DNA of 64,000 nt from Kaistia geumhonensis (GTDB lineage: Bacteria > Pseudomonadota > Alphaproteobacteria > Rhizobiales > Kaistiaceae). Position numbers and translations under genes: made by a program. Location of the stretch: NCBI RefSeq assembly GCF_030815145.1, contig NZ_JAUSWJ010000001.1, forward strand, positions 2,170,001 to 2,234,000, read 5' to 3'. Shown here in pieces: positions 1 to 64,000 of the stretch (positions are counted from its first letter, which is position 1; each line of letters opens with the position of its first letter). A model generated the notes under the pieces. That model was not told the DNA's origin and did not search any database. It saw only the letters and a program-made list of their open reading frames with translations.

Positions 1-556
1 TCGTGCCCATGCGCTGGTGCAGCCGCTTGATCTCGGTGCGCATGTCGACGCGGAGCTTCGCGTCGAGATTGGAAAGAGGCTCGTCGAACAGGAAGACCTG
101 CGGGTTGCGCACCAGCGCGCGGCCCATGGCGACGCGCTGCCGCTGGCCGCCCGAGAGCTGCGAGGGCTTGCGCTTCAGGAGATGGGCTATCTGCAGCATC
201 TCGGCGACGCGGGCGACCGCCGCCTCGCGTTCGGCCTTGGCGACGCCGCGCATCTCGAGACCGAAGGCGATGTTCTCGCCGACCGTCATGTTCGGATAGA
301 GCGCGTAGGACTGGAACACCATCGCGATGTCGCGCTGCGAGGGGTGTAGCTCGTTGACGCGCCGGCCATTGATGCGGACCTCGCCATCCGAGATGGAATC
401 GAGCCCGGCGATCATCGACAGGAGCGTGGACTTGCCGCAGCCGGAGGGGCCGACCAGCACGAGGAACCCGCCCTCCTCCACGGAGAGCGTGATGCCCTTC
501 AGCACGTCGACATTGCCGAAGCGCTTGACCAGCCGGTCGATTTCGAGAAACGCCAT
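1..556 (-). CDS. Sugar ABC transporter ATP-binding protein (MalK/UgpC type), partial
   Basis: Cytoplasmic ATPase that would drive the adjacent sugar permeases. The first 185 residues are visible; the C-terminal part lies beyond the window edge. Visible motifs are Walker [10 protein letters not shown] near residue 37, the Q-loop VFQSYALYP, the ABC signature LSGGQRQR and Walker B VFLFDEP followed by SNLDAKLR. The CUT1-specific C-terminal regulatory domain is not in the window. The ATG at 556 lies 4 bp after the preceding permease stop, so this is the last visible gene of the operon that starts at 9882. The family call is secure; the substrate is inferred only from the neighbouring GtsA-like binding protein. 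Confidence 0.93.
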
Positions 557-560
557 GGTG

Positions 561-1493
561 CTATCCCTTGACGGCGCCGGCCATCAGCCCGCGGACGAAG
601 TAGCGGCCGGCCAGGATGTAGACGAGGAGGGTCGGCAGCGCGGCGATCATCGCGGCGGCCATGTTCACATTGTATTCGACGACGCCGGTCGAGGTGTTGA
701 CGACGTTGTTGAGCGCCACCGTCATCGGCATCACGTCGCCCGAGCCGGCATAGGCCGAGGCGAAGAGGAAGTCGTTCCAGATATTGGTGAACTGGTAGAT
801 CACCGTCACGACGATGATCGGCAGCGAGTTCGGCAGCAGGATGCGCCGGAAGATCTGGAAGAAGCCGGCGCCGTCGACCATCGCCGCCTTGACGAGCTCG
901 GTCGGGAACGCCTCGTAATAGTTGCGGAAGAACAGCGTCGTGAAGCCGAGGCCATAGACGACGTGGACGAAGACGAGGTTCACCGTCGGATTGCCGAAGC
1001 CGAAATTCATGCCCGTCATGTTGATGAGCGTCTTGCCGAACTGGCCGAATGTGCCGAGCACGGTCGCCATCGGCAGCAGCACGGCCTGGAACGGGATGAA
1101 GCAGGCGAAGAGCATCAGCCCGAAGACGAGGCGGTGGCCGGGGAAGCGCCACTTGGTCAGCACATAGCCGTTGAGAGCGCCGAGCAGCGTCGAGATCGCG
1201 ACGGCCGGCACGACCATCTTGATCGAGTTCCAGAAATAGCCGTGGATGCCCTCGCAGGTGAGGCCGACACAGGCCTCGCCCCAGGCCCTGATCCAGGGAT
1301 CGAGCGTCGGCTCCTTCGGCAGAGCCAGGATGTTGCCGTGCTGGATTTCCGGCATCGGCTTCAGCGAGGTCAGCAGCATCACGAAGAACGGGATGAGATA
1401 GACCAGCGCGAAGAGGCCGAGCAGCCCGTAGATGACGATGCGCGAGACGATCGGCGAGCCGGGCGCCCGCGGGGCGACGGTGGCGGTGCTCAT
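561..1493 (-). CDS. Carbohydrate ABC transporter permease (MalG/GtsC type)
   Basis: Inner-membrane permease of a CUT1 sugar importer, 310 residues with about six hydrophobic segments, the first at residues 18-38. The EAA loop that docks the ATPase is visible as [17 protein letters not shown], followed by LPNSLP. I chose the ATG at 1493 because it overlaps the stop of the other permease as ATGA, the usual translational coupling, and gives normal family length. A much longer upstream frame exists but would run through the coding region of its partner. It pairs with the permease at 1490-2443 to form the heterodimeric channel. Confidence 0.93.
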
Positions 1494-2443
1494 CGCGCCT
1501 TCTCCCTGAGCTCGGAATAGAGATAGGGCACGATGATCGCCGAGATCGTCGCCAGCATGATCACGGCGCTCGCCGAGCCGACCGCCATCTCGTTCCGCTT
1601 GAAGGTGTATTCGTACATGAAGTTGGACGGCAGCCAGGCCGAACCGCCCGGCCCGCCGGAGGTCAGCGCCACGACGAGGTCGTAGGACTTGATCGCCATA
1701 TGGGCGAGCACGATCAGCGCCGACAGGAAGACCGGCCGCAGCAGCGGAATGATGATGCGGCGATAGAGCTGGAGCGGCGAGGCGCCGTCGATCTGCGAGG
1801 CCTTGATGATCTCGCCGTCGATGCCGCGGAGCCCGGCGAGGAACATCGCCATCACGAAGCCCGAGGCCTGCCAGACGCCGGCGATCACCACCGTGTAGAT
1901 CACGTAGTCCTTGTTCTTGATCCAGTCGAAATGGAACGAGGTCCAGCCCCACTGGTGCATGGTCTGCTCGAGGCCGAGGCCGGGATCGAGGAACCACTTC
2001 CACGCGACGCCGGTCACGATGAAGGAAAGCGCCATCGGATAGAGATAGATCGGGCGCAGGATTCCCTCGCCGCGGATCTTCTGGTCGAGCAGGATCGCGA
2101 GCAGCAGGCCGATCGCCAGCGCGAAGACGACGTAGAGCACGCCGAAGATCGCCATGTTGGTGATCGAGGTGTACCAGGACGAGGGCGGATCGCTCTCGAA
2201 GGTCCAGCGCCAGAGCCGCTGATAGGCGCGCGCGTCGGTCAGGACATATTTCGGGAAGGCCTTCGAGTTGGTGAAGGAGAGATAGATCGTCCACAGGATG
2301 AAGCCGTAGACGAAGACGAGCGTGATCGCGAAGCTCGGCGCGAGCACGAGTTTCGGCAGCGCCTGCTGCAGGCGCGCCCGCATGGTCGGCCGGCGCGCCG
2401 TCCGCGCCGCGGCACCGCCATTCGATGTGGCTATCGACGTCAT
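1490..2443 (-). CDS. Carbohydrate ABC transporter permease (MalF/GtsB type)
   Basis: Second membrane subunit of the importer, 317 residues. A basic N-terminal tail precedes a first membrane segment near residues 33-55. The EAA motif is EIIKASQIDGASPLQLY followed by RRIIIPLLRP. By recall the sequence resembles the GtsB class of glucose/mannose permeases more than classical MalF, because the large periplasmic insertion of MalF is absent. It is separated from the binding-protein gene by 187 bp containing stem-loop sequences, which usually lets the binding protein be made in excess over the membrane subunits. Confidence 0.92.
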   Translation of the reverse strand: MTSIATSNGGAAARTARRPTMRARLQQALPKLVLAPSFAITLVFVYGFILWTIYLSFTNSKAFPKYVLTDARAYQRLWRWTFESDPPSSWYTSITNMAIFGVLYVVFALAIGLLLAILLDQKIRGEGILRPIYLYPMALSFIVTGVAWKWFLDPGLGLEQTMHQWGWTSFHFDWIKNKDYVIYTVVIAGVWQASGFVMAMFLAGLRGIDGEIIKASQIDGASPLQLYRRIIIPLLRPVFLSALIVLAHMAIKSYDLVVALTSGGPGGSAWLPSNFMYEYTFKRNEMAVGSASAVIMLATISAIIVPYLYSELREKAR

Positions 2444-2525
2444 GCGGTCCTCCCCGACCGTGGCCGGTACGATGCTCGCTTCGTTCCCGAATGGGAATGG
2501 ATGATCGGGTTCGCGGATTCCCTCA

Positions 2526-2568
2526 CCTCCCCGATCGGGAGAGGCGAGGGACCCGTTTCGCCCCTCGC
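2526..2568. repeat. GC-rich inverted repeats between binding-protein and permease genes
   Basis: Two palindromic stretches lie in the 187-bp spacer. One is centred on CGATCG at 2532-2537. The other has arms GCGAGGG at 2544-2550 and CCCTCGC at 2562-2568. They could form an RNA stem-loop protecting the upstream binding-protein message. The sequence style (CTCCCC...GGGAGAGG) resembles the larger element at 15810-15943, so it may belong to the same dispersed repeat family. Neither a U-tract nor a second exact copy was found. Confidence 0.5.
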
Positions 2569-2630
2569 TCGGCGAGAGGCCCGGCAGGGCGGCTCCCTCC
2601 CCTTGGCGGAGAGCGAGCCGCGTCCGCCGC

Positions 2631-3881
2631 TTACTTCGCGTCGTCGATCGCCTTCACGAGTTCCTCGACCGCCTGGTCGGAGGACGTGATCTGGCCATGG
2701 ACGAACTTCGAGACGACGTCCTTGTAGGCATTGGCGACCGCGGGCGGCGCGCCATAGCCCTGGGCAAGCGAGCCGAACAGCGTGCCGCCGTCATTCGCCG
2801 CCTTCAGATCGGCGATGCCCTTCTTGCCGCAGGCGTCGAAATCGGTATCCGGCACGTCGGTGCGGGCCGGAACCGAGCCCTTGACGACGTTGAAGGCCGA
2901 CTGGAAGCTCTTCGACAGCGTCGCCTTGGCGAGCGCGACCTGCGCGGCCTTGCGATCGTCCGGCACGTCGAACATGCCGAACATGTCCGAGTTGTAGATC
3001 ACCGAGCCGTCAGTGCCGGGGAAGCGGTAGCAGAGGAAGTCGGTGCCCGGCACCTTCTTCGCCGCAACGAACTCGCCCTTCGCCCAGTCGCCCATCACCT
3101 GGACCAGCGCATCGCCATTGATGACCATGGCGGTGGCGAGGTTCCAGTCGCGGCCGGAGAAGTTCGGGTCGACATAGTCCTTGAGCTTGGCAAGGTTGTC
3201 GAACGACTTCTTCATCGTGTCCGACTTCAGCGCGTCCTCGTCGAGGTCGTTCATCGCCTTCTTGTAGAACTCGGGACCACCGGTCGAGAGCACGATGCTG
3301 TCGAACATCGTCGCTTCCTGCCAGTTCTGGCCGCCGAGCGCGAGCGGCGTGACGCCGGCCGCCTTGGCCTTGTCGAGCAGCGCGACGAACTCGTCGAAGT
3401 TCTTCGGCTCGGTGCCGCCGATCTTGTCCATGACGGCCTTGTTGATCCAGAGCCAGTTCACGGAATGGACGTTGACGGGCGCCGCGACCCACTTGCCATC
3501 ATAGACGGCGAACTTCTGCAGCGCTGCCGGAACGGCCTTGTCCCAGCCTTCGGCGACCGCCGTCTCGGTCAGGTCGCCCATCTTGCCGGCCTCGGCATAG
3601 TCGAGAACGGTGTAGCCGAGCATCTGCGAGGCGGTCGGCGGGTTGCCGGCGGCCACCATCGCCTTCAGCGCCGTCATGGCGGCGTCGCCGCCGCCGCCGG
3701 CGACCGGCACGTCCTTCCAGGCATAACCCTGCTGGGCGAGGTCCTGCTTGAGGACGTTCAGCGCGGCCGCTTCGCCGCCCGAGGTCCACCAGTGCAGCAT
3801 CTCCACTTCCTTGACGTCGTCCGCATGCGCGGTCAGCGCCGTCGTCGCCAGCATGGCCGCAGCCATCATCAGTCTACGCAT
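2631..3881 (-). CDS. Sugar ABC transporter substrate-binding protein (GtsA-like)
   Basis: Periplasmic solute-binding protein of 416 residues with a clear signal peptide (RRLMM, then an alanine-rich hydrophobic core ending in TAHA near residue 20). The mature start contains [10 protein letters not shown], the hallmark of the glucose/mannose-binding GtsA group by recall, and later [15 protein letters not shown] chose the ATG at 3881 because a strong GAGGAGGAAC ribosome-binding site precedes it and the signal peptide begins there; in-frame codons further upstream add non-signal sequence. The substrate is a monosaccharide by family resemblance. The oxidoreductase and CoA-enzyme neighbours suggest it need not be glucose. 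Confidence 0.92.
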
Positions 3882-3936
3882 TCGTTCCTCCTCCCGAATG
3901 AAGGCCGCTTCCCTCCCGGACGCGGCCTGCTCCTCC

Positions 3937-5451
3937 TCAGCCGTCCACCCACCACGAGGTGCGGGGACCGCGATGGAACTGGATCGTCTTCGATTCCGTG
4001 AAGTCCTCGACGGCGCCCTTGCCAAGCTCGCGGCCGACGCCGCTCTGCTTCATGCCGCCGAAGGGCAGCTCCGGATAGCCGTCCATGAAGGTGTTGACCC
4101 AGACCGTGCCGGTGCGCGCGGCGCGCGCCACCGTCACCGCCGTGTCGATGTCCTTCGACCACACGCCGGCCGAGAGGCCGTAGTCGGTCGTGTCGACAAG
4201 CCGGATCGCCTCCTCGACGCGCTCGAACTCCATGACCGAGAGGACGGGTCCGAACACCTCGTCGCGGGCGATCGCCATCTCGGGCTTCACGCCGGTGACG
4301 ACGGTCGGCGCCATGTATTGGCCGGCGCCGCTCGCAAGGCCCGCGCCGCCGATCGCGACCGAAGCGCCGTCGGCCGAGGCGTCGACCACGGCATTCTCGA
4401 TCTTCTTCAGATGCTCGGGCGTGATGATAGCGCCGACCTTTGTCGCGTCGTCGAGCGGATCGCCGACCCTGACCTTCGCCGCCCGCTTCTCGAAGGCGGC
4501 GAGGAAATCGGCCGCCACCGCCTTGTGGACGATGAGGCGGCTGCCGGCATTGCAGCATTCGCCGGCATTGAAGAAGGCGCCGAACACGGCGGCATCGACC
4601 GCCGCCTCGAGATCGGCATCGGGGAACACGACCTGCGCGTTCTTGCCGCCGAGTTCCATCGCGACCTTCTTCAGCGTCGCCGAGGCCGCCTGCATGGTCG
4701 CCTTGCCGACGCGGGTCGAGCCGGTGAAGGTCACCATGTCGACCGAGGGATGCGTCACCATATGGGCGCCGACCTCGGGGCCGGTGCCGAGCACGATGTT
4801 GCAGACGCCTTCCGGCAGGCCTGCCTCCATGAGCAGTTCGCCGAGCACCACCGTCGAGGCCGACGTCATCTCGCTCGGCTTGACGATGGCCGTGCAGCCG
4901 GCGGCGAGCGCGAAGGGCAGCTTCTGTGCGACGATCAGGAACGGAAAGTTCCAGGGCGTGATGATCGAGACGACGCCGATCGGCTCGCGCAGCACGACGC
5001 CGAGCATGCTGTCGCCGAGATTGGCGTAGCTCTCGCCGTGCAGCGTGCGCGCCAGCGAGGCGGCATAGCGCCAGATATCGGCAGCGCCCGCGACCTCGCC
5101 GCGCGCCTGCGCGATCGGCTTGCCGCTCTCGAGCGCGTCGAGCCGGGCGATCTCCTCGCGGCGGGCATCGATGAGATCGGCTGTCTTCAGGAGGACGGCG
5201 GCGCGGTCGGCGGCCTTCATCCGTGGCCAGGGGCCGCGATGAAACGCGCGGCGCGCGGCGGCGGCGGCGCGGTTGACGTCGCCCTCCGAGCCGAAGGCAT
5301 AGCGGCTGACCAGCACGCCGTGGCCGGGGCTGACGCGCTCGCCCTCGAGGCCGACCTCGCCATCCGTCCACTTGCCGTCGATCAGCATCTGGTAGCGGCG
5401 GGGTCCGCTTTGCGCCTCGGGAAGGTGCTTCGGATCGATATGGAGTGTCAT
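3937..5451 (-). CDS. NAD(P)-dependent aldehyde dehydrogenase
   Basis: Cytoplasmic enzyme oxidising an aldehyde to a carboxylate, 504 residues, full family length. Visible motifs are the oxyanion and substrate region ITPWNFPF, the cofactor loop FTGSTRVGK, the general-base glutamate in MELGGKN, the catalytic cysteine in [12 protein letters not shown], and EVFGPVLSV. It resembles betaine- or aminobutyraldehyde-type dehydrogenases, but the physiological aldehyde cannot be told from sequence. It begins 1 bp after the stop of the enoyl-CoA hydratase and is followed after 55 bp by the binding protein. It is therefore part of the catabolic half of the operon. Confidence 0.93.
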
Positions 5452-5452
5452 G

Positions 5453-6239
5453 TCAGCGATCCTCGAAATGGGCCGGCCGCTTCTCGCGGAAGCTGGCGGC
5501 GCCTTCCTTCAGGTCATGAGTGAAGGCGACGAGGGCACCGGCGACGGATTCGATCGCCGCGGCCTCCTCTTCGCCTTCGGCGGCATTGATGAGTTGCTTG
5601 GTCACCTGGACGGCGACCGGACCGCGCGATGCGATCGATGCGGCCAGCGCCTTCGCGGCGGCGAGCCCCTCGCCCTTCGGCACGACCTTGTCGACGAGCC
5701 CGAGCGCAAGTGCCTCCTCGGCGCCGAACATCTCGCCGGCGAGCGCCATGCGCTTCACCACCCGCGAGCCGTAGCGCCGGACGAGGCGCTGCGTGCCCGA
5801 CCAGCCCGGCACCATGGCCAGCCCCGTCTCCGGCAGCCCGATACGGCCATGTGCCTCCATGACGATCAGGTCGGCCGTCGCGGCGAGTTCGAGGCCGCCG
5901 CCAAAAGCGTGGCCGTTGAGGCAGGCGACGAGCGGCTGCCGCAGCCGTGCGAGGCGGTCGAACACGCGGTGACCGGTGCGGATCCAGCCACGCATGAAGT
6001 CGACGGGATCGAGCCCGGCCCAGGCGGCGATGTCGCCGCCGGCGGAAAAGGCCTTCTCGCCGGCGCCGGTGATGACGGCGGCGCGCACCGCGCGATCCGC
6101 CTCCGTCGCCTCCACCCAGGCCTCGATGCCGGCCATCATGGTCTGATCGAGCGCGTTGAGCTTTTCCGGCCGGTCGAGCGTCAGCACGGCGACGGCGCCG
6201 TCGACCTCGCTCCTGATGCGCGCCCCGGCGCTCCTTGCC

Positions 6240-6247
<8 letters not shown>
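5453..6247 (-). CDS. Enoyl-CoA hydratase/isomerase family protein
   Basis: Crotonase-fold enzyme of 264 residues, expected to add water to an enoyl-CoA or catalyse a related CoA reaction in the cytoplasm. The oxyanion-hole segment FSAGGDI and the sequence HAFGGGLELA are present. Both glutamates used by true hydratases are seen, one in GGGLELA and one in LPETGLAMVPG. I chose the ATG at 6247, which overlaps the CoA-transferase gene by 8 bp and has a GGAG four bases upstream. An ATG at 6259 is possible but has a poorer site. Its operon partner, a CoA-transferase, could make the CoA ester it acts on. Confidence 0.9.
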
Positions 6248-9882
<3,635 letters not shown>

Positions 9883-9906
9883 GGATCGGCTTTCGCGATC
9901 TCTTTT

Positions 9907-9918
9907 TGGAACGTTCCA
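9907..9918. promoter_or_regulatory. LacI-type operator, proximal copy
   Basis: Perfect 12-bp palindrome TGGAACGTTCCA with the central CG typical of LacI-family operators, 25 bp upstream of the lacI-like start at 9882. The same ten-base core recurs 122 bp further upstream. It lies where repressor binding would block the operon promoter. Binding by the adjacent regulator is inferred from position. Confidence 0.75.
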
Positions 9919-10029
9919 GTTTTCTAGCGCCTCGGTCTGCCGACGTCAAGGTAGAGGAATGAGCGGTCTCAAGCGGCCTGAATGGTTGATTTCGCGATCA
10001 AACAGATGCGGAAGTCATCACCCGGATTA

Positions 10030-10039
10030 GGAACGTTCC
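10030..10039. promoter_or_regulatory. LacI-type operator, distal copy
   Basis: Second exact GGAACGTTCC, centre to centre 122 bp from the proximal copy. The flanking bases AGGAACGTTCCA are also nearly symmetrical. Paired operators at this distance could support DNA looping by a tetrameric or bridged repressor. No gene begins to its right on the plus strand, so both copies probably serve the minus-strand operon. Confidence 0.7.
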
Positions 10040-10083
10040 AATGCAGATTCGCCTCAGCCAGTCCGAAATCGATCCGCTTCGGC

Positions 10084-10116
10084 AAAAAAGAAGGCCGCGC
10101 CCCGAAGGACGCGGCC
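10084..10116 (-). terminator. Rho-independent terminator of the RND operon
   Basis: Read on the minus strand, a stem with arms GGCCGCG (10093-10099) and CGCGGCC (10110-10116) and a 10-base loop is followed by a T-rich run (10084-10092 is A-rich on the plus strand). It begins 24 bp after the RND pump stop codon, the expected place for intrinsic termination. Confidence 0.8.
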
Positions 10117-10139
10117 CGGCCTCGCTAGTGGATGTTCCG

Positions 10140-13100
10140 CTATTCGGCGGCGATGCGCATGGCGGCCGCCTGCTCCGCGTCGTCGGCCTTGCGCTCGGCC
10201 GAGGCGGTGGCCTCGGGGCCGGCCGAAGGCGTCTCGTCCTCGTCGGATCGGTTCGGCCGCACGATCCAGTGGAACAGCCCGGCGATGCCACGCGAGATGT
10301 CGTCCATGATCGTGTAGACCGACGGGATGAAGACCAGCGAGAGGACGGTCGAGACGAGCAGGCCGCCGATCACCGCGATCGCCATGGGCGAGCGGAATTC
10401 GCCGCCCTGTCCGACGCCATAGGCGGCCGGCAGCATGCCGGCGGCCATGGCGATGGTGGTCATGACGATCGGGCGGGCGCGCTTGCGGCCGGCATCGATG
10501 ATCGCCGCGGTCTGCTCCATGCCGTGCTTCTCGCGCTCGACGGCGAAGTCGACCAGCATGATCGCGTTCTTGGTCACGATGCCCATCAGCATCAGGATGC
10601 CGATGATCACGGGCATCGAGAGCGCGTTGTTGGTGATGAGCAGCGCCGCCACCACGCCGCCGACCGAAAGCGGCAGCGAGGCGAGGATGGTGATCGGCTG
10701 GATCACGCTGTTGAAGAGCAGGATCAGCACCACGAACACCATCATGATGCCGGCGCCCATCGCGACCGCGAAGCCGGAGAAGACCTCGCCCTGGATTTCC
10801 GCGTCGCCGGTCTCCTGGATGCGGACACCGGCCGGGAAGTCCTTGACGGCGGGCAGCGCCTGGATGCGCTCGAGGCCCTGGCCCGACGTGTAGCCGGTGG
10901 CCATGTCGGTCCCGACCTTGACCAGCCGCTCGCGATCATAGCGCTCGATCGTCGACGGGCCCTGCCCGAAGCCGATATCGGCGACCGCGGACAGCGGGAC
11001 GGAACCGCCGGATGGCGTCGGCACGCGCAGCGCCTGCAACAGGCTGAGATCGCCGCGCGCCCCTTCGCGGAACTCGACGCGGATCGGGATCTGGCGGTCG
11101 CCATCCGTGAACTTCGCGAGCTGGCTGTCGGCATCGCCCATGGTGGCGACGCGCACCGTCTCGGAGATCGCGTCGGTGGCGATACCGAGATCGGCGGCCT
11201 GGTCGCTCTTCGGCGAGATGCGGATCTCGGGACGGGCGAAGGAGGCCTGCGCGGCCGGATTCGAGAAGATCGGATCCTTGCGCATCGCCGCTTCGAGCGA
11301 GCTCGCCGCCGTGGCGACGGCGTCGCCGTCGCGCCCGAGAATGCCGACCGTCGCTTCACGATCGCCGCGCTCGTTCATGAAGAAGGCCCGGATATCCGGC
11401 ACATCGGCGAGCTGGTCCTGGACGATCAGCTGCAGTTCCTTCTGGCTCGGCCGGCCGCTCTCCTTCGGCGTCAGGTTGAGCACGACGGTCGCGCGGCGCT
11501 TCTCGAGCGTGCCGGTCGGCGAGGTGCCGCCCATCACGAACACGCTGGCGACGCCCTCGACCTTGCCGAGCAGGCTGGAGATCGCGTCGGTCACGCGCTG
11601 CGTCTCGTCGAGCGTCGATCCCGGCGGCAGTTCCACCGACGTCACGATGCGGCCCTCGTCCACCGGCGGGATGAAGCCGGTCGGCAGATACTTCGTCGCG
11701 TTCATGGAGACGAGGAAGAAGGCGACGCCGAGCGAGATCGTGACGAGCGGCATCAGCGGGAAGCGCAGGCGGACGCGCTCGCTGACGCCGTTGACCTGAT
11801 GGTGCCAGGGCATCGGGATGCGCGGGCGCCACAGCGTCGCGCGCAGCAGCCCCGTATAGAGGCGCATGATGAAGCCGTCGTCATGCTCCTCGGGATGCGG
11901 CTGGCCGAGCCAGGTAACGAAGACCGCCGCGATGAGCACCACGGCGAGCGTCGCGCCGATCACCAGCGGCCAGCCCATCGGCAGGAGGCGGGCGGCGATG
12001 CCGTCGAGCATGGCGAGCGGCGACCACCAGGACGCGGCGGGACCGGCGGTCTCGACGAGCATCAGCAGCGCGACGAACAGGATGCCGAGCATCGCGAAGC
12101 CGCCGACCCGGCGCCGCAGCGTCGGGCCGAAGCCCCGCCAGCGCGGCCGTCCGTCCGTGCCGTCGCCCACATAGGGTTCGCGCATGAAGAAGGCGGCCAT
12201 CATCGGCGTGATGAGGCGTGCCACCAGCAGCGAGAAGAACACCGCGATCGCGACCGTCAGGCCGAACTGCTTGAAATACTGGCCGGCGACGCCGCCCATG
12301 AACGACACCGGCGCGAAGATGGCGATGATCGTCGCCGAGATCGCGATGACCGCGAGGCCGATCTCGTCGGCGGCCTCGAGCGCCGCGCGATAGGGCTTCT
12401 TGCCCGTTCGGATATGGCGGACGATGTTCTCGATCTCGACGATGGCGTCGTCGACGAGAATGCCGGTGACCAGCGTGATGCCGAGCAGGCTGATGAGGTT
12501 CAGCGAGAAGCCGAGCATCGACAGCGCCCAGAAGGTCGGGATCGCCGAGAGCGGCAGGGCGATCGCCGCGATCAGCGTCGCCCGGATATCGCGCAGGAAG
12601 AGGAGCACGACGAGGATCGCGAGGATCGCGCCCTCGACGAGCGTGTCCATCGCGCTCTCGTAGTTGCCATAGGTGTAGTAGACGCTGTCGTCGATGCGGC
12701 TGAAGGCGACGTCCGGATAGGCCTCGCCGAGCTGCTTCACCTCGGCCGCGACCACTTCCGACACCGAGGCGTCGCTGGCGCCCTTGGCGCGGTAGATGGC
12801 GAAGGCGACGACCGGCTTGCCGTCGAGCCGCGCGAAGGATTTCGGCTCCTCGTAGCCGTCCGTGATGGTGCCGAGATCGGAGAGGCGGACCTCGCGGCCG
12901 CCCGTCAGCACGATGCGCGTCGCCGCGAGATCGTCCATGCTGGCGGCATTGGCGAGCGTGCGAATGGTCTGTTCCTGGCCGCCCACCTCGGCCCGGCCGC
13001 CGGACAGGTCGACATTCGTCGCCCGAAGCTGGCGCGAGACCTCGGCCGCGGTGACGCCGAGCGCCATCAGCCGGTCGGGATCGAGGCGCACCTGGATCTC

Positions 13101-13652
13101 GCGCGTGACGCCGCCCATGCGCTCGACACGGCCGACGCCCTTGAGCCCCTGCAGGTCGCGGATGACGGTATCGTCGACGAACCAGGACAGCTCCTCCGGC
13201 GTCATCGCCGGCGCCGTCACGGCATAGGTCTGGATCGACTGCCCTTCGACATCGATGCGCTGGATGATCGGCTCCTCGACCGAGCCCGGCAGGTCGCTGC
13301 GGATCTTGGCGATCGCGTCCTTGACGTCGTTGAGCGCCCGGTCGGTGTTGACCTCGAGGCGGAATTCGACCGCCGTCGTCGAGGACCCGTCGGTCACCGT
13401 CGAGGTCATGTGCTTGACGCCCGAGATGCCGGCGATGGCATCCTCGACCTTCTTGGTCACCTGCGTCTCGAGCTCGGCCGGCGCCGACCCGACATCGGTC
13501 ACCGTCACCGAGATGACCGGCACGTCGATGTTCGGGAACTTCGTGATCGGCAGATGGAAGAAGGAGTAGAGCCCAAGCGCGATCAGGACGACGAAGAGGA
13601 GGATCGGCGGAACCGGGTTGCGGATCGACCAGGCGGAGAAGTTCCAGTTCAT
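10140..13652 (-). CDS. RND multidrug efflux pump, inner-membrane permease (AcrB/HAE1 family)
   Basis: Proton-driven inner-membrane exporter of 1170 residues that pairs with the upstream adaptor. The N-terminal membrane helix is followed by LPITKFPNIDVPVISVTV. The proton-relay aspartates are in GILVDDAIVEIENI near residues 397-405. The second half repeats the fold, with ILMLMGIVTKNAIMLVDF. The protein is over 100 residues longer than typical AcrB-type pumps. The excess lies at about residues 493-593, between helices 6 and 7, and contains two extra hydrophobic stretches. It overlaps the adaptor gene as ATGA. No outer-membrane factor gene is adjacent. Substrate unknown. Confidence 0.94.
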   Translation of the reverse strand: MNWNFSAWSIRNPVPPILLFVVLIALGLYSFFHLPITKFPNIDVPVISVTVTDVGSAPAELETQVTKKVEDAIAGISGVKHMTSTVTDGSSTTAVEFRLEVNTDRALNDVKDAIAKIRSDLPGSVEEPIIQRIDVEGQSIQTYAVTAPAMTPEELSWFVDDTVIRDLQGLKGVGRVERMGGVTREIQVRLDPDRLMALGVTAAEVSRQLRATNVDLSGGRAEVGGQEQTIRTLANAASMDDLAATRIVLTGGREVRLSDLGTITDGYEEPKSFARLDGKPVVAFAIYRAKGASDASVSEVVAAEVKQLGEAYPDVAFSRIDDSVYYTYGNYESAMDTLVEGAILAILVVLLFLRDIRATLIAAIALPLSAIPTFWALSMLGFSLNLISLLGITLVTGILVDDAIVEIENIVRHIRTGKKPYRAALEAADEIGLAVIAISATIIAIFAPVSFMGGVAGQYFKQFGLTVAIAVFFSLLVARLITPMMAAFFMREPYVGDGTDGRPRWRGFGPTLRRRVGGFAMLGILFVALLMLVETAGPAASWWSPLAMLDGIAARLLPMGWPLVIGATLAVVLIAAVFVTWLGQPHPEEHDDGFIMRLYTGLLRATLWRPRIPMPWHHQVNGVSERVRLRFPLMPLVTISLGVAFFLVSMNATKYLPTGFIPPVDEGRIVTSVELPPGSTLDETQRVTDAISSLLGKVEGVASVFVMGGTSPTGTLEKRRATVVLNLTPKESGRPSQKELQLIVQDQLADVPDIRAFFMNERGDREATVGILGRDGDAVATAASSLEAAMRKDPIFSNPAAQASFARPEIRISPKSDQAADLGIATDAISETVRVATMGDADSQLAKFTDGDRQIPIRVEFREGARGDLSLLQALRVPTPSGGSVPLSAVADIGFGQGPSTIERYDRERLVKVGTDMATGYTSGQGLERIQALPAVKDFPAGVRIQETGDAEIQGEVFSGFAVAMGAGIMMVFVVLILLFNSVIQPITILASLPLSVGGVVAALLITNNALSMPVIIGILMLMGIVTKNAIMLVDFAVEREKHGMEQTAAIIDAGRKRARPIVMTTIAMAAGMLPAAYGVGQGGEFRSPMAIAVIGGLLVSTVLSLVFIPSVYTIMDDISRGIAGLFHWIVRPNRSDEDETPSAGPEATASAERKADDAEQAAAMRIAAE

Positions 13653-14920
13653 CCCTTCACTCCTTCGGCCTCAGTCGCCGCTGAACTCGCGGCCGCCGGC
13701 TCGCCCGATGCGCCGCCGGACGCGCCATCCTTGGCGGGCACCGGCGTCACCTGGTCGCCGTCGCGCACGAAGGTGCCGGCGCGCAGCACGACCTGCTCGC
13801 CTTCCTTGACGCCGGAGCGGACCTCGACGAGGCCCTCGCCGGAAATGCCGGTCTCGAGGCTGCGCGTCTCGATGCGTCCGTCGACCACGACCTGCGCGGT
13901 CGGCTTGCCGGCGACGGTCACGATGGCCGATTGCGGCAGCGCGATGCCGTCATGGCGGGCGATCTCGATGGTGGCACGCGCGAAGGCGCCGACGGTCACC
14001 GCGGCATCGGCGGGGAGCGCAATGCGGACGCGGCCGAGCCGCGAGGCGGCGTCGATGCGCGGCGAGACGAGGCGGACCATGCCCGGGATGACCGCGCTGG
14101 AGCCGGCGACATGGATCGCGGCGGTCTGGCCGACGGCGATGCGGGCGAGCGCCGTTTCGGGAACCTCGGCCTCGAGTTCGATGGCGCCGTCCTCGGCGAT
14201 GCGGAACAGCGGCTCGCCGGCACCGGACACGACCGCGCCGATGCGGGCGTTGCGCGACAGGACGATACCGGCGGTCGGCGCCTTGATCTCGGTCTTCGCC
14301 AGACGGAGCTCAAGCTCCCGGCGCTGTGCCCCGGTCAGCGCCTTATCGGCCTCGGCGGCGGCGAGCCCCTGCTCGGCGGCGGCCCGGCGGGCCGTCGCGG
14401 CATCGGCAGCCGAGCGGCGCTGGTCGAGCGTGGCGTCTGCGGCGAAGCCCTTCTCCTTCAGCGAGGCGCTGCGGTCGAGCGCGGCCTTGGCCTCGACCTC
14501 CGTCGCCACGGCCTCGGCGATCTGGCTCTTCGCCTGCGCGATGGCGGCATCGGCGCGGGCGATCTGCGAGGTGTTCTGGGCGAGCAGGACGTTCAGCGTA
14601 TCGGCATCGAGCCGCGCCAGCACCTGGCCGGCCGCGACGCGGTCGCCTTCCTCGGCCTCGACCGCGACGAGGCGGAACCCGTCGAGATCGATGCCGACCA
14701 GCACCTCCTCGCGCGGGACCAGCGATCCGACCGCCGTCTCGCTGTCCACCACGGTGCCGCGCGCGGCGGGGGCGACGGTGATGGCGGGCGGACGGGCCGT
14801 CGCCGCGGCCGGCGCGGGCTCCGCGCCGAAGGCGGGCGCGCCGAGCAGCAGGACGGAAGCGCCGGCCAGGAAGGCGGCAATCGCGGCGGAGACCGCCAGG
14901 CGGATCACATCACTCATCAT
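13649..14920 (-). CDS. RND efflux periplasmic adaptor subunit (HlyD/AcrA family)
   Basis: Membrane-fusion protein linking the pump to an outer-membrane channel, 423 residues. A hydrophobic N-terminal segment serves as signal or anchor. It is followed by a lipoyl-like half (LVGIDLDGFRLVAVEAEEGD, VAAGQVLARLD), an alpha-helical hairpin rich in alanine, glutamine and lysine, and the second lipoyl half with KAPTAGIVLSRNARIGAVV. I placed the start at the ATG at 14920, just before the hydrophobic segment. It ends in an ATGA overlap with the pump gene, and the TetR gene lies 70 bp upstream in the same direction. Confidence 0.93.
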   Translation of the reverse strand: MMSDVIRLAVSAAIAAFLAGASVLLLGAPAFGAEPAPAAATARPPAITVAPAARGTVVDSETAVGSLVPREEVLVGIDLDGFRLVAVEAEEGDRVAAGQVLARLDADTLNVLLAQNTSQIARADAAIAQAKSQIAEAVATEVEAKAALDRSASLKEKGFAADATLDQRRSAADAATARRAAAEQGLAAAEADKALTGAQRRELELRLAKTEIKAPTAGIVLSRNARIGAVVSGAGEPLFRIAEDGAIELEAEVPETALARIAVGQTAAIHVAGSSAVIPGMVRLVSPRIDAASRLGRVRIALPADAAVTVGAFARATIEIARHDGIALPQSAIVTVAGKPTAQVVVDGRIETRSLETGISGEGLVEVRSGVKEGEQVVLRAGTFVRDGDQVTPVPAKDGASGGASGEPAAASSAATEAEGVKG

Positions 14921-14990
14921 CGACCGCCGCTGAGCGGCGCCTTCTAGCAAGAGGGTCGGCCGGGGCGGTTCTGGAGCCGCCTCCCTGGCG

Positions 14991-15611
14991 TCAGGTCCTG
15001 ATCTGCAGCACACCGGCGATCAGCCGGCGCATGACGGGTTCGATACGATCCGGCGTAAGTTCCGGATCGGAAATCTGGCGCAGCGCGATGCCGTCGACGG
15101 CGGCCATGGTGATGCCGATGGTCGCGTTCATGTCCTCGATCGGCGGGATCTCGCCGCGAGCGATCGCTTCCTCGAAGATCTCGCGGATCGTCTCGCGGAC
15201 ATGGTCGTCGATGCGGGCGAAGCGCTGGCCGATCGTGCTGTTCCGGAGGCTTTCGGCGCCGATCTCGGCCATGAGGCTGGACGCGCCGGCATCGCGCATG
15301 AAGGCGAAATAGCCCATCGCGCAGCCGCAGAGCCGGTCGATCAAGGGCGCCGTGCCGCGCATGGTCTCGACGATCGCCGCGGCATCGCAGCGCTCGTCCT
15401 CGGCGATCGCCTCGATGATCGCCTCCTTGGAAGGGAAGTAGCGGTAGAGCGCGCCGGGGCTCATCCTGGCCTCGGCGCAGATCTCCTGCATCGAGGCGCC
15501 GCGAAATCCGGATCGGGCGAAGCAGGCCCGCGCCGCGTCGAGCACCTGCCGCCGCCGCTCCTCGTGCGTCGCCTGCATCCTGCCGCCCTGTTCCGCCACG
15601 ACCGCCGTCAT
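14991..15611 (-). CDS. TetR/AcrR family transcriptional regulator
   Basis: Probable repressor of the efflux operon, 206 residues. The DNA-binding part reads ACFARSGFRGASMQEICAEA, then SPGALYRYFPSKEAI. I chose the ATG at 15611, preceded by AAGGGA. Other in-frame ATGs at 15629 and 15641 abut or fall inside a perfect palindrome (15630-15645) that is most likely this protein's own operator, so a start there would leave no room for a ribosome-binding site. The ligand-binding domain is not recognisable beyond family level. Its direction and spacing suggest co-transcription with the adaptor and pump. Confidence 0.92.
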   Translation of the reverse strand: MTAVVAEQGGRMQATHEERRRQVLDAARACFARSGFRGASMQEICAEARMSPGALYRYFPSKEAIIEAIAEDERCDAAAIVETMRGTAPLIDRLCGCAMGYFAFMRDAGASSLMAEIGAESLRNSTIGQRFARIDDHVRETIREIFEEAIARGEIPPIEDMNATIGITMAAVDGIALRQISDPELTPDRIEPVMRRLIAGVLQIRT

Positions 15612-15629
15612 CTCGTCCCTTACCGCCAT

Positions 15630-15645
15630 GCGAATGAACATTCGC
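15630..15645. promoter_or_regulatory. TetR operator, autoregulatory
   Basis: Perfect palindrome GCGAATGAACATTCGC (7-bp arms, 2-bp centre) immediately upstream of the chosen tetR start. Its size and symmetry are typical of AcrR/TetR operators. Its position would let the regulator repress its own transcript and the downstream efflux genes. Confidence 0.7.
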
Positions 15646-15809
15646 TCGCAGCAAATGGCGAGGCTCCGGCCAGGAGTCAATGACAGGCCGAGAAGAATCT
15701 TCGCGGAGGGGGGATGCGACCGAAGATTGAGCAGAATCCGCCTGCAACTGCCCGCTTCGAGGGCGGCTCCTGTTTCAACGGTGGAACGTTCGGGAGGTCA
15801 AAAGAGGAA

Positions 15810-15943
15810 GAGCCCCCCTCCCCGGCGCCCCGCTGAGCGGGAGAGGGAGATGAGGAGGCTGGACCGGGAGGGCACAGCATCCATGAAGCGCGAAACCGGC
15901 CCTCTCTCCCGCGAGAGCGGGGGAGAGATGGAGAGGGGGGCTC
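15810..15943. repeat. Composite palindromic intergenic element
   Basis: The 349-bp gap 15612-15960 holds no gene. Besides the TetR operator it contains this nested structure. Outer arms GAGCCCCCCTCCCC (15810-15823) and GGAGAGGGGGGCTC (15930-15943) match at 13 of 14 positions. Inside lie CCCGCT-G-AGCGGG (about 15829-15841) and a stem CTCTCCCGC/GCGGGGGAGAG around 15903-15926. Such CTCTCCCGC-type palindromes occur as dispersed elements in Rhizobiales genomes. It may also terminate transcription between tetR and uxuA. Confidence 0.6.
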
Positions 15944-15960
15944 CTAAACGACCGGAGGGC

Positions 15961-17157
15961 TCAAGCCGGCATCAGCTGGTCCACCGCCGCCATGACGCCG
16001 CGCAGCTCGGCGAGCCCCTTGAGGCGGCCGATGCAGGAATAGCCGGGATTGACCTTGAGGCCGGCCTCGACCTTGTCGATGTCGTCGACCAGCAGATGGC
16101 CATGATCGGGGCGCATCGGGATCGCGGTATCCGTTCGGCCCTCGGCGGCGCGGCGGCGTTCCTCACGGATGAGGGCCCCGATCAGCTTCACCATGTCGGT
16201 GCCGCCGGCGAGATGGTCGTCCTCGAAGAAGGAGCCGTCCGCCTCGCGCGTGACGTTGCGCAGATGCACGAAATGGACGCGCGGCCCGAATTCCTCGGCC
16301 ATGGCGGGGAGATCGTTGTCGGCGCGGGCGCCATAGGAGCCGGCGCAGAGCGTCAGCCCGTTGGCGGTGATGTCGACCGCCGAGAGCAGCGTGCGCGTAT
16401 CCTCGGCCGTGGAGACGACGCGCGGCAGGCCGAACAGCGAGAAGGGCGGGTCGTCGGCATGGATGCCGAGCCGGACGCCGAGCTCCTCGGCGAGCGGCGC
16501 CACCTCGCGCACGAATTCGATCAGATGCTCGCGCATCTCGGCGTCGCCGAGGCCGTCGAAGCGGGCGATCTGCCTTGCGATGCCCTCGCGGGTATAGCTG
16601 TCCTCGCCGCCCGGCAGGCCGGCGATGATGTTGGTCTCCAGCCGGCGGACGGCCGCGTCGTCCATCGCCTTCGCGCGGCGCTCGGCCTCGACGTTCAGTG
16701 CGTCGGAATAGGAGGCGCTCGCATTCGGCCGCTTCAGGACATGGACGTCATAGGCGACGAAATCCGGCATGTCGAAGCGCAGCGCATAGCCGCCGGTCGG
16801 CCGGCGGAACATGAGATCGGTGCGCGTCCAGTCGACGACGGGCATGAAGTTGTAGCAGACGACCGGAATGCCGGCCTTGCCGAGGCTTTCGAGGCTCTTC
16901 TTCCAGTTGTCGATCTTCTCACGGAAGGCGCCCGAGCGCAGCTTGATCTCGGACGGGACCGGGATCGACTCGCAGACGCTCCACCTGAGCCCGGCCTTCT
17001 CGATGATCGCCTTGCGCTCCGCGACATCCTCGCTCGTCCAGGCGCGGCCGTCATAGATGTGATGCAGCGCCGTGACGATGCCGGTGGCGCCGGCCTGCTT
17101 CACATGATCGAGGGTTACCGGATCGTTCGGCCCGAACCAACGCCAGCACTGTTCCAT
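15961..17157 (-). CDS. uxuA: Mannonate dehydratase
   Basis: Converts D-mannonate to 2-keto-3-deoxygluconate in hexuronate catabolism; 398 residues, close to the family norm. It begins [12 protein letters not shown], followed by a TIM-barrel fold with metal and active-site segments such as [15 protein letters not shown] and RPDHGHLL. I chose the ATG at 17157, preceded by GGGAGGACG; upstream codons lack conservation. No uxuB or uxaC lies beside it, and the neighbours are SOS mutagenesis genes and an efflux regulator. The rest of the glucuronate/mannonate pathway must be encoded elsewhere if it is used. Confidence 0.93.
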
Positions 17158-17223
17158 TCTTTTCGTCCTCCCGGATTGCCGCGACAAGGGATAGCCGGCG
17201 CGGCGGCGCTGTCCAGCCCCGCC

Positions 17224-20200
17224 TCAATGGAAGTCGCGCGATTTCGGGATGACGCGGACGTTCCGGGGATGGCCGCCGCGCGGATATTGCGGGTGCAGGA
17301 ATTCGTCGGCGCGGGAGAGCTGCAGCTTCGCCTTGTGGTCCTCCGAGAGCCGCGCGAGATCGCCGGTCCTGTCGACGAGATGGCCGGCGACGAGATGGAC
17401 GATGCCTTCCGGGCTCTTCTGGATGCGCCCCTCGACGAGCAGCAGCCGGGCGCCGAGGATGACGCGGCGATAGCGGTCGAACATGCGCGTCCAGACGACG
17501 ATATTGGTGACGCCCGTCTCGTCCTCCAGCGTCATGAACACGACATTGCCCTTGCCGGGCCGCTGCCGCACCAGGACGATGCCGGCCATGCGCGCCCGCG
17601 CCCCGTCGGCGAGCGATACCGTCTCCGCCGCCGAGAGGATGCGCTCGCGGCGATAGTCGTCGCGCAGGAAGGACATCGGATGCGCCTTCAGCGACAGGCG
17701 CAGCGTCTGGTAGTCCGCGACGACATGCTCGGACAGCGGCATCACCGGCAGCGGCGCATCGCTCTCGCGGCCGAGTTCGGCCGCATCGGCAGCGGCGAAA
17801 AGCGGCAGCGGCGCGTCGCCCGGCAGGCGGCGGACATTCCACAGCGCCGCGCGGCGGTCGAGGCCGAGCGAGCGGAAGGCGTCGGCATCGGCGAGCTTCT
17901 CATAGGCCCGCCGCTCCAGCCGCGTCGCGCGCACGAAACCGTCGAAATCGGCGAAGCTGCCGCCGGATGCCGCGTCCCTGGCCGCCGCGATCCGCTCCGC
18001 CCAGTCCTCGCGGAAGCCGTCGATCTGGCGGAAGCCGAGCCGCAGCGCGACGACGCCGTCCGCAGCGCGCTTCAGCGTGTTGTCCCATGAGCTCGCCGCG
18101 ACATCGACGGGATGGATCGGCACGCCATGCTCGGCGGCATCGCGCACGATCTGCGCCGGGGCATAGAAGCCCATGGGCTGCGCGTTCAGCAGCGCGGCGG
18201 CGAAGGCGGCCGGGTAGTGGCACTTGATATAGGCGGAGACATAGACGAGCCGCGCGAAGCTCGCCGCATGGCTTTCGGGAAAGCCATATTCGCCGAAGCC
18301 CTTGATCTGGCTGAAGCAGCGTTCGGCGAAGGCGCGGTCGTAGCCTCGCCGCACCATGCCCTCCACCATCATCGCCTCGTATTTGTGGATGGTGCCGTTG
18401 TGGCGGAAGGTGGCCATCGCCCGGCGCAGCCCGTTGGCCTGGTCGGGCGTGAAGCGCGCGGCGACCATCGCCATCTTCATCGCCTGCTCCTGGAAGAGCG
18501 GCACGCCGAGCGTGCGGCCGAGCACCTGCTTCAGTTCGTCCGCCGGGCCATGCGCCGGTGAAGGCGAAGGATAGCTCACATCCTCGAGGCCCTGCCGGCG
18601 GCGCAGATAGGGATGCACCATGTCGCCCTGGATCGGCCCCGGCCGCACGATCGCCACCTGGATGACGAGATCGTAGAATTCCTTCGGCCTGAGGCGCGGC
18701 AGCATGTTCATCTGCGCGCGGCTCTCGACCTGGAAGACACCGATCGAGTCCCCCTTCTGAAGCATGGCATAGACCGCCGGATCGCCCGGCTTCACGGTGT
18801 GCAGCTCGTAGCGCTTGCCCTCCGTCGCCGCGATCAGGTCGAAGGCCTTGCGGATGCAGGTCAGCATGCCGAGGCCGAGCACGTCGACCTTCATCATCTT
18901 CACGACATCGATGTCATCCTTGTCCCATTCGATGAAGCTGCGCCCCTCCATCGCGGCAGGCCCGCTCGGCACGAGATCGTTGAGCGGGTGGCGGGTCAGC
19001 ACGAAGCCGCCGACATGCTGCGAGAGATGGCGCGGGAAGCCGCGCAGCGCCTCGGCAAGTTCCACGGCACGGGCGACGACCCTGTTCCGCGGATCGAGCC
19101 CCGCCTCGCGTACATGCTTTTCCTGCAGCGCCGAGCCCCAGCCGCCGCCCCAGACCGTGCCGCCCAGCGCCTGGATGACGTCCTCCGAAAGGCCCAGCGC
19201 CTTGCCGACCTCGCGGATGGCGCTCTTGGTGCGATAGGAAATCACCGTGGCGCAGATCGCCGCATGCGAGATGTGGTAGCGGCGATAGATGTACTGGATC
19301 ACCTCCTCGCGCCGCTCATGCTCGAAATCGACGTCGATATCGGGGGGCTCGCGCCGCTCGGCCGAGAGGAAGCGCTCGAAGAGCAGCTGGTGCTCGGCCG
19401 GGCTCACCGAGGTGATGCCGAGGCAGTAGCAGACCGTCGAATTGGCGGCCGAGCCGCGTCCCTGGCAGAGGATGCCGACGCTCTTCGCGAAGCTGACGAT
19501 GTCGTGCACCGTGAGGAAATAGGCCGGGTAATCGAGCTGCGCGATGAGCGCCAGTTCCTTGGCGAGCCCGTCGCGGATGCCGTCCGGAATGCCGCCGGGG
19601 AAGCGCTCGCGCGCGCCGGCCCAGGCCAGCGTTTCGAGATGGGCCTGCGGCGTCACGCCGGGCGGCACCGGTTCGTGCGGGTATTCGTACTGGATCTCGT
19701 CGAGCGTGAAGGTGATGCGCGACAGGAACCGCAGCGTCTCGGCGACGGCGCCCGGCCGGTCGCGGAAGAGCCGCGCCATCTCCTCGCCGTCCTTCAGATG
19801 CCGCTCGGCATTCGCCTCGAGCCGCCGGCCCGCCTTCTCGATCGTCGTCTTCTCGCGGATGCAGGTGAGCACGTCCTGCAGCGGTCGCCGCTCCGGGCCG
19901 TGATAGAGCACGTCGTTGACGGCGAGGAGCGGCACTCCGGTCCTTTGCGCGACATCCGCCATCGCGGCGAGGCGGCGGCGGTCGTCGCCGCGGCGGCGCA
20001 TCGCGGCGGCGAGGAAGCAGCGCCCCGGCGCGAGGCCGGCGATGGCGCCGAGCATGGCGGCGAAGTCGTCGCCGGGCCTTTCCGGCGGCATCACGATCAG
20101 CAGCGAGCCCTCGACATGGGCCGCGAGATCATCGCGATCGAGATGGCATTCGCCCTTCGGCGCCCGCCTTTTGCCGAGGCTCAGCATCTGGCAGAGCCGC

Positions 20201-20499
20201 GAATAGGCGGGAAGGTCGGTCGGATAGGCGATGATATCGGGCGTTCCGTCGCGAAAGCCGAGGCGCACGCCGACCACGAGGCGGAAGCCCGCGGCGCGCG
20301 GATTGCCGATCTCCTCGCTCGTCCAGGCGGCATGCGCCCTGACAATGCCGGCGAAGCTGTTGCGATCGGCGATGCCGATGCCGGCAAGGCCGAGGCCATA
20401 GGCGCGCGCCACGAGTTCGCCCGGATGCGAACCGCCTTCCAGGAAGGAGAAATTGCTCATCGCCGCGAGCTCGGCATAGGCGAAGGGCGGCCCGCTCAT
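17224..20499 (-). CDS. dnaE2: Error-prone DNA polymerase DnaE2 (ImuC)
   Basis: Second alpha-type C-family polymerase used in damage-induced mutagenesis together with ImuA and ImuB; 1091 residues. An N-terminal PHP domain (residues 1 to about 280) is followed by the palm with catalytic aspartates in PPDIDVDFEHERREEV near residue 385, then GRGSAANSTVCYCLGIT. The C-terminal part is OB-fold-like, with ARMAGIVLVRQRPGKGNVVF, as in DnaE2 but without the DnaE1 tail. I chose the ATG at 20499, which overlaps the imuB stop as ATGA; an open frame continues upstream antiparallel to nothing real. Confidence 0.95.
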   Translation of the reverse strand: MSGPPFAYAELAAMSNFSFLEGGSHPGELVARAYGLGLAGIGIADRNSFAGIVRAHAAWTSEEIGNPRAAGFRLVVGVRLGFRDGTPDIIAYPTDLPAYSRLCQMLSLGKRRAPKGECHLDRDDLAAHVEGSLLIVMPPERPGDDFAAMLGAIAGLAPGRCFLAAAMRRRGDDRRRLAAMADVAQRTGVPLLAVNDVLYHGPERRPLQDVLTCIREKTTIEKAGRRLEANAERHLKDGEEMARLFRDRPGAVAETLRFLSRITFTLDEIQYEYPHEPVPPGVTPQAHLETLAWAGARERFPGGIPDGIRDGLAKELALIAQLDYPAYFLTVHDIVSFAKSVGILCQGRGSAANSTVCYCLGITSVSPAEHQLLFERFLSAERREPPDIDVDFEHERREEVIQYIYRRYHISHAAICATVISYRTKSAIREVGKALGLSEDVIQALGGTVWGGGWGSALQEKHVREAGLDPRNRVVARAVELAEALRGFPRHLSQHVGGFVLTRHPLNDLVPSGPAAMEGRSFIEWDKDDIDVVKMMKVDVLGLGMLTCIRKAFDLIAATEGKRYELHTVKPGDPAVYAMLQKGDSIGVFQVESRAQMNMLPRLRPKEFYDLVIQVAIVRPGPIQGDMVHPYLRRRQGLEDVSYPSPSPAHGPADELKQVLGRTLGVPLFQEQAMKMAMVAARFTPDQANGLRRAMATFRHNGTIHKYEAMMVEGMVRRGYDRAFAERCFSQIKGFGEYGFPESHAASFARLVYVSAYIKCHYPAAFAAALLNAQPMGFYAPAQIVRDAAEHGVPIHPVDVAASSWDNTLKRAADGVVALRLGFRQIDGFREDWAERIAAARDAASGGSFADFDGFVRATRLERRAYEKLADADAFRSLGLDRRAALWNVRRLPGDAPLPLFAAADAAELGRESDAPLPVMPLSEHVVADYQTLRLSLKAHPMSFLRDDYRRERILSAAETVSLADGARARMAGIVLVRQRPGKGNVVFMTLEDETGVTNIVVWTRMFDRYRRVILGARLLLVEGRIQKSPEGIVHLVAGHLVDRTGDLARLSEDHKAKLQLSRADEFLHPQYPRGGHPRNVRVIPKSRDFH

Positions 20500-22061
20500 G
20501 CGAAGAGCCCGTGCATGTACCAGCGCGGCCCGGCCGCCGCGTCGCCCCAGAGGCCCTCGCGATAGAGCCAGAAGCGGCGGCCCTCCTCGTCCTCGACGCG
20601 GTAATAGTCGCGGTCGAGCGTGTCGTCGGCCATGCGCCACCATTCGGGCGCGATCCGTTCCGGCCCCTCCGCCCGCGCCACCTTGTGCAGCACGCGGCGC
20701 CAGCGGAAGCGGAGCGGCGGCCCGTCCGGAACCTCGGCCAGCGCCTCGACCGGCTCGGGCGGATCGAAGAGGCTGAGCGGCCGCAGCGGCGGCTCGCCGG
20801 AGGGAACCGCATCCTCCCAGCCACCCGATGCGCCGACCGCCGAAAGCACCGGGACGAGGCGGGCGCGCCGCTCGGGAAGATGCGTATCCTGCGGCAGGAA
20901 GCGCAGCACATGCTCCGGCCCGAAGCGGGCGCCGAGCCGGTCGACCAGATCGGCGACCGCATCCTCGGCCCGGGCGCGGCCGTCGAGGCTGGTCGCCACC
21001 TCGGCGAAGGGCTCGGTCTCGAAGGAGCCGAGGCGGACGAGATCGAAACCGAAGCCGGCTTCCAGCGGATCGGACAAGGCGGCCAGCCGCTCGCGGAAGA
21101 GGGTCAGGATCGCCTTCGGATCGCGGTTCGGCCGGGTGGTCGCGACGGCGATGCGGCGCACATGGCCGTCGACGCGGTAGAAGACGGCCTCGAAGCGGCG
21201 GCCGCCCTCGCCGCGCTTTTCGAGCAGGCGCGCGACATCGGCGGCGAGACCCGCGAGGGTGGCCTCGATATCCTCGGTGCGGGCGATCGGCTCGAAGAAG
21301 ATGCGCTCGGCCAGCGCGACCGGAACGAGCCGGCGCGGCGAGATCGGGCGATGGGCAAGGCCGGTGAGCCGGGCGAGCCGCGCGACGCAGTCGGCGCCGA
21401 AGCGGGCGGCGAGCGGCGCGCGCGGCCGGTCGATGAGATCGCCGATCGTCTTGAGGCCGGCCCGCAGCAGCGCCGTCGTCGCCGCGGCATCGAGGCCGAT
21501 CAGGGCAACCGGCAGGTTGCGCACGGCCGCCGCCTCGCGGCCGGCGGGCACGACGCTCCCCGGCCGGGCCCGGGCGAGCGCCCGCGCCGCGTCCGCCGCC
21601 CCGGCGATGGCGCCGCGTGCCGTGATGCCGAAGGCGGCGAGCCGGGCAAGGCAATCCTGAAGCAGCGCCGCCTCGCCGGCGAAGAGATGCGCGACGCCGG
21701 TGATGTCGAGCATGAGCGCGGCCTCGCCGTCCTCCGCAACCAGCGGCGTATAGCGGTCGCACCAGTCGGCGATCCGCTCGAGGAGCGCGGCATCGGCGGC
21801 GGCGTCGCGCTCGGCGACGAGCGGATCGGGCACGCGCGCCCGCGCCTCGGCAAGGGCGAGGCCGGGGGCGAGCCCCAGCCGCCGCGCCGCCGGATCGGAG
21901 GCGGCGATGACGAGCGCCCCCTTCGCCTTCTCGACGATCAGGAGCGGCGCCTCAGGAGGCGCGGCGGCGAAGGGCGCCCCGGGAATCCGGCGCAAGCGAT
22001 CCGAAGCGAGGAACGGCATCAGGATCGCGCAATAGCGGCGGGGGCTGGAAGCGTTGCTCAT
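20496..22061 (-). CDS. imuB: Y-family polymerase-like protein ImuB
   Basis: Catalytically inactive Y-family homologue that bridges DnaE2 and the beta clamp in the mutasome; 521 residues. It starts MSNASSPRRYCAILMPFLAS, where the RRY...FPFLA-type opening is characteristic. The acidic triad of active Y-family polymerases is not evident, as expected for ImuB. It overlaps imuA by 110 bp and dnaE2 by 4 bp, so the three are translated as one coupled operon. The start is supported by the conserved opening motif rather than by a strong ribosome-binding site. Confidence 0.93.
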   Translation of the reverse strand: MSNASSPRRYCAILMPFLASDRLRRIPGAPFAAAPPEAPLLIVEKAKGALVIAASDPAARRLGLAPGLALAEARARVPDPLVAERDAAADAALLERIADWCDRYTPLVAEDGEAALMLDITGVAHLFAGEAALLQDCLARLAAFGITARGAIAGAADAARALARARPGSVVPAGREAAAVRNLPVALIGLDAAATTALLRAGLKTIGDLIDRPRAPLAARFGADCVARLARLTGLAHRPISPRRLVPVALAERIFFEPIARTEDIEATLAGLAADVARLLEKRGEGGRRFEAVFYRVDGHVRRIAVATTRPNRDPKAILTLFRERLAALSDPLEAGFGFDLVRLGSFETEPFAEVATSLDGRARAEDAVADLVDRLGARFGPEHVLRFLPQDTHLPERRARLVPVLSAVGASGGWEDAVPSGEPPLRPLSLFDPPEPVEALAEVPDGPPLRFRWRRVLHKVARAEGPERIAPEWWRMADDTLDRDYYRVEDEEGRRFWLYREGLWGDAAAGPRWYMHGLFA

Positions 22062-22767
22062 CGCGGTTCCATTCGAGACGCCAGGGGCCGGCGGGCGGCC
22101 CGTGGCGATGGCGCAGCAGCTTGAGATCGAAGGTCGGCGGCCCCGGTGCATTCATCGGCAGGGCGCGGGACGGGCCGGAGGCGACGCTCCACCGCGTCTC
22201 GACGCCGCCGGGCGCGGCGCGGGCGCCGGGCCGGAGCAGGATGACGGTGACGCCCGACTGCTCGGCCGCGAGCAGCAGGCGCCGCTCGGAGGTGAGGTCG
22301 AGCGCCTTCGGATCGCCCCAGAGCTCGAGGATCGCGGCGCCGAGCGCCGTGCAGCGGGCGATGTCGACACCCGCGCTGAGCACCGGGACCGCGCCGTCGA
22401 GATGAACCAGCACGAGGCGCGCCGGATCGAGCCCCAGCGCCGCGAGCCCGTCGGCATGCAGCGTGCCGGTTTCCCGCGCCGCGGCCCTCGTGCGCACCCA
22501 GAGGATCGGCTCCCCCTTCGCCGCGGCGACGAGGGCGAGCGCGAGCGCGAAGCCGGACGAGGCGGGCGCATCGGCAATCGCGTCGGGGATGACCTCGTGC
22601 AGCATGCCGGCGCGCAGCCCGCCGCCGAGCGCGGCGTCCACCGCGCCGCGATCGAGCGACACGCGCCGCGCCGCCTCGCCCTCACCTTCCGCGCCGCCGG
22701 CCTCGATCGCCGCGACCTGCCGCCGCAACGCCTCGATGCAGGCTCTCGCCGTTGACTTGCCGTCCAT
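21952..22767 (-). CDS. imuA: ImuA/SulA-RecA-like mutagenesis protein
   Basis: RecA-related accessory protein of the ImuA-ImuB-DnaE2 mutasome, 271 residues. Recognisable parts are LGGGLRAGMLHEVIPD near residue 50 and a C-terminus with FDLKLLRHRHGP and WRLEWNRD, typical of ImuA. I chose the ATG at 22767, 21 bases downstream of a perfect SOS box; longer reading would place the box inside the gene. The last 110 bp overlap imuB in another frame. The gene is expected to be LexA-controlled. Confidence 0.9.
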   Translation of the reverse strand: MDGKSTARACIEALRRQVAAIEAGGAEGEGEAARRVSLDRGAVDAALGGGLRAGMLHEVIPDAIADAPASSGFALALALVAAAKGEPILWVRTRAAARETGTLHADGLAALGLDPARLVLVHLDGAVPVLSAGVDIARCTALGAAILELWGDPKALDLTSERRLLLAAEQSGVTVILLRPGARAAPGGVETRWSVASGPSRALPMNAPGPPTFDLKLLRHRHGPPAGPWRLEWNRDEQRFQPPPLLRDPDAVPRFGSLAPDSRGALRRRAS

Positions 22768-22788
22768 CACCCGTCGCCATGCAAGAGT

Positions 22789-22803
22789 GTTCCTGTTTTG
22801 TTC
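22789..22803. promoter_or_regulatory. LexA (SOS) box upstream of imuA
   Basis: GTTC-CTGTTTT-GTTC on the plus strand, which is GAAC-N7-GAAC in the direction of imuA. This is the direct-repeat LexA site known from Rhizobiales and Rhodobacterales. It lies 21 bp upstream of the imuA start, where bound LexA would block the promoter or early transcription. Confidence 0.85.
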
Positions 22804-22834
22804 TATAACGACTCCGGGAGGGGAAAGAGTCAAT

Positions 22835-22860
22835 CGACGGCGAAACGCATTTCGCCGTCG
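22835..22860 (-). terminator. Strong stem-loop after the ThDP decarboxylase gene
   Basis: Perfect 11-bp stem CGACGGCGAAA/TTTCGCCGTCG with a CGCA loop, 24 bp beyond the stop at 22885 and just before the imuA SOS box. The minus-strand run after the stem (ATTGACTCTTT) is only moderately U-rich, so termination is likely but may be incomplete. Confidence 0.65.
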
Positions 22861-22884
22861 CTGGGATTATCCCTTGAGGGAGGG

Positions 22885-24519
22885 TCAGATGAGCGGCGGG
22901 ATATCGGGCGAGATCGGCACCTCGATCACCACCGGCCGATTGCCGGCAAAGCCTGCGGTGACCCGCGCCTTCAGGGCTTCGAGATCCGAAATCCGCTCCG
23001 CGTCGCAGCCATAGCCACGCGCGAGACTGACGATGTCGATGCCGGGGATATCGAGGCCGGGGACGCCCGGCGTCTCCTCGAGGACGGCGAAGGATTTCAG
23101 GATGCCGTATTCGCCGTTGCGCAACACGATGAACACCATGGGCAGATCGTTCTGCACCGCCGTCCACAGCGCCTGCAGCGAATACTGGAACGAGCCGTCG
23201 CCGACGATCATCAGCACCGGACGCTTGCGCCCGGTGTCGCGCTCGCCCAGCGCGATGCCGACCGAGGCCGGAAGGCTCCAGCCGAGGCCGCCGCTGGCGA
23301 AGGTGAAGAAGCTCGCCGGCTCCGTGATCGGCCACCAGCGATGCAGGTCGGCGAGATTGGACGGCGTCTCCTCGACCAGCACGGCATGATCGGGCCGGAT
23401 CTCCGCGAGCGCCGCGAAGACGTCGGCTGCCATGGGCACGCCGTCCTTCCCGCCCGGCGCGGCATCGGGATGGCGGGCGGGATGCGGCGCCATGCGCTGC
23501 GCCAGCGGAGCGATGGTCCGCGCCGGCCGCTCCTTCTTCTCGACGAGATCGACGAGCGCCGCGGTCGCGAGCACCGCATCGGCGACAAGGCTGTCGCCGA
23601 CCGGGGCACGGGACGTCTCGGCGGGATCGTCGCTGATGTGAAGCAGGGTCAGACCGGCCGGAAGATAGCCGCCGGCGACATAGGGATAATAGCGGAAGAC
23701 CGGCGCGCCGATGACGATGGCGACGTCATGCCCCTTGAGGCGATCCGCGAGCGGACCGATGGCGAAGGGCAGGCCCCCGACATAGAGCGGGTGATCCTCC
23801 GGGAACGGCGTCCGCTCGCTGGCGGGCGCGGCATAGACCGCGGCGCCGAGCTTCTCGGCGAGCGCGACCGCCGCCGGCCAGCCATTGCCGCGGTCGATGG
23901 CGGCACCGAAGATCAGGGCCGGCGCGGAGGCGGCGGAAAGGATATCGGCGAAGGATTTCAGCCGCTCCATGTCCGGCGCGACGCGGTGGCCGACCGTGCG
24001 CAGCAGCGCTTCGCCGGACAGCGGCTTGTCCCAGTCGTCGAGCGGCAGCGAGAGGAAGACCGGCCCGGCCGGCGCCTGCACGGCGGTCGCGTAGGCGCGC
24101 ATCAGGGCCGCCGGGACATCCTCCGGCCGCGCCGGCTCATAGGCCCATTTCACCCAGGGGCGCGGCAGCATGGTCGCGTCGACATTGGTGAGCCACGGCT
24201 CCATCAGCAGCATCTCGCGGGTCTGCTGCCCGGCCGTGACGATGAGCGGCGTCTTGTTGAGAAACGCGGTGATCAGGTTGCCCATCGCGTTGCCGAGGCC
24301 GGCGGCCGTGTGGACATTGACGATCGCCGGCTTGCCCGTCGCCTGCGCATAGCCGTCGGCGATCGCGATGGCGGACGCCTCCTGAAGCGCAAGATGATAG
24401 GTGAAGTCCGCAGGGAAATCCTTGAGGAAAGTCTCCTCGGTCGACCCGGGATTCCCGAAGAAAGTGGTCAATCCCAATCGGCGCAACAGATCGTGCGTCA
24501 CTGAACGAACGGTCGACAT
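22885..24519 (-). CDS. Benzoylformate decarboxylase-like ThDP-dependent enzyme
   Basis: Thiamine-diphosphate enzyme of 544 residues closely resembling benzoylformate decarboxylase. It has FGNPGSTEETFLKDFP (the active-site serine), ALQEAS (the ThDP-activating glutamate), NVHTAAGLGNAMG (equivalent of His70), VTAGQQTR, VKWAYEP and the Mg/ThDP motif GDGSFQYSLQALWTAVQND. The position equivalent to His281 of the Pseudomonas putida enzyme is tyrosine (VFRYYPY instead of VFRYHQY). A related 2-oxoacid decarboxylase or lyase is therefore possible. I chose the ATG at 24519. It lies 74 bp downstream of the ugp-linked operon in the same direction. Confidence 0.85.
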   Translation of the reverse strand: MSTVRSVTHDLLRRLGLTTFFGNPGSTEETFLKDFPADFTYHLALQEASAIAIADGYAQATGKPAIVNVHTAAGLGNAMGNLITAFLNKTPLIVTAGQQTREMLLMEPWLTNVDATMLPRPWVKWAYEPARPEDVPAALMRAYATAVQAPAGPVFLSLPLDDWDKPLSGEALLRTVGHRVAPDMERLKSFADILSAASAPALIFGAAIDRGNGWPAAVALAEKLGAAVYAAPASERTPFPEDHPLYVGGLPFAIGPLADRLKGHDVAIVIGAPVFRYYPYVAGGYLPAGLTLLHISDDPAETSRAPVGDSLVADAVLATAALVDLVEKKERPARTIAPLAQRMAPHPARHPDAAPGGKDGVPMAADVFAALAEIRPDHAVLVEETPSNLADLHRWWPITEPASFFTFASGGLGWSLPASVGIALGERDTGRKRPVLMIVGDGSFQYSLQALWTAVQNDLPMVFIVLRNGEYGILKSFAVLEETPGVPGLDIPGIDIVSLARGYGCDAERISDLEALKARVTAGFAGNRPVVIEVPISPDIPPLI

Positions 24520-24593
24520 AGCGGCTCCACCCGGCGAAAACTGCAAAGAACTGGAAGTTTGGCGAACGAACTTCATTCTTCGCGCGGCACGGG

Positions 24594-25673
24594 TTAACGC
24601 GATGCAAAATCGCCCGCGGATTCATCCAGGGACACACGCATCGCGATCAGATCGTGATCCGAAATCGCGGCGCCGGCCTCGTCCACGGCCGGGACGGTCG
24701 CCGGACCGCGCACGGAAAGGCCGCGGGTGAACAGCCAGTCGAGCCTGTGGAAGGGCGGCTGCGGCTTGCCGTCGGGAAGCGTGCGCATCGTGACGTCCCG
24801 CGTGTTCGATCCCCGCCAGTCGAAGCCCGACGCCGCCATCGCCGCGAACAGCGGCTCATGCGCCGCCGGATCGTCCCACCAGAGCGCGGCATCGGCGTCG
24901 AGCGCCTTGGTGTTGAAATCGCCGCCGATCACGACGGGGAGCCCGTCCGCGAGCCGGTCCACGCTAGCGAGCAGCCGCGCGACCTGGCGGGCGCGATCGG
25001 CGGGATCGGATTTGCTCTCGAGATGCACGCTGACGGCGAGGAACGGGCCGGAAGCCGCCGCGAGCCGCGCCGCGATCGCCATGCGCCAGCCGAGCCGGCG
25101 CTGCCCCTTGGGCGCGTCCAGCCACCACACCGCGCCGTCGTCGAGGCGGATCAGCGCCGCGTCCTCGATCGGGAGGCGCGAGAGCAGCGCATTGCCGTGG
25201 AAGCCGGTGCGATTGCTCTCGCCGCGATGCCAGCGCCGCTCGCGATCGTCGCCAAGGCCGAGTTCGACGAACTCGACGCCATAGGCGTAGCCCATGCCGC
25301 AGTCGGCGGCGAGATCGGCGGCGGTGTGGCGGTTGCCGGAGCGGGCCATGCCGCAATCGGTCTCGGTGAGCAGCAGCACATCGGCCGCGGTCGCCGCGAC
25401 GAGCGCCGCCGAGGCGGCGCGATGCTTCAGCCGCTCCGCGTTCCAGGCCGCGATCCGCAGCACTGGCCCCGGCGGCGTCACCGCCGGCGCGCCCTTCACC
25501 TCCAGCGCGTTGAAGGCCGGCAGGTCGAGCGCCAGGCGATCATGCTCGGCACGCGTAAGCTCGGCCCTCTCGGCCTCCTCGAACAGTGTCGCCGGCGGCT
25601 TCGGCAGGGCCGGAACCGCCGAGGTGACGACATGCGGGAAGAGGGAACCGCCGAGCCGCTTCGCGAAGGACAT
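24594..25673 (-). CDS. Endonuclease/exonuclease/phosphatase family hydrolase
   Basis: Metal-dependent phosphodiesterase or nuclease fold of 359 residues. Active-site signatures in order are IAAWNAERLKH near residue 75, the metal glutamate in LLLTETDCGM, HLESKSDPADRARQ, IGGDFNTK and the C-terminal SDHDLIAM. The N-terminal 70 residues are unassigned and no signal peptide is evident. It starts 2 bp after the preceding isomerase gene at the end of a ugpBAEC operon, where a glycerophosphodiesterase (ugpQ) is common. It may therefore hydrolyse an imported phosphodiester. Substrate not shown. Confidence 0.88.
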   Translation of the reverse strand: MSFAKRLGGSLFPHVVTSAVPALPKPPATLFEEAERAELTRAEHDRLALDLPAFNALEVKGAPAVTPPGPVLRIAAWNAERLKHRAASAALVAATAADVLLLTETDCGMARSGNRHTAADLAADCGMGYAYGVEFVELGLGDDRERRWHRGESNRTGFHGNALLSRLPIEDAALIRLDDGAVWWLDAPKGQRRLGWRMAIAARLAAASGPFLAVSVHLESKSDPADRARQVARLLASVDRLADGLPVVIGGDFNTKALDADAALWWDDPAAHEPLFAAMAASGFDWRGSNTRDVTMRTLPDGKPQPPFHRLDWLFTRGLSVRGPATVPAVDEAGAAISDHDLIAMRVSLDESAGDFASR

Positions 25674-25675
25674 GG

Positions 25676-26599
25676 TCAGGCGGCCGCGGCGGCGTGACGG
25701 GCGTTGACGCGGGCCGCGAGGGCGCGGGCCCGTTCCAGGGACTCGGCGCGCTCGGCAGCGAAGCGCTCGCCGATCTCCATGATGAGCGCGGTTCCGGGCA
25801 TGACCTCGATCTCGTCGAACAGCGCCTCGAACGGCAGGTCGCCCCAGCCGAGCGGCAGATGCAGATCGCCGATGCCGAGCGCGATGGCCTCGCTCTGGTA
25901 GTAGAACTTGTCCATCGTGTAGGGCCGGCCGAAGCTGTCATGGAGATGGAGATGGCCGCTCACCGGCGCCATGGCCATGATCTCGTGGCGAAGATCGGCG
26001 CCGGTCCGCGTCGCCTCGATATAGGCATGGCTGAAATCGATGAGCCCGACGAGATGCGGGCTGCCGACCGAGCGGACGGTGGCGGCGACCTCGGACGGCA
26101 GCTGGCGATATTCGGCGTCGGACACGGCGAAGATGTTCTCGAGCGCGATGCGGATGCCATGCCGGGCGGCGACCACCGCCATCTCGGCCAGCGCCGCGCG
26201 CTCCACCAGGTCGTGATGGCGCAGCTGCGGCCGCGATCCGTTCCTGGCCTGGCCCGAATGATGGACCAGCGTGTCGGCGCCGATCCGGTCGCAGAGCTCG
26301 ATCATCGCCCCGACCGCGGCCTTCTGATAGGCGAGATGCGCCTCGTCCATGAAGTTGGACACGATCAGGCCGTGCACCGTGTAGCGGATGTCGAACTTGC
26401 CGCAGATCTCGGCGAAGCGCTTCGCCCGACCCTCGATGATGCGGCCGCCGGAGATCAGGTCCTCGCCGAACAGGCCGAGCTCGACGACATCGGCGCCGAG
26501 ATCGACAATCGCGGCGATCGATGCCTCGAGGCTCGCGAGATCGCCGCGACCGGGGCTGGTCGAAAAGCCGACATGCGAGATGGGCAGCGGTGCGGTCAT
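25676..26599 (-). CDS. Sugar phosphate isomerase/epimerase (AP-endonuclease 2 fold)
   Basis: Xylose-isomerase-like TIM-barrel enzyme of 307 residues. Metal-binding residues can be seen in VHHSGQARNGSR, IALENIFAV, GLIDFSHAYI, HLHLHDSFG and IMEIGERF. The last ten residues are alanine-rich. It lies 14 bp after ugpC and 2 bp before the phosphodiesterase-like gene, so it is translationally linked to the transporter. The reaction is presumably isomerisation or epimerisation of an imported polyol-derived compound; family members are too varied to be more exact. Confidence 0.85.
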   Translation of the reverse strand: MTAPLPISHVGFSTSPGRGDLASLEASIAAIVDLGADVVELGLFGEDLISGGRIIEGRAKRFAEICGKFDIRYTVHGLIVSNFMDEAHLAYQKAAVGAMIELCDRIGADTLVHHSGQARNGSRPQLRHHDLVERAALAEMAVVAARHGIRIALENIFAVSDAEYRQLPSEVAATVRSVGSPHLVGLIDFSHAYIEATRTGADLRHEIMAMAPVSGHLHLHDSFGRPYTMDKFYYQSEAIALGIGDLHLPLGWGDLPFEALFDEIEVMPGTALIMEIGERFAAERAESLERARALAARVNARHAAAAA

Positions 26600-26613
26600 G
26601 GCGGGACTCTCCC

Positions 26614-27726
26614 TCAGTTCTGGCTGGCGGAAGCCTGCGCCGGGCTCATGTCGCCTTCGAGACGAATGCCGGAGCGGGCGTCGAAAAGGTGGATGTCGGC
26701 GGGATCGACGGCGATGCCGACGGCCGTGCCCGGCTCGAGCGCGACCGGCTCGCTGACGGCCACGGCGAAGGAGAGGCCATCGAGATCGGTATGCACGACG
26801 CGGCCGGCACCGAGTTCCTCGACGAAATCGACGGTCGCCGGCAGGGCGCCCGGCGTCTCCGGCGCGACGAGACGGGCCGCCTCGGCGCGGATGCCGAGCG
26901 TGACGTCGTGGCCGACCAGGCGGCGTTCCAGCGCGAAGGGGACCGGGATGCTGCGCTGCGCGTCATAGACGAAGGCGCCCTGCCGATCGATCCTGCCTTC
27001 CATGAGGTTCATCGCCGGCGAGCCGACGAAGCTCGCGACGAAGCGGCTGGCGGGGCGGCGATAGACCTCGGAGGGCGAGCCGACCTGCTCGATGCGGCCG
27101 GCATTCATGACGACGAGACGGTCGCCGAGCGTCATCGCCTCGACCTGGTCATGCGTGACGAAGATCGAGGTGGCGCCGAGGCGGCGATGCAGGCGGCGGA
27201 TCTCCGCCCGCATGGCGACACGGAGCTTCGCGTCGAGATTGCTGAGCGGCTCGTCGAACAGGAACACCTTCGGCTCGCGCACGATGGCGCGGGCCATGGC
27301 GACGCGCTGCCGCTGGCCGCCGGAGAGCGCCGCCGGCCGGCGGTCGAGGAAGGCCTCGAGATTGACGATCTTGGCCGTGGCGGCGACCCGCGCCGCCCGT
27401 TCCGCCTTCGGCACGCCGGCGACCTTCAGCGCGTAGCCGATGTTCTCCGCGACCGTCATGTGCGGATAGAGGGCGTAGTTCTGGAAGACCATGGCGCAGC
27501 CGCGCTCGCGCGGCTCCAGCCTGTTCACGACGTTGCCGTCGATGACGATCTCGCCCTGGCTGATCTCCTCGAGCCCGGCCACCATGCGCAGTAGCGTGGA
27601 CTTGCCGCAGCCCGACGGGCCGAGAATGACGATGAACTCCCCCGAGGCAATGTCGAGGTCGACGCCGTGGACGACGGCGTTCTTCTGGTAGGACTTGCGG
27701 ACGCCGCGGATGACGATCGAGGCCAT
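26614..27726 (-). CDS. ugpC: sn-Glycerol-3-phosphate ABC transporter ATP-binding protein
   Basis: Complete CUT1 ATPase of 370 residues. Walker [10 protein letters not shown] lies near residue 36, the Q-loop is [13 protein letters not shown], the signature is [14 protein letters not shown], and Walker B is VFLFDEP followed by SNLDAKLR and the H-loop VTHDQVEAM. The C-terminal half is the regulatory OB-type domain with [13 protein letters not shown] chose the ATG at 27726, 12 bp after the ugpE stop. The Ugp assignment rests on the permeases and binding protein upstream; UgpC and MalK are interchangeable in some bacteria. Confidence 0.92.
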
Positions 27727-27737
27727 GGTCGGGCTCC

Positions 27738-28652
27738 TCACTTCTCGGTTGAGATCAGGCCGCGCACGAACCAGCGCTGCATCAGGATCACGACGATCAG
27801 CGGCGGCAGCATGATGATGAGCGTGCCGGCCATCGCGACATTCCAGTCGGGCAGGCCGAATTCGGACGGGATCAGCGCCCGCAGCTCGGTGACGGCGATG
27901 CCGAACTTCGGATCGGTCGTGACGAGCAGCGGCCACAGATACTGGTTCCACGACCAGACGAACATGATGGTGAAGAGCGCGATCATGTTCGGGCGCGACA
28001 GCGGCAGCAGCATGTCGACGAAGAAGCGGACCGGGCCGGAGCCATCCATCTTGGCCGCCTCGGCGAGTTCGTCGGGGATGGTCAGGTAGAACTGCCGGTA
28101 GAGGAAGGTACCGGTCGCGGTCGCGACGAGCGGCAGGATGAGGCCGGGATAGGAGTTGAGCAGCCCCCATTCCAGCTTCACCTCGATCCCCGACACCCTC
28201 TGCACGAGCCAGGTGATGCCCGTCGTGTCGAGGATCGCCTGGAAGGGCGCCAGCGCGTTGGCCGCGACCGCATAGGTCGGGACAATGCGGACCTCGAGCG
28301 GCAGCATCAGCGTGACGAAGATCGCCCAGAACAGCGCCGATCGGCCGGGAAAGCGGAAATAGACGATGGAGAAGGCCGCCATCGCCGAGAGGATGACCTT
28401 GCCGCAGGCGACGGCCGTGGCGAACAGCACCGAATTGAACAGCTTCACGCCGAGATCGGCGCGCTGCCACGCCTCGGCGAGATTGGCGAAGAGATCGCGG
28501 CCCGGCACCAGCGGCATCGGGACCGTGTTCACCGTGCGGATATCGTGCGTCGCGGCGATGATCACGATGGCGAAGGGCACCAGCGCGATCAGGAGCCCGA
28601 GGAACAGGATCGCCTGGCAGATGGCGTCGAAGACCGGGGTGCGCTCGACCAT
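27738..28652 (-). CDS. ugpE: sn-Glycerol-3-phosphate ABC transporter permease UgpE
   Basis: Inner-membrane permease of 304 residues. Sequence recalled from E. coli UgpE is matched in blocks such as [58 protein letters not shown] and the C-terminal [14 protein letters not shown]. It carries an extra stretch of about 27 residues around [16 protein letters not shown] relative to the E. coli protein, before [11 protein letters not shown]. The start is the ATG at 28652 and the spacing to ugpA is 11 bp. Confidence 0.92.
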
Positions 28653-28663
28653 GCCGCGCCTCC

Positions 28664-29548
28664 TTACTTGTAGTGCACGCGCCGCTCGATGAAGCGGAAC
28701 TGCACGACGGTGAGCAGGATGACGAGCAGCATCAGGATGATCGACTGCGCTGCGGCGCCGGAATAGTCGAGGCCTTTGAAGCCGTCGAAATAGATCTTGT
28801 AGACCATGAGCTCGGTCGCCCGCGCCGGCCCGCCCTGGGTCATGATGTCGACGATGCCGAAGGAGTCCTGGAAGCTCTCGGTGATGTTGATCACGAGCAG
28901 GAAGAACAGGGTCGGCGTCAGCAGCGGCAGCTGGATGTCGAGGATGCGGCGCGCCGGGCCGGCGCCGTCCATCGCCGCGGCCTCTGTCAGCGAGCGGGGG
29001 ATGGAAGCGAGCGCCGAGAGGAAGAAGATGAAGTTGTAGCCGATATATTTCCACGAGAAGGCGATGACGATCGCGATCATCGCATCGGTGCCGTCGAGCG
29101 CCGGATTCCAGAGGCCGGGCGACAGGTGGTTGATCACCGAGAGAAGCCCCGCCTCGGGCGCGAGGATGAAGCGGAATGCGAGCCCCAGCGCCGGCGCGGC
29201 GATGGCATAGGGCCAGACGAGGACCGAGCGATAGGCGCGGTGAAAGCGCAGCTCGCGATCGGTGAAGAGCGCCAGGACGAGGGCGAGCCCCATGGCGATG
29301 ACGGTAGAGGCGAGCGCGAAGACGAGGCTGCGGACGACCGAGTTCCAGTAGACCGGATCGGCGAGCAGCTGCTGGAAATTCTGGAAGCCCACCCACTGGT
29401 TGCCGCCGCCCCAGGGCTGCTCCAGCGTGAAGGCCCAATAGAGCGCCTGCCCGCTCGGCCAGTAGAAGAAGACGAAGATCAGCAACAGCATCGGCGCCAC
29501 GAAAAGGAGGCCGATGGTCGTCGAGGAGAAGGTGGCGCGCTTTTCCAT
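28664..29548 (-). CDS. ugpA: sn-Glycerol-3-phosphate ABC transporter permease UgpA
   Basis: Inner-membrane permease of 294 residues, almost exactly the length of E. coli UgpA. Shared blocks are [49 protein letters not shown] and the end [15 protein letters not shown] chose the ATG at 29548, since it gives the family length and the first hydrophobic segment follows directly. A 195-bp spacer with a strong hairpin separates it from ugpB. Confidence 0.93.
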
Positions 29549-29697
29549 GGTTCTCGATCGATGCCGCCCCGCGAGCCTTCGCGTCTCCGCGAGGGAGAGG
29601 TCGGCGGCGGTGCCGGCGGGCGAGGGCTTTCGGACCATCCGGAAAGGCCACGCCCCTCACCGGGACCTGCGGCCCAACCCTTCGGAGAAGTGAAGAA

Positions 29698-29722
29698 CCC
29701 CTGCCGGAGAAGCCGGCAGGGG
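29698..29722 (-). terminator. Intercistronic stem-loop after ugpB
   Basis: Perfect 10-bp stem CCCCTGCCGG/CCGGCAGGGG with a 5-base loop, 20 bp beyond the ugpB stop. Read on the minus strand it is followed by TTCTTCACTTCT, a weak U-rich tract. Such hairpins after binding-protein genes typically protect the upstream message and let only part of transcription continue into the permease genes. Confidence 0.75.
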
Positions 29723-29742
29723 TCGTTCCGTGCGTGTCAGCC

Positions 29743-31095
29743 TCAGGGCAGCTGCTTGCCCTTGTAGGTCTGCTCGAAGCGGCGGAGGATCTGGTTGCCG
29801 CGGGCCGCGGCCTCGTCGAGCGAGGTCTGGACATCGGCATTGTTGATGAAGATCGCCTGCAGGCCGTTCGCCATTTCCTGGCGGATCTGCAGGAGGCCGC
29901 CGAGGCGGATGCCCGGATAGGACTTGGCATCATCGGCCGGCGAGGCGGTCAGGCTCTTGATCGCCAGCTCGCGGCCGGCATAGGGAGCCTTCTCGTAGAA
30001 GCCTTCCTTGACCAGATAGTCGTAGCCGGAGTTGCGGACCGGGATGTAGCCGGTCACCGTCGACCACTCCAGAGCCTCTTCAGGCTTGGCGATGAAGTTG
30101 AAGAAGGCGGCCGCGCCCTTGTATTCCGCGTCCGACTTGCCGGAGAGCACCCAGAGCGAGGCGCCGCCGACGAAGGAGTGCTTGCGCTCGGTGCCGGCAT
30201 AGACCGGGAGCATCGCGACGCCCCAGTTCATGCCCGGCTTGGCGGTGCGGCCGATATTGCCGTGGTCGCCGACCGAGGTCAGGATGACCTGGCAGTCGCC
30301 CGCCGCGAAGGCCTCGACGAAGGTCTGGCCGGTCTCCTTGGACTTCAGAACGGCCTCGCCGTTGTCGTACCAGCCCTTCAGGTCCTTGATGTACTTGACC
30401 CAGAGGCCCTTGTTGAAGACGAGCTCGGCATCGAGGCCCTCATAGCCGTTGCGCTTTGTGGCGATCGGCTCGCCATGCACGGCCATGAACTGCTCGCCAT
30501 ACTGCCAGATCTCGTCGCGCGAGATGTTGAAGCCGAGCGGGCAGGCATAGCCGGCGGCCTTCAGCGCCTTGAAGTCCTCGGCCGCCTCTTCCCAGGTCGC
30601 CGGCGCATGGTCCTTACCGATCTTGGCGAAGGCGTCCTTGTTCCAGTAGAGCAGCGGCGTCGAGGAATTGAAGGGGAACGAATACATGTCGCCCTTCGAG
30701 GTCGCGTAGTACGACTTGATGCCCGAGAAATAGTCGTTCCAGTCGACGTTGTAGCCCATGTCGGCCATCAGCTTGTTGGCCGGATAGAAAGCGCCGGACA
30801 GCATGATGTCGAGCGTGCCCGCGTCCGAGACCTGGGCGATGGTCGGCTGCTTGCCGGCGCGGAACGCGGCGATGGTGTTCTGCAGCGAGGCGTCGTAGGA
30901 GCCCTGCGAGGTGCACACGACCTCGTAGTCCGACTGGGACTTGTTGAAGCGGTCGCACTGCTCCTGGACGCGCTTGGCGATGTCGCCGGTATTGCCGAAC
31001 CAGAAGTCGATCTTCGTCGTCTCGGCCATGGCCGGGCCGGCCAGCAGCGCGGAGATCGCGAGCATGCCGGCGGCGCCGAGGAATTTGGCGTGCAT
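29743..31095 (-). CDS. ugpB: sn-Glycerol-3-phosphate ABC transporter substrate-binding protein
   Basis: Periplasmic binding protein of 450 residues. The signal peptide covers residues 1 to about 24 (hydrophobic core GMLAISALLAGPAMA). The mature protein starts with IDFWFGNTGD, and the stretch IAAFRAGKQPTIAQVSDAGT matches the UgpB pattern. SFVGGASLWVLSG and the C-terminal RRFEQTYKGKQLP fit the family. It is promoter-proximal in ugpBAEC. The 147-bp region upstream (31096-31242) shows no clear PhoB box, so phosphate regulation is not supported by what can be seen. Confidence 0.92.
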   Translation of the reverse strand: MHAKFLGAAGMLAISALLAGPAMAETTKIDFWFGNTGDIAKRVQEQCDRFNKSQSDYEVVCTSQGSYDASLQNTIAAFRAGKQPTIAQVSDAGTLDIMLSGAFYPANKLMADMGYNVDWNDYFSGIKSYYATSKGDMYSFPFNSSTPLLYWNKDAFAKIGKDHAPATWEEAAEDFKALKAAGYACPLGFNISRDEIWQYGEQFMAVHGEPIATKRNGYEGLDAELVFNKGLWVKYIKDLKGWYDNGEAVLKSKETGQTFVEAFAAGDCQVILTSVGDHGNIGRTAKPGMNWGVAMLPVYAGTERKHSFVGGASLWVLSGKSDAEYKGAAAFFNFIAKPEEALEWSTVTGYIPVRNSGYDYLVKEGFYEKAPYAGRELAIKSLTASPADDAKSYPGIRLGGLLQIRQEMANGLQAIFINNADVQTSLDEAAARGNQILRRFEQTYKGKQLP

Positions 31096-31242
31096 GGAAG
31101 AAGCCTCACGGAAATTCGGGGTGGAGCGCCGCAGGCCGGCGCGACGGCACCCCGCTTAACCGATCGAGGCCGCGGTTAGTAATGAAGTTTACATGACAGG
31201 ACGGCTTACTATTTGCTGGCTAACGACACGCTTCGCGGACCC

Positions 31243-31830
31243 TCAGACGGTGAGGCCGGCGACGACCAGACGCCAGACGGCTTCATAGCTGGCGTCGATG
31301 CCGGGATCCGACCATTCCTCAGCATGGGCTGGGTTGTGGAAGCGCGTGGTCGCGTCGAGAAGGGCGCGCGCCGTCTCGTCCGGGTCGACCGGGCGGAACT
31401 CGCCCCGCGCGATGCCGTCCTCGATGATGGCGGCCGCCTGCCGGGCGAGTTCCCCGACATGGGTCTCGATCGCTATCCCGCTCTCGTCGAAGAGCGCGCG
31501 ATAGGCGGCGAAGAGTTCCTTGTCGGGCGAGACGCGCTTGCTGCGCTTCGTCGTCACGAGCGCGTCCAGCCAGCGCTTCAGCCGCTGCGGCGCAGGCCCC
31601 TCTTCGGCGACGATCGCCTTCAGCGGCGCCGAGACGCCCTCCAGCCAGCGGCGCACGACAGCCTCGCGCAGGTCGGCCTTGGAGGCGAAATGCCGGTAGA
31701 CGCTGCCATGGCTGACGCCGAGCGCGCGCGCCACGTCGACGACATTCGCCTTCTGGGGGCCGAAGCGGCGGAGCACGTCCTCTGCCGCTTCGAGAATCCG
31801 TTCGCGCGTCAGCGCGTCATGTTCGGCCAT
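31243..31830 (-). CDS. TetR family transcriptional regulator
   Basis: DNA-binding regulator of 195 residues. The helix-turn-helix region reads VVDVARALGVSHGSVYRHFA at about residues 32-51. I chose the ATG at 31830; a GTG two codons upstream directly follows the stop of the aldo-keto reductase gene and is equally possible. It is probably co-transcribed with that reductase and may control it and/or the ugpB promoter just downstream. No convincing operator palindrome was found near either gene. Confidence 0.88.
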   Translation of the reverse strand: MAEHDALTRERILEAAEDVLRRFGPQKANVVDVARALGVSHGSVYRHFASKADLREAVVRRWLEGVSAPLKAIVAEEGPAPQRLKRWLDALVTTKRSKRVSPDKELFAAYRALFDESGIAIETHVGELARQAAAIIEDGIARGEFRPVDPDETARALLDATTRFHNPAHAEEWSDPGIDASYEAVWRLVVAGLTV

Positions 31831-31836
31831 TCTCAC

Positions 31837-32853
31837 TCAACCATGGGCGCCGTACCGGTCCTTCTCGCTGTCGAGATGCGCCATCTGTGCGGCAGCATAG
31901 CGCTCTCCGGCTGCGGCGCCAGCCGGGACCGCCGCCTCGATTGCCGCGAGGTCGTGCGCCGTGAGGGCGATGTCGAGCGCGCCCAGCGTCTCGGCGAGCC
32001 GGTCCCGCCGACGCGCACCGATCACCGGAACGATGTCCTCGCCGCGCGCGAGCACCCATGCGATCGCGATCTGGGCCACCGTGACGCCGCGCGCCTCGGC
32101 GATCGCGCGGAGCGCCTCGACGAGGGCAAGGTTGCGGTCGAGATTGTCGCCCTGGAAGCGCGGCGAGAACCGGCGGAAGTCGGTCCCATCCGCGCCGCTC
32201 TCGCGCCTCCAGTGGCCGGAGATCAGCCCACGTGCCAAGACGCCATAGGCGGTGATGCCGATCCCGAGCTCGCGGGTCGTCGCCAGGATGCCGCGCTCGA
32301 TGGTGCGCGAGATCAGCGAATATTCGATCTGGAGGTCGGCGATGGGATGGACGGCGGCGGCGCGGCGGATGGTATCGGCGCCCACTTCGGAGAGACCGAC
32401 ATGGCGGACATAGCCGGCCCTCACCATGTCGGCCATGGCGCCGACCGTGTCCTCGATCGGCACGGCGGGATCGAGCCGCGCCGGACGGTAGATGTCGACA
32501 TGATCGGTGCCGAGCCGCTTCAGCGTGTAGGCGAGCGCGGTCTTGACCGCGGCCGGGCGCGCGTCGAAGCCGAGCCAGCTGCCGTCCGGCCCCCGCATCG
32601 CGCCGAACTTGACGCTGAGCAGGACCTTGTCGCGGCGGCCGCCGGCAAGCGCCTCGGCGACCAGCATCTCGTTGTGGCCCATGTCATAGAAATCGCCGGT
32701 GTCGACGAGCGTGATCCCCGCCTCGACCGCTGCATGGATGGTGGCGATGCTCTCGCCGCGATCGGCCGGGCCATAGGCGCCCGACATGCCCATGGTGCCG
32801 AGCCCGATGGGAGAGACAAGCGGTCCGGCGGCGCCGAGCTTGCGCATCTGCAT
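31837..32853 (-). CDS. Aldo/keto reductase
   Basis: NADPH-dependent oxidoreductase fold of 338 residues (AKR13-like by resemblance). The catalytic Asp and Tyr lie in LVDTGDFYDMGHNE and the lysine in LLSVKFGAM. The usual catalytic histidine region, commonly YYQHRVDP, here reads IYRPARLDP, so the histidine is missing, as I recall for a subset of bacterial relatives. The cofactor part has SLISRTIE and VIGARRRDRLAETL. I chose the ATG at 32853, which has a GGAGG eight bases upstream. It is divergent from the WYL regulator. Confidence 0.9.
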   Translation of the reverse strand: MQMRKLGAAGPLVSPIGLGTMGMSGAYGPADRGESIATIHAAVEAGITLVDTGDFYDMGHNEMLVAEALAGGRRDKVLLSVKFGAMRGPDGSWLGFDARPAAVKTALAYTLKRLGTDHVDIYRPARLDPAVPIEDTVGAMADMVRAGYVRHVGLSEVGADTIRRAAAVHPIADLQIEYSLISRTIERGILATTRELGIGITAYGVLARGLISGHWRRESGADGTDFRRFSPRFQGDNLDRNLALVEALRAIAEARGVTVAQIAIAWVLARGEDIVPVIGARRRDRLAETLGALDIALTAHDLAAIEAAVPAGAAAGERYAAAQMAHLDSEKDRYGAHG

Positions 32854-32950
32854 GATTGGCCTCCTTGATGGCTGCACGCCGTTATGCATCATCAAGTAAC
32901 ATATTTCAATATCTGTCATTGCGACTTCTAAGGCTGCGCGACCTCGCCAG

Positions 32951-32963
32951 GTCTGTGGCAGAC
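32951..32963. promoter_or_regulatory. Short inverted repeat before the WYL regulator
   Basis: GTCTG-TGG-CAGAC, 19 bp upstream of the chosen start at 32982, in the AT-richer divergent spacer 32854-32981 that must contain promoters for both genes. It could be an operator for the regulator itself, but it is short and differs from the candidate site at 33676-33696. Confidence 0.35.
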
Positions 32964-32981
32964 TGAACCGTGGAGGCTGCT

Positions 32982-33671
32982 ATGGCGCGTTCGGAACGGT
33001 TGCTCGATCTCATCCAGGAACTGCGCCGGCACCGGATGCCGGTGAGCGGCGCCGCGCTTGCCGAGGCGCTCGGCGTCAGCCTCCGGACGCTCTACCGCGA
33101 CATCGCGACTCTGAAGGGCCAGGGCGCGGACATCGAGGGCGAGCCGGGGCTTGGCTATGTGCTGAAGCCGGGCTTCCTCCTGCCGCCGCTGATGTTCTCG
33201 CATGAGGAGATCGAGGCGCTGGTGCTCGGCATGCGGCTGGTCGGCGCGCAGGGCGATCCGCCGCTCCAGCGCGCGGCACAGCACGCGCTGACCCGAATCG
33301 CCGCTGTTCTTCCCGACGATCTCAGGACCGACCTCGAGGCGTCGACCCTGATCGTGGCGCCGCTGAAGCCGCCCGTGCACCAGGTCGACCTCGCATCGAT
33401 CCGCGCCGCCATCCGCTCCGAGCAGAAGGTCGCGATCGGCTATGCCGACGCCGCCGGCACCGTCACCGACCGCGTCGTCTGGCCCTTCGCCCTCGGCTTC
33501 TTCGAGAAGGTGCGGGTGCTCGTCGCCTGGTGCGAATTGCGCGAGGACTTCCGTCATTTCCGCACCGACCGGATCGCGACGCTGGCGAGCGTCGGGGCGC
33601 GCTATCCCCGTCGCCGTGCGGCGCTACTCAAGGACTGGCGCGCAAGGCCGGAGGCGGCAGGCCATGGCTGA
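32982..33671 (+). CDS. WYL-domain transcriptional regulator (YafY type)
   Basis: Regulator of 229 residues. The N-terminal winged helix reads RSERLLDLIQELRRHRMPVS followed by LAEALGVSLRTLYRDIATLK. The middle and C-terminal WYL-like sensor contains KVAIGYADAAGTVTDRVVWP and AWCELREDFRHFRTDRI. I chose the ATG at 32982 because GGAGG precedes it; a GTG at 32970 is possible. It is followed after 71 bp by a VOC-family gene, a frequent pairing in Proteobacteria, with a palindrome between them. The ligand is unknown. Confidence 0.9.
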   Translation: MARSERLLDLIQELRRHRMPVSGAALAEALGVSLRTLYRDIATLKGQGADIEGEPGLGYVLKPGFLLPPLMFSHEEIEALVLGMRLVGAQGDPPLQRAAQHALTRIAAVLPDDLRTDLEASTLIVAPLKPPVHQVDLASIRAAIRSEQKVAIGYADAAGTVTDRVVWPFALGFFEKVRVLVAWCELREDFRHFRTDRIATLASVGARYPRRRAALLKDWRARPEAAGHG

Positions 33672-33675
33672 ACCA

Positions 33676-33696
33676 TGCTGACAGAAACTGGCAGCA
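33676..33696. promoter_or_regulatory. Candidate operator of the WYL regulator
   Basis: TGCTGaCAG-AAA-CTGgCAGCA, 9-bp arms matching at 8 positions, between the regulator's stop and the VOC gene start at 33743. Its position over the expected promoter of the VOC gene suggests control of that gene by the adjacent regulator. Confidence 0.6.
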
Positions 33697-33742
33697 CCCT
33701 CGCCTAGGTTCGTCCCGTCCGCAACCCGAAGGGAACGCCGTC

Positions 33743-34111
33743 ATGGCCGCTGCCAATCTGATCATTCTCTATGTTGAAAATTGTTCGAAAAGCACCGCTT
33801 TTTATCGCGATTTGTTGGAGCGCGAGCCCGACGTCGCGGCGCCGAATTTCTCGTCCTTCACGCTGACCGACGGCATGTCGCTCGGCCTCTGGACCCGCTC
33901 CAGCGTCCAGCCCCCGGCGGCTGCCGGCGGCGCCGAAGGTGAGGTCGCCTTCATGCTGAAGACGCCGGCCGAGATCGAGGCAAGGCTTGCCGACTGGACG
34001 AGCCGCGGACTTCCGATCGCGCAGCCGCTCACCACGATGGATTTCGGGCCGACCTTCGTCGCGCTCGATCCGGACGGTCACCGCCTCAGGGTCTGCCTCT
34101 TCGACGCCTGA
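33743..34111 (+). CDS. VOC (glyoxalase/bleomycin resistance) family protein
   Basis: Small vicinal-oxygen-chelate protein of 122 residues with the paired beta-alpha-beta pattern. It has ILYVENCSKSTAFYRDLL at the N-terminus and FVALDPDGHRLRVCLFDA at the C-terminus, as in antibiotic-binding or phenazine-resistance members. I chose the ATG at 33743; GGGAACG lies about 10 bases upstream. Probably induced through the upstream WYL regulator. Its role as binding protein or enzyme cannot be told from sequence. Confidence 0.88.
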   Translation: MAAANLIILYVENCSKSTAFYRDLLEREPDVAAPNFSSFTLTDGMSLGLWTRSSVQPPAAAGGAEGEVAFMLKTPAEIEARLADWTSRGLPIAQPLTTMDFGPTFVALDPDGHRLRVCLFDA

Positions 34112-34149
34112 CCGCGCGAAGAACCCTTCACCCAGCCTGATCCACCGAA

Positions 34150-34179
34150 TTGTATGCAATCCGACAGGATTGCATACAA
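34150..34179. promoter_or_regulatory. Perfect 13-bp inverted repeat, GntR-like half sites
   Basis: TTGTATGCAATCC (34150-34162) and GGATTGCATACAA (34167-34179) separated by GACA. Each arm contains TTGTATGCAA, itself nearly palindromic and similar to FadR-subfamily GntR operators. It lies between two convergent genes, where it could instead act as a bidirectional RNA hairpin. No U-tract follows on either strand. Confidence 0.55.
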
Positions 34180-34314
34180 CCTCCTCCGGAGTTGGCGACA
34201 AGTAATGAGACTGTCAAACACTGTACCACCGCACGGATTGCGACGTCTCCGTCACGCCCGCAGACGTATTCCTGCCGTCGCCCTCCAGTCCACGCAGATA
34301 TCCTCTTTCGCTCT

Positions 34315-35091
34315 CTAGAGGCTGACGCCGAGGCGCTCCGTCCAGACGAGGCCCTCTGTGGTATCGCCGCGCGGCTTGTATTCGCAGCCGACCCAACCGC
34401 GATAGCCGAGTTCTTCCAGAGCCGTGAATATCGCCGGATAGGCGATCTCGCCTTCGTCCGGTTCGGCGCGGCTGGGTACGGCGGCGATCTGGACATGGCC
34501 GATCAGCGGGAAGAACCGGCGCAGCCGCGTCAGCACGTCGCCGGTGGCGACACCGACATGGTAGACATCGAAGAGAAGGCGGACATTGTCGAGGCCGACC
34601 GCCTCGGCGATCTCGGCGGCCTCGTCGACGCGGCTGTAGAAATAGCCGGGCTTGTCGCGCGGATTGATCGCCTCGAGCAGCAGCGTCACGCCGTCCCGCG
34701 CCGCTTCGTCGGCCGCCCGCCGCAGATTGGCGATGAAGGTAGTGCGGCTCGCCGGCGTGTCGTCGATGACGCCCGCCATCGCGTGGATCGAGGTCGCGCC
34801 GGTCGCCCGGCAGAAAGCGACAGCCTCTGCGACCGAAGCCTCGAATTCGCCCTCGCGGCCCGGCAGCGCGCCGAGCCCGAACTCGCCGGCCGCGACATTG
34901 CCGCGGACGGTGTTGACGCCGGTGACGACGACGCCCGCCTCGGCAGCAGCAGCCGCGACGCTCTCGGCCGGCACATCATAGGGCCAGTGCATCTCGACTG
35001 CGGAAAATCCGGCGCGGCCGGCGGCGGCGATGCGTCCGGCGAGCGGCAGCTCGGCCCAGAGAAAGCCGAGATTGGCGGAAAAGCGCAGCAT
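34315..35091 (-). CDS. otnI: 2-Oxo-tetronate isomerase / hydroxypyruvate isomerase family
   Basis: TIM-barrel isomerase of 258 residues beginning MLRFSANLGFLWAELP, the typical opening of the Hyi/OtnI family. Active-site glutamate and metal-type segments are VTLLLEAINPRDKPGYF, LLFDVYHVGV, HVQIAAVPSR and WVGCEYKPRGDT. The preceding GGAGGGGAC is a strong ribosome-binding site. It is 13 bp downstream of denD in the same direction. This supports a role in D-erythronate catabolism, converting 2-oxo-erythronate to its 3-oxo isomer, rather than in glyoxylate metabolism. Confidence 0.85.
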   Translation of the reverse strand: MLRFSANLGFLWAELPLAGRIAAAGRAGFSAVEMHWPYDVPAESVAAAAAEAGVVVTGVNTVRGNVAAGEFGLGALPGREGEFEASVAEAVAFCRATGATSIHAMAGVIDDTPASRTTFIANLRRAADEAARDGVTLLLEAINPRDKPGYFYSRVDEAAEIAEAVGLDNVRLLFDVYHVGVATGDVLTRLRRFFPLIGHVQIAAVPSRAEPDEGEIAYPAIFTALEELGYRGWVGCEYKPRGDTTEGLVWTERLGVSL

Positions 35092-35104
35092 GTCCCCTCC
35101 CCTG

Positions 35105-36088
35105 TCAGGCGACGAAGCGGCCGCCGAGTTCGTCCTCGATATGAGCCTCGATGATCTCGTCGAACCGCAACTCGGCGACAAAACCGAGCTCGGCGGCCCG
35201 GCGGACGTCGAAATCGGTCGGCCAGCCGGCAACGATGCGCTCGATGGTCGGATCGCTCTCTCGGCGAATGCGGGCGACGACCTTTTCGCCGGCGATGCGG
35301 CGGAGCGCCTCGATCTCGTCGCCGACCGTGCAGGAAAGGCCCGGCAGCGAGATGGCGCGGCGCGGCCCGATGCGGCCGCCCTCGAGCGTCGCGGCATGCT
35401 TCAGGAAGCCGACGGCGGCGCGCGGCGAGGCGAACCAGTGGCGCACGTTCTCGGAGACCGGCAGCACGGCCTCGTGGCCGGCGAGCGGCTCGCGGATGAT
35501 GTTTGAGAAGAAGCCCGACGCCGCCTTGTTCGGCTTACCCGGGCGCACGCAGATCGTCGGCAGGCGGATGGCGACACCGTCGAAGAAGCCGCGCCGGGTG
35601 TAGTCGGAAAGAAGCAGTTCGCCGATCGCCTTCTGCGTGCCGTAGCTTGTCAGCGGCGTGGTGAAATAGTCGTCGGGGATCTTGTCCGGGAAGGGCGCGC
35701 CGAACACGGCGATCGACGAGGTGAAGACGACGCGCGGCGCATAGCCGTCGCCAACGAGGCGGATCGCGTCGAAGAGATAGCGGGTACCGTCGAGATTGAT
35801 GCGGTAGCCCTTGTCGAAATCGGCCTCGGCCTCCCCCGAGACGATCGCGGCGAGATGGAAGACGACATCCGGCCGAGCCGCGACCAGCGACGCGGCGACG
35901 CCCGGCTCGGAGATGTCGGCGGCGCGGCGTTCGACAGCGCCCGCGAAGCCCTCCGGCTGGGGCGGCTCGACGACATCGACCAGCGTCAGGCGCTCCAGGG
36001 CGCGTTCGCCCAGCCCGCCATCGGCCACCAGCGCCGCGGTCAGCTTGCGGCCGACCATGCCGGCAGCCCCCAGGATCAGCACATGCAT
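35105..36088 (-). CDS. denD: D-erythronate dehydrogenase
   Basis: NAD-dependent extended SDR of 327 residues oxidising D-erythronate to the 2-oxo acid. The Rossmann motif is ILGAAGMVGRKL at residues 4-15. The catalytic Ser is in VFTSSIAVFG and the YxxxK in SYGTQKAIGEL. The sequence RLPTICVRPGKPNKAASGFF is as recalled for DenD proteins. The start ATG at 36088 is the only one giving the intact nucleotide motif. It forms a two-gene operon with otnI. The kinase (otnK) and aldolase (otnC) that would complete the pathway are not in this window. Confidence 0.85.
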   Translation of the reverse strand: MHVLILGAAGMVGRKLTAALVADGGLGERALERLTLVDVVEPPQPEGFAGAVERRAADISEPGVAASLVAARPDVVFHLAAIVSGEAEADFDKGYRINLDGTRYLFDAIRLVGDGYAPRVVFTSSIAVFGAPFPDKIPDDYFTTPLTSYGTQKAIGELLLSDYTRRGFFDGVAIRLPTICVRPGKPNKAASGFFSNIIREPLAGHEAVLPVSENVRHWFASPRAAVGFLKHAATLEGGRIGPRRAISLPGLSCTVGDEIEALRRIAGEKVVARIRRESDPTIERIVAGWPTDFDVRRAAELGFVAELRFDEIIEAHIEDELGGRFVA

Positions 36089-36174
36089 CGTCTCGTCCCT
36101 CCCGTCGGTTCTTGATATCGGTTCAATACGACTGGGCGGCCGCATGCAAGCGGCAACACAACCGGCCGCGGCTG

Positions 36175-38235
36175 TCAGCGCCAGAGGCCCCGCATGCGCG
36201 CGGCGAGATCGACCGGCGCCGCAGGCCGTTCCATCCGGCCGGCCACGATTGCCTCCGGCGGCGGCCAGGCACGCTGGCGGAAGTGGGGCAGCAGCGCCGG
36301 CGGGATGAAGCGGGTGCGCGCGGCATAGACATGCCGGTCGCCGCCGCGCGGCTGGCCATGCACGAAGAAGCGCTGCGGTACCATGAGATGCAGGTCTTCC
36401 TTGGCGCGCGTCATCGCAACATAGAGCAGCCGCCGCTCCTCCTCGATCTCGGCGGAGGAGCCGGTGCCGAGATCGGAAGGGATGCAACCGTCGACCGCGT
36501 TGAGCAGGAAGACCTGGCTCCACTCCTGGCCCTTGGCGGAATGGATGGTGGAGAGGATCAGGTAGTCCTCGTCGAGCAGCGGAACGCCGGACTCGTCCGA
36601 GGTCGCATCGGGCGGATCGAGCGTCAGTTCGGTGAGGAAGCGCTCGCGCGTCGGGAAGGTGGCGGCGATGGCGGCGAGCTGGCCGAGATCGAGAGCCCGC
36701 ACGGCGGCATCCTCGTATCGCCGCTCGAGCCGCGGCTCGTACCAGGCGCTGAGCGCGGCGAGCTCGCCGGGCCAGCCGATGCTGCGCGTGGCGAGCGCCG
36801 CCATCAGGGTCGCAAAGGCCGTCCAGTCCTCGCGGGCGCGGGCCGGCGGGGCAAAAGCGGCGAGCGCGGCCGCGGGATCGGCGACGGCAGCCAGTTCGTC
36901 GAGAAGGCGGCCGGCCGTGCCGGGGCCGACGCCCTCGACGAGCTGCACGGCGCGGAAGGCGGCGACGCGGTCGCGCGGATTCTCGGCAAAGCGCAGCAGC
37001 GCCAGCAGATCCTTGACATGTGCCGCGTCGAGGAACTTGAGCCCGCCGAACTTCACGAAGGGGATGTTGCGGCGGGTCAGTTCGACCTCCAGCGGACCGC
37101 TGTGATGCGAGGCGCGGAAGAGCACCGCCTGCGCCTTCAGCGCCGTTCCGTATTCGCGGGCAGCGAGGACGCGCTCGACGACATAGCGCGCCTGGTCCGT
37201 CTCGTCGCGGACGGCAACGAGCGTCGGCGGCTCGCCACCCGCGCGATCGGTCCAGAGGTCTTTGGTAAAGCGCTCCTGCGCCAGCCCGATCACGGCATTG
37301 GCCGCAGCGAGGATCGGCGCCGTCGAGCGGTAGTTGCGCGCGAGCGTCACGATGGTGGCCGGCGGATCAAAGGCCTTGGGAAAATCGAGGATGTTGCGCA
37401 GCTCGGCGGCGCGGAAGGAGTAGATCGACTGCGCGTCGTCGCCGACGACGGTGAGCCCGTCGCCGCGCGGCTTCAGGCGATAGAGGATCGAGGCCTGCAG
37501 GCGGTTGGTGTCCTGGAACTCGTCGACCAGCACATGGTCGAACCGCGACGCGACGCTCTCGGCGATCGCCGGTTCCGCCATGGCGTGGGCGAGATAGAGC
37601 AGCAGGTCGTCGTAATCGAGCACGTTCTGCCGCTGCTTGGCCTCGACATAGGCCGCGAACAGCGCCGCCAGTTCGTCCTTCCACATGGCGCACCACGGGA
37701 AGACCTCGATCAGCGCCGTCTCGAGCGGCATCTCGGCATTCACGACACGCGAATAGACGGCGAGGCAGGTGCCTTTCTGCGGAAAGCGGCTCTCCTTCTT
37801 CGAGAAGCCGAGCTCGTGCCGCGAGAGGTTCATGAGGTCGGCCGAATCCTCGCGGTCGTGGATGGTGAAGGCCGGGTCGAGGCCGATCCAGGATGCGTAT
37901 TCGCGCAGGAGCCGGGCGCCGACGGCATGGAAGGTTCCCGACCAGAGCAGCGCGCCGGCCAGCGCCTCGGCGCGCTCGCCGAAGCTGGCCGCGGCGATCC
38001 GCTCCACGCGACGCGCCATTTCCGTTGCGGCGCGGCGCGAGAAGGTCAGCATCAGGATGCGGCCGGGATCGGCGCCGTTGCGGATCAGATGCGCGACGCG
38101 ATGGGCGAGCGTGTTCGTCTTGCCCGACCCGGCGCCGGCGACGATCAGCAGCGGCCCCTGGCTGCCGGCCGTGATGCCGTGCTCGGCGGCGCGGCGCTGG
38201 TCGTCATTCAGCCGCGCGAGGGGGTCGGCGCTCAT
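36175..38235 (-). CDS. UvrD/Rep family ATP-dependent DNA helicase
   Basis: Superfamily 1A helicase of 686 residues. Motif I GAGSGKTNTL lies near residue 33, followed by LMLTFSRRAATEM, motif II VDEFQDTNRLQ, VVGDDAQSIYSFR (motif III), LARNYRST (motif IV), TIHSAKGQEW (motif V) and LYVAMTRAKEDL (motif VI). It is shorter than UvrD itself and is a Rep/UvrD-like repair helicase. The start at 38235 follows an intergenic stretch with a degenerate SOS box at 38291-38305. It is divergent from manC. Confidence 0.92.
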   Translation of the reverse strand: MSADPLARLNDDQRRAAEHGITAGSQGPLLIVAGAGSGKTNTLAHRVAHLIRNGADPGRILMLTFSRRAATEMARRVERIAAASFGERAEALAGALLWSGTFHAVGARLLREYASWIGLDPAFTIHDREDSADLMNLSRHELGFSKKESRFPQKGTCLAVYSRVVNAEMPLETALIEVFPWCAMWKDELAALFAAYVEAKQRQNVLDYDDLLLYLAHAMAEPAIAESVASRFDHVLVDEFQDTNRLQASILYRLKPRGDGLTVVGDDAQSIYSFRAAELRNILDFPKAFDPPATIVTLARNYRSTAPILAAANAVIGLAQERFTKDLWTDRAGGEPPTLVAVRDETDQARYVVERVLAAREYGTALKAQAVLFRASHHSGPLEVELTRRNIPFVKFGGLKFLDAAHVKDLLALLRFAENPRDRVAAFRAVQLVEGVGPGTAGRLLDELAAVADPAAALAAFAPPARAREDWTAFATLMAALATRSIGWPGELAALSAWYEPRLERRYEDAAVRALDLGQLAAIAATFPTRERFLTELTLDPPDATSDESGVPLLDEDYLILSTIHSAKGQEWSQVFLLNAVDGCIPSDLGTGSSAEIEEERRLLYVAMTRAKEDLHLMVPQRFFVHGQPRGGDRHVYAARTRFIPPALLPHFRQRAWPPPEAIVAGRMERPAAPVDLAARMRGLWR

Positions 38236-38290
38236 GTCTCTTCAGCTTCTAGTCGAATCGGCGCGGCCGGGGCGCTACGATTGCAGCACA

Positions 38291-38305
38291 ATTCGCGTTT
38301 TGTTC
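38291..38305. promoter_or_regulatory. Degenerate LexA box upstream of the helicase gene
   Basis: ATTC-GCGTTTT-GTTC on the plus strand, that is GAAC-N7-GAAT toward the helicase. It has one mismatch from the perfect site in front of imuA and a similar T-rich spacer (GCGTTTT against CTGTTTT). It lies 55 bp before the helicase start, within the divergent promoter region shared with manC. Confidence 0.45.
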
Positions 38306-38417
38306 GCAATGGCGGCGCCATCCGTTGAAAGGAAACGAGCGCCGTGCCACCATTGAACCATGGCACGCGGCAGTGCAGCATGTTATGCCGCAGCGCACTT
38401 TGCCCAGAGGATCGTTG

Positions 38418-39842
38418 ATGACCGGTTCGAAGATCGTTCCCGTTATTCTCGCTGGTGGTTCGGGAACCCGGCTTTGGCCCATCTCCCGCGACAGCCTGCC
38501 AAAGCAGTTCCTCGGTCTCGGATCGCCGAAGACCTTCTATCAGGAGACGCTGCTGCGCCTGCCCGAGAAGAGCAGCGGCGTGACCGACCCGATTGTCGTG
38601 ACCAGCGATGATTTCCGCTTCTTCGCGCGCCGCCAGGCGGCCGAAGTCGGCGTCGAGGCGACCGTCGTTCTGGAGCCGGCCCGTCGCGATTCCGCCGCTG
38701 CGATGATCGTCGCCGCCCGCATCGCGCAGCAGCGCTATGGCGACGACTGCCTCGTGCTGGCGCTCGCCGCCGATCACCTCGTGCCCGACGCCAAGACCTT
38801 CCGCAGCGCCTGCCTGACGGCGGCCACCGTCGCCGAGGAAGGCTATATCGTCACCTTCGGCATCACGCCGACGGAGCCGCGCACCAGCTACGGCTATATC
38901 CGGCCCGGCGCGCCGCTCGGCGTTCCCGGCTCGTTCAAGGTCGAGCGTTTCGTCGAGAAGCCGAACCGCGAGACGGCCGAGGGCTATCTCGCCGAGGGCT
39001 ATCTCTGGAATTCCGGCAATTTCATCTTCCCCGCCGCGCTGATGATCGCCGAGGCGGAGAAGTTCGAGCCCGAGATCGCCGCCGGGGCGGCCGAAGCGGT
39101 TGCGACCGCCACCGAGGACCTCGGCTTCATCCGGCTCGGCAAGGGCGCCTTCCTGGCGACACCGGCCAAGTCGATCGACTACGCGGTGCTCGAGCGCACC
39201 GACAAGGCCGCCGTCGTCGAAGGCCGCTTCGCCTGGTCCGACATCGGCAGCTGGGATGCGGTGCGCGAACTCGGCACGCCGAGCGAAGAGGGCAATGTCA
39301 CCTTCGGCCCGGTCTCGCTGCTCGACAGCCGCAACGCCTTCGTCCATTCCGAAGGCCCGCTCGTCACCGGCATCGGCCTCGACGGTTTCACGGTCATCGC
39401 CTCGGACGACGCCATTCTCGTGATGCCGACCGACCGCAGCCAGGACGTGAAGCATCTCGTCGCCGGCCTCAAGGCCGAGAAGCGCAACGAGGCCAACGAG
39501 CACATCAAGATCCACCGCCCCTGGGGCACCTACCAGACGATCTGCCGCGGCGAGCGCTTCCATGTGAAGAAGATCGTCGTCGACCCCGGCGCGATCCTGT
39601 CGCTGCAGAAGCATCACCACCGCGCCGAGCACTGGGTGATCGTCAAGGGTACCGCCGAGGTGACGCTGGGCGACAAGGTCTACACGGTGAACGAGAACGA
39701 ATCGACCTATCTGCCGATCGGCTCGATCCACCGCGTCGCCAATCCCGGCAAGATCCCGCTCGAGCTGATCGAGGTCCAGACCGGCTCCTATCTTGGCGAG
39801 GACGACATCGTCCGCCTCGAAGACAAATACGCCCGCGTGTGA
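38418..39842 (+). CDS. manC: Mannose-1-phosphate guanylyltransferase / mannose-6-phosphate isomerase
   Basis: Bifunctional enzyme supplying GDP-mannose for surface polysaccharides, 474 residues. The N-terminal nucleotidyltransferase has ILAGGSGTRLWP at residues 9-20, then FVEKPNRETAEGYL. The C-terminal cupin has RPWGTYQTICRGERFHVKKI and LQKHHHRAEHWVIVKG, with metal-binding histidines near residue 400. I chose the ATG at 38418 with GAGGA upstream. No polysaccharide cluster surrounds it; the gene ends in a strong terminator. Confidence 0.94.
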   Translation: MTGSKIVPVILAGGSGTRLWPISRDSLPKQFLGLGSPKTFYQETLLRLPEKSSGVTDPIVVTSDDFRFFARRQAAEVGVEATVVLEPARRDSAAAMIVAARIAQQRYGDDCLVLALAADHLVPDAKTFRSACLTAATVAEEGYIVTFGITPTEPRTSYGYIRPGAPLGVPGSFKVERFVEKPNRETAEGYLAEGYLWNSGNFIFPAALMIAEAEKFEPEIAAGAAEAVATATEDLGFIRLGKGAFLATPAKSIDYAVLERTDKAAVVEGRFAWSDIGSWDAVRELGTPSEEGNVTFGPVSLLDSRNAFVHSEGPLVTGIGLDGFTVIASDDAILVMPTDRSQDVKHLVAGLKAEKRNEANEHIKIHRPWGTYQTICRGERFHVKKIVVDPGAILSLQKHHHRAEHWVIVKGTAEVTLGDKVYTVNENESTYLPIGSIHRVANPGKIPLELIEVQTGSYLGEDDIVRLEDKYARV

Positions 39843-39886
39843 GAAGAGCACTCGCGCGCGGAAGCGCTCGAACATCATGATGCCGT

Positions 39887-39919
39887 CGTGCCCGGGCTCT
39901 GCCCGGGCACGATTGTTTT
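39887..39919 (+). terminator. Rho-independent terminator of manC
   Basis: Perfect 11-bp stem CGTGCCCGGGC/GCCCGGGCACG with a TCT loop, followed by ATTGTTTT, 45 bp after the manC stop. The sequence from about 39880 to 39985, with CCGTCGTGCCCGGGC and then a GACGAGCGCGGCCATGAC-like segment, resembles a dispersed intergenic repeat of Rhizobiales. The terminator may therefore be repeat-derived. Confidence 0.8.
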
Positions 39920-39993
39920 GGGCTCGTCGATGAAGGCGCGGATGGCCACGACGAGCGCGGCCATGACGGCTGGTGAGGCTGGAACCTCCCCCC

Positions 39994-40860
39994 TCACTTC
40001 TCCAGGCGGGCGATGAGGCTCGACGTGTCCCAGCGATTGCCGCCCATGGCCTGGACATCGCCATAGAACTGGTCGACCAGCGCCGTCACCGGCAGCTTCG
40101 CGCCGTTCCGCCGCGCCTCGTCGAGACAGATGCCGAGATCCTTGCGCATCCAGTCGACCGCGAAGCCGAAGTCGAACGAGCCGGCATTCATCGTCTTGTA
40201 GCGGTTCTCCATCTGCCACGACTGCGCGGCGCCCTTGGAGATCACCTCGATCACGGCCTCCACATCCAGGCCGGCGCGCTTTCCGAAATGCAGCGCCTCG
40301 GCGAGGCCCTGCACGACGCCGGCGATGCAGATCTGGTTCATCATCTTGGCGAGCTGTCCGGCGCCGGACGGGCCGAGCAGACGGCACGCCCTCGCATAGG
40401 CACTGATGACCGGCTCGGCCTTGTCGAAATCCGCCTGATCGCCGCCGCACATCACTGTCAGAACGCCGTTCTCGGCGCCGGCCTGCCCGCCCGAGACGGG
40501 GGCGTCGACGAAGCCGAAGCCGCGCTCGCGCGCCGCCGCGTCGAGCTCACGCGCGACATCGGCCGAAGCGGTCGTGTGATCGACGAAGACGGTCCCGGCC
40601 GCCATGGCGCCGAACGCGCCTACGGAGCCGATGGTCACGGCGCGCAGATCGTCGTCATTGCCGACGCAGCAGAAGACGATCTCCTGGCCTTCGGCCGCGA
40701 GCGCCGGCGTCGCCGCCATCCGTCCGCCATGGGCCGTGACGAAGGATTCCGCCTTCGCAGCGGTCCGATTATAGACGGTCACGTCATGGCCCTTGGCCGC
40801 GAGATGGCGCGCCATCGGATAGCCCATGACGCCAAGACCGAGAAACGCCACCTTTGCCAT
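39994..40860 (-). CDS. Beta-hydroxyacid dehydrogenase (3-hydroxyisobutyrate dehydrogenase family)
   Basis: NAD(P)-dependent dehydrogenase of 288 residues. The N-terminal nucleotide motif is FLGLGVMGYPMARHLA at residues 5-20. The substrate signature is FVDAPVSGGQAGAENGVLTV and the catalytic lysine lies in KMMNQICIAG. I chose the ATG at 40860, since it starts directly at the Rossmann strand. It is divergent from the isomerase gene at 40952 with a 91-bp shared promoter region. Probably oxidises a short hydroxyacid such as tartronate semialdehyde, threonate or hydroxyisobutyrate; which one is undetermined. Confidence 0.9.
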   Translation of the reverse strand: MAKVAFLGLGVMGYPMARHLAAKGHDVTVYNRTAAKAESFVTAHGGRMAATPALAAEGQEIVFCCVGNDDDLRAVTIGSVGAFGAMAAGTVFVDHTTASADVARELDAAARERGFGFVDAPVSGGQAGAENGVLTVMCGGDQADFDKAEPVISAYARACRLLGPSGAGQLAKMMNQICIAGVVQGLAEALHFGKRAGLDVEAVIEVISKGAAQSWQMENRYKTMNAGSFDFGFAVDWMRKDLGICLDEARRNGAKLPVTALVDQFYGDVQAMGGNRWDTSSLIARLEK

Positions 40861-40924
40861 TGCCTTGCTCCCAGATTTCCAGAGGGCGCGAGGGTAGCCG
40901 CGACAGACGGCATCTTCTAGACTC

Positions 40925-40937
40925 TGAAATCGTTTCA
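40925..40937. promoter_or_regulatory. Possible operator in divergent promoter
   Basis: TGAAA-TCG-TTTCA, 5-bp arms around a 3-bp centre, 14 bp before the isomerase start in the spacer between two divergent genes. It resembles LacI-family half sites but has odd spacing, and no regulator gene is adjacent. Confidence 0.3.
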
Positions 40938-40951
40938 AGGGAGGAAGGCCG

Positions 40952-41779
40952 ATGCCGCAGCAACCGCCGCTCGCCGTTTCAAGCTGGAGCCTGCATCGCG
41001 CGCTGGGGCTCGCCTGGTACAACCGGCCGGACAATGACGTCGAGCCGAAAGCCGAGGAGACATGGGGCAAGGGCTCGATGACGCTGCTCGAATTCCCCGC
41101 GGCCGTCGCCTCCCTCGGCATCGACCGCGTCGAGATCTGCTCCTTCCACATCAGGACCCGCAATCCGGCCTATCTCGGCGAACTCAGCGCCGCGCTGGCG
41201 GCAAGCGGCGTGACGCTCCAGACGCTGCTGATCGAATATGGCGACATCTCCAATCCCGAGACGGCCGAGCGCGACCTCGCCTGGATCGAGCGCTGGATCG
41301 ATACGGCGGCGATCCTCGGCGCGGAGAAGGCGCGCGTCATCGCCGGCAAGTCGAAACCGACGCAGGAAGCACTGGCTCTGAGCGCCGCCGGCCTCTCGCG
41401 CCTCGGCCGGCACGGTGCCTCGCGGGGCGTCGAGATCGTCACGGAAAACTGGTTCGATCTCCTCGCGACTCCGGCCGATGTCGACGCGCTCTTCCGGCAG
41501 ATCGACGGTCCCGTCGGCCTCAATGGCGATTTCGGCAACTGGGACGGGCCGACCAAATATGCCGATCTGCGCGCGATCTTCCCGCGCGCGGTCTGCTGCC
41601 ATGCCAAGGGCGACTTTTCTTCGGGCGCGCTCGACGATGCCGACTACGGCGCCTGCCTCGATGCCGCGACGGAGGCCGGATTCCACGGCCCCTACACGCT
41701 GATCTATGACGGGCCCGACCCGGACGAACTCGGCCATCTCGCCATCGAGCGCGACTTCATCCGCGGCCGTTTCGCCTGA
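40952..41779 (+). CDS. Sugar phosphate isomerase/epimerase family protein
   Basis: TIM-barrel protein of the AP-endonuclease 2 fold, 275 residues. It has AVSSWSLHRALG at the N-terminus, VEICSFHIRT, LQTLLIEYGDI, IVTENWFDLLA with the metal-site glutamate, LNGDFGNWDG and CCHAKGDF. GGGAGGAAGG before the ATG is a good ribosome-binding site. Paired divergently with a beta-hydroxyacid dehydrogenase, it probably acts in the same minor catabolic route. Substrate unknown. Confidence 0.82.
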   Translation: MPQQPPLAVSSWSLHRALGLAWYNRPDNDVEPKAEETWGKGSMTLLEFPAAVASLGIDRVEICSFHIRTRNPAYLGELSAALAASGVTLQTLLIEYGDISNPETAERDLAWIERWIDTAAILGAEKARVIAGKSKPTQEALALSAAGLSRLGRHGASRGVEIVTENWFDLLATPADVDALFRQIDGPVGLNGDFGNWDGPTKYADLRAIFPRAVCCHAKGDFSSGALDDADYGACLDAATEAGFHGPYTLIYDGPDPDELGHLAIERDFIRGRFA

Positions 41780-41788
41780 CCGGTCGGA

Positions 41789-42406
41789 TCATCCGCGAGC
41801 GGCAACGGCCCGGCGGGCGGGATCGGGCTGCTCTTCCGGCTGATGCTCGAAGCTGTAATCGGCGAGGAGCACGATAGCCCTCGCGAAGACGACTTCCTCG
41901 TAGCGTGTCTTCTCGGCGTTCTGCCGCGCCTCGCCGGCGCGGCGCTCCAGCGTCGCGCGGATGAAATTGTCGCCCTTCGTCCTTCGAAAGCGGTGGGCCA
42001 TCGCCTCGGCGCGGCGGGCCTGCGTCTCCATGCGCCGAACGGCACCGGCGATCTCGGTGCGCTGCTTGACCAGCGTATCGCGGATGGCGGCCACGAGATC
42101 GACGCTCTCGAACGGGATGTCGCTGTCGAGAACCGAGGCGACGAGTTCGTGGATATGGTCCATGGCGCGGCCCGAGAGCGCCGCGGCGTCGATCTCGCCC
42201 TCGTAGCCCGCCGCGTCGTAGGCGGAACGCCGCTCGGGATCGGACAGGACGGCATAGGCATGGGCGAGGCGGTGGAAAGCCTCGGCATTGCCGCCGACAT
42301 CGGGATGCGCCTGGCGCGCCCGTCGCCGATAGGCCTTGTCGATCTCGCTCGCGCCTGCGTCGGACGCGACCGACAACTCGCTGTAGAGGCTCTTCTTCTC
42401 GGCCAC
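41789..42406 (-). CDS. J-domain (DnaJ-like) protein
   Basis: 205-residue protein whose N-terminal 70 residues form a J domain with the HPD tripeptide (RARQAHPDVGGNAEAFHRL), able to stimulate a DnaK ATPase. The remainder lacks the Gly/Phe and zinc-finger regions of DnaJ. It is a charged, helical segment (about residues 100-180, rich in Arg, Glu and Ala) that may be a coiled coil. Convergent with the isomerase gene, 9 bp apart. Client unknown. Confidence 0.85.
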   Translation of the reverse strand: MAEKKSLYSELSVASDAGASEIDKAYRRRARQAHPDVGGNAEAFHRLAHAYAVLSDPERRSAYDAAGYEGEIDAAALSGRAMDHIHELVASVLDSDIPFESVDLVAAIRDTLVKQRTEIAGAVRRMETQARRAEAMAHRFRRTKGDNFIRATLERRAGEARQNAEKTRYEEVVFARAIVLLADYSFEHQPEEQPDPARRAVAARG

Positions 42407-42484
42407 CCGCCGTTCCCGCTGTTTCCGCCGCCCGTCATCCGGCAGCAGTCATGCCGCAGGAAAGGGCATCCCGTAAAGTCGCGC

Positions 42485-44950
42485 TCAGCCGCCGAACAGC
42501 CGCCCGAGGAATCCGGGCTCGCGATGGATGACGGTGCCGGGCGGGGGCGAGTCCGACTGGCCGACCGCCGCGGGCGGCACGGGACCCGGGTCGTAGCCCT
42601 GGCCATAGTCCTCGCCGCCATAGGTCTCGCGCGCGCTCGGCGGATAGCCGTTGGCGGCATAGCCGGGATCGGCCTCGGGCGGCGGAAGCGACGCCGCCCC
42701 GCGCTCGGGATCCGTGACCGCGGCATAGTCGGACGGCCGGGTGCTGCCGGTGAGATCGCCTGCCGGATCGACGAGGCCGCCGGGCGGCGGCGGACCGGCG
42801 TCCTCCAGCGCGCCGTTCGATTCGCCGCCCACCGTCTGCGGCGGCGCTGCGTCGGCCTGGAACCTCGCGGGATCGCGGAACGTGTAGTCGCCCGGAAGAT
42901 TGGCCACCGCGACGCCCTGATGCGCCTCGATCATGAAGCGGTTCCAGATCTCGGCAGGCAGCGAACCGCCGGTCATGCGCTTGGTGGGCTTGAAATCGTC
43001 ATTGCCGAGCCAGACGCCGGCCGTGAGATTGGCGGTGTAGCCGACGAACCAGGCATCGCGGGAATCGTTGGTGGTCCCGGTCTTGCCGGCGGCCGGCCAG
43101 CCGGCGATCGCCGCCTTGCGGCCGGTGCCGCGCGCCAGCGTGTCGGACAGCATCGAGTTCATCATGCCGACATAGGTCGGGTCGATGACCTGCACCGCGT
43201 CGGCATGCGGACGCTGGTAGAGGACCTTGCCATCGACCGCCTTCACGCTGGCGATGACATAGGGCGCCACCGCGTAGCCGCCATTGGCGAAGGGCACGTA
43301 GGAGTCGGTCAGCTCGAGCAGGTTCACCTCTGACGTGCCGAGCGCAATCGAAGGGTTGGGCTGGAGGTCGGACTTGATGCCGAGCCGGTGTGCCGTCGCG
43401 ACGACGCCGGCCGGGCCGACCTCGTTGGCCAGCTGGACCGCCACGGTGTTGATCGAGAGAGCCAGCGCCGTCTGCAGGGTCACCGGGCCGCGATAGGTCT
43501 TCTCGTAGTTCTTCGGCTCCCATTTGCCGATCCGGGTCGGCTCGTCGATGCGCACCGTCTCCGGCGTCAGACCGAATTCGAGCGCCGTCAGGTAGACGAA
43601 GGGCTTGAAGGCGGAGCCCGGCTGGCGCTTCGCCTCGACCGCGCGGTTGAACTGGCTCTTCTCGTAATCGCGGCCGCCGACCATGGCGCGGACAGCGCCG
43701 GTGCCGTCGATCGCGACAAGCGCGCCCTGGCTGACGCCGTATTTCTTGCCGTTCTTGTCGAGAGTCTCTGTCACGGCGCGCGCCGCGGCATCTTCGAGAT
43801 GGGAGTCGATCGTCGTCTCGACGATCACGTCCTGGTCGAGCGCACCGACCACATCGGGCACGACATCGGCGACCCAGTCGGCGACATAGTAGGCGCCACT
43901 GCCCGCGCCCTGGCTCTGCGGCTCGACCACGACCGCCACGGCCTGCTTCTCCTGGTCGGCCGTGATGAAGCCCTCCTCGCGCATGGCGGAAAGGACGAGA
44001 TCGGCGCGCTGGTTGGCCGCTTCGGGATCGCTGGTCGGGGCATAGCGCGACGGCGCCTTCAGCAGCGCGGCGAGGATCGCGGCTTCCTTCAGCGAGATCT
44101 CGCGTGCCGACTTGCCGAAATAGCGGCGCGAGGCAGCATCGACACCATAGGCGCCGGCGCCGAGATAGACGCGGTTCAGATAGGCCTCCATGATCTGGCT
44201 CTTGGAGTATTTGAGCTCCAGCCAGACGGCCATCATCGCTTCCTGCAGCTTGCGCTGGAACGTGCGGTCGGGCTTCAGGAAGAGGTTCTTGGCGAGCTGC
44301 TGCGTGACGGTCGAGCCGCCCTGCACCACGCTGCCGGCCCGCGCGTTCACATAGGCCGCGCGGACGAGACCGTAGGGATCGACGCCGAAATGATCGTAGA
44401 ATCGGCGGTCCTCGATCGCGACCACCGCTTGCGGAAGATAGGGCGGCAGTTCGTCGATGCGCACGAACTCGCCGCCGGTATCGCCTCGATTGGCGATCAG
44501 CGATCCGTCATTGGCGAGGATCTTGATATTCGGCGGCCGCTTCGGCAGCACCGACCAGTCGGTCGAGGACGGCAGCTGGCTCGCATAGTAGACGACGCCG
44601 CCGACCAGCGCGATCGAGCCCCAGACGGCGAGGATGATACCCCATTTGACCGTCGCGCGGAAAAACCGGAAGACGCCGGAGCCACCCTGCCGACGGCGCT
44701 CCCGCGCCTCGCGGCGGCGATCGGAAGCGCGCGCCCGGCGGCTGCGCGGGCGGTCGTTCTCGGCGTCGATATCGACGAAATCCACGTCCTCGGCATCGCG
44801 GGCCCGCCGGGAGCGGCCACCGCCGCCGGCTCGCCCGAATACGGCGCGGTCTTCCTCGCCGACGCGAATCGCGGAGCCGTCCTCGGCCTCGTCGCGGGGC
44901 CGGTCGAGGACCGGTTCGATCCGGTCGCGGCGGGGAGTCGGTCTCGCCAT
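42485..44950 (-). CDS. Class A penicillin-binding protein (PBP1a-like)
   Basis: Bifunctional peptidoglycan glycosyltransferase/transpeptidase of 821 residues. A basic, probably disordered N-terminal tail of about 105 residues precedes one membrane helix. The GT51 domain has EDRRFYDHFG near residue 180 and GGSTVTQQLAKNLFL near 215. The transpeptidase has the catalytic serine in SAFKPF near residue 445, SIN in ALSINTVAV, and KTGTT near 621. The last 100 residues are Pro/Gly-rich and low complexity. The ATG at 44950 was chosen because upstream codons do not resemble the family. Divergent from priA; the 243-bp spacer 44951-45193 shows nothing distinctive. Confidence 0.93.
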   Translation of the reverse strand: MARPTPRRDRIEPVLDRPRDEAEDGSAIRVGEEDRAVFGRAGGGGRSRRARDAEDVDFVDIDAENDRPRSRRARASDRRREARERRRQGGSGVFRFFRATVKWGIILAVWGSIALVGGVVYYASQLPSSTDWSVLPKRPPNIKILANDGSLIANRGDTGGEFVRIDELPPYLPQAVVAIEDRRFYDHFGVDPYGLVRAAYVNARAGSVVQGGSTVTQQLAKNLFLKPDRTFQRKLQEAMMAVWLELKYSKSQIMEAYLNRVYLGAGAYGVDAASRRYFGKSAREISLKEAAILAALLKAPSRYAPTSDPEAANQRADLVLSAMREEGFITADQEKQAVAVVVEPQSQGAGSGAYYVADWVADVVPDVVGALDQDVIVETTIDSHLEDAAARAVTETLDKNGKKYGVSQGALVAIDGTGAVRAMVGGRDYEKSQFNRAVEAKRQPGSAFKPFVYLTALEFGLTPETVRIDEPTRIGKWEPKNYEKTYRGPVTLQTALALSINTVAVQLANEVGPAGVVATAHRLGIKSDLQPNPSIALGTSEVNLLELTDSYVPFANGGYAVAPYVIASVKAVDGKVLYQRPHADAVQVIDPTYVGMMNSMLSDTLARGTGRKAAIAGWPAAGKTGTTNDSRDAWFVGYTANLTAGVWLGNDDFKPTKRMTGGSLPAEIWNRFMIEAHQGVAVANLPGDYTFRDPARFQADAAPPQTVGGESNGALEDAGPPPPGGLVDPAGDLTGSTRPSDYAAVTDPERGAASLPPPEADPGYAANGYPPSARETYGGEDYGQGYDPGPVPPAAVGQSDSPPPGTVIHREPGFLGRLFGG

Positions 44951-45193
44951 GCGGGCAGCGGGTCCTTTTCGTCGGAGGTCCAGCGTGTTTGTCCTCGCCC
45001 CGCGACATGACCGCGGAATGCGGCGATTTCGCGGGACAGGCGGCAATCGGCCCCAGAATAGCCGAAGCATGTAGTCGATCTGTTAAGAATGCCGCCCGAC
45101 ACGCGCGTGGCGAGACGCGTGTGACGAGCCCGACGGACGGACTTCCCTTCGCCGATCCGCTGTCCCATCTTCGGCGCGCCGAAAGGACCGCCC

Positions 45194-47365
45194 GTGCAAG
45201 CCGATACCGTCTCCATCCTGCTGCCGCTCGCCGTGGAGGGGCCCTATACCTATCGCGTTCCGCATGGCCTGACCCTGGCGCCCGGCGACATCGTCCGCGT
45301 GCCGCTCGGGCCGCGCGAGATGCTCGGCGCGGTCTGGGACGATCCGCCGGACGGCAGCGTCGGCCACAACCGCCTGAGGCCGGTCGCACATCGCTATGAC
45401 GCGCCGCCGATCGAGGAGAGCCTGCGGCGCTTTGTCGACTGGGTCGCCCGCTACACCATGACGCCGCGCGGCATGATCCTGCGCATGGTGCTGCGGGCGC
45501 CGGAGGCGCTCCTGCCCGAGCGGGCCATCGCCGCGCTGCGTTTCTCGGGGACCGTCCCCGCCCGGCTGACGCCGGCGCGCGAGACGGTGCTCGGCCGCAT
45601 GGCCGACGGCCAGCCGCTGCCGAAAACCGGGCTTTCCTCCGCGCTCGGCGTCTCCCCGGCGGTGATCGCGGGGCTGGTCGCGCAAGGCACGCTGGTCGAG
45701 GCGACGATCGCGCCGCCGCCCGTCGCGGCCCTGCCGGACCCCGACCACGCGCGGCCGGAGCTCGGCACCGGCCAGATCGAGGCGGCCGAGGCGCTGCGCG
45801 CCATGGTTGATGCCGGCAGCTACGAGGTGGCGCTCATCGATGGCGTCACCGGATCGGGCAAGACCGAGGTCTATTTCGAAGCGGTGGCGGAAGCGCTCCG
45901 CCGCGGTCGTCAGGCCCTGATCCTTCTGCCCGAGATCGCCCTCACCGGCGACTTCCTCGACCGCTTCGCCCGCCGCTTCGGCGCCCGGCCGGCGGAATGG
46001 CATTCGGAGCTGCCGCAGCGCGGGCGCGAACGCGTCTGGCGGGGCGTCGCGGACGGCACCGTCCGGGCGGTCGTCGGCGCCCGCTCCGCGCTCTTCCTGC
46101 CCTTTCGGGAGCTCGGGCTCGTCATCGTCGACGAAGAGCACGACGCAGCCTACAAGCAGGACGAGGGCGTGACCTATCATGCCCGTGACATGGCCGTGGT
46201 GCGCGGCAATCTCGGCGCCTTCCCGGTCGTCCTCGCCTCGGCGACGCCTTCGATCGAGAGCCGCGTCAACGCCGACCAGGGCCGCTATCGCCGCCTGCAT
46301 CTGCCGGCGCGCTTCCGCGCCGCGAAGCTGCCCGAGATCCGTGCCATCGACCTTCGGACCGACCCGCCCGAGCGCGGCCGCTTCCTGTCGCCGGTGCTCG
46401 TCAAGGCGATGGAGGAGACGCTCGCCGCCGGTTCGCAGTCGCTGCTCTTCCTCAACCGCCGCGGCTATGCGCCCTTGACGCTCTGTCGAACCTGCGGCCA
46501 CCGCTTCCAGTGCCCCAACTGCTCGAGCTGGCTGGTCGAGCATCGCTTCCGCGGCCAGCTCGTCTGCCACCATTGCGGACATTCCGAGCCTCGGCCGAGC
46601 CACTGCCCGATCTGCGCCAGCGAGGACAGCCTCGTCGCCTGCGGCCCCGGCGTGGAGCGGATCGCCGAGGAGGTCGCGGCCCGCTTCCCGGACGCGCGGG
46701 CCATCGTGCTCTCAAGCGACATGCAGGGCGGCGTGCAGCAGATGCGCGCCGAGCTCGAGGCGATCCGGTCTGGAGCGGTCGATATCGTCATCGGAACGCA
46801 GCTCGTCGCCAAGGGCCACAATTTCCCCGGCCTCGCGCTGGTCGGCGTGGTCGACGCCGATCTCGGCCTCGCGCAGGGCGATCCGCGCGCGGCCGAGCGC
46901 ACCTTCCAGCTGCTGGCGCAGGTGACGGGGCGCGCCGGCCGCGCCGGCGGCGACAGCCGCGCCTTCCTGCAGACCTATGCGCCGGATCATCCGGTGATCG
47001 CCGCCATCGCGTCGGGCGATTCCGAGGCCTTCTACCAGCGCGAGATCGAGGCGCGTCGCGTCTCCGGCCTGCCGCCCTTCGGCCGTCTCGCCGGCCTCAT
47101 CGTCTCGGCCGCAGACCGGGCGAGCGCGATGTCCCATGCCCAGGCGCTGCGCCGCATGGCGCCGCCCGAGGATGTCGCGATGGTGCTCGGGCCCTCGGAA
47201 GCGCCGCTCGCCGTGCTGCGCGGCCGCCACCGCTTCCGCCTGCTCGTCCGGGCGCCGCGCGGCTTCGACCTGCAAGGTTTCATCGCCGGCTGGCTGGCCG
47301 CGTCGCCGCCGCCGCGCGGCAGCGTCAAGGTGCAGATCGACATCGATCCGCTCAGCTTCCTCTAG
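45194..47365 (+). CDS. priA: Primosomal protein N' (replication restart helicase PriA)
   Basis: Superfamily 2 helicase restarting stalled replication forks, 723 residues. Walker A GVTGSGKTEVYFEA lies near residue 216, the DEAH-type box is VIVDEEHDAAYKQ, and a zinc-binding region CRTCGHRFQCPNC plus CHHCGH and CPICAS lies near residues 431-480. ARFPDARAIVLSSD and IGTQLVAKGHNFPG are motifs IV-V. The start is GTG at 45194 with GAAAGGA upstream; it encodes the opening of the 3'-DNA-binding domain. Confidence 0.95.
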   Translation: MQADTVSILLPLAVEGPYTYRVPHGLTLAPGDIVRVPLGPREMLGAVWDDPPDGSVGHNRLRPVAHRYDAPPIEESLRRFVDWVARYTMTPRGMILRMVLRAPEALLPERAIAALRFSGTVPARLTPARETVLGRMADGQPLPKTGLSSALGVSPAVIAGLVAQGTLVEATIAPPPVAALPDPDHARPELGTGQIEAAEALRAMVDAGSYEVALIDGVTGSGKTEVYFEAVAEALRRGRQALILLPEIALTGDFLDRFARRFGARPAEWHSELPQRGRERVWRGVADGTVRAVVGARSALFLPFRELGLVIVDEEHDAAYKQDEGVTYHARDMAVVRGNLGAFPVVLASATPSIESRVNADQGRYRRLHLPARFRAAKLPEIRAIDLRTDPPERGRFLSPVLVKAMEETLAAGSQSLLFLNRRGYAPLTLCRTCGHRFQCPNCSSWLVEHRFRGQLVCHHCGHSEPRPSHCPICASEDSLVACGPGVERIAEEVAARFPDARAIVLSSDMQGGVQQMRAELEAIRSGAVDIVIGTQLVAKGHNFPGLALVGVVDADLGLAQGDPRAAERTFQLLAQVTGRAGRAGGDSRAFLQTYAPDHPVIAAIASGDSEAFYQREIEARRVSGLPPFGRLAGLIVSAADRASAMSHAQALRRMAPPEDVAMVLGPSEAPLAVLRGRHRFRLLVRAPRGFDLQGFIAGWLAASPPPRGSVKVQIDIDPLSFL

Positions 47366-47469
47366 CCTCCGGCGCCGAGTCGCCTTGCGAAGTGGAGCCG
47401 GGCGGGTTAGCCCATCTGCGGACCGTGCGGCATCCGCCGGCACGGCCCGCCGCACGAGCAGGAATGAGC

Positions 47470-48447
47470 ATGGCCACGAAGAAAGTCATTTACGATACGG
47501 ATCCCGGCGTCGACGATGCCATGGCGCTTCTCTTCCTGCTCGCGGCCCCCGATGTCGAACTCGTCGGCGTCACGACGGTGCTCGGCAATCACCGCATCGA
47601 CGTGACGACCCGCAACGCGCTGTTCCTGAGGGATACCTTCGGCTTCGAGGCGCCGGTGGCGCGCGGCGCCGGCCGGCCGCTCGTGCTCGAGGAAAAGGAC
47701 CCGCCGGTCTGGGTGCATGGCGAGAACGGCCTCGGCGACATCCTGCTGCCGGAGACGATCCGCTCCGAAGAGCATCCCCTGCCCGCGCACCGCTTCATCA
47801 TCGAGACGGTGCGCAAGCATCCGCACGAGATCTCGATCGTCGCGGTCGGCCGCATGACCAATCTCGCGCTGGCGCTGCGCGAGGACCCGGAGATCGCCTC
47901 GCTGGTCAAGGAAATCGTCATCATGGGTGGCGCCTTCGGCTATCGCGGCCATTCGGGCAATGTGACGCCCGTGGCCGAGGCCAACATCATCGGCGACCCG
48001 CATGCCGCCGACGAGATGTTCGCGGCCTCCTGGCCGATCGTGGTCGTCGGCCTCGACGTCACCCAGGAAGCGATCATGAGCACGCCCTATCTGGAGGCGC
48101 TGCGCGATCGTGGCGGCCATATGGGCCGCTTCATCTGGGACGTGTCGCGCTACTACGAGCGCTTCTACCGCTCCTCGACCAAGTTCGACGGCATTCCGGT
48201 GCACGATTCCTCGGCGGTCGCCTATCTGCTCGACCCGACGCTGTTCACCACCCGCGGCGGCCCGATCCGCGTCGTCACCGAGGGTATCGCCATCGGCCAG
48301 ACGATCCAGGCGCCCAACACCCGGCGCTTCCCGCCGAACAATGCCTGGGAAGGGCGGCCGGATCACAAGATCTGCATCGACGGCGACGCCGACCGCTTCC
48401 TCGAGCTTTATTTCGACACCATCGTCGCCGCCGCGGCGGGCGCCTGA
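47470..48447 (+). CDS. Nucleoside hydrolase (inosine/uridine-preferring type)
   Basis: Cleaves nucleosides to base and ribose; 325 residues. The calcium-binding DTDPGVDDAMAL motif lies near the N-terminus (residues 9-20). VAVGRMTNLALAL, IVIMGGAF and EANIIGDPHAA, and the late HDSSAVAYLLDP complete the active site. I chose the ATG at 47470 because AGGA is well spaced from it; an ATG six bases earlier is too close. It is followed at 12 bp by an unclassified gene, with a PfkB sugar kinase facing them, which would suit ribose salvage. Confidence 0.92.
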   Translation: MATKKVIYDTDPGVDDAMALLFLLAAPDVELVGVTTVLGNHRIDVTTRNALFLRDTFGFEAPVARGAGRPLVLEEKDPPVWVHGENGLGDILLPETIRSEEHPLPAHRFIIETVRKHPHEISIVAVGRMTNLALALREDPEIASLVKEIVIMGGAFGYRGHSGNVTPVAEANIIGDPHAADEMFAASWPIVVVGLDVTQEAIMSTPYLEALRDRGGHMGRFIWDVSRYYERFYRSSTKFDGIPVHDSSAVAYLLDPTLFTTRGGPIRVVTEGIAIGQTIQAPNTRRFPPNNAWEGRPDHKICIDGDADRFLELYFDTIVAAAAGA

Positions 48448-48459
48448 GGAGACGTGCCG

Positions 48460-49515
48460 ATGGCCGAGAGCGACGAGCGGCTGCTGCTGGTCACGTCCAT
48501 CCCGCCCCGCTTCGGCGGCGAGGACGAACGGCGCCAGCTTTCGCGCGCCGGCCTCACCATCGCCGATGCGGTCGCCTCATTCGAGGCGGCCGGCTTCCGC
48601 GTCGTTTCCGTGAACCGCGAGGGCGAGAAGGCGGGGATCCATGGCTATCCGACGGTCGAGATCGTCGAGGTGCCGCCGGGCGGGCTGTTCCCCAACAAAT
48701 ACGGGCCGAGCTTCGGCCAGATTCTCGCGACCTTCGGCGACGGCCCCGGAGCCGTCGTCAATGCCGACATCTACATGGTGAAGAGCGATGTCGCGCGGGT
48801 GCTGCGCGAGCGGCCGGGTACGGTGCTCATTGCCCGCCGGCTGGACGTGGCGACGCAGGCGAAGGGCGTGGTCGGCACCTATAACCGCGGCATCGACGGC
48901 ATCTTCTTCTCGGGCGGGGCGCTGGCCGAGCTCGCCGCCGATCCCGATCTCGGCGCCTTCCAGATGGGCGCCCCCTATTGGGACATCCTGCTGCCCACCG
49001 CCGCCTCGCTGCATCACCCGGTCGCCTTCGTGCCGGCGCCGTTCCTCCTGCACGAGATCCATCCGGCGCGCTGGAACTCCGCCGACTACAAGATGCTGCG
49101 CGAGCGGGCGGTGAAGGTCATCGTCGCGCATGCGCGCCGCTACAAGGATATCCGCCCGCAGGCCGCCGCCTTCCTGGCGGGGCTCGAGGGCTTTCTTGGC
49201 GGCCCGTTCGAGCCGCTGACCGAGAAGAAGATCAAGGACAGCGCGGTCTACATGAATCTCTGGCTCTCGAAGATCGAGCAGAGCCCGACCCGGATCGTCG
49301 CCGTCGACTACAACGACCCGACGATCAACCGCTTCATTTCGCAGCTCTTCGGCCACACCGCCGAGGCGCTGTCGATCGCCAACTGGCTGGATGCGCGCGA
49401 GGACGACGGCAAGGAATCGCTCCTCGCCAAGGTCCACCGCTTCGTGAAGCTGATCCTCAGGACCCGCCGCGCTCAGAAGAAGGTGGCGCGGGTCAAGAAG
49501 CTGTTTCCGAACTGA
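48460..49515 (+). CDS. Uncharacterised protein, possible GT-A-fold glycosyltransferase
   Basis: 351 residues, not assigned to a named family. The opening LLLVTSIPPRFGG, the central AVVNADIYMV (an NxD-like motif that could stand in for DxD), GIDGIFFSGGAL and FQMGAPYWDILLP are arranged as in small nucleotide-sugar transferases. The C-terminal 40 residues are strongly basic (RTRRAQKKVARVKK). No signal peptide or membrane segment is seen. I chose the ATG at 48460 with GAGGAG eight bases upstream rather than a GTG at 48454. Its last 23 bp overlap the convergent pfkB-type gene. Function open. Confidence 0.6.
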   Translation: MAESDERLLLVTSIPPRFGGEDERRQLSRAGLTIADAVASFEAAGFRVVSVNREGEKAGIHGYPTVEIVEVPPGGLFPNKYGPSFGQILATFGDGPGAVVNADIYMVKSDVARVLRERPGTVLIARRLDVATQAKGVVGTYNRGIDGIFFSGGALAELAADPDLGAFQMGAPYWDILLPTAASLHHPVAFVPAPFLLHEIHPARWNSADYKMLRERAVKVIVAHARRYKDIRPQAAAFLAGLEGFLGGPFEPLTEKKIKDSAVYMNLWLSKIEQSPTRIVAVDYNDPTINRFISQLFGHTAEALSIANWLDAREDDGKESLLAKVHRFVKLILRTRRAQKKVARVKKLFPN

Positions 49516-50437
49516 CACGCGCCGGCGGACGTCCGCCGAGACGCGTCGTGGCCTCGGCGCCGGCCTTCACGCCTTCGGCGAGGCAGTGCTCCAGCCCGCC
49601 GCCACCGAGCCGGGCCGCGAGGAAGCCGGCGAGGAACGCATCGCCGGCGCCCGTGGTGTCGATGACCTCGACCGCGGGCGGAACGGCCTTCAGGAGAAGC
49701 TCCGAGGTTGCGACCTCCGCGCCGAGCGGGCCGCGCTTGACGGCCACCGTCTGGTAACGCTCGGTGAGGAAACGGGCCTGCTCGCGCGGCTCGGTGGAGC
49801 CGGACAGGAAGGCCGCCTCGTCGGCGTTCGGAAACAGGATCGAGGCATCGCGCGTCCAGCCGAGGAAATTGTCGCGGCCCACCTCCTCGAGGAAGCCGAC
49901 CGAGGACGGATCGACCGTCACCGCGATGCCGCGCGCCCGAGCCACCGCCATCAGCGACATCACCGCCGCGCGCGGGCCGGGCGCGACGAGCGCGTAGCCG
50001 GAGACATGCAGGAGATCGAGCCCGGCGAGCAGGGAAACGGGCAGGTCGTCGTTGGAAAGCGAGTCGTTCGCGCCGCGATCGGTCAGGAACGAGCGCTCGC
50101 CGCCGTCCGAGATGATCGCGACCAGCATGCCGGTCTCGCGTTCCGCGTCGATGCCGAGGCGCGGCGTGACGCCGGCGGCGGCGAGCGCCCGCGCCTGCTC
50201 CGCGGCGTCGCGGCGGCCGACCTTGCCGGCGAGCGCGACGGGCACGCCGCGATGGGCGAGCCAGGCCGCCTGGTTGCAGGCCGAGCCGCCGGGCAGGACA
50301 CCGATCTTCGCCCGCCGGTCGGAGCCGGGAATGATCGGTCCTTCCGGGCGGACCAGGATATCGGTCATCACGTCGCCGACGACGAGAACGCGCGGCGGCG
50401 GCAGCAGGGGCAGGGCATCTGTCTTGGAAGAGGTCAT
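49493..50437 (-). CDS. PfkB family carbohydrate kinase
   Basis: Ribokinase-type sugar or nucleoside kinase of 314 residues. The N-terminal part has VLVVGDVMTDILVRP and the substrate loop PGGSACNQAAWLA. The C-terminal signature DTTGAGDAFLAGFLA near residue 255 contains the catalytic aspartate and anion hole. Facing a nucleoside hydrolase, it could phosphorylate released ribose or a nucleoside. It overlaps the convergent upstream gene by 23 bp at the 3' end. The ATG at 50437 is followed by a short, proline-rich leader that may not be essential. Confidence 0.9.
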   Translation of the reverse strand: MTSSKTDALPLLPPPRVLVVGDVMTDILVRPEGPIIPGSDRRAKIGVLPGGSACNQAAWLAHRGVPVALAGKVGRRDAAEQARALAAAGVTPRLGIDAERETGMLVAIISDGGERSFLTDRGANDSLSNDDLPVSLLAGLDLLHVSGYALVAPGPRAAVMSLMAVARARGIAVTVDPSSVGFLEEVGRDNFLGWTRDASILFPNADEAAFLSGSTEPREQARFLTERYQTVAVKRGPLGAEVATSELLLKAVPPAVEVIDTTGAGDAFLAGFLAARLGGGGLEHCLAEGVKAGAEATTRLGGRPPARVSSETAS

Positions 50438-50574
50438 CGGGCCGCCGAATCGTGAAGGGGTCTTGCTTCCGCCCTTCTATAATGCGAATCGCGGCCGACA
50501 CATGGGCCGTCATGCCCGCCCCGCGACAGTGCCGGCGCCATGGCCGCCATACTGCCGAGCCTTGAGGATCCGCG

Positions 50575-52626
50575 ATGACTGCCGAGAACCCGCTTCTCAC
50601 CGCCTGGACGACGCCCTTCGGCATGCCGCCCTTCGCTGCGATCAGGCCCGAGCATTATCGCCCGGCCTTCGAGACGGCGATCGCGGAGCACCAGCGCGAG
50701 ATCGCGGCGATCGCCGACAACCCGGAGCCGCCGACCTTCGCCAACACGATCGAGGCGATGGAGCGCGCCGGGCGCCTGCTCGACCGGGTTGCCTCCGTCT
50801 TCTTCAACCTGACGGGCGCTCACACCAGCGATGATCTCGAGGCGATCGAGCTCGAGGTGGCGCCGCTGCTCTCGCGGCATCGCAGCGCCATCTATCTCAA
50901 CGAGAAGCTGTTCCTACGCATCGACGCCATCGTCGAGGCCGCGCCGAAGGACCTCGACGCCGAGCAGGCGCGGGTCCTCGAGCGCTACCATACCGGCTTC
51001 CGCCGCTCGGGCGCCGGACTTCCGGCCGAGGTGAAGAAGCGGCTCGCCGCCATCTCGGAGCGTCTCGCGACGCTCGGCACCAATTTCGGACAGAACGTGC
51101 TCGCCGATGAGAAGGGCTGGTCGCTGGTGCTCGAAGGCGAGGACGACCTCGCCGGCCTGCCCGATTTCCTCGTCGCCTCGGCGGCGCAGGCGGCGCGCGA
51201 CCGCGGGCTTGCCGAGGGCAAGCATGTCATTACGCTGTCGCGCTCCTCGATCGAGCCATTCCTCCAGTTTTCGGCCCGCCGCGACCTGCGGGAGAAGGCC
51301 TTCCTTGCCTGGACCGCCCGCGGCGAGGCCGGCAAGACCGACAATCGCGGCATCATCGCCGAGACGATCGCGCTGCGCAGCGAGCAGGCGACGCTGCTCG
51401 GTTATGAGAGCTTCGCTCATTTCCGGCTCGACGATTCCATGGCGAAGACGCCGGAAGCGGCGATGGGCCTCCTCACCTCGGTCTGGGAACCGGCCCGCAG
51501 CCGCGCCATCGAGGAGCGCGACGCGCTCCAGGCGCTGGTGCGCGAGGAGGGCGGCAATTTCGAGCTCGCCGCCTGGGACTGGCGCTATTATTCCGAGCGC
51601 CGCCGCAAGGCCGAGTTCGATCTCGACGAGGCGCTGCTGAAGCCCTACCTGCAACTGGACAAGGTGATCGAGGCTGCCTTCGACACCGCCTCCCGCCTGT
51701 TCGGCCTGCGCTTCACGGAACGCACCGACATTCCCGCCTATCATCCCGACGTGCGCGTGTTCGAAGTCACCGACGAGAGCGGCGCCCCGGTCGGTCTCTT
51801 CCTCGGTGACTATTTCGCCCGTTCCTCGAAGCGCAGCGGCGCCTGGATGAGCGATTATCGCGGCCAGGAGAAGCTGGTCGCCGATATCCGGCCGATCATC
51901 GTCAATGTCATGAATTTCGCGAAGGGCGCCGACGGCGCGCCCACCCTGCTCTCCTATGACGACGCCAGGACGCTGTTCCACGAGTTCGGCCATGGGCTGC
52001 ACGGCCTGCTCTCCGACGTCACCTATCCCTCGATCGCCGGCACCAATGTCGCGCGCGACTTCGTCGAGTTCCCGTCCCAGCTCTACGAGCACTGGTTCGA
52101 ACGTCCCGAGATCCTCTCGCGCTTCGCGGTGCATTACCGCACGGGAGAGCCGATGCCGGATGCGCTGATCGGCCGTCTCAAGGCGAGCCGCAGCTTCAAC
52201 CAGGGCTTCGCCACGGTGGAATACGTCGCCTCGGCGCTGGTGGACATGAAGCTCCACCTGCTGAAGGAGGCGAAGAGCCTCGACGCGACGGCCTTCGAGA
52301 AGGCCGTGCTCGACGAGATCGGCATGCCTCAGGCCATGGTGATGCGCCACCGCACGCCCCACTTCCAGCACGTCTTCGCGGGCGACGGCTATTCCTCGGC
52401 CTATTACAGCTATCTCTGGTCCGAGACGCTCGACGCCGACGGGTTTCGCGCCTTCGAGGAAGCAGGCGACATCTTCGCGCCCGAGCCGGCGCGCAAGCTC
52501 AAGGACTTCGTCTATGCCGCCGGCAACCGCCGCACGCCGGACGAGGCCTATCGCGCCTTCCGCGGCCGCGACCCCGACCCCTCGGCGCTTCTGGAGAAGC
52601 GCGGCCTCATGGACACCGCCGTCTGA
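50575..52626 (+). CDS. M3 family metallopeptidase (oligopeptidase A / Dcp type)
   Basis: Zinc oligopeptidase of 683 residues that degrades short peptides. The zinc motif HEFGHGLHGLLSD lies near residue 468, with the downstream metal ligand region FVEFPSQLYEHW. The N-terminus NPLLTAWTTPFGMPPFAAI and the C-terminal GRDPDPSALLEKRGL are typical of the Dcp/PrlC group. No signal peptide is visible, so a cytoplasmic enzyme is expected. GAGGATCCGCG precedes the ATG. Confidence 0.94.
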   Translation: MTAENPLLTAWTTPFGMPPFAAIRPEHYRPAFETAIAEHQREIAAIADNPEPPTFANTIEAMERAGRLLDRVASVFFNLTGAHTSDDLEAIELEVAPLLSRHRSAIYLNEKLFLRIDAIVEAAPKDLDAEQARVLERYHTGFRRSGAGLPAEVKKRLAAISERLATLGTNFGQNVLADEKGWSLVLEGEDDLAGLPDFLVASAAQAARDRGLAEGKHVITLSRSSIEPFLQFSARRDLREKAFLAWTARGEAGKTDNRGIIAETIALRSEQATLLGYESFAHFRLDDSMAKTPEAAMGLLTSVWEPARSRAIEERDALQALVREEGGNFELAAWDWRYYSERRRKAEFDLDEALLKPYLQLDKVIEAAFDTASRLFGLRFTERTDIPAYHPDVRVFEVTDESGAPVGLFLGDYFARSSKRSGAWMSDYRGQEKLVADIRPIIVNVMNFAKGADGAPTLLSYDDARTLFHEFGHGLHGLLSDVTYPSIAGTNVARDFVEFPSQLYEHWFERPEILSRFAVHYRTGEPMPDALIGRLKASRSFNQGFATVEYVASALVDMKLHLLKEAKSLDATAFEKAVLDEIGMPQAMVMRHRTPHFQHVFAGDGYSSAYYSYLWSETLDADGFRAFEEAGDIFAPEPARKLKDFVYAAGNRRTPDEAYRAFRGRDPDPSALLEKRGLMDTAV

Positions 52627-52655
52627 GCGGTTCCGTCAAATTCTGGAGACATGAC

Positions 52656-52856
52656 ATGACCACCGACAAGCCCGCCGTCACCAAGGCCGATCTCTCGGCG
52701 ATGGAACTCAAGATGCTCGCCCGCGTCTCGCGCCCTGGTCCCTATGTCGGCCTCGACGGCAAGGCTGTCCAGCGTCTCATCGAGCTCGGCCTCGTCCGCG
52801 GCCGCGTCAACACCTACGCGCTGACGGAGGAGGGTTTTGCGGTCCTGAAGGAATAG
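52656..52856 (+). CDS. Small conserved-looking protein, winged-helix-like
   Basis: 66 residues, 29 bp downstream of the peptidase with GGAGACAT before the ATG, so it is probably co-transcribed. The sequence (KAVQRLIELGLVRGRVNTYA followed by LTEEGFAVL) looks like the recognition helix and wing of a small winged-helix domain. No family is recognised. A terminator follows 8 bp after the stop. Real gene by ribosome-binding site, codon usage and position; function unknown. Confidence 0.7.
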   Translation: MTTDKPAVTKADLSAMELKMLARVSRPGPYVGLDGKAVQRLIELGLVRGRVNTYALTEEGFAVLKE

Positions 52857-52864
52857 CGCGAAGG

Positions 52865-52886
52865 AAGGGGCCGGTCCGGCCCCTTT
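52865..52886. terminator. Bidirectional terminator between small gene and gyrB
   Basis: AAGGGGCCGG (52865-52874) pairs with CCGGCCCCTT (52876-52885), with a tight loop and T or A runs on both sides. It lies in the 40-bp gap between the convergent 52856 and 52897 stops and can serve both transcripts. Confidence 0.75.
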
Positions 52887-52896
52887 CCAGCCGTCT

Positions 52897-56191
<3,295 letters not shown>

Positions 56192-56207
56192 GCTCTGTTG
56201 ACAGAGT
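56192..56207 (+). repeat. Left terminal inverted repeat of the insertion
   Basis: GCTCTGTTGACAGAGT directly after the left CTAG. It matches the right end at 14 of 16 bases. The following 120 bp, up to the tetR stop, contain no recognisable gene or transposase start. Confidence 0.75.
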
Positions 56208-56329
56208 TTTGTCACGTCTCCCTGCGGACGCTTTGCCGAAACTCCTGCCGCTGGCCTTTGACCGCTCGTGGAGTGTCAAGATTGCCCGAAATCCTGCCGC
56301 TCCGCGTTGTGTTGATATCTCCGCTAATC

Positions 56330-56953
56330 CTAGACAAGCCGACCTTCATTTTGCGGTGAAACGTCGGTTGAGCCCTCGTAGCTAGGGGTGTCGTTTTCGA
56401 TCACCAATCGTCCCCGGAGTTGGTCGATAGCCCGTTGGAAAACCGCTGGATCGTCCAGTGCCCGAGAAAGAATTATTGCTCCTTGGATAGCGAGAACTGC
56501 CTCTTCCGCGAGGAGGCGCGATTGATCGGCTTCACGGCCCTGCCGAATAAGCGCTGACTGCAATGCGTCCACCCAAGCTACGAAATAACCTCGGATGGCT
56601 TGCGCGAAGAGGTCACGCGTATTGGCCACTGCCAGGGCACCGACGAGGCACACGCGCCTGCCGGACCGAAAATACTGGTCCGTCGAAGCGAGCATTGCAC
56701 GGATGGCACCGTTGACATCGCTCTCGTTGCGCAACGGGGAATAGACGGCATCCTCGAACCATTGGCCGATTTCGTCGAGGACAGCCCGCACCATCTCTTC
56801 CTTTCCGTTCGGGAAGAAGTGGTAGAGGCTGCCCTTGCCGAGACCGGTAGCCTTGCCGATCAAGGCAAGGCTTGCGCCTTCGTAGCCATGTTCGCGGAAA
56901 ACTTCGGCCAACGGGGCTATGGCGTCGGCCCTTTCAGCGACCATGCGGGCCAT
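56330..56953 (-). CDS. TetR family regulator carried by the insertion
   Basis: 207-residue regulator. The helix-turn-helix reads REHGYEGASLALIGKATGLG then KGSLYHFFPNGKEEM at about residues 18-52, followed by a TetR C-terminal domain. It starts 2 bp after the stop of the DUF1348-like gene, so the two form an operon read toward the left. Two identical palindromes at 57449-57481 in front of that operon are its probable operators. Codon use and G+C are visibly lower than in neighbouring genes, in keeping with horizontal arrival. An ATG at 56944 is an alternative start. Confidence 0.88.
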   Translation of the reverse strand: MARMVAERADAIAPLAEVFREHGYEGASLALIGKATGLGKGSLYHFFPNGKEEMVRAVLDEIGQWFEDAVYSPLRNESDVNGAIRAMLASTDQYFRSGRRVCLVGALAVANTRDLFAQAIRGYFVAWVDALQSALIRQGREADQSRLLAEEAVLAIQGAIILSRALDDPAVFQRAIDQLRGRLVIENDTPSYEGSTDVSPQNEGRLV

Positions 56954-56955
56954 GA

Positions 56956-57419
56956 CTAGAGGCCCAGATCGCTGAGGCTGGCGTGATCATCCGGCCGACG
57001 GCCAAGCGGCCAGTGGAACAGACGATCGCTTTCAGCAATCGGCATTTCATTGATGCTCGCGTGTCTGTGCGCCATCAGACCGTCCTCTGCGAATTCCCAG
57101 TTCTCGTTACCATATGCGCGGTACCAGCGGCCGCCATCGTCGCGATATTCATACGCGTAGCGTACCGCGATGCGGTTACCGGTGAACGCCCATAGCTCCT
57201 TTATGAGGCGGTATTCGTGCTCCTTGTTCCACTTACGTGTCAGAAATGCCTGAGCTTCTTCGCGATTGCTCGCGAACTCGACGCGGTTCCGCCAGCGGGT
57301 GTCGAGCGTATAGGCCAGAGCAACTTTCGCCGCGTCTCTGGTGTTCCAGCCGTCCTCCGCCAACCGAACCTTTTCGATGGCGCTCTCGCGGGTGAAGGGG
57401 GGAGTGGGGGACGTGACAT
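56956..57419 (-). pseudogene. DUF1348 / nuclear transport factor 2-like protein, frameshifted near the N-terminus
   Basis: The body ([20 protein letters not shown] to [18 protein letters not shown]) is a typical DUF1348 protein of the SnoaL/NTF2 fold, about 150 residues. The normal N-terminus MSRPPLPP is encoded from the ATG at 57419, but the continuing [12 protein letters not shown] is in another frame. One base is missing in a run of six C (57397-57402, G on the plus strand). Without correction, translation could begin only at a poor TTG at 57363, losing about 20 residues. It may be a true mutation, a phase-variable tract or a sequencing error. Confidence 0.75.
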
Positions 57420-57448
57420 CTCTAGTTCCCAGTTGAATTGATGAAAGT

Positions 57449-57481
57449 GTACCGATCGGTAATTTGTTTACCGATCGGTAC
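57449..57481. promoter_or_regulatory. Double TetR operator
   Basis: Two perfect TACCGATCGGTA palindromes at 57450-57461 and 57469-57480, 19 bp centre to centre, together forming a larger inverted repeat of 14-bp arms around TTTGT. They lie 30-60 bp upstream of the DUF1348-like start, the expected promoter position, so the cargo TetR protein probably represses its own operon. Confidence 0.8.
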
Positions 57482-57739
57482 AGTTACCCAGGAGCCTGTG
57501 GTTGTCAATCGGCATTTCCGTCTGGCTGCTCGAGATCGATTGGGAGCGGCGCGTTGTAGACTCGTTGGCGCCGCTACCGATCAGATCGGAGCGTGCTCAC
57601 TCTGGTGCGATCGCGAGGGAGGCCGTACGCAACAGGGTATTTTCTAGAAGACGGATTAAATCCGGCCCAAGTCCTGCTACCCAAGCTGCTTCCCAAATCA
57701 GCGGAAGCGTGATTCAAAACTACCTCTTGGGAAGCGGTT
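57482..57739. other. Non-coding stretch between operator and transposase fragment
   Basis: No gene is supported in this 258-bp stretch. It contains a 9-bp inverted repeat, GCTTCCCAA (57688-57696) and TTGGGAAGC (57727-57735), just before the readable transposase fragment. This could be the junction, or an end of another element, where the transposase 5' part was replaced. Confidence 0.4.
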
Positions 57740-58141
57740 TTTGGCTCGCGGCGAGCCAACGGTCAGGGACGCCCTCTTGGCTTCGTCCTGGCAGGCGGGG
57801 AGGATTCGGACCACAACGCCGTTCCCGACCGGCTGGCGATACCAGTCGGCAAGCCGAGACTGTTCCTTGCCGACAAGGGCTACGATGGTGATTTCCTGCG
57901 CGAGGAACTCCTGACCCATGGAATCAGCCCAGTCATTCCGCCGAAGGCCAACCGGAAGAAGCCGCCTGTCTGCGACATCCGGGTTTACACGGACAGAAAC
58001 CGCATCGAGCGGTTGTTCAATCGCCTCAAGCAATTCAGTCGCGTTGCGACCCGATACGACAAGACACGAACATCCTTCTCAGCATTCCTTGCCCTGGCCG
58101 CCGCAAAGATATGGCTGCCATACTTTGTCAACAGTGCCTAG
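57740..58141 (+). pseudogene. IS5-family transposase, 3' fragment
   Basis: About 133 codons of the C-terminal DDE transposase domain. Readable blocks are GRPLGFVLAGGEDSDHNAVP, LFLADKGYDGDFLREEL with a catalytic-region aspartate, SPVIPPKANRKK, DRNRIERLFNRLKQF with the glutamate, RYDKTRTSFSAFLALAAAKI and the end LPYFVNSA. The stop TAG is formed by the flanking CTAG target. The N-terminal half, with the first catalytic aspartate and the start codon, is absent, so no functional transposase can be made. Confidence 0.85.
58122..58137 (-). repeat. Right terminal inverted repeat of the insertion
   Basis: ACTTTGTCAACAGTGC on the plus strand, within the last codons of the transposase fragment and directly before CTAG. 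Its reverse complement matches the left end at 14 of 16 bases. Confidence 0.75.
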
Positions 58142-59082
58142 TTCGGCTCGGGCGGTTGGTGGCGCTGCTTGGGGGTCTTGAGGCCGGACCAGCTGGCGTT
58201 GATCTCGGCGCCGACCAGAACGACCAGCGCCGTGAACCACAACCAGAGCAGAAGGATCACCGGTCCGCCGAGCGAGCCATAGGTCGCGTCATAGACGGCG
58301 ATGCGCGTAACGTAGAACGAGAACAGCGAGCAGCCCGGCAACCAGATCAGCGTCGCGGCGATGGCGCCCGGCATCATACGGCGCGCCCGTCGCCACGGCC
58401 CGCCCGGCTTCCTGTGCGGCACGACGAAATAGACCGCGGAGATCGACAGGAAGGCGATCAGCGCCAGGATCGGCCAGCGGATGAGCAGCAGCGTCGCGGT
58501 GTTGGCGTTCGGGGCGTGGAGCAGCGACAACGCGACCGGAACGGCCGCGATCACCGAAAGCGTCAGCACGGCGAATATGACGGCGCCAATCGTCAGGACG
58601 AGCGAGATGCCGACCGATACGAAGATGTTTCGGTCGTCGCGCACCTCATAGGCGAAATTGACGCCACTCATGAGGGCGGCGACACCGGCGCGCGCCGACC
58701 AGAGCGCGATCGCGGTCGCGACGACGAGGCCGGTATTCAGCTGCGCCGGCCCCTTCTTCGCAAGGCCCGTGAGGAAATCGAGCACGATCGGCCGTGCCTC
58801 GTCGGGCAGAATCGACGCGATCTGCGCCGCGTGCCTGGTCACGTTGGAGAGGTCGAACAGCAGGCCGTAGAGCGAAATGAAGATCGCGAGCGCGGGAAAA
58901 ACGGCAAGGAAGCTGTAGAACGCGACACCGGCCGCAATGAGCGCATCGTCATGGGCGACGAAACGGACGAAGACGTTGGAGAGAAGCTTCCAGCCCGTGA
59001 TGTGCCAGGGCCGCGGCGAATTCGTCGCCGCGGTCTCGCTGCGCGACGTCCGCGCCTCTGCCACATCAGCCCGCATCGCCAT
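58138..59082 (-). CDS. YihY/UPF0761 family inner-membrane protein
   Basis: Polytopic membrane protein of 314 residues with about six hydrophobic segments, of the family once misnamed ribonuclease BN. The typical opening of the domain, DDALIAAGVAFYSFLAVFPAL, lies near residue 45. YEVRDDRNIF and GPVILLLWLWFTALVVLVGAEINA follow. The C-terminal tail is short and polar. Its TAG stop is contributed by the CTAG at the right edge of the insertion. It is convergent with dedA, which ended at the same tetranucleotide before the insertion. Function of the family is unknown. Confidence 0.9.
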   Translation of the reverse strand: MAMRADVAEARTSRSETAATNSPRPWHITGWKLLSNVFVRFVAHDDALIAAGVAFYSFLAVFPALAIFISLYGLLFDLSNVTRHAAQIASILPDEARPIVLDFLTGLAKKGPAQLNTGLVVATAIALWSARAGVAALMSGVNFAYEVRDDRNIFVSVGISLVLTIGAVIFAVLTLSVIAAVPVALSLLHAPNANTATLLLIRWPILALIAFLSISAVYFVVPHRKPGGPWRRARRMMPGAIAATLIWLPGCSLFSFYVTRIAVYDATYGSLGGPVILLLWLWFTALVVLVGAEINASWSGLKTPKQRHQPPEPN

Positions 59083-59155
59083 TCAGTCAGTTCCTCGTGC
59101 CGAGCCGCACCATGCTAGCAGAAACCCGGCATGGCTTGGCAAACCGGCGCGCGGC

Positions 59156-59485
59156 TCATCGCCGCGTGAACGCCGCTGCGGCGAGGGCGGACGCGAGCGC
59201 CGCGGTCGCGGCGATCAGCGCCACGGCCACGATTGGCCGCTCCATGCCGCGCTCGACGAGGGCGCCGGCGATCGCCGAGCCCTTGCGCTCGGCCTTGCGG
59301 GCACGCGCCTCGGCCTCGTCAGCCAGGTCGTGGAAGACATTCCGGACGGTCTCGCGCTGGTCGCGCACCGCGCGGGCCGCTTCCGAGGTCGCGGCGCGGG
59401 CCGCGCGCCGGGCCTGCGAGCTCATGGCGCTTGCCGTGGCGGAGATCCGGGCCGCCGCCTGTTCGATATCGTCCTGCCGGGACAT
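59156..59485 (-). CDS. Small membrane-anchored protein (ElaB/DUF883-like pattern)
   Basis: 109 residues. The first 75 are highly helical and charged (ISATASAMSSQARRAARAAT...), probably a coiled coil. The C-terminus has a single hydrophobic segment, IVAVALIAATAALASALAAA, ending TRR. This layout, with a long amphipathic helix and a C-terminal membrane anchor, resembles the ElaB/YqjD ribosome- or membrane-associated proteins, though sequence identity to them cannot be claimed. It lies 73 bp upstream of yihY in the same direction. Confidence 0.65.
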   Translation of the reverse strand: MSRQDDIEQAAARISATASAMSSQARRAARAATSEAARAVRDQRETVRNVFHDLADEAEARARKAERKGSAIAGALVERGMERPIVAVALIAATAALASALAAAAFTRR

Positions 59486-59560
59486 GACGCACCCCTTCCT
59501 GCATGGTGAAGACCGCCGTCAACGCATGGGCGCCGCGAAGGTTCATCGACGGGCCAGGCT

Positions 59561-60592
59561 TCATCGGGGCGGCGGATCACTCTCTCCGGGCACGAGTTCG
59601 ATCGGCCAGACCTCCTGCACGAGCCCAACCGGATGGCTGTCGCGATAGGCGGGCATCGTCGCGAGCAGGCCCTCCGCGAGACGCCGGCCCAGGTCGAAAA
59701 GCGAAATCCGAAAACACGTGAGAGTTGGCGAGAGAAACCCGGTCAGCTGCGACTGGCGGAGCCCGATCACCGCCATGTCGCGACCGGGCATCAGACCGGC
59801 CTCGTGCAGGCGCCGATAGACGCCAATGGCCATGTTCTCGTTGACGAGCACCACGGCGGTCGGCCGCGGCTCGAGGGCGAGCAACGCATCGGCGCTGCGA
59901 TAACCGCCTTCCTCGTCGGTCTGCTCGGCGCGCACGAGCAGCTGCGGATCGTAGGCGATGCCGTTCGCCGCGAGGGCCGCGCGATAGGCGTCGGCAAAGA
60001 TGTAGCCGAGATTGATTTCGGAACCGGGATTGACCAGCCCGATGCGCCGATGTCCCCGCGCGACGAGCCGGTTCACGGCCTGCGTCGCGACGCCCTCGAA
60101 ATCGAGATCGATCCAGGGATGGCTGCCTCCCGAGAGGCTGCGCCCGAGCGCGATGAACGGAATCTCGCGCTCGATCAGGAAATCGATGCGAGGATCGTGC
60201 CGCTGGATGGCCGAGATGAACAGCGCATCGACGAAGCGGCGGGCGACGACACGGCGAACATGGTCATAGGGATCGTCGCCCGACGGACAGAGCAGCACCA
60301 CGAGATCGAGATGATGCGGGGCGAAGACTTTCTGCACCCCGTCATAGACGCTCGTGAAGAAGGTGTCGCCGTGATTGCTCATCTCGCTGTTGGTCTCGAC
60401 CATGAAGCCGATGGCGTTGGTCGTGCCCTGGCGAAGGCTGCGGCCCGACTGGTTCGGCACATAGCCGAGTTCAGCCGCTGCCTCGAGCACGCGCTTCCGC
60501 GTCTCGGCATTGACGTCCGAACGGCCGTTCAGCGCCCGCGAGACCGTGCCGATGGAGATGTTCAGATGGCTGGCAAGTTCGCGAATGCTCAC
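59561..60592 (-). CDS. LacI family transcriptional regulator
   Basis: Repressor of 343 residues. The helix-turn-helix SIRELASHLNISIGTVSRAL lies at residues 2-21 and the hinge-region pattern GRSDVNAETRKRVLEAAAEL follows. The sensor domain has IDLDFEGVATQAVNRLVARG and VLVNENMAIGVYRRL. I chose the GTG at 60592, which begins just before the HTH, gives the usual LacI length and has GGAG seven bases upstream. It is divergent from the oxidoreductase operon at 60809, with two operators in the spacer. Confidence 0.93.
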   Translation of the reverse strand: MSIRELASHLNISIGTVSRALNGRSDVNAETRKRVLEAAAELGYVPNQSGRSLRQGTTNAIGFMVETNSEMSNHGDTFFTSVYDGVQKVFAPHHLDLVVLLCPSGDDPYDHVRRVVARRFVDALFISAIQRHDPRIDFLIEREIPFIALGRSLSGGSHPWIDLDFEGVATQAVNRLVARGHRRIGLVNPGSEINLGYIFADAYRAALAANGIAYDPQLLVRAEQTDEEGGYRSADALLALEPRPTAVVLVNENMAIGVYRRLHEAGLMPGRDMAVIGLRQSQLTGFLSPTLTCFRISLFDLGRRLAEGLLATMPAYRDSHPVGLVQEVWPIELVPGESDPPPR

Positions 60593-60727
60593 GCGGCTCC
60601 GACTCCTTCCTCGATCCTGCCGCGTTTGGCGGCCGTCTGCCGCCCTCCTCCCGAGGTAGCGGCAAAGGCTTCGCCATTGGTCCGCCACATCGGCTCTCTT
60701 GACAAGAGGTGAGTGCTGAGGTGTGAT

Positions 60728-60741
60728 CGTAAACGTTTACG
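60728..60741. promoter_or_regulatory. LacI-type operator 1
   Basis: Perfect 14-bp palindrome CGTAAACGTTTACG, with the central CG and A/T-rich arms typical of LacI-family sites. It lies in the 216-bp divergent spacer, 68 bp before the oxidoreductase start. Confidence 0.8.
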
Positions 60742-60755
60742 ACATCGATGCAGCG

Positions 60756-60775
60756 CACCGAAAACGTTTGCGGTG
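60756..60775. promoter_or_regulatory. LacI-type operator 2
   Basis: CACCGaAAACGTTTgCGGTG, a 20-bp palindrome with a single mismatched pair and the same AAACGTTT core as operator 1. The two centres are 31 bp apart, about three helical turns, so two repressor dimers would face the same side of the DNA. Confidence 0.75.
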
Positions 60776-60808
60776 CAGCAATTAATGTCGAGGGGAGGAG
60801 AATCTGGA

Positions 60809-61831
60809 ATGCAGCGTGCCGCACTGATCGGTTGCGGAGCCATGAGTCGTGCATGGTTCGAGGCCGCGAAGACGATCGATGGTCTGGAGATCGTCGGCGT
60901 CGCGGATATCGACCATGATCGTGCCGCTGCCCGCGCCGCGGAGTTCGGCCTCGAGCAGGCCGTGATCGCGACCAGCATCGAGGATCTCCTCGCCCGGGCC
61001 GAACCGGACATGCTGTTCGACGTCGTCGTGCCGGGCGCCCGCCATCACGTCGTCTCCTCGGCGCTTGCCGCCGGCTGCCACGTCCTTTCCGAAAAGCCGA
61101 TGGCGGACTCGCTGGACCAGGCGCGCGACCTCGTCGCCCGCGCCCGCGCCGCGGACCGGCTGCATGTAGTGATCCAGAACCGCCGCTACCTCGCCGCGCC
61201 CCGCCGCATCCGCCGGCTCATTGCCAGCGGCGCCATCGGCGACGTGACCTCGATCCACTGCGACTTCTTCCTCGGCCCGCATTTCGGCGGCTTCCGGGAG
61301 GAGATGGACCATGTGCTGCTGCTCGACATGGCGATCCATACCTTCGATGCGGCCCGCTTCCTCGCCGGCGCCGAGCCGGAGGGCGTCTATTGCCGCGAGT
61401 GGGAGCCGAAGAACTCCTGGTACAAGCAGGGTTCCTCGGCCGCGGCCATTTTCGAGTTCGGCGAGGGCGTGATCTTCAACTATCGCGGTTCCTGGTGCGC
61501 GAACGGGCTCGGCACGAGCTGGGAGAGCGCCTGGCGCATCACCGGAACCAAGGGGTCGCTCGTCTGGGACGGGCATGACGACATACGGGCCGAGATCGCC
61601 ACCGGCGATATCAAGGGCCTGTTCTCCGAGGTGGCCGCCGTCGAGATTCCTCCACTCGACCCGTCCGACAGGACAGGCGGCCACCTCGGCCTCGTTCAGG
61701 ATTTCGTCGCCGCGACTCGCGGCGGCCCCGTGCCGGAGACGGTGGGCTCCCAGAACATCAGGAGCCTCGCCATGGTTTTCGGCGCCATCGAGAGCGCCAC
61801 CACCGGCCGCCGCGTCGAGATCAGCATCTGA
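60809..61831 (+). CDS. Gfo/Idh/MocA family oxidoreductase
   Basis: NAD(P)-dependent sugar oxidoreductase of 340 residues. The Rossmann motif is ALIGCGAMSRAW at residues 4-15. The catalytic-lysine signature is LSEKPMADSLDQA near residue 97 and the substrate-domain HVLLLDMAIHTFDAARFLAG carries Asp and His. The ATG at 60809 has an excellent GGGGAGGAG. First gene of an operon continuing with an isomerase and a sugar-binding protein, controlled by the divergent LacI regulator. Confidence 0.93.
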   Translation: MQRAALIGCGAMSRAWFEAAKTIDGLEIVGVADIDHDRAAARAAEFGLEQAVIATSIEDLLARAEPDMLFDVVVPGARHHVVSSALAAGCHVLSEKPMADSLDQARDLVARARAADRLHVVIQNRRYLAAPRRIRRLIASGAIGDVTSIHCDFFLGPHFGGFREEMDHVLLLDMAIHTFDAARFLAGAEPEGVYCREWEPKNSWYKQGSSAAAIFEFGEGVIFNYRGSWCANGLGTSWESAWRITGTKGSLVWDGHDDIRAEIATGDIKGLFSEVAAVEIPPLDPSDRTGGHLGLVQDFVAATRGGPVPETVGSQNIRSLAMVFGAIESATTGRRVEISI

Positions 61832-61868
61832 GGCGTTCCGCCTCTCGCGTCACATGTCCAAGGAGAAA

Positions 61869-62777
61869 ATGGTGAGCAACCCCGCGCTCGACATCCGCAT
61901 CGGCACCATGGTGAAGGGCAATGCCGCCGATCCGGCCGCCTATGTCCGCCAGATCCTGCCGCTCGGCTTCGAGTCGATCGAGCCCTTCTTCTGGCAGACG
62001 ATCGGCGACAAGGACATTCCGCGGCTCGCCGGCGAGCTCAAGGAAGCGATCGGCGACCAGGACGTCGTGATCGATACGCTCGGCATGTTCGGCAATCCGC
62101 TCGAGGATACGGATCTCGACCGGCAGACGCTCGAGGGCTGGAAGACGCTGATCGACAACGCCCATCTCTTCGGCGCCAAGACGATCGCGGGCTTCACCGG
62201 CCGCGTGCGCGGCCGTCCGATCGAGGAAAGCCTGCCGCGCTACAAGCAGGTCTTCGGCGAGCTCGCCAAGCGCGCCGCCGACAAGGGCGTGCGCATCGCT
62301 TTCGAGAACTGCGCCATGGACGGCAACTGGGCGACCGGCGACTGGAACATCGCCCACAATCCCGACGCCTGGGAACTGATGTTCAACGAGACGCCGGACG
62401 ACAATATCGGCCTCGAATGGGAGCCGTGCCATCAGATGGTCTATCTGATCGACCCGATCCCGCAGATCCGCAAATGGGCGCCGAAGTTCTTCCACATTCA
62501 CGGCAAGGACGCGACGATCCGCTGGGACGTGATCCGCGAGAACGGCATCTTCGGCAAGTATCCCTTCGTGCAGATGCGCTCGCCCGGCTTCGGCGACAGC
62601 GACTGGACGCGCATCATCAGCGAGCTTCGCCTCGCCGGCTACAAGGGAACGATCGATATCGAGGGCTGGCACGATCCGGTCTATCGCGACGCGCTGGAGA
62701 TGACCGGCCAAGTGCGCTCGCTCAACTTCCTGAAGGAAGCGCGGGGCGGCGCCGCCTTCGTTCCGAACCCGAGCTGA
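61869..62777 (+). CDS. Sugar phosphate isomerase/epimerase family protein
   Basis: TIM-barrel enzyme of 302 residues (AP-endonuclease 2 fold). Probable metal ligands are in VRIAFENCAMDGNW, NIGLEWEPCHQM, KFFHIHGKDATI and GTIDIEGWHDPVY. AGGAG is close to the ATG at 61869 and also fits the GTG immediately after it; an ATG at 61854 is less likely. It begins 37 bp after the oxidoreductase gene. Together they suggest an oxidation-isomerisation route for an imported sugar or inositol-type compound. Confidence 0.85.
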   Translation: MVSNPALDIRIGTMVKGNAADPAAYVRQILPLGFESIEPFFWQTIGDKDIPRLAGELKEAIGDQDVVIDTLGMFGNPLEDTDLDRQTLEGWKTLIDNAHLFGAKTIAGFTGRVRGRPIEESLPRYKQVFGELAKRAADKGVRIAFENCAMDGNWATGDWNIAHNPDAWELMFNETPDDNIGLEWEPCHQMVYLIDPIPQIRKWAPKFFHIHGKDATIRWDVIRENGIFGKYPFVQMRSPGFGDSDWTRIISELRLAGYKGTIDIEGWHDPVYRDALEMTGQVRSLNFLKEARGGAAFVPNPS

Positions 62778-62804
62778 CGATCTTCACGGGTCACGAGCCC
62801 GTGC

Positions 62805-62831
62805 CGCCTCGCCGCGCCATGCGGCGGGGCG
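62805..62831. terminator. Intercistronic stem-loop before the binding-protein gene
   Basis: An 11-bp stem CGCCTCGCCGC/GCGGCGGGGCG (one G-T pair) with loop GCCAT, inside the 121-bp spacer between isomerase and binding-protein genes. A shorter CACGGG/CCCGTG repeat lies just to its left. There is no U-tract, so it is more likely an mRNA-processing or attenuation structure than a full terminator. Confidence 0.5.
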
Positions 62832-62898
62832 ACTGCCTGGAGGGGCGCCGATCCCGACCGGATCGAAAAGACTGAACGACTGAACCGTGGAGGAGAGC

Positions 62899-64000
62899 AT
62901 GCGGAATATGAAATTGCTGCTGGCCGGCGCCCTGGCGCTCGCCGGTTCGACCGTCCTGGCCTCGGCCGAGGAAGTGACCCTCAATGTCTGGACGATCGAC
63001 CGGGAGGAGGACCCCGGTTACATGTATGTGATGGCGAAGGAGTTCCAGAAGCTCCATCCCGAGGTGAAGTTCAACATCAAGCATGTCGAATTCGCCGACT
63101 GGGCGAACGACATCACGCGCGCCGTCGCGACCGGCACCGCGCCGGACGTCGCCTATGTCGACAACCCGAACACGCCGTTCCTGTCCTCGAAGGGCGCGCT
63201 GCTCGACATCTCGCCCTATATCAAGGACTCGAAGGTCGTCGATCCGTCGAAGATCTTCCCGGGCCCGCTCTCGACCGTCACCTGGGACGGCAAGATCTAC
63301 GGTCTGCCGCGCGGCTCCAACACGATCGCGCTCTACTACAACAAGGACATGTTCAAGGCCGCCGGGCTCGACCCGGACAAGCCGCCGCAGACCTGGGACG
63401 AGCTGTACGAGACGGCCAAGAAGCTGACCGACCCGTCGAAGAACGTCTACGGCCTCGCCTTCTCGGCGAATGCGAACGAGGAAGGCACCTTCCAGTTCCT
63501 GCCCTGGATCCAGTCCTCGGGCGGCAATTTCGACAAGGTCAACGGCCCCGGCGCGGTCAAGGCGCTCGAGCTCTGGCAGAAGATCATCGACGAGAAGCTC
63601 GCCTCGCCGGACACGCTGATCCGCGGCCAGTATGACAGCTTCGCCACCTTCAATGCGCAGAACGCCGCCATGGCCATTTCCGGCCCGTGGGAGCTGCCGC
63701 GCATGTCGAAGGACGCCAAGTTCGATGTCGGCATCACGCTGCTGCCGATTCCGGAAGCCGGCGCAAAGCGCGCCTCGGCGCTCGGCGAAGGCAACAACGT
63801 GATCTTCGCCAAGACCAAGCATCCCAAGGAAGCCTACGCGTATCTCGAATACATGTATTCGCAGATGCCGCGCGTCTGGAACGAGTTCGGCTTCGTGCCG
63901 TCCTACCCGGTCGAGGTCAAGGATCCGAAGTGGCCGGCCGAATACGCGGTCTTCGTCGAGTCGATGAAGTACGCTGCGGCCCGCGGCCCCTCGCCGGATT
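62899..64000 (+). CDS. Sugar ABC transporter substrate-binding protein, partial
   Basis: Periplasmic binding protein cut by the window end; the first 367 residues are present. The signal peptide is RNMKLLLAGALALAGSTVLA, followed by EEVTLNVWTIDRE. TGTAPDVAYVDNPNTPFL, IYGLPRGSNTIALYYNKDMF and FNAQNAAMAISGPWELP are classic CUT1 family 1 binding-protein blocks. GGAGGAGAGC before the ATG is a strong ribosome-binding site. Permease and ATPase genes are expected just beyond the edge. Probably the third sugar importer of this region, under the LacI regulator at 59561. Confidence 0.93.
   Translation, partial: MRNMKLLLAGALALAGSTVLASAEEVTLNVWTIDREEDPGYMYVMAKEFQKLHPEVKFNIKHVEFADWANDITRAVATGTAPDVAYVDNPNTPFLSSKGALLDISPYIKDSKVVDPSKIFPGPLSTVTWDGKIYGLPRGSNTIALYYNKDMFKAAGLDPDKPPQTWDELYETAKKLTDPSKNVYGLAFSANANEEGTFQFLPWIQSSGGNFDKVNGPGAVKALELWQKIIDEKLASPDTLIRGQYDSFATFNAQNAAMAISGPWELPRMSKDAKFDVGITLLPIPEAGAKRASALGEGNNVIFAKTKHPKEAYAYLEYMYSQMPRVWNEFGFVPSYPVEVKDPKWPAEYAVFVESMKYAAARGPSPD

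What the first reader, a model, noticed from the sequence alone, without database searches (positions are those of the whole stretch)
56188..58141. IS-bounded cargo unit inserted in a CTAG shared by two stop codons
Seen directly: a 1.95-kb segment between two CTAG copies, with matching terminal repeats (14 of 16 bases), lower G+C, a two-gene tetR operon and only the 3' part of an IS5-family transposase. The ends imply it moved as one unit, so the tetR/DUF1348 pair was captured inside an IS870-like element, replacing the 5' half of its transposase. The CTAG supplies the stop of dedA, of yihY and of the transposase remnant, so removing the insert leaves two convergent genes sharing CTAG. A passenger-carrying, non-autonomous derivative of this IS group with its own regulator would be worth describing.
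Basis: partly seen in the sequence, partly recalled or inferred. Interest (0 to 1): 0.75.

Follow-up and report, generated by a model that had tools for sequence, protein, structure and literature searches.

The report
Cargo-carrying insertion sequence, now crippled
A small jumping DNA element that carries a regulated pair of bacterial genes landed between two genes without breaking either, and one full-length and several damaged copies of the same element sit elsewhere in related bacteria, showing that it moved as one unit.

Summary
The 1,946-bp segment 56192-58137 lies between two CTAG copies, its ends match 14 of 16, and a same-genus genome has the empty site with one CTAG. I found the unit at four other places: a full-length 2,326-bp copy in Rhizobium rhizolycopersici with CTAG on both sides and an open two-ORF IS5-family transposase, and decayed copies in Aminobacter pANY103b and two unnamed Rhizobiaceae genomes. 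The tetR/DUF1348 pair did not replace the transposase's 5' half; it lies outside the IS's old left end, which survives, decayed, at 57671. An outer left end bounds the unit instead, so IS plus cargo moves together (a transporter IS). The missing transposase part is a separate 381-bp deletion seen only in this copy; its DUF1348 gene also has a 1-nt frameshift. Cargo genes are under purifying selection. A second passenger lineage of the same IS group carries its cargo on the opposite side. Best label: a defective copy of an apparently undescribed transporter IS; ISfinder could not be consulted.

The parts
55586..56191 (+). dedA-like gene (VTT domain), stop codon TAG lies in the left CTAG
   Evidence: ORF; Pfam; empty-site comparison
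56188..56191 (.). left CTAG target-site copy
   Evidence: single CTAG in congener G013
56192..56207 (.). outer left terminal repeat GCTCTGTTGACAGAGT
   Evidence: 14/16 to the right end; present in five of five copies, 13-15 of 16 to the parent IS end
56211..56329 (.). about 110-bp non-coding stretch related to intergenic sequences on other rhizobial plasmids and to stretches in other Rhizobiaceae genomes
56330..56953 (-). tetR passenger gene (TetR_N + LmrA/YxaF-like C domain), intact
   Evidence: dN/dS 0.10-0.27 among the five copies
56956..57419 (-). DUF1348 (NTF2/SnoaL-like) passenger gene; a G missing in the run 57397-57402 puts the native ATG out of frame in this copy
57450..57480 (.). two TACCGATCGGTA palindromes 19 bp apart, probable TetR operators upstream of DUF1348-tetR
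   Evidence: present as TACC-N4-GGTA pairs in five of five copies; role inferred
57671..57686 (.). decayed inner left end of the IS (GTCCTGCTACCCAAGC; parent GTCCTGTTGACAAAGT)
57671..58137 (+). IS body, 847 bp in the cargo-free relatives, here with a 381-bp internal deletion at 57752 (CGA at both borders)
57713..58138 (+). transposase remnant (DDE_Tnp_1) matching ORF B only; its stop TAG is at 58139-58141 in the CTAG
   Evidence: that the first catalytic Asp is the part lost is my assignment from recalled DDE motifs
58122..58137 (.). right terminal repeat ACTTTGTCAACAGTGC
58138..58141 (.). right CTAG target-site copy; supplies the stop of yihY (minus strand) and of the transposase remnant
58138..59082 (-). 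yihY/BrkB-family gene
   Evidence: ORF; Pfam

Best explanation
This is a defective copy of a transporter IS: an IS5-family, IS427/IS870-type insertion sequence whose working left end is no longer its original one but a second 16-bp terminal repeat about 1.5 kb further out, so that a tetR/DUF1348 operon with its own operator lies inside the moving unit. Shown: the unit has five copies at different sites; the window site has a precise empty counterpart; two copies have perfect CTAG duplications; one copy has a complete two-ORF transposase; the inner left end carries the same core changes in all four copies that keep it. Inferred: the transposase recognises outer left plus right end and inserts at CTAG, the loss of the inner end locking the cargo in. 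The unit probably arose when an IS inserted at a CTAG beside the genes and paired with the solitary tip of another copy of the same IS. In the window the transposase has lost 381 bp, so this copy should not move without help. The cargo is probably a TetR-controlled small-molecule response gene: TetR represses DUF1348-tetR from the paired palindromes until a ligand relieves it.
For: Whole-unit relatives: Aminobacter pANY103b, 97% of the query covered at 88% (annotated); R. rhizolycopersici L046, 95-96% with the full IS; G639 and G409. Perfect CTAG on both sides in the window and Rhizobium copies. Empty site with one CTAG. The 847-bp IS without cargo, CTAG-flanked, exists in Shinella and Allorhizobium plasmids. 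Inner left end: the GAC core reads ACC in four of four copies that keep it, while TTGACA is kept in the outer left end of five of five. Transposase ORFs open in the Rhizobium copy at 96 and 97% identity to the Shinella IS. Cargo dN/dS 0.03-0.27 among copies, the window DUF1348 counted from residue 5 on. Cargo homologues in 13 other fetched loci show no IS or left-end match.
Against: The Aminobacter copy reads GTAG on the left and CTAG on the right, G409 reads CTAG/CTAA, and G639 has CTGG on the left and has lost its right end, so only two of five copies have perfect duplications. By bare counts the contrast between outer left (13-15 of 16) and inner left (11-12 of 16) ends is modest. No transposition was observed. 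The window genome holds no other PF01609 transposase, so whether the deletion preceded arrival is unknown. The origin of the outer left repeat is inferred only. An exact TACC-N4-GGTA was not found in the 500-nt stretches scanned of the two Agrobacterium homologues. The ligand and function of the cargo are unknown.
Confidence: 0.88

Rival explanations
1. One reading: the tetR/DUF1348 pair was captured inside an IS870-like element and replaced the 5' half of its transposase, creating a non-autonomous unit that then moved.
For: The window copy alone looks like this: left repeat, cargo, 3' transposase.
Against: The Rhizobium, Aminobacter and G639 copies keep 5' transposase sequence next to the cargo (G639 only its first 48 residues), and the IS's own left end lies between cargo and transposase in all four copies that reach it.
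Confidence: 0.04
2. A degraded composite transposon: two whole IS copies once flanked the cargo, the left one shrank to its terminal 16 bp, and the unit moves as any composite transposon does. This differs from the best explanation only in how the outer left end came about and how recently the left copy was whole, so it is compatible with it.
For: The outer left repeat is IS-like only over about 16 bp and then joins unrelated DNA; the Aminobacter copy still has CTAG before the inner IS left end.
Against: No copy with two whole ISs was seen among the places that the plasmid and genome searches listed (these score few candidates per genome and draw samples). All five copies share the same short left end, so the reduction would be older than their spread.
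Confidence: 0.3
3. The window copy came in already deleted and was moved in trans by a related transposase, like a mobile insertion cassette. Compatible with the best explanation of the unit itself.
For: It has both ends and CTAG duplicates but matches only ORF B of the transposase; G409 is another copy with most of the IS deleted.
Against: None of the other four copies has the 381-bp deletion (Rhizobium, Aminobacter and G639 keep sequence inside it, G409 has other borders) and no PF01609 helper is in the genome now; a deletion after arrival explains the data equally well.
Confidence: 0.3
4. Two unrelated IS remnants that happen to face each other.
For: The outer left repeat is followed by DNA that is not IS.
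Against: Empty site with one CTAG, four further copies of the same arrangement, and both ends matching one parent.
Confidence: 0.01

Closest known systems
IS870 / IS427 group of the IS5 family
   Same: CTAG target that also supplies the transposase stop codon (title of Fournier et al. 1993, seen only as a reference entry in PMC6471742); two overlapping ORFs with a frameshift motif and DDE complete only in the fusion (IS427 group, passages of PMC3281130; here two ORFs). That IS870 belongs with this group is recalled.
   Different: Carries a two-gene passenger operon between a new outer left end and the transposase; its original left end is decayed.
Transporter IS (tIS)
   Same: An IS with passenger genes (passages of PMC9330008, PMC7986276 and PMC10132070).
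   Different: The tIS examples named in those passages belong to the IS6 and IS1202 families. Here the unit is larger than the cargo-free IS because of end replacement, with the fossil inner end still visible.
Composite transposons and TMo-type modules
   Same: IS-driven movement of adjacent DNA (passages of PMC3281130 and PMC9330008).
   Different: Only one IS body, and one conserved outer end in five copies rather than a variable stretch.
tetR-DUF1348 pairs of Agrobacterium pAt plasmids (e.g. C58)
   Same: Same gene pair and order, about 80-82% nucleotide identity.
   Different: No IS or left-end match next to them in the two loci examined, C58 and 1D1108.

Membership tests
IS5 family, IS427/IS870 type | DDE_Tnp_1-type transposase | tested here: met
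   PF01609 51.8 bits over cut-off 23
IS5 family, IS427/IS870 type | two overlapping ORFs with frameshift, catalytic residues complete only in the fusion | tested here: met
   two open ORFs in different frames in the Shinella, Allorhizobium and Rhizobium copies; the frameshift and the fusion are inferred; the window copy has lost ORF A and the junction
IS5 family, IS427/IS870 type | CTAG target duplicated, supplying the transposase stop | tested here: met
   window and Rhizobium copies and the two cargo-free ISs read; imperfect in the Aminobacter and G409 copies
IS5 family, IS427/IS870 type | assignment by ISfinder sequence comparison | not testable with these tools
   ISfinder not available
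IS5 family, IS427/IS870 type | IHF-like site in the left end (partial matches reported for 8 Paracoccus IS427-group elements) | tested here: inconclusive
   no site with at most one mismatch in the first 100-150 bp of the Shinella IS, the Rhizobium IS and the two unit left ends; the paper reports partial matches, so this stricter scan does not exclude one
transporter IS (tIS) | passenger genes unrelated to transposition between the terminal repeats of one IS | tested here: met
   tetR and DUF1348 inside CTAG-flanked repeats in the window and Rhizobium copies
transporter IS (tIS) | own functional transposase | tested here: inconclusive
   open ORFs in the Rhizobium copy; lost in the window copy; activity not tested
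composite transposon | two IS copies flanking the cargo | tested here: not met
   only about 16 bp of IS-like sequence on the left in all five copies

The most novel reading that the evidence does not exclude
This IS group repeatedly turns itself into a gene carrier by end-switching: a second terminal repeat appears outside, the inner one decays, and the enlarged unit becomes the only thing that can move. Two lineages show it on opposite sides: tetR/DUF1348 on the left (five copies) and a 149-aa orphan protein on the right (G678, Rhizobium sp. CC1099 and three partial copies). In the first, the TetR operators lie between cargo and transposase and might also couple transposition to the cargo's inducer.
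Probability: 0.4. Interest if true: 0.62.

Novelty: new member of a known kind. Interest (0 to 1): 0.45.

Why it matters
It gives a concrete series (cargo-free IS, full cargo unit with a decayed inner end, deleted copies) for how an IS becomes a passenger-carrying transposon. The CTAG preference lets the element land between convergent genes without breaking either stop codon. The cargo shows purifying selection while the transposase is broken in four of five copies, suggesting that the genes, not the mobility, are what hosts keep.

Tried and rejected
Parent IS in the same genome: none; the remnant is the only PF01609 match. The 'captured inside the transposase' model was rejected by the full-length copy. 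Other IS with the left end GGCTCTGTTGACANAGTTTTGTC: one exact hit in genome contigs, the Rhizobium unit itself, and none in viral contigs. A relaxed pattern in 394 Rhizobiaceae genomes gave 9 places in 8 genomes: three belong to the units of G336 (both ends; the Rhizobium genome) and G639; G631 and G418 hold near-complete ISs and G412 a partial one; G678 is the second passenger lineage; G577 and G419 gave no IS match. Rfam: one match far below its gathering score, outside the unit. Phage records hold two partial matches, both to the IS part. The empty site of the Rhizobium copy is not base-precise: in G409 both flanks match, but about 90 bp at the site are diverged. Literature: nine searches for tIS, IS5-family passengers, IS427, IS870 and DUF1348 listed no paper whose title or abstract start describes this unit; several lists were capped (20 of 1,004, 15 of 175, 15 of 108, 20 of 34), I read passages or a reference entry of six papers only (searches cover seven, of which PMC7371123 was not used), and most subscription papers are not held.

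Full report
Observation. The window lies in a single-contig 4.59-Mb genome. Segment 56192-58137 sits between CTAG at 56188 and CTAG at 58138. Its ends match at 14 of 16 positions as inverted repeats. Of 152 CTAG pairs in the window the next best score is 9; in 300 sets of 16-mers drawn at random from the window the best pair reached 14 once and 13 once. G+C is 0.582 against 0.681 and 0.658 in the flanks. The unit is single copy in the genome (two further matches are 41-51 bp long), and its transposase remnant is the only PF01609 match there.

Empty site. The yihY flank was sought in 14 genomes of the genus, this one included. Six congeners with a long match were examined for both flanks: three (G013, G007, G001) have dedA and yihY adjacent without an insert; in the other three the dedA flank gave no match. 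In G013 the two flanks (88 and 90%) overlap in exactly one CTAG, reading AACGACTAGTTCGGC. The insertion therefore duplicated a CTAG shared by two convergent stop codons and left both genes intact.

Other copies. (i) Aminobacter plasmid pANY103b: 97% of the query covered at 88%, the only one of 419 matching plasmid records with at least 80% coverage. (ii) Rhizobium rhizolycopersici DBTS2 (L046): 2,326 bp, 95-96% to the window copy, CTAG on both sides, ends GCTCTGTTGACAAAGT and ACTTTGTCAACAGGGC, and both transposase ORFs open. (iii) G639: left end and cargo present, IS truncated after about 210 bp, CTGG on the left. (iv) G409: CTAG on the left, most of the IS deleted, right tip CAACAGAAC followed by CTAA. 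The left flanks differ at all five sites. Search depth: with the left-end query, 3 of 394 Rhizobiaceae genomes matched from its first base and 4 more matched only the intergenic stretch; of 385 class-level genomes only the window's own matched. With the left-and-cargo query, 34 of 397 order-level genomes matched at E 1e-60 or better, and among the places listed only G336 (the Rhizobium genome) and the window's own covered the left end. These searches are samples and score few candidates per genome.

Anatomy. Two cargo-free relatives read in full are 847-bp elements with CTAG on both sides, in Shinella HZN7 and Allorhizobium plasmids. Their 16-bp ends are identical or one base off GTCCTGTTGACAAAGT, and they have two ORFs in different frames, the second of which ends in the TAG of the target CTAG. 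In the cargo unit the IS lies to the right of the cargo and its own left end is still there, but decayed. At 57671 the window reads GTCCTGCTACCCAAGC; Rhizobium, Aminobacter and G639 share the core change GAC to ACC. The Aminobacter copy even keeps CTAG in front of that inner end. The outer left repeat keeps TTGACA in five of five copies. By bare counts the contrast is modest (outer 13-15, inner 11-12 of 16); the shared change in the core is the stronger argument. The window copy lacks 381 bp of the transposase, with CGA at both deletion borders, and matches only ORF B; by recalled DDE motifs this removes the first catalytic Asp. The transposase is broken in four of the five copies.

Cargo. TetR carries TetR_N and an LmrA/YxaF-like C domain, and DUF1348 is an NTF2/SnoaL-like protein with one solved relative, 2imj, named only as hypothetical protein DUF1348. 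All five copies have two TACC-N4-GGTA palindromes 19 bp apart in front of DUF1348; none was found in the 500-nt stretches scanned of the C58 and 1D1108 homologues. The operator region nevertheless gives weak matches in 7 of 13 cargo homologue loci that have no IS match, 1D1108 among them. dN/dS among the five copies is 0.10-0.27 for tetR and 0.03-0.09 for DUF1348 (the window DUF1348 counted from residue 5 on), which points to purifying selection. In the window the DUF1348 gene has six instead of the Rhizobium copy's seven G at 57397-57402, which puts the native ATG out of frame; this may be real decay or a homopolymer error. A fungal DUF1348 protein (71cR) was studied for resistance to the polyketide cercosporin; its authors hypothesised that it might degrade or alter the molecule but obtained no evidence for that (passages of PMC4608573). 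A ligand-induced response to small molecules is therefore my inference only.

Second lineage. G678 holds a 1,334-bp element of the same IS group. It has TTAG before the left end, both transposase ORFs open, a 149-aa ORF with no Pfam match in place of the right tip, then ACTTTGTCAACAGGGC and CTAG. Rhizobium sp. CC1099 pCC1099_1 has nearly the whole element (from base 3) at 82%, but its right end is followed by GAAG, not CTAG; three further plasmid records (L088, L089, L091) have parts, and a fourth (L090) has only the cargo at 73% with no IS match. The inner right end is unrecognisable (best 7-10 of 16 in five copies, which is chance level), while the outer end scores 15 of 16 in the two most complete copies and 12, 10 and 9 in the three partial ones. 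So the same IS group appears to have gained cargo at least twice, on opposite sides, each time with a decayed inner end.

Interpretation. The unit is a transporter IS of the IS5 family, IS427/IS870 type; the window copy is a crippled example without a complete transposase. Shown: unit mobility by empty site and several sites, CTAG duplication, open transposase ORFs in one copy, decayed inner end. Inferred: use of the outer end by the transposase, the origin of that end from the tip of another IS copy, repression by TetR, and the role of the cargo. tIS are a known kind (passages). In the papers I could search I saw none in the IS427/IS870 group, but the lists were capped and ISfinder was not available, so I file it as a new member of a known kind.

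Noticed in passing
L085:2914-4247 (G678 C18), minus strand: A second passenger-carrying element of the same IS group, 1,334 bp, with a 149-aa orphan ORF between the transposase and the right end; a nearly whole copy in L087 and partial copies in L088, L089 and L091.
   Followed up: partly
window 56211-56329; L022, L023, L024, L025, L064, L066, L067, L068: About 80-118 bp of the unit's left non-coding stretch resembles stretches on other rhizobial plasmids (between annotated genes in four of four looked at) and in four Rhizobiaceae genomes (71-79%), as if a dispersed intergenic repeat had been caught with the cargo.
   Followed up: partly
window 57397-57402: A G run of 6 instead of the Rhizobium copy's 7 puts the native DUF1348 start out of frame; a real frameshift or a sequencing error.
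   Followed up: partly
window 57424-57740: The TetR palindromes lie between the leftward cargo operon and the rightward transposase remnant, so the regulator could also act on the transposase promoter in intact copies.
   Followed up: no
L017:2409-2412 and 4660-4663: The Aminobacter copy has GTAG on the left and CTAG on the right, an imperfect duplication.
   Followed up: no
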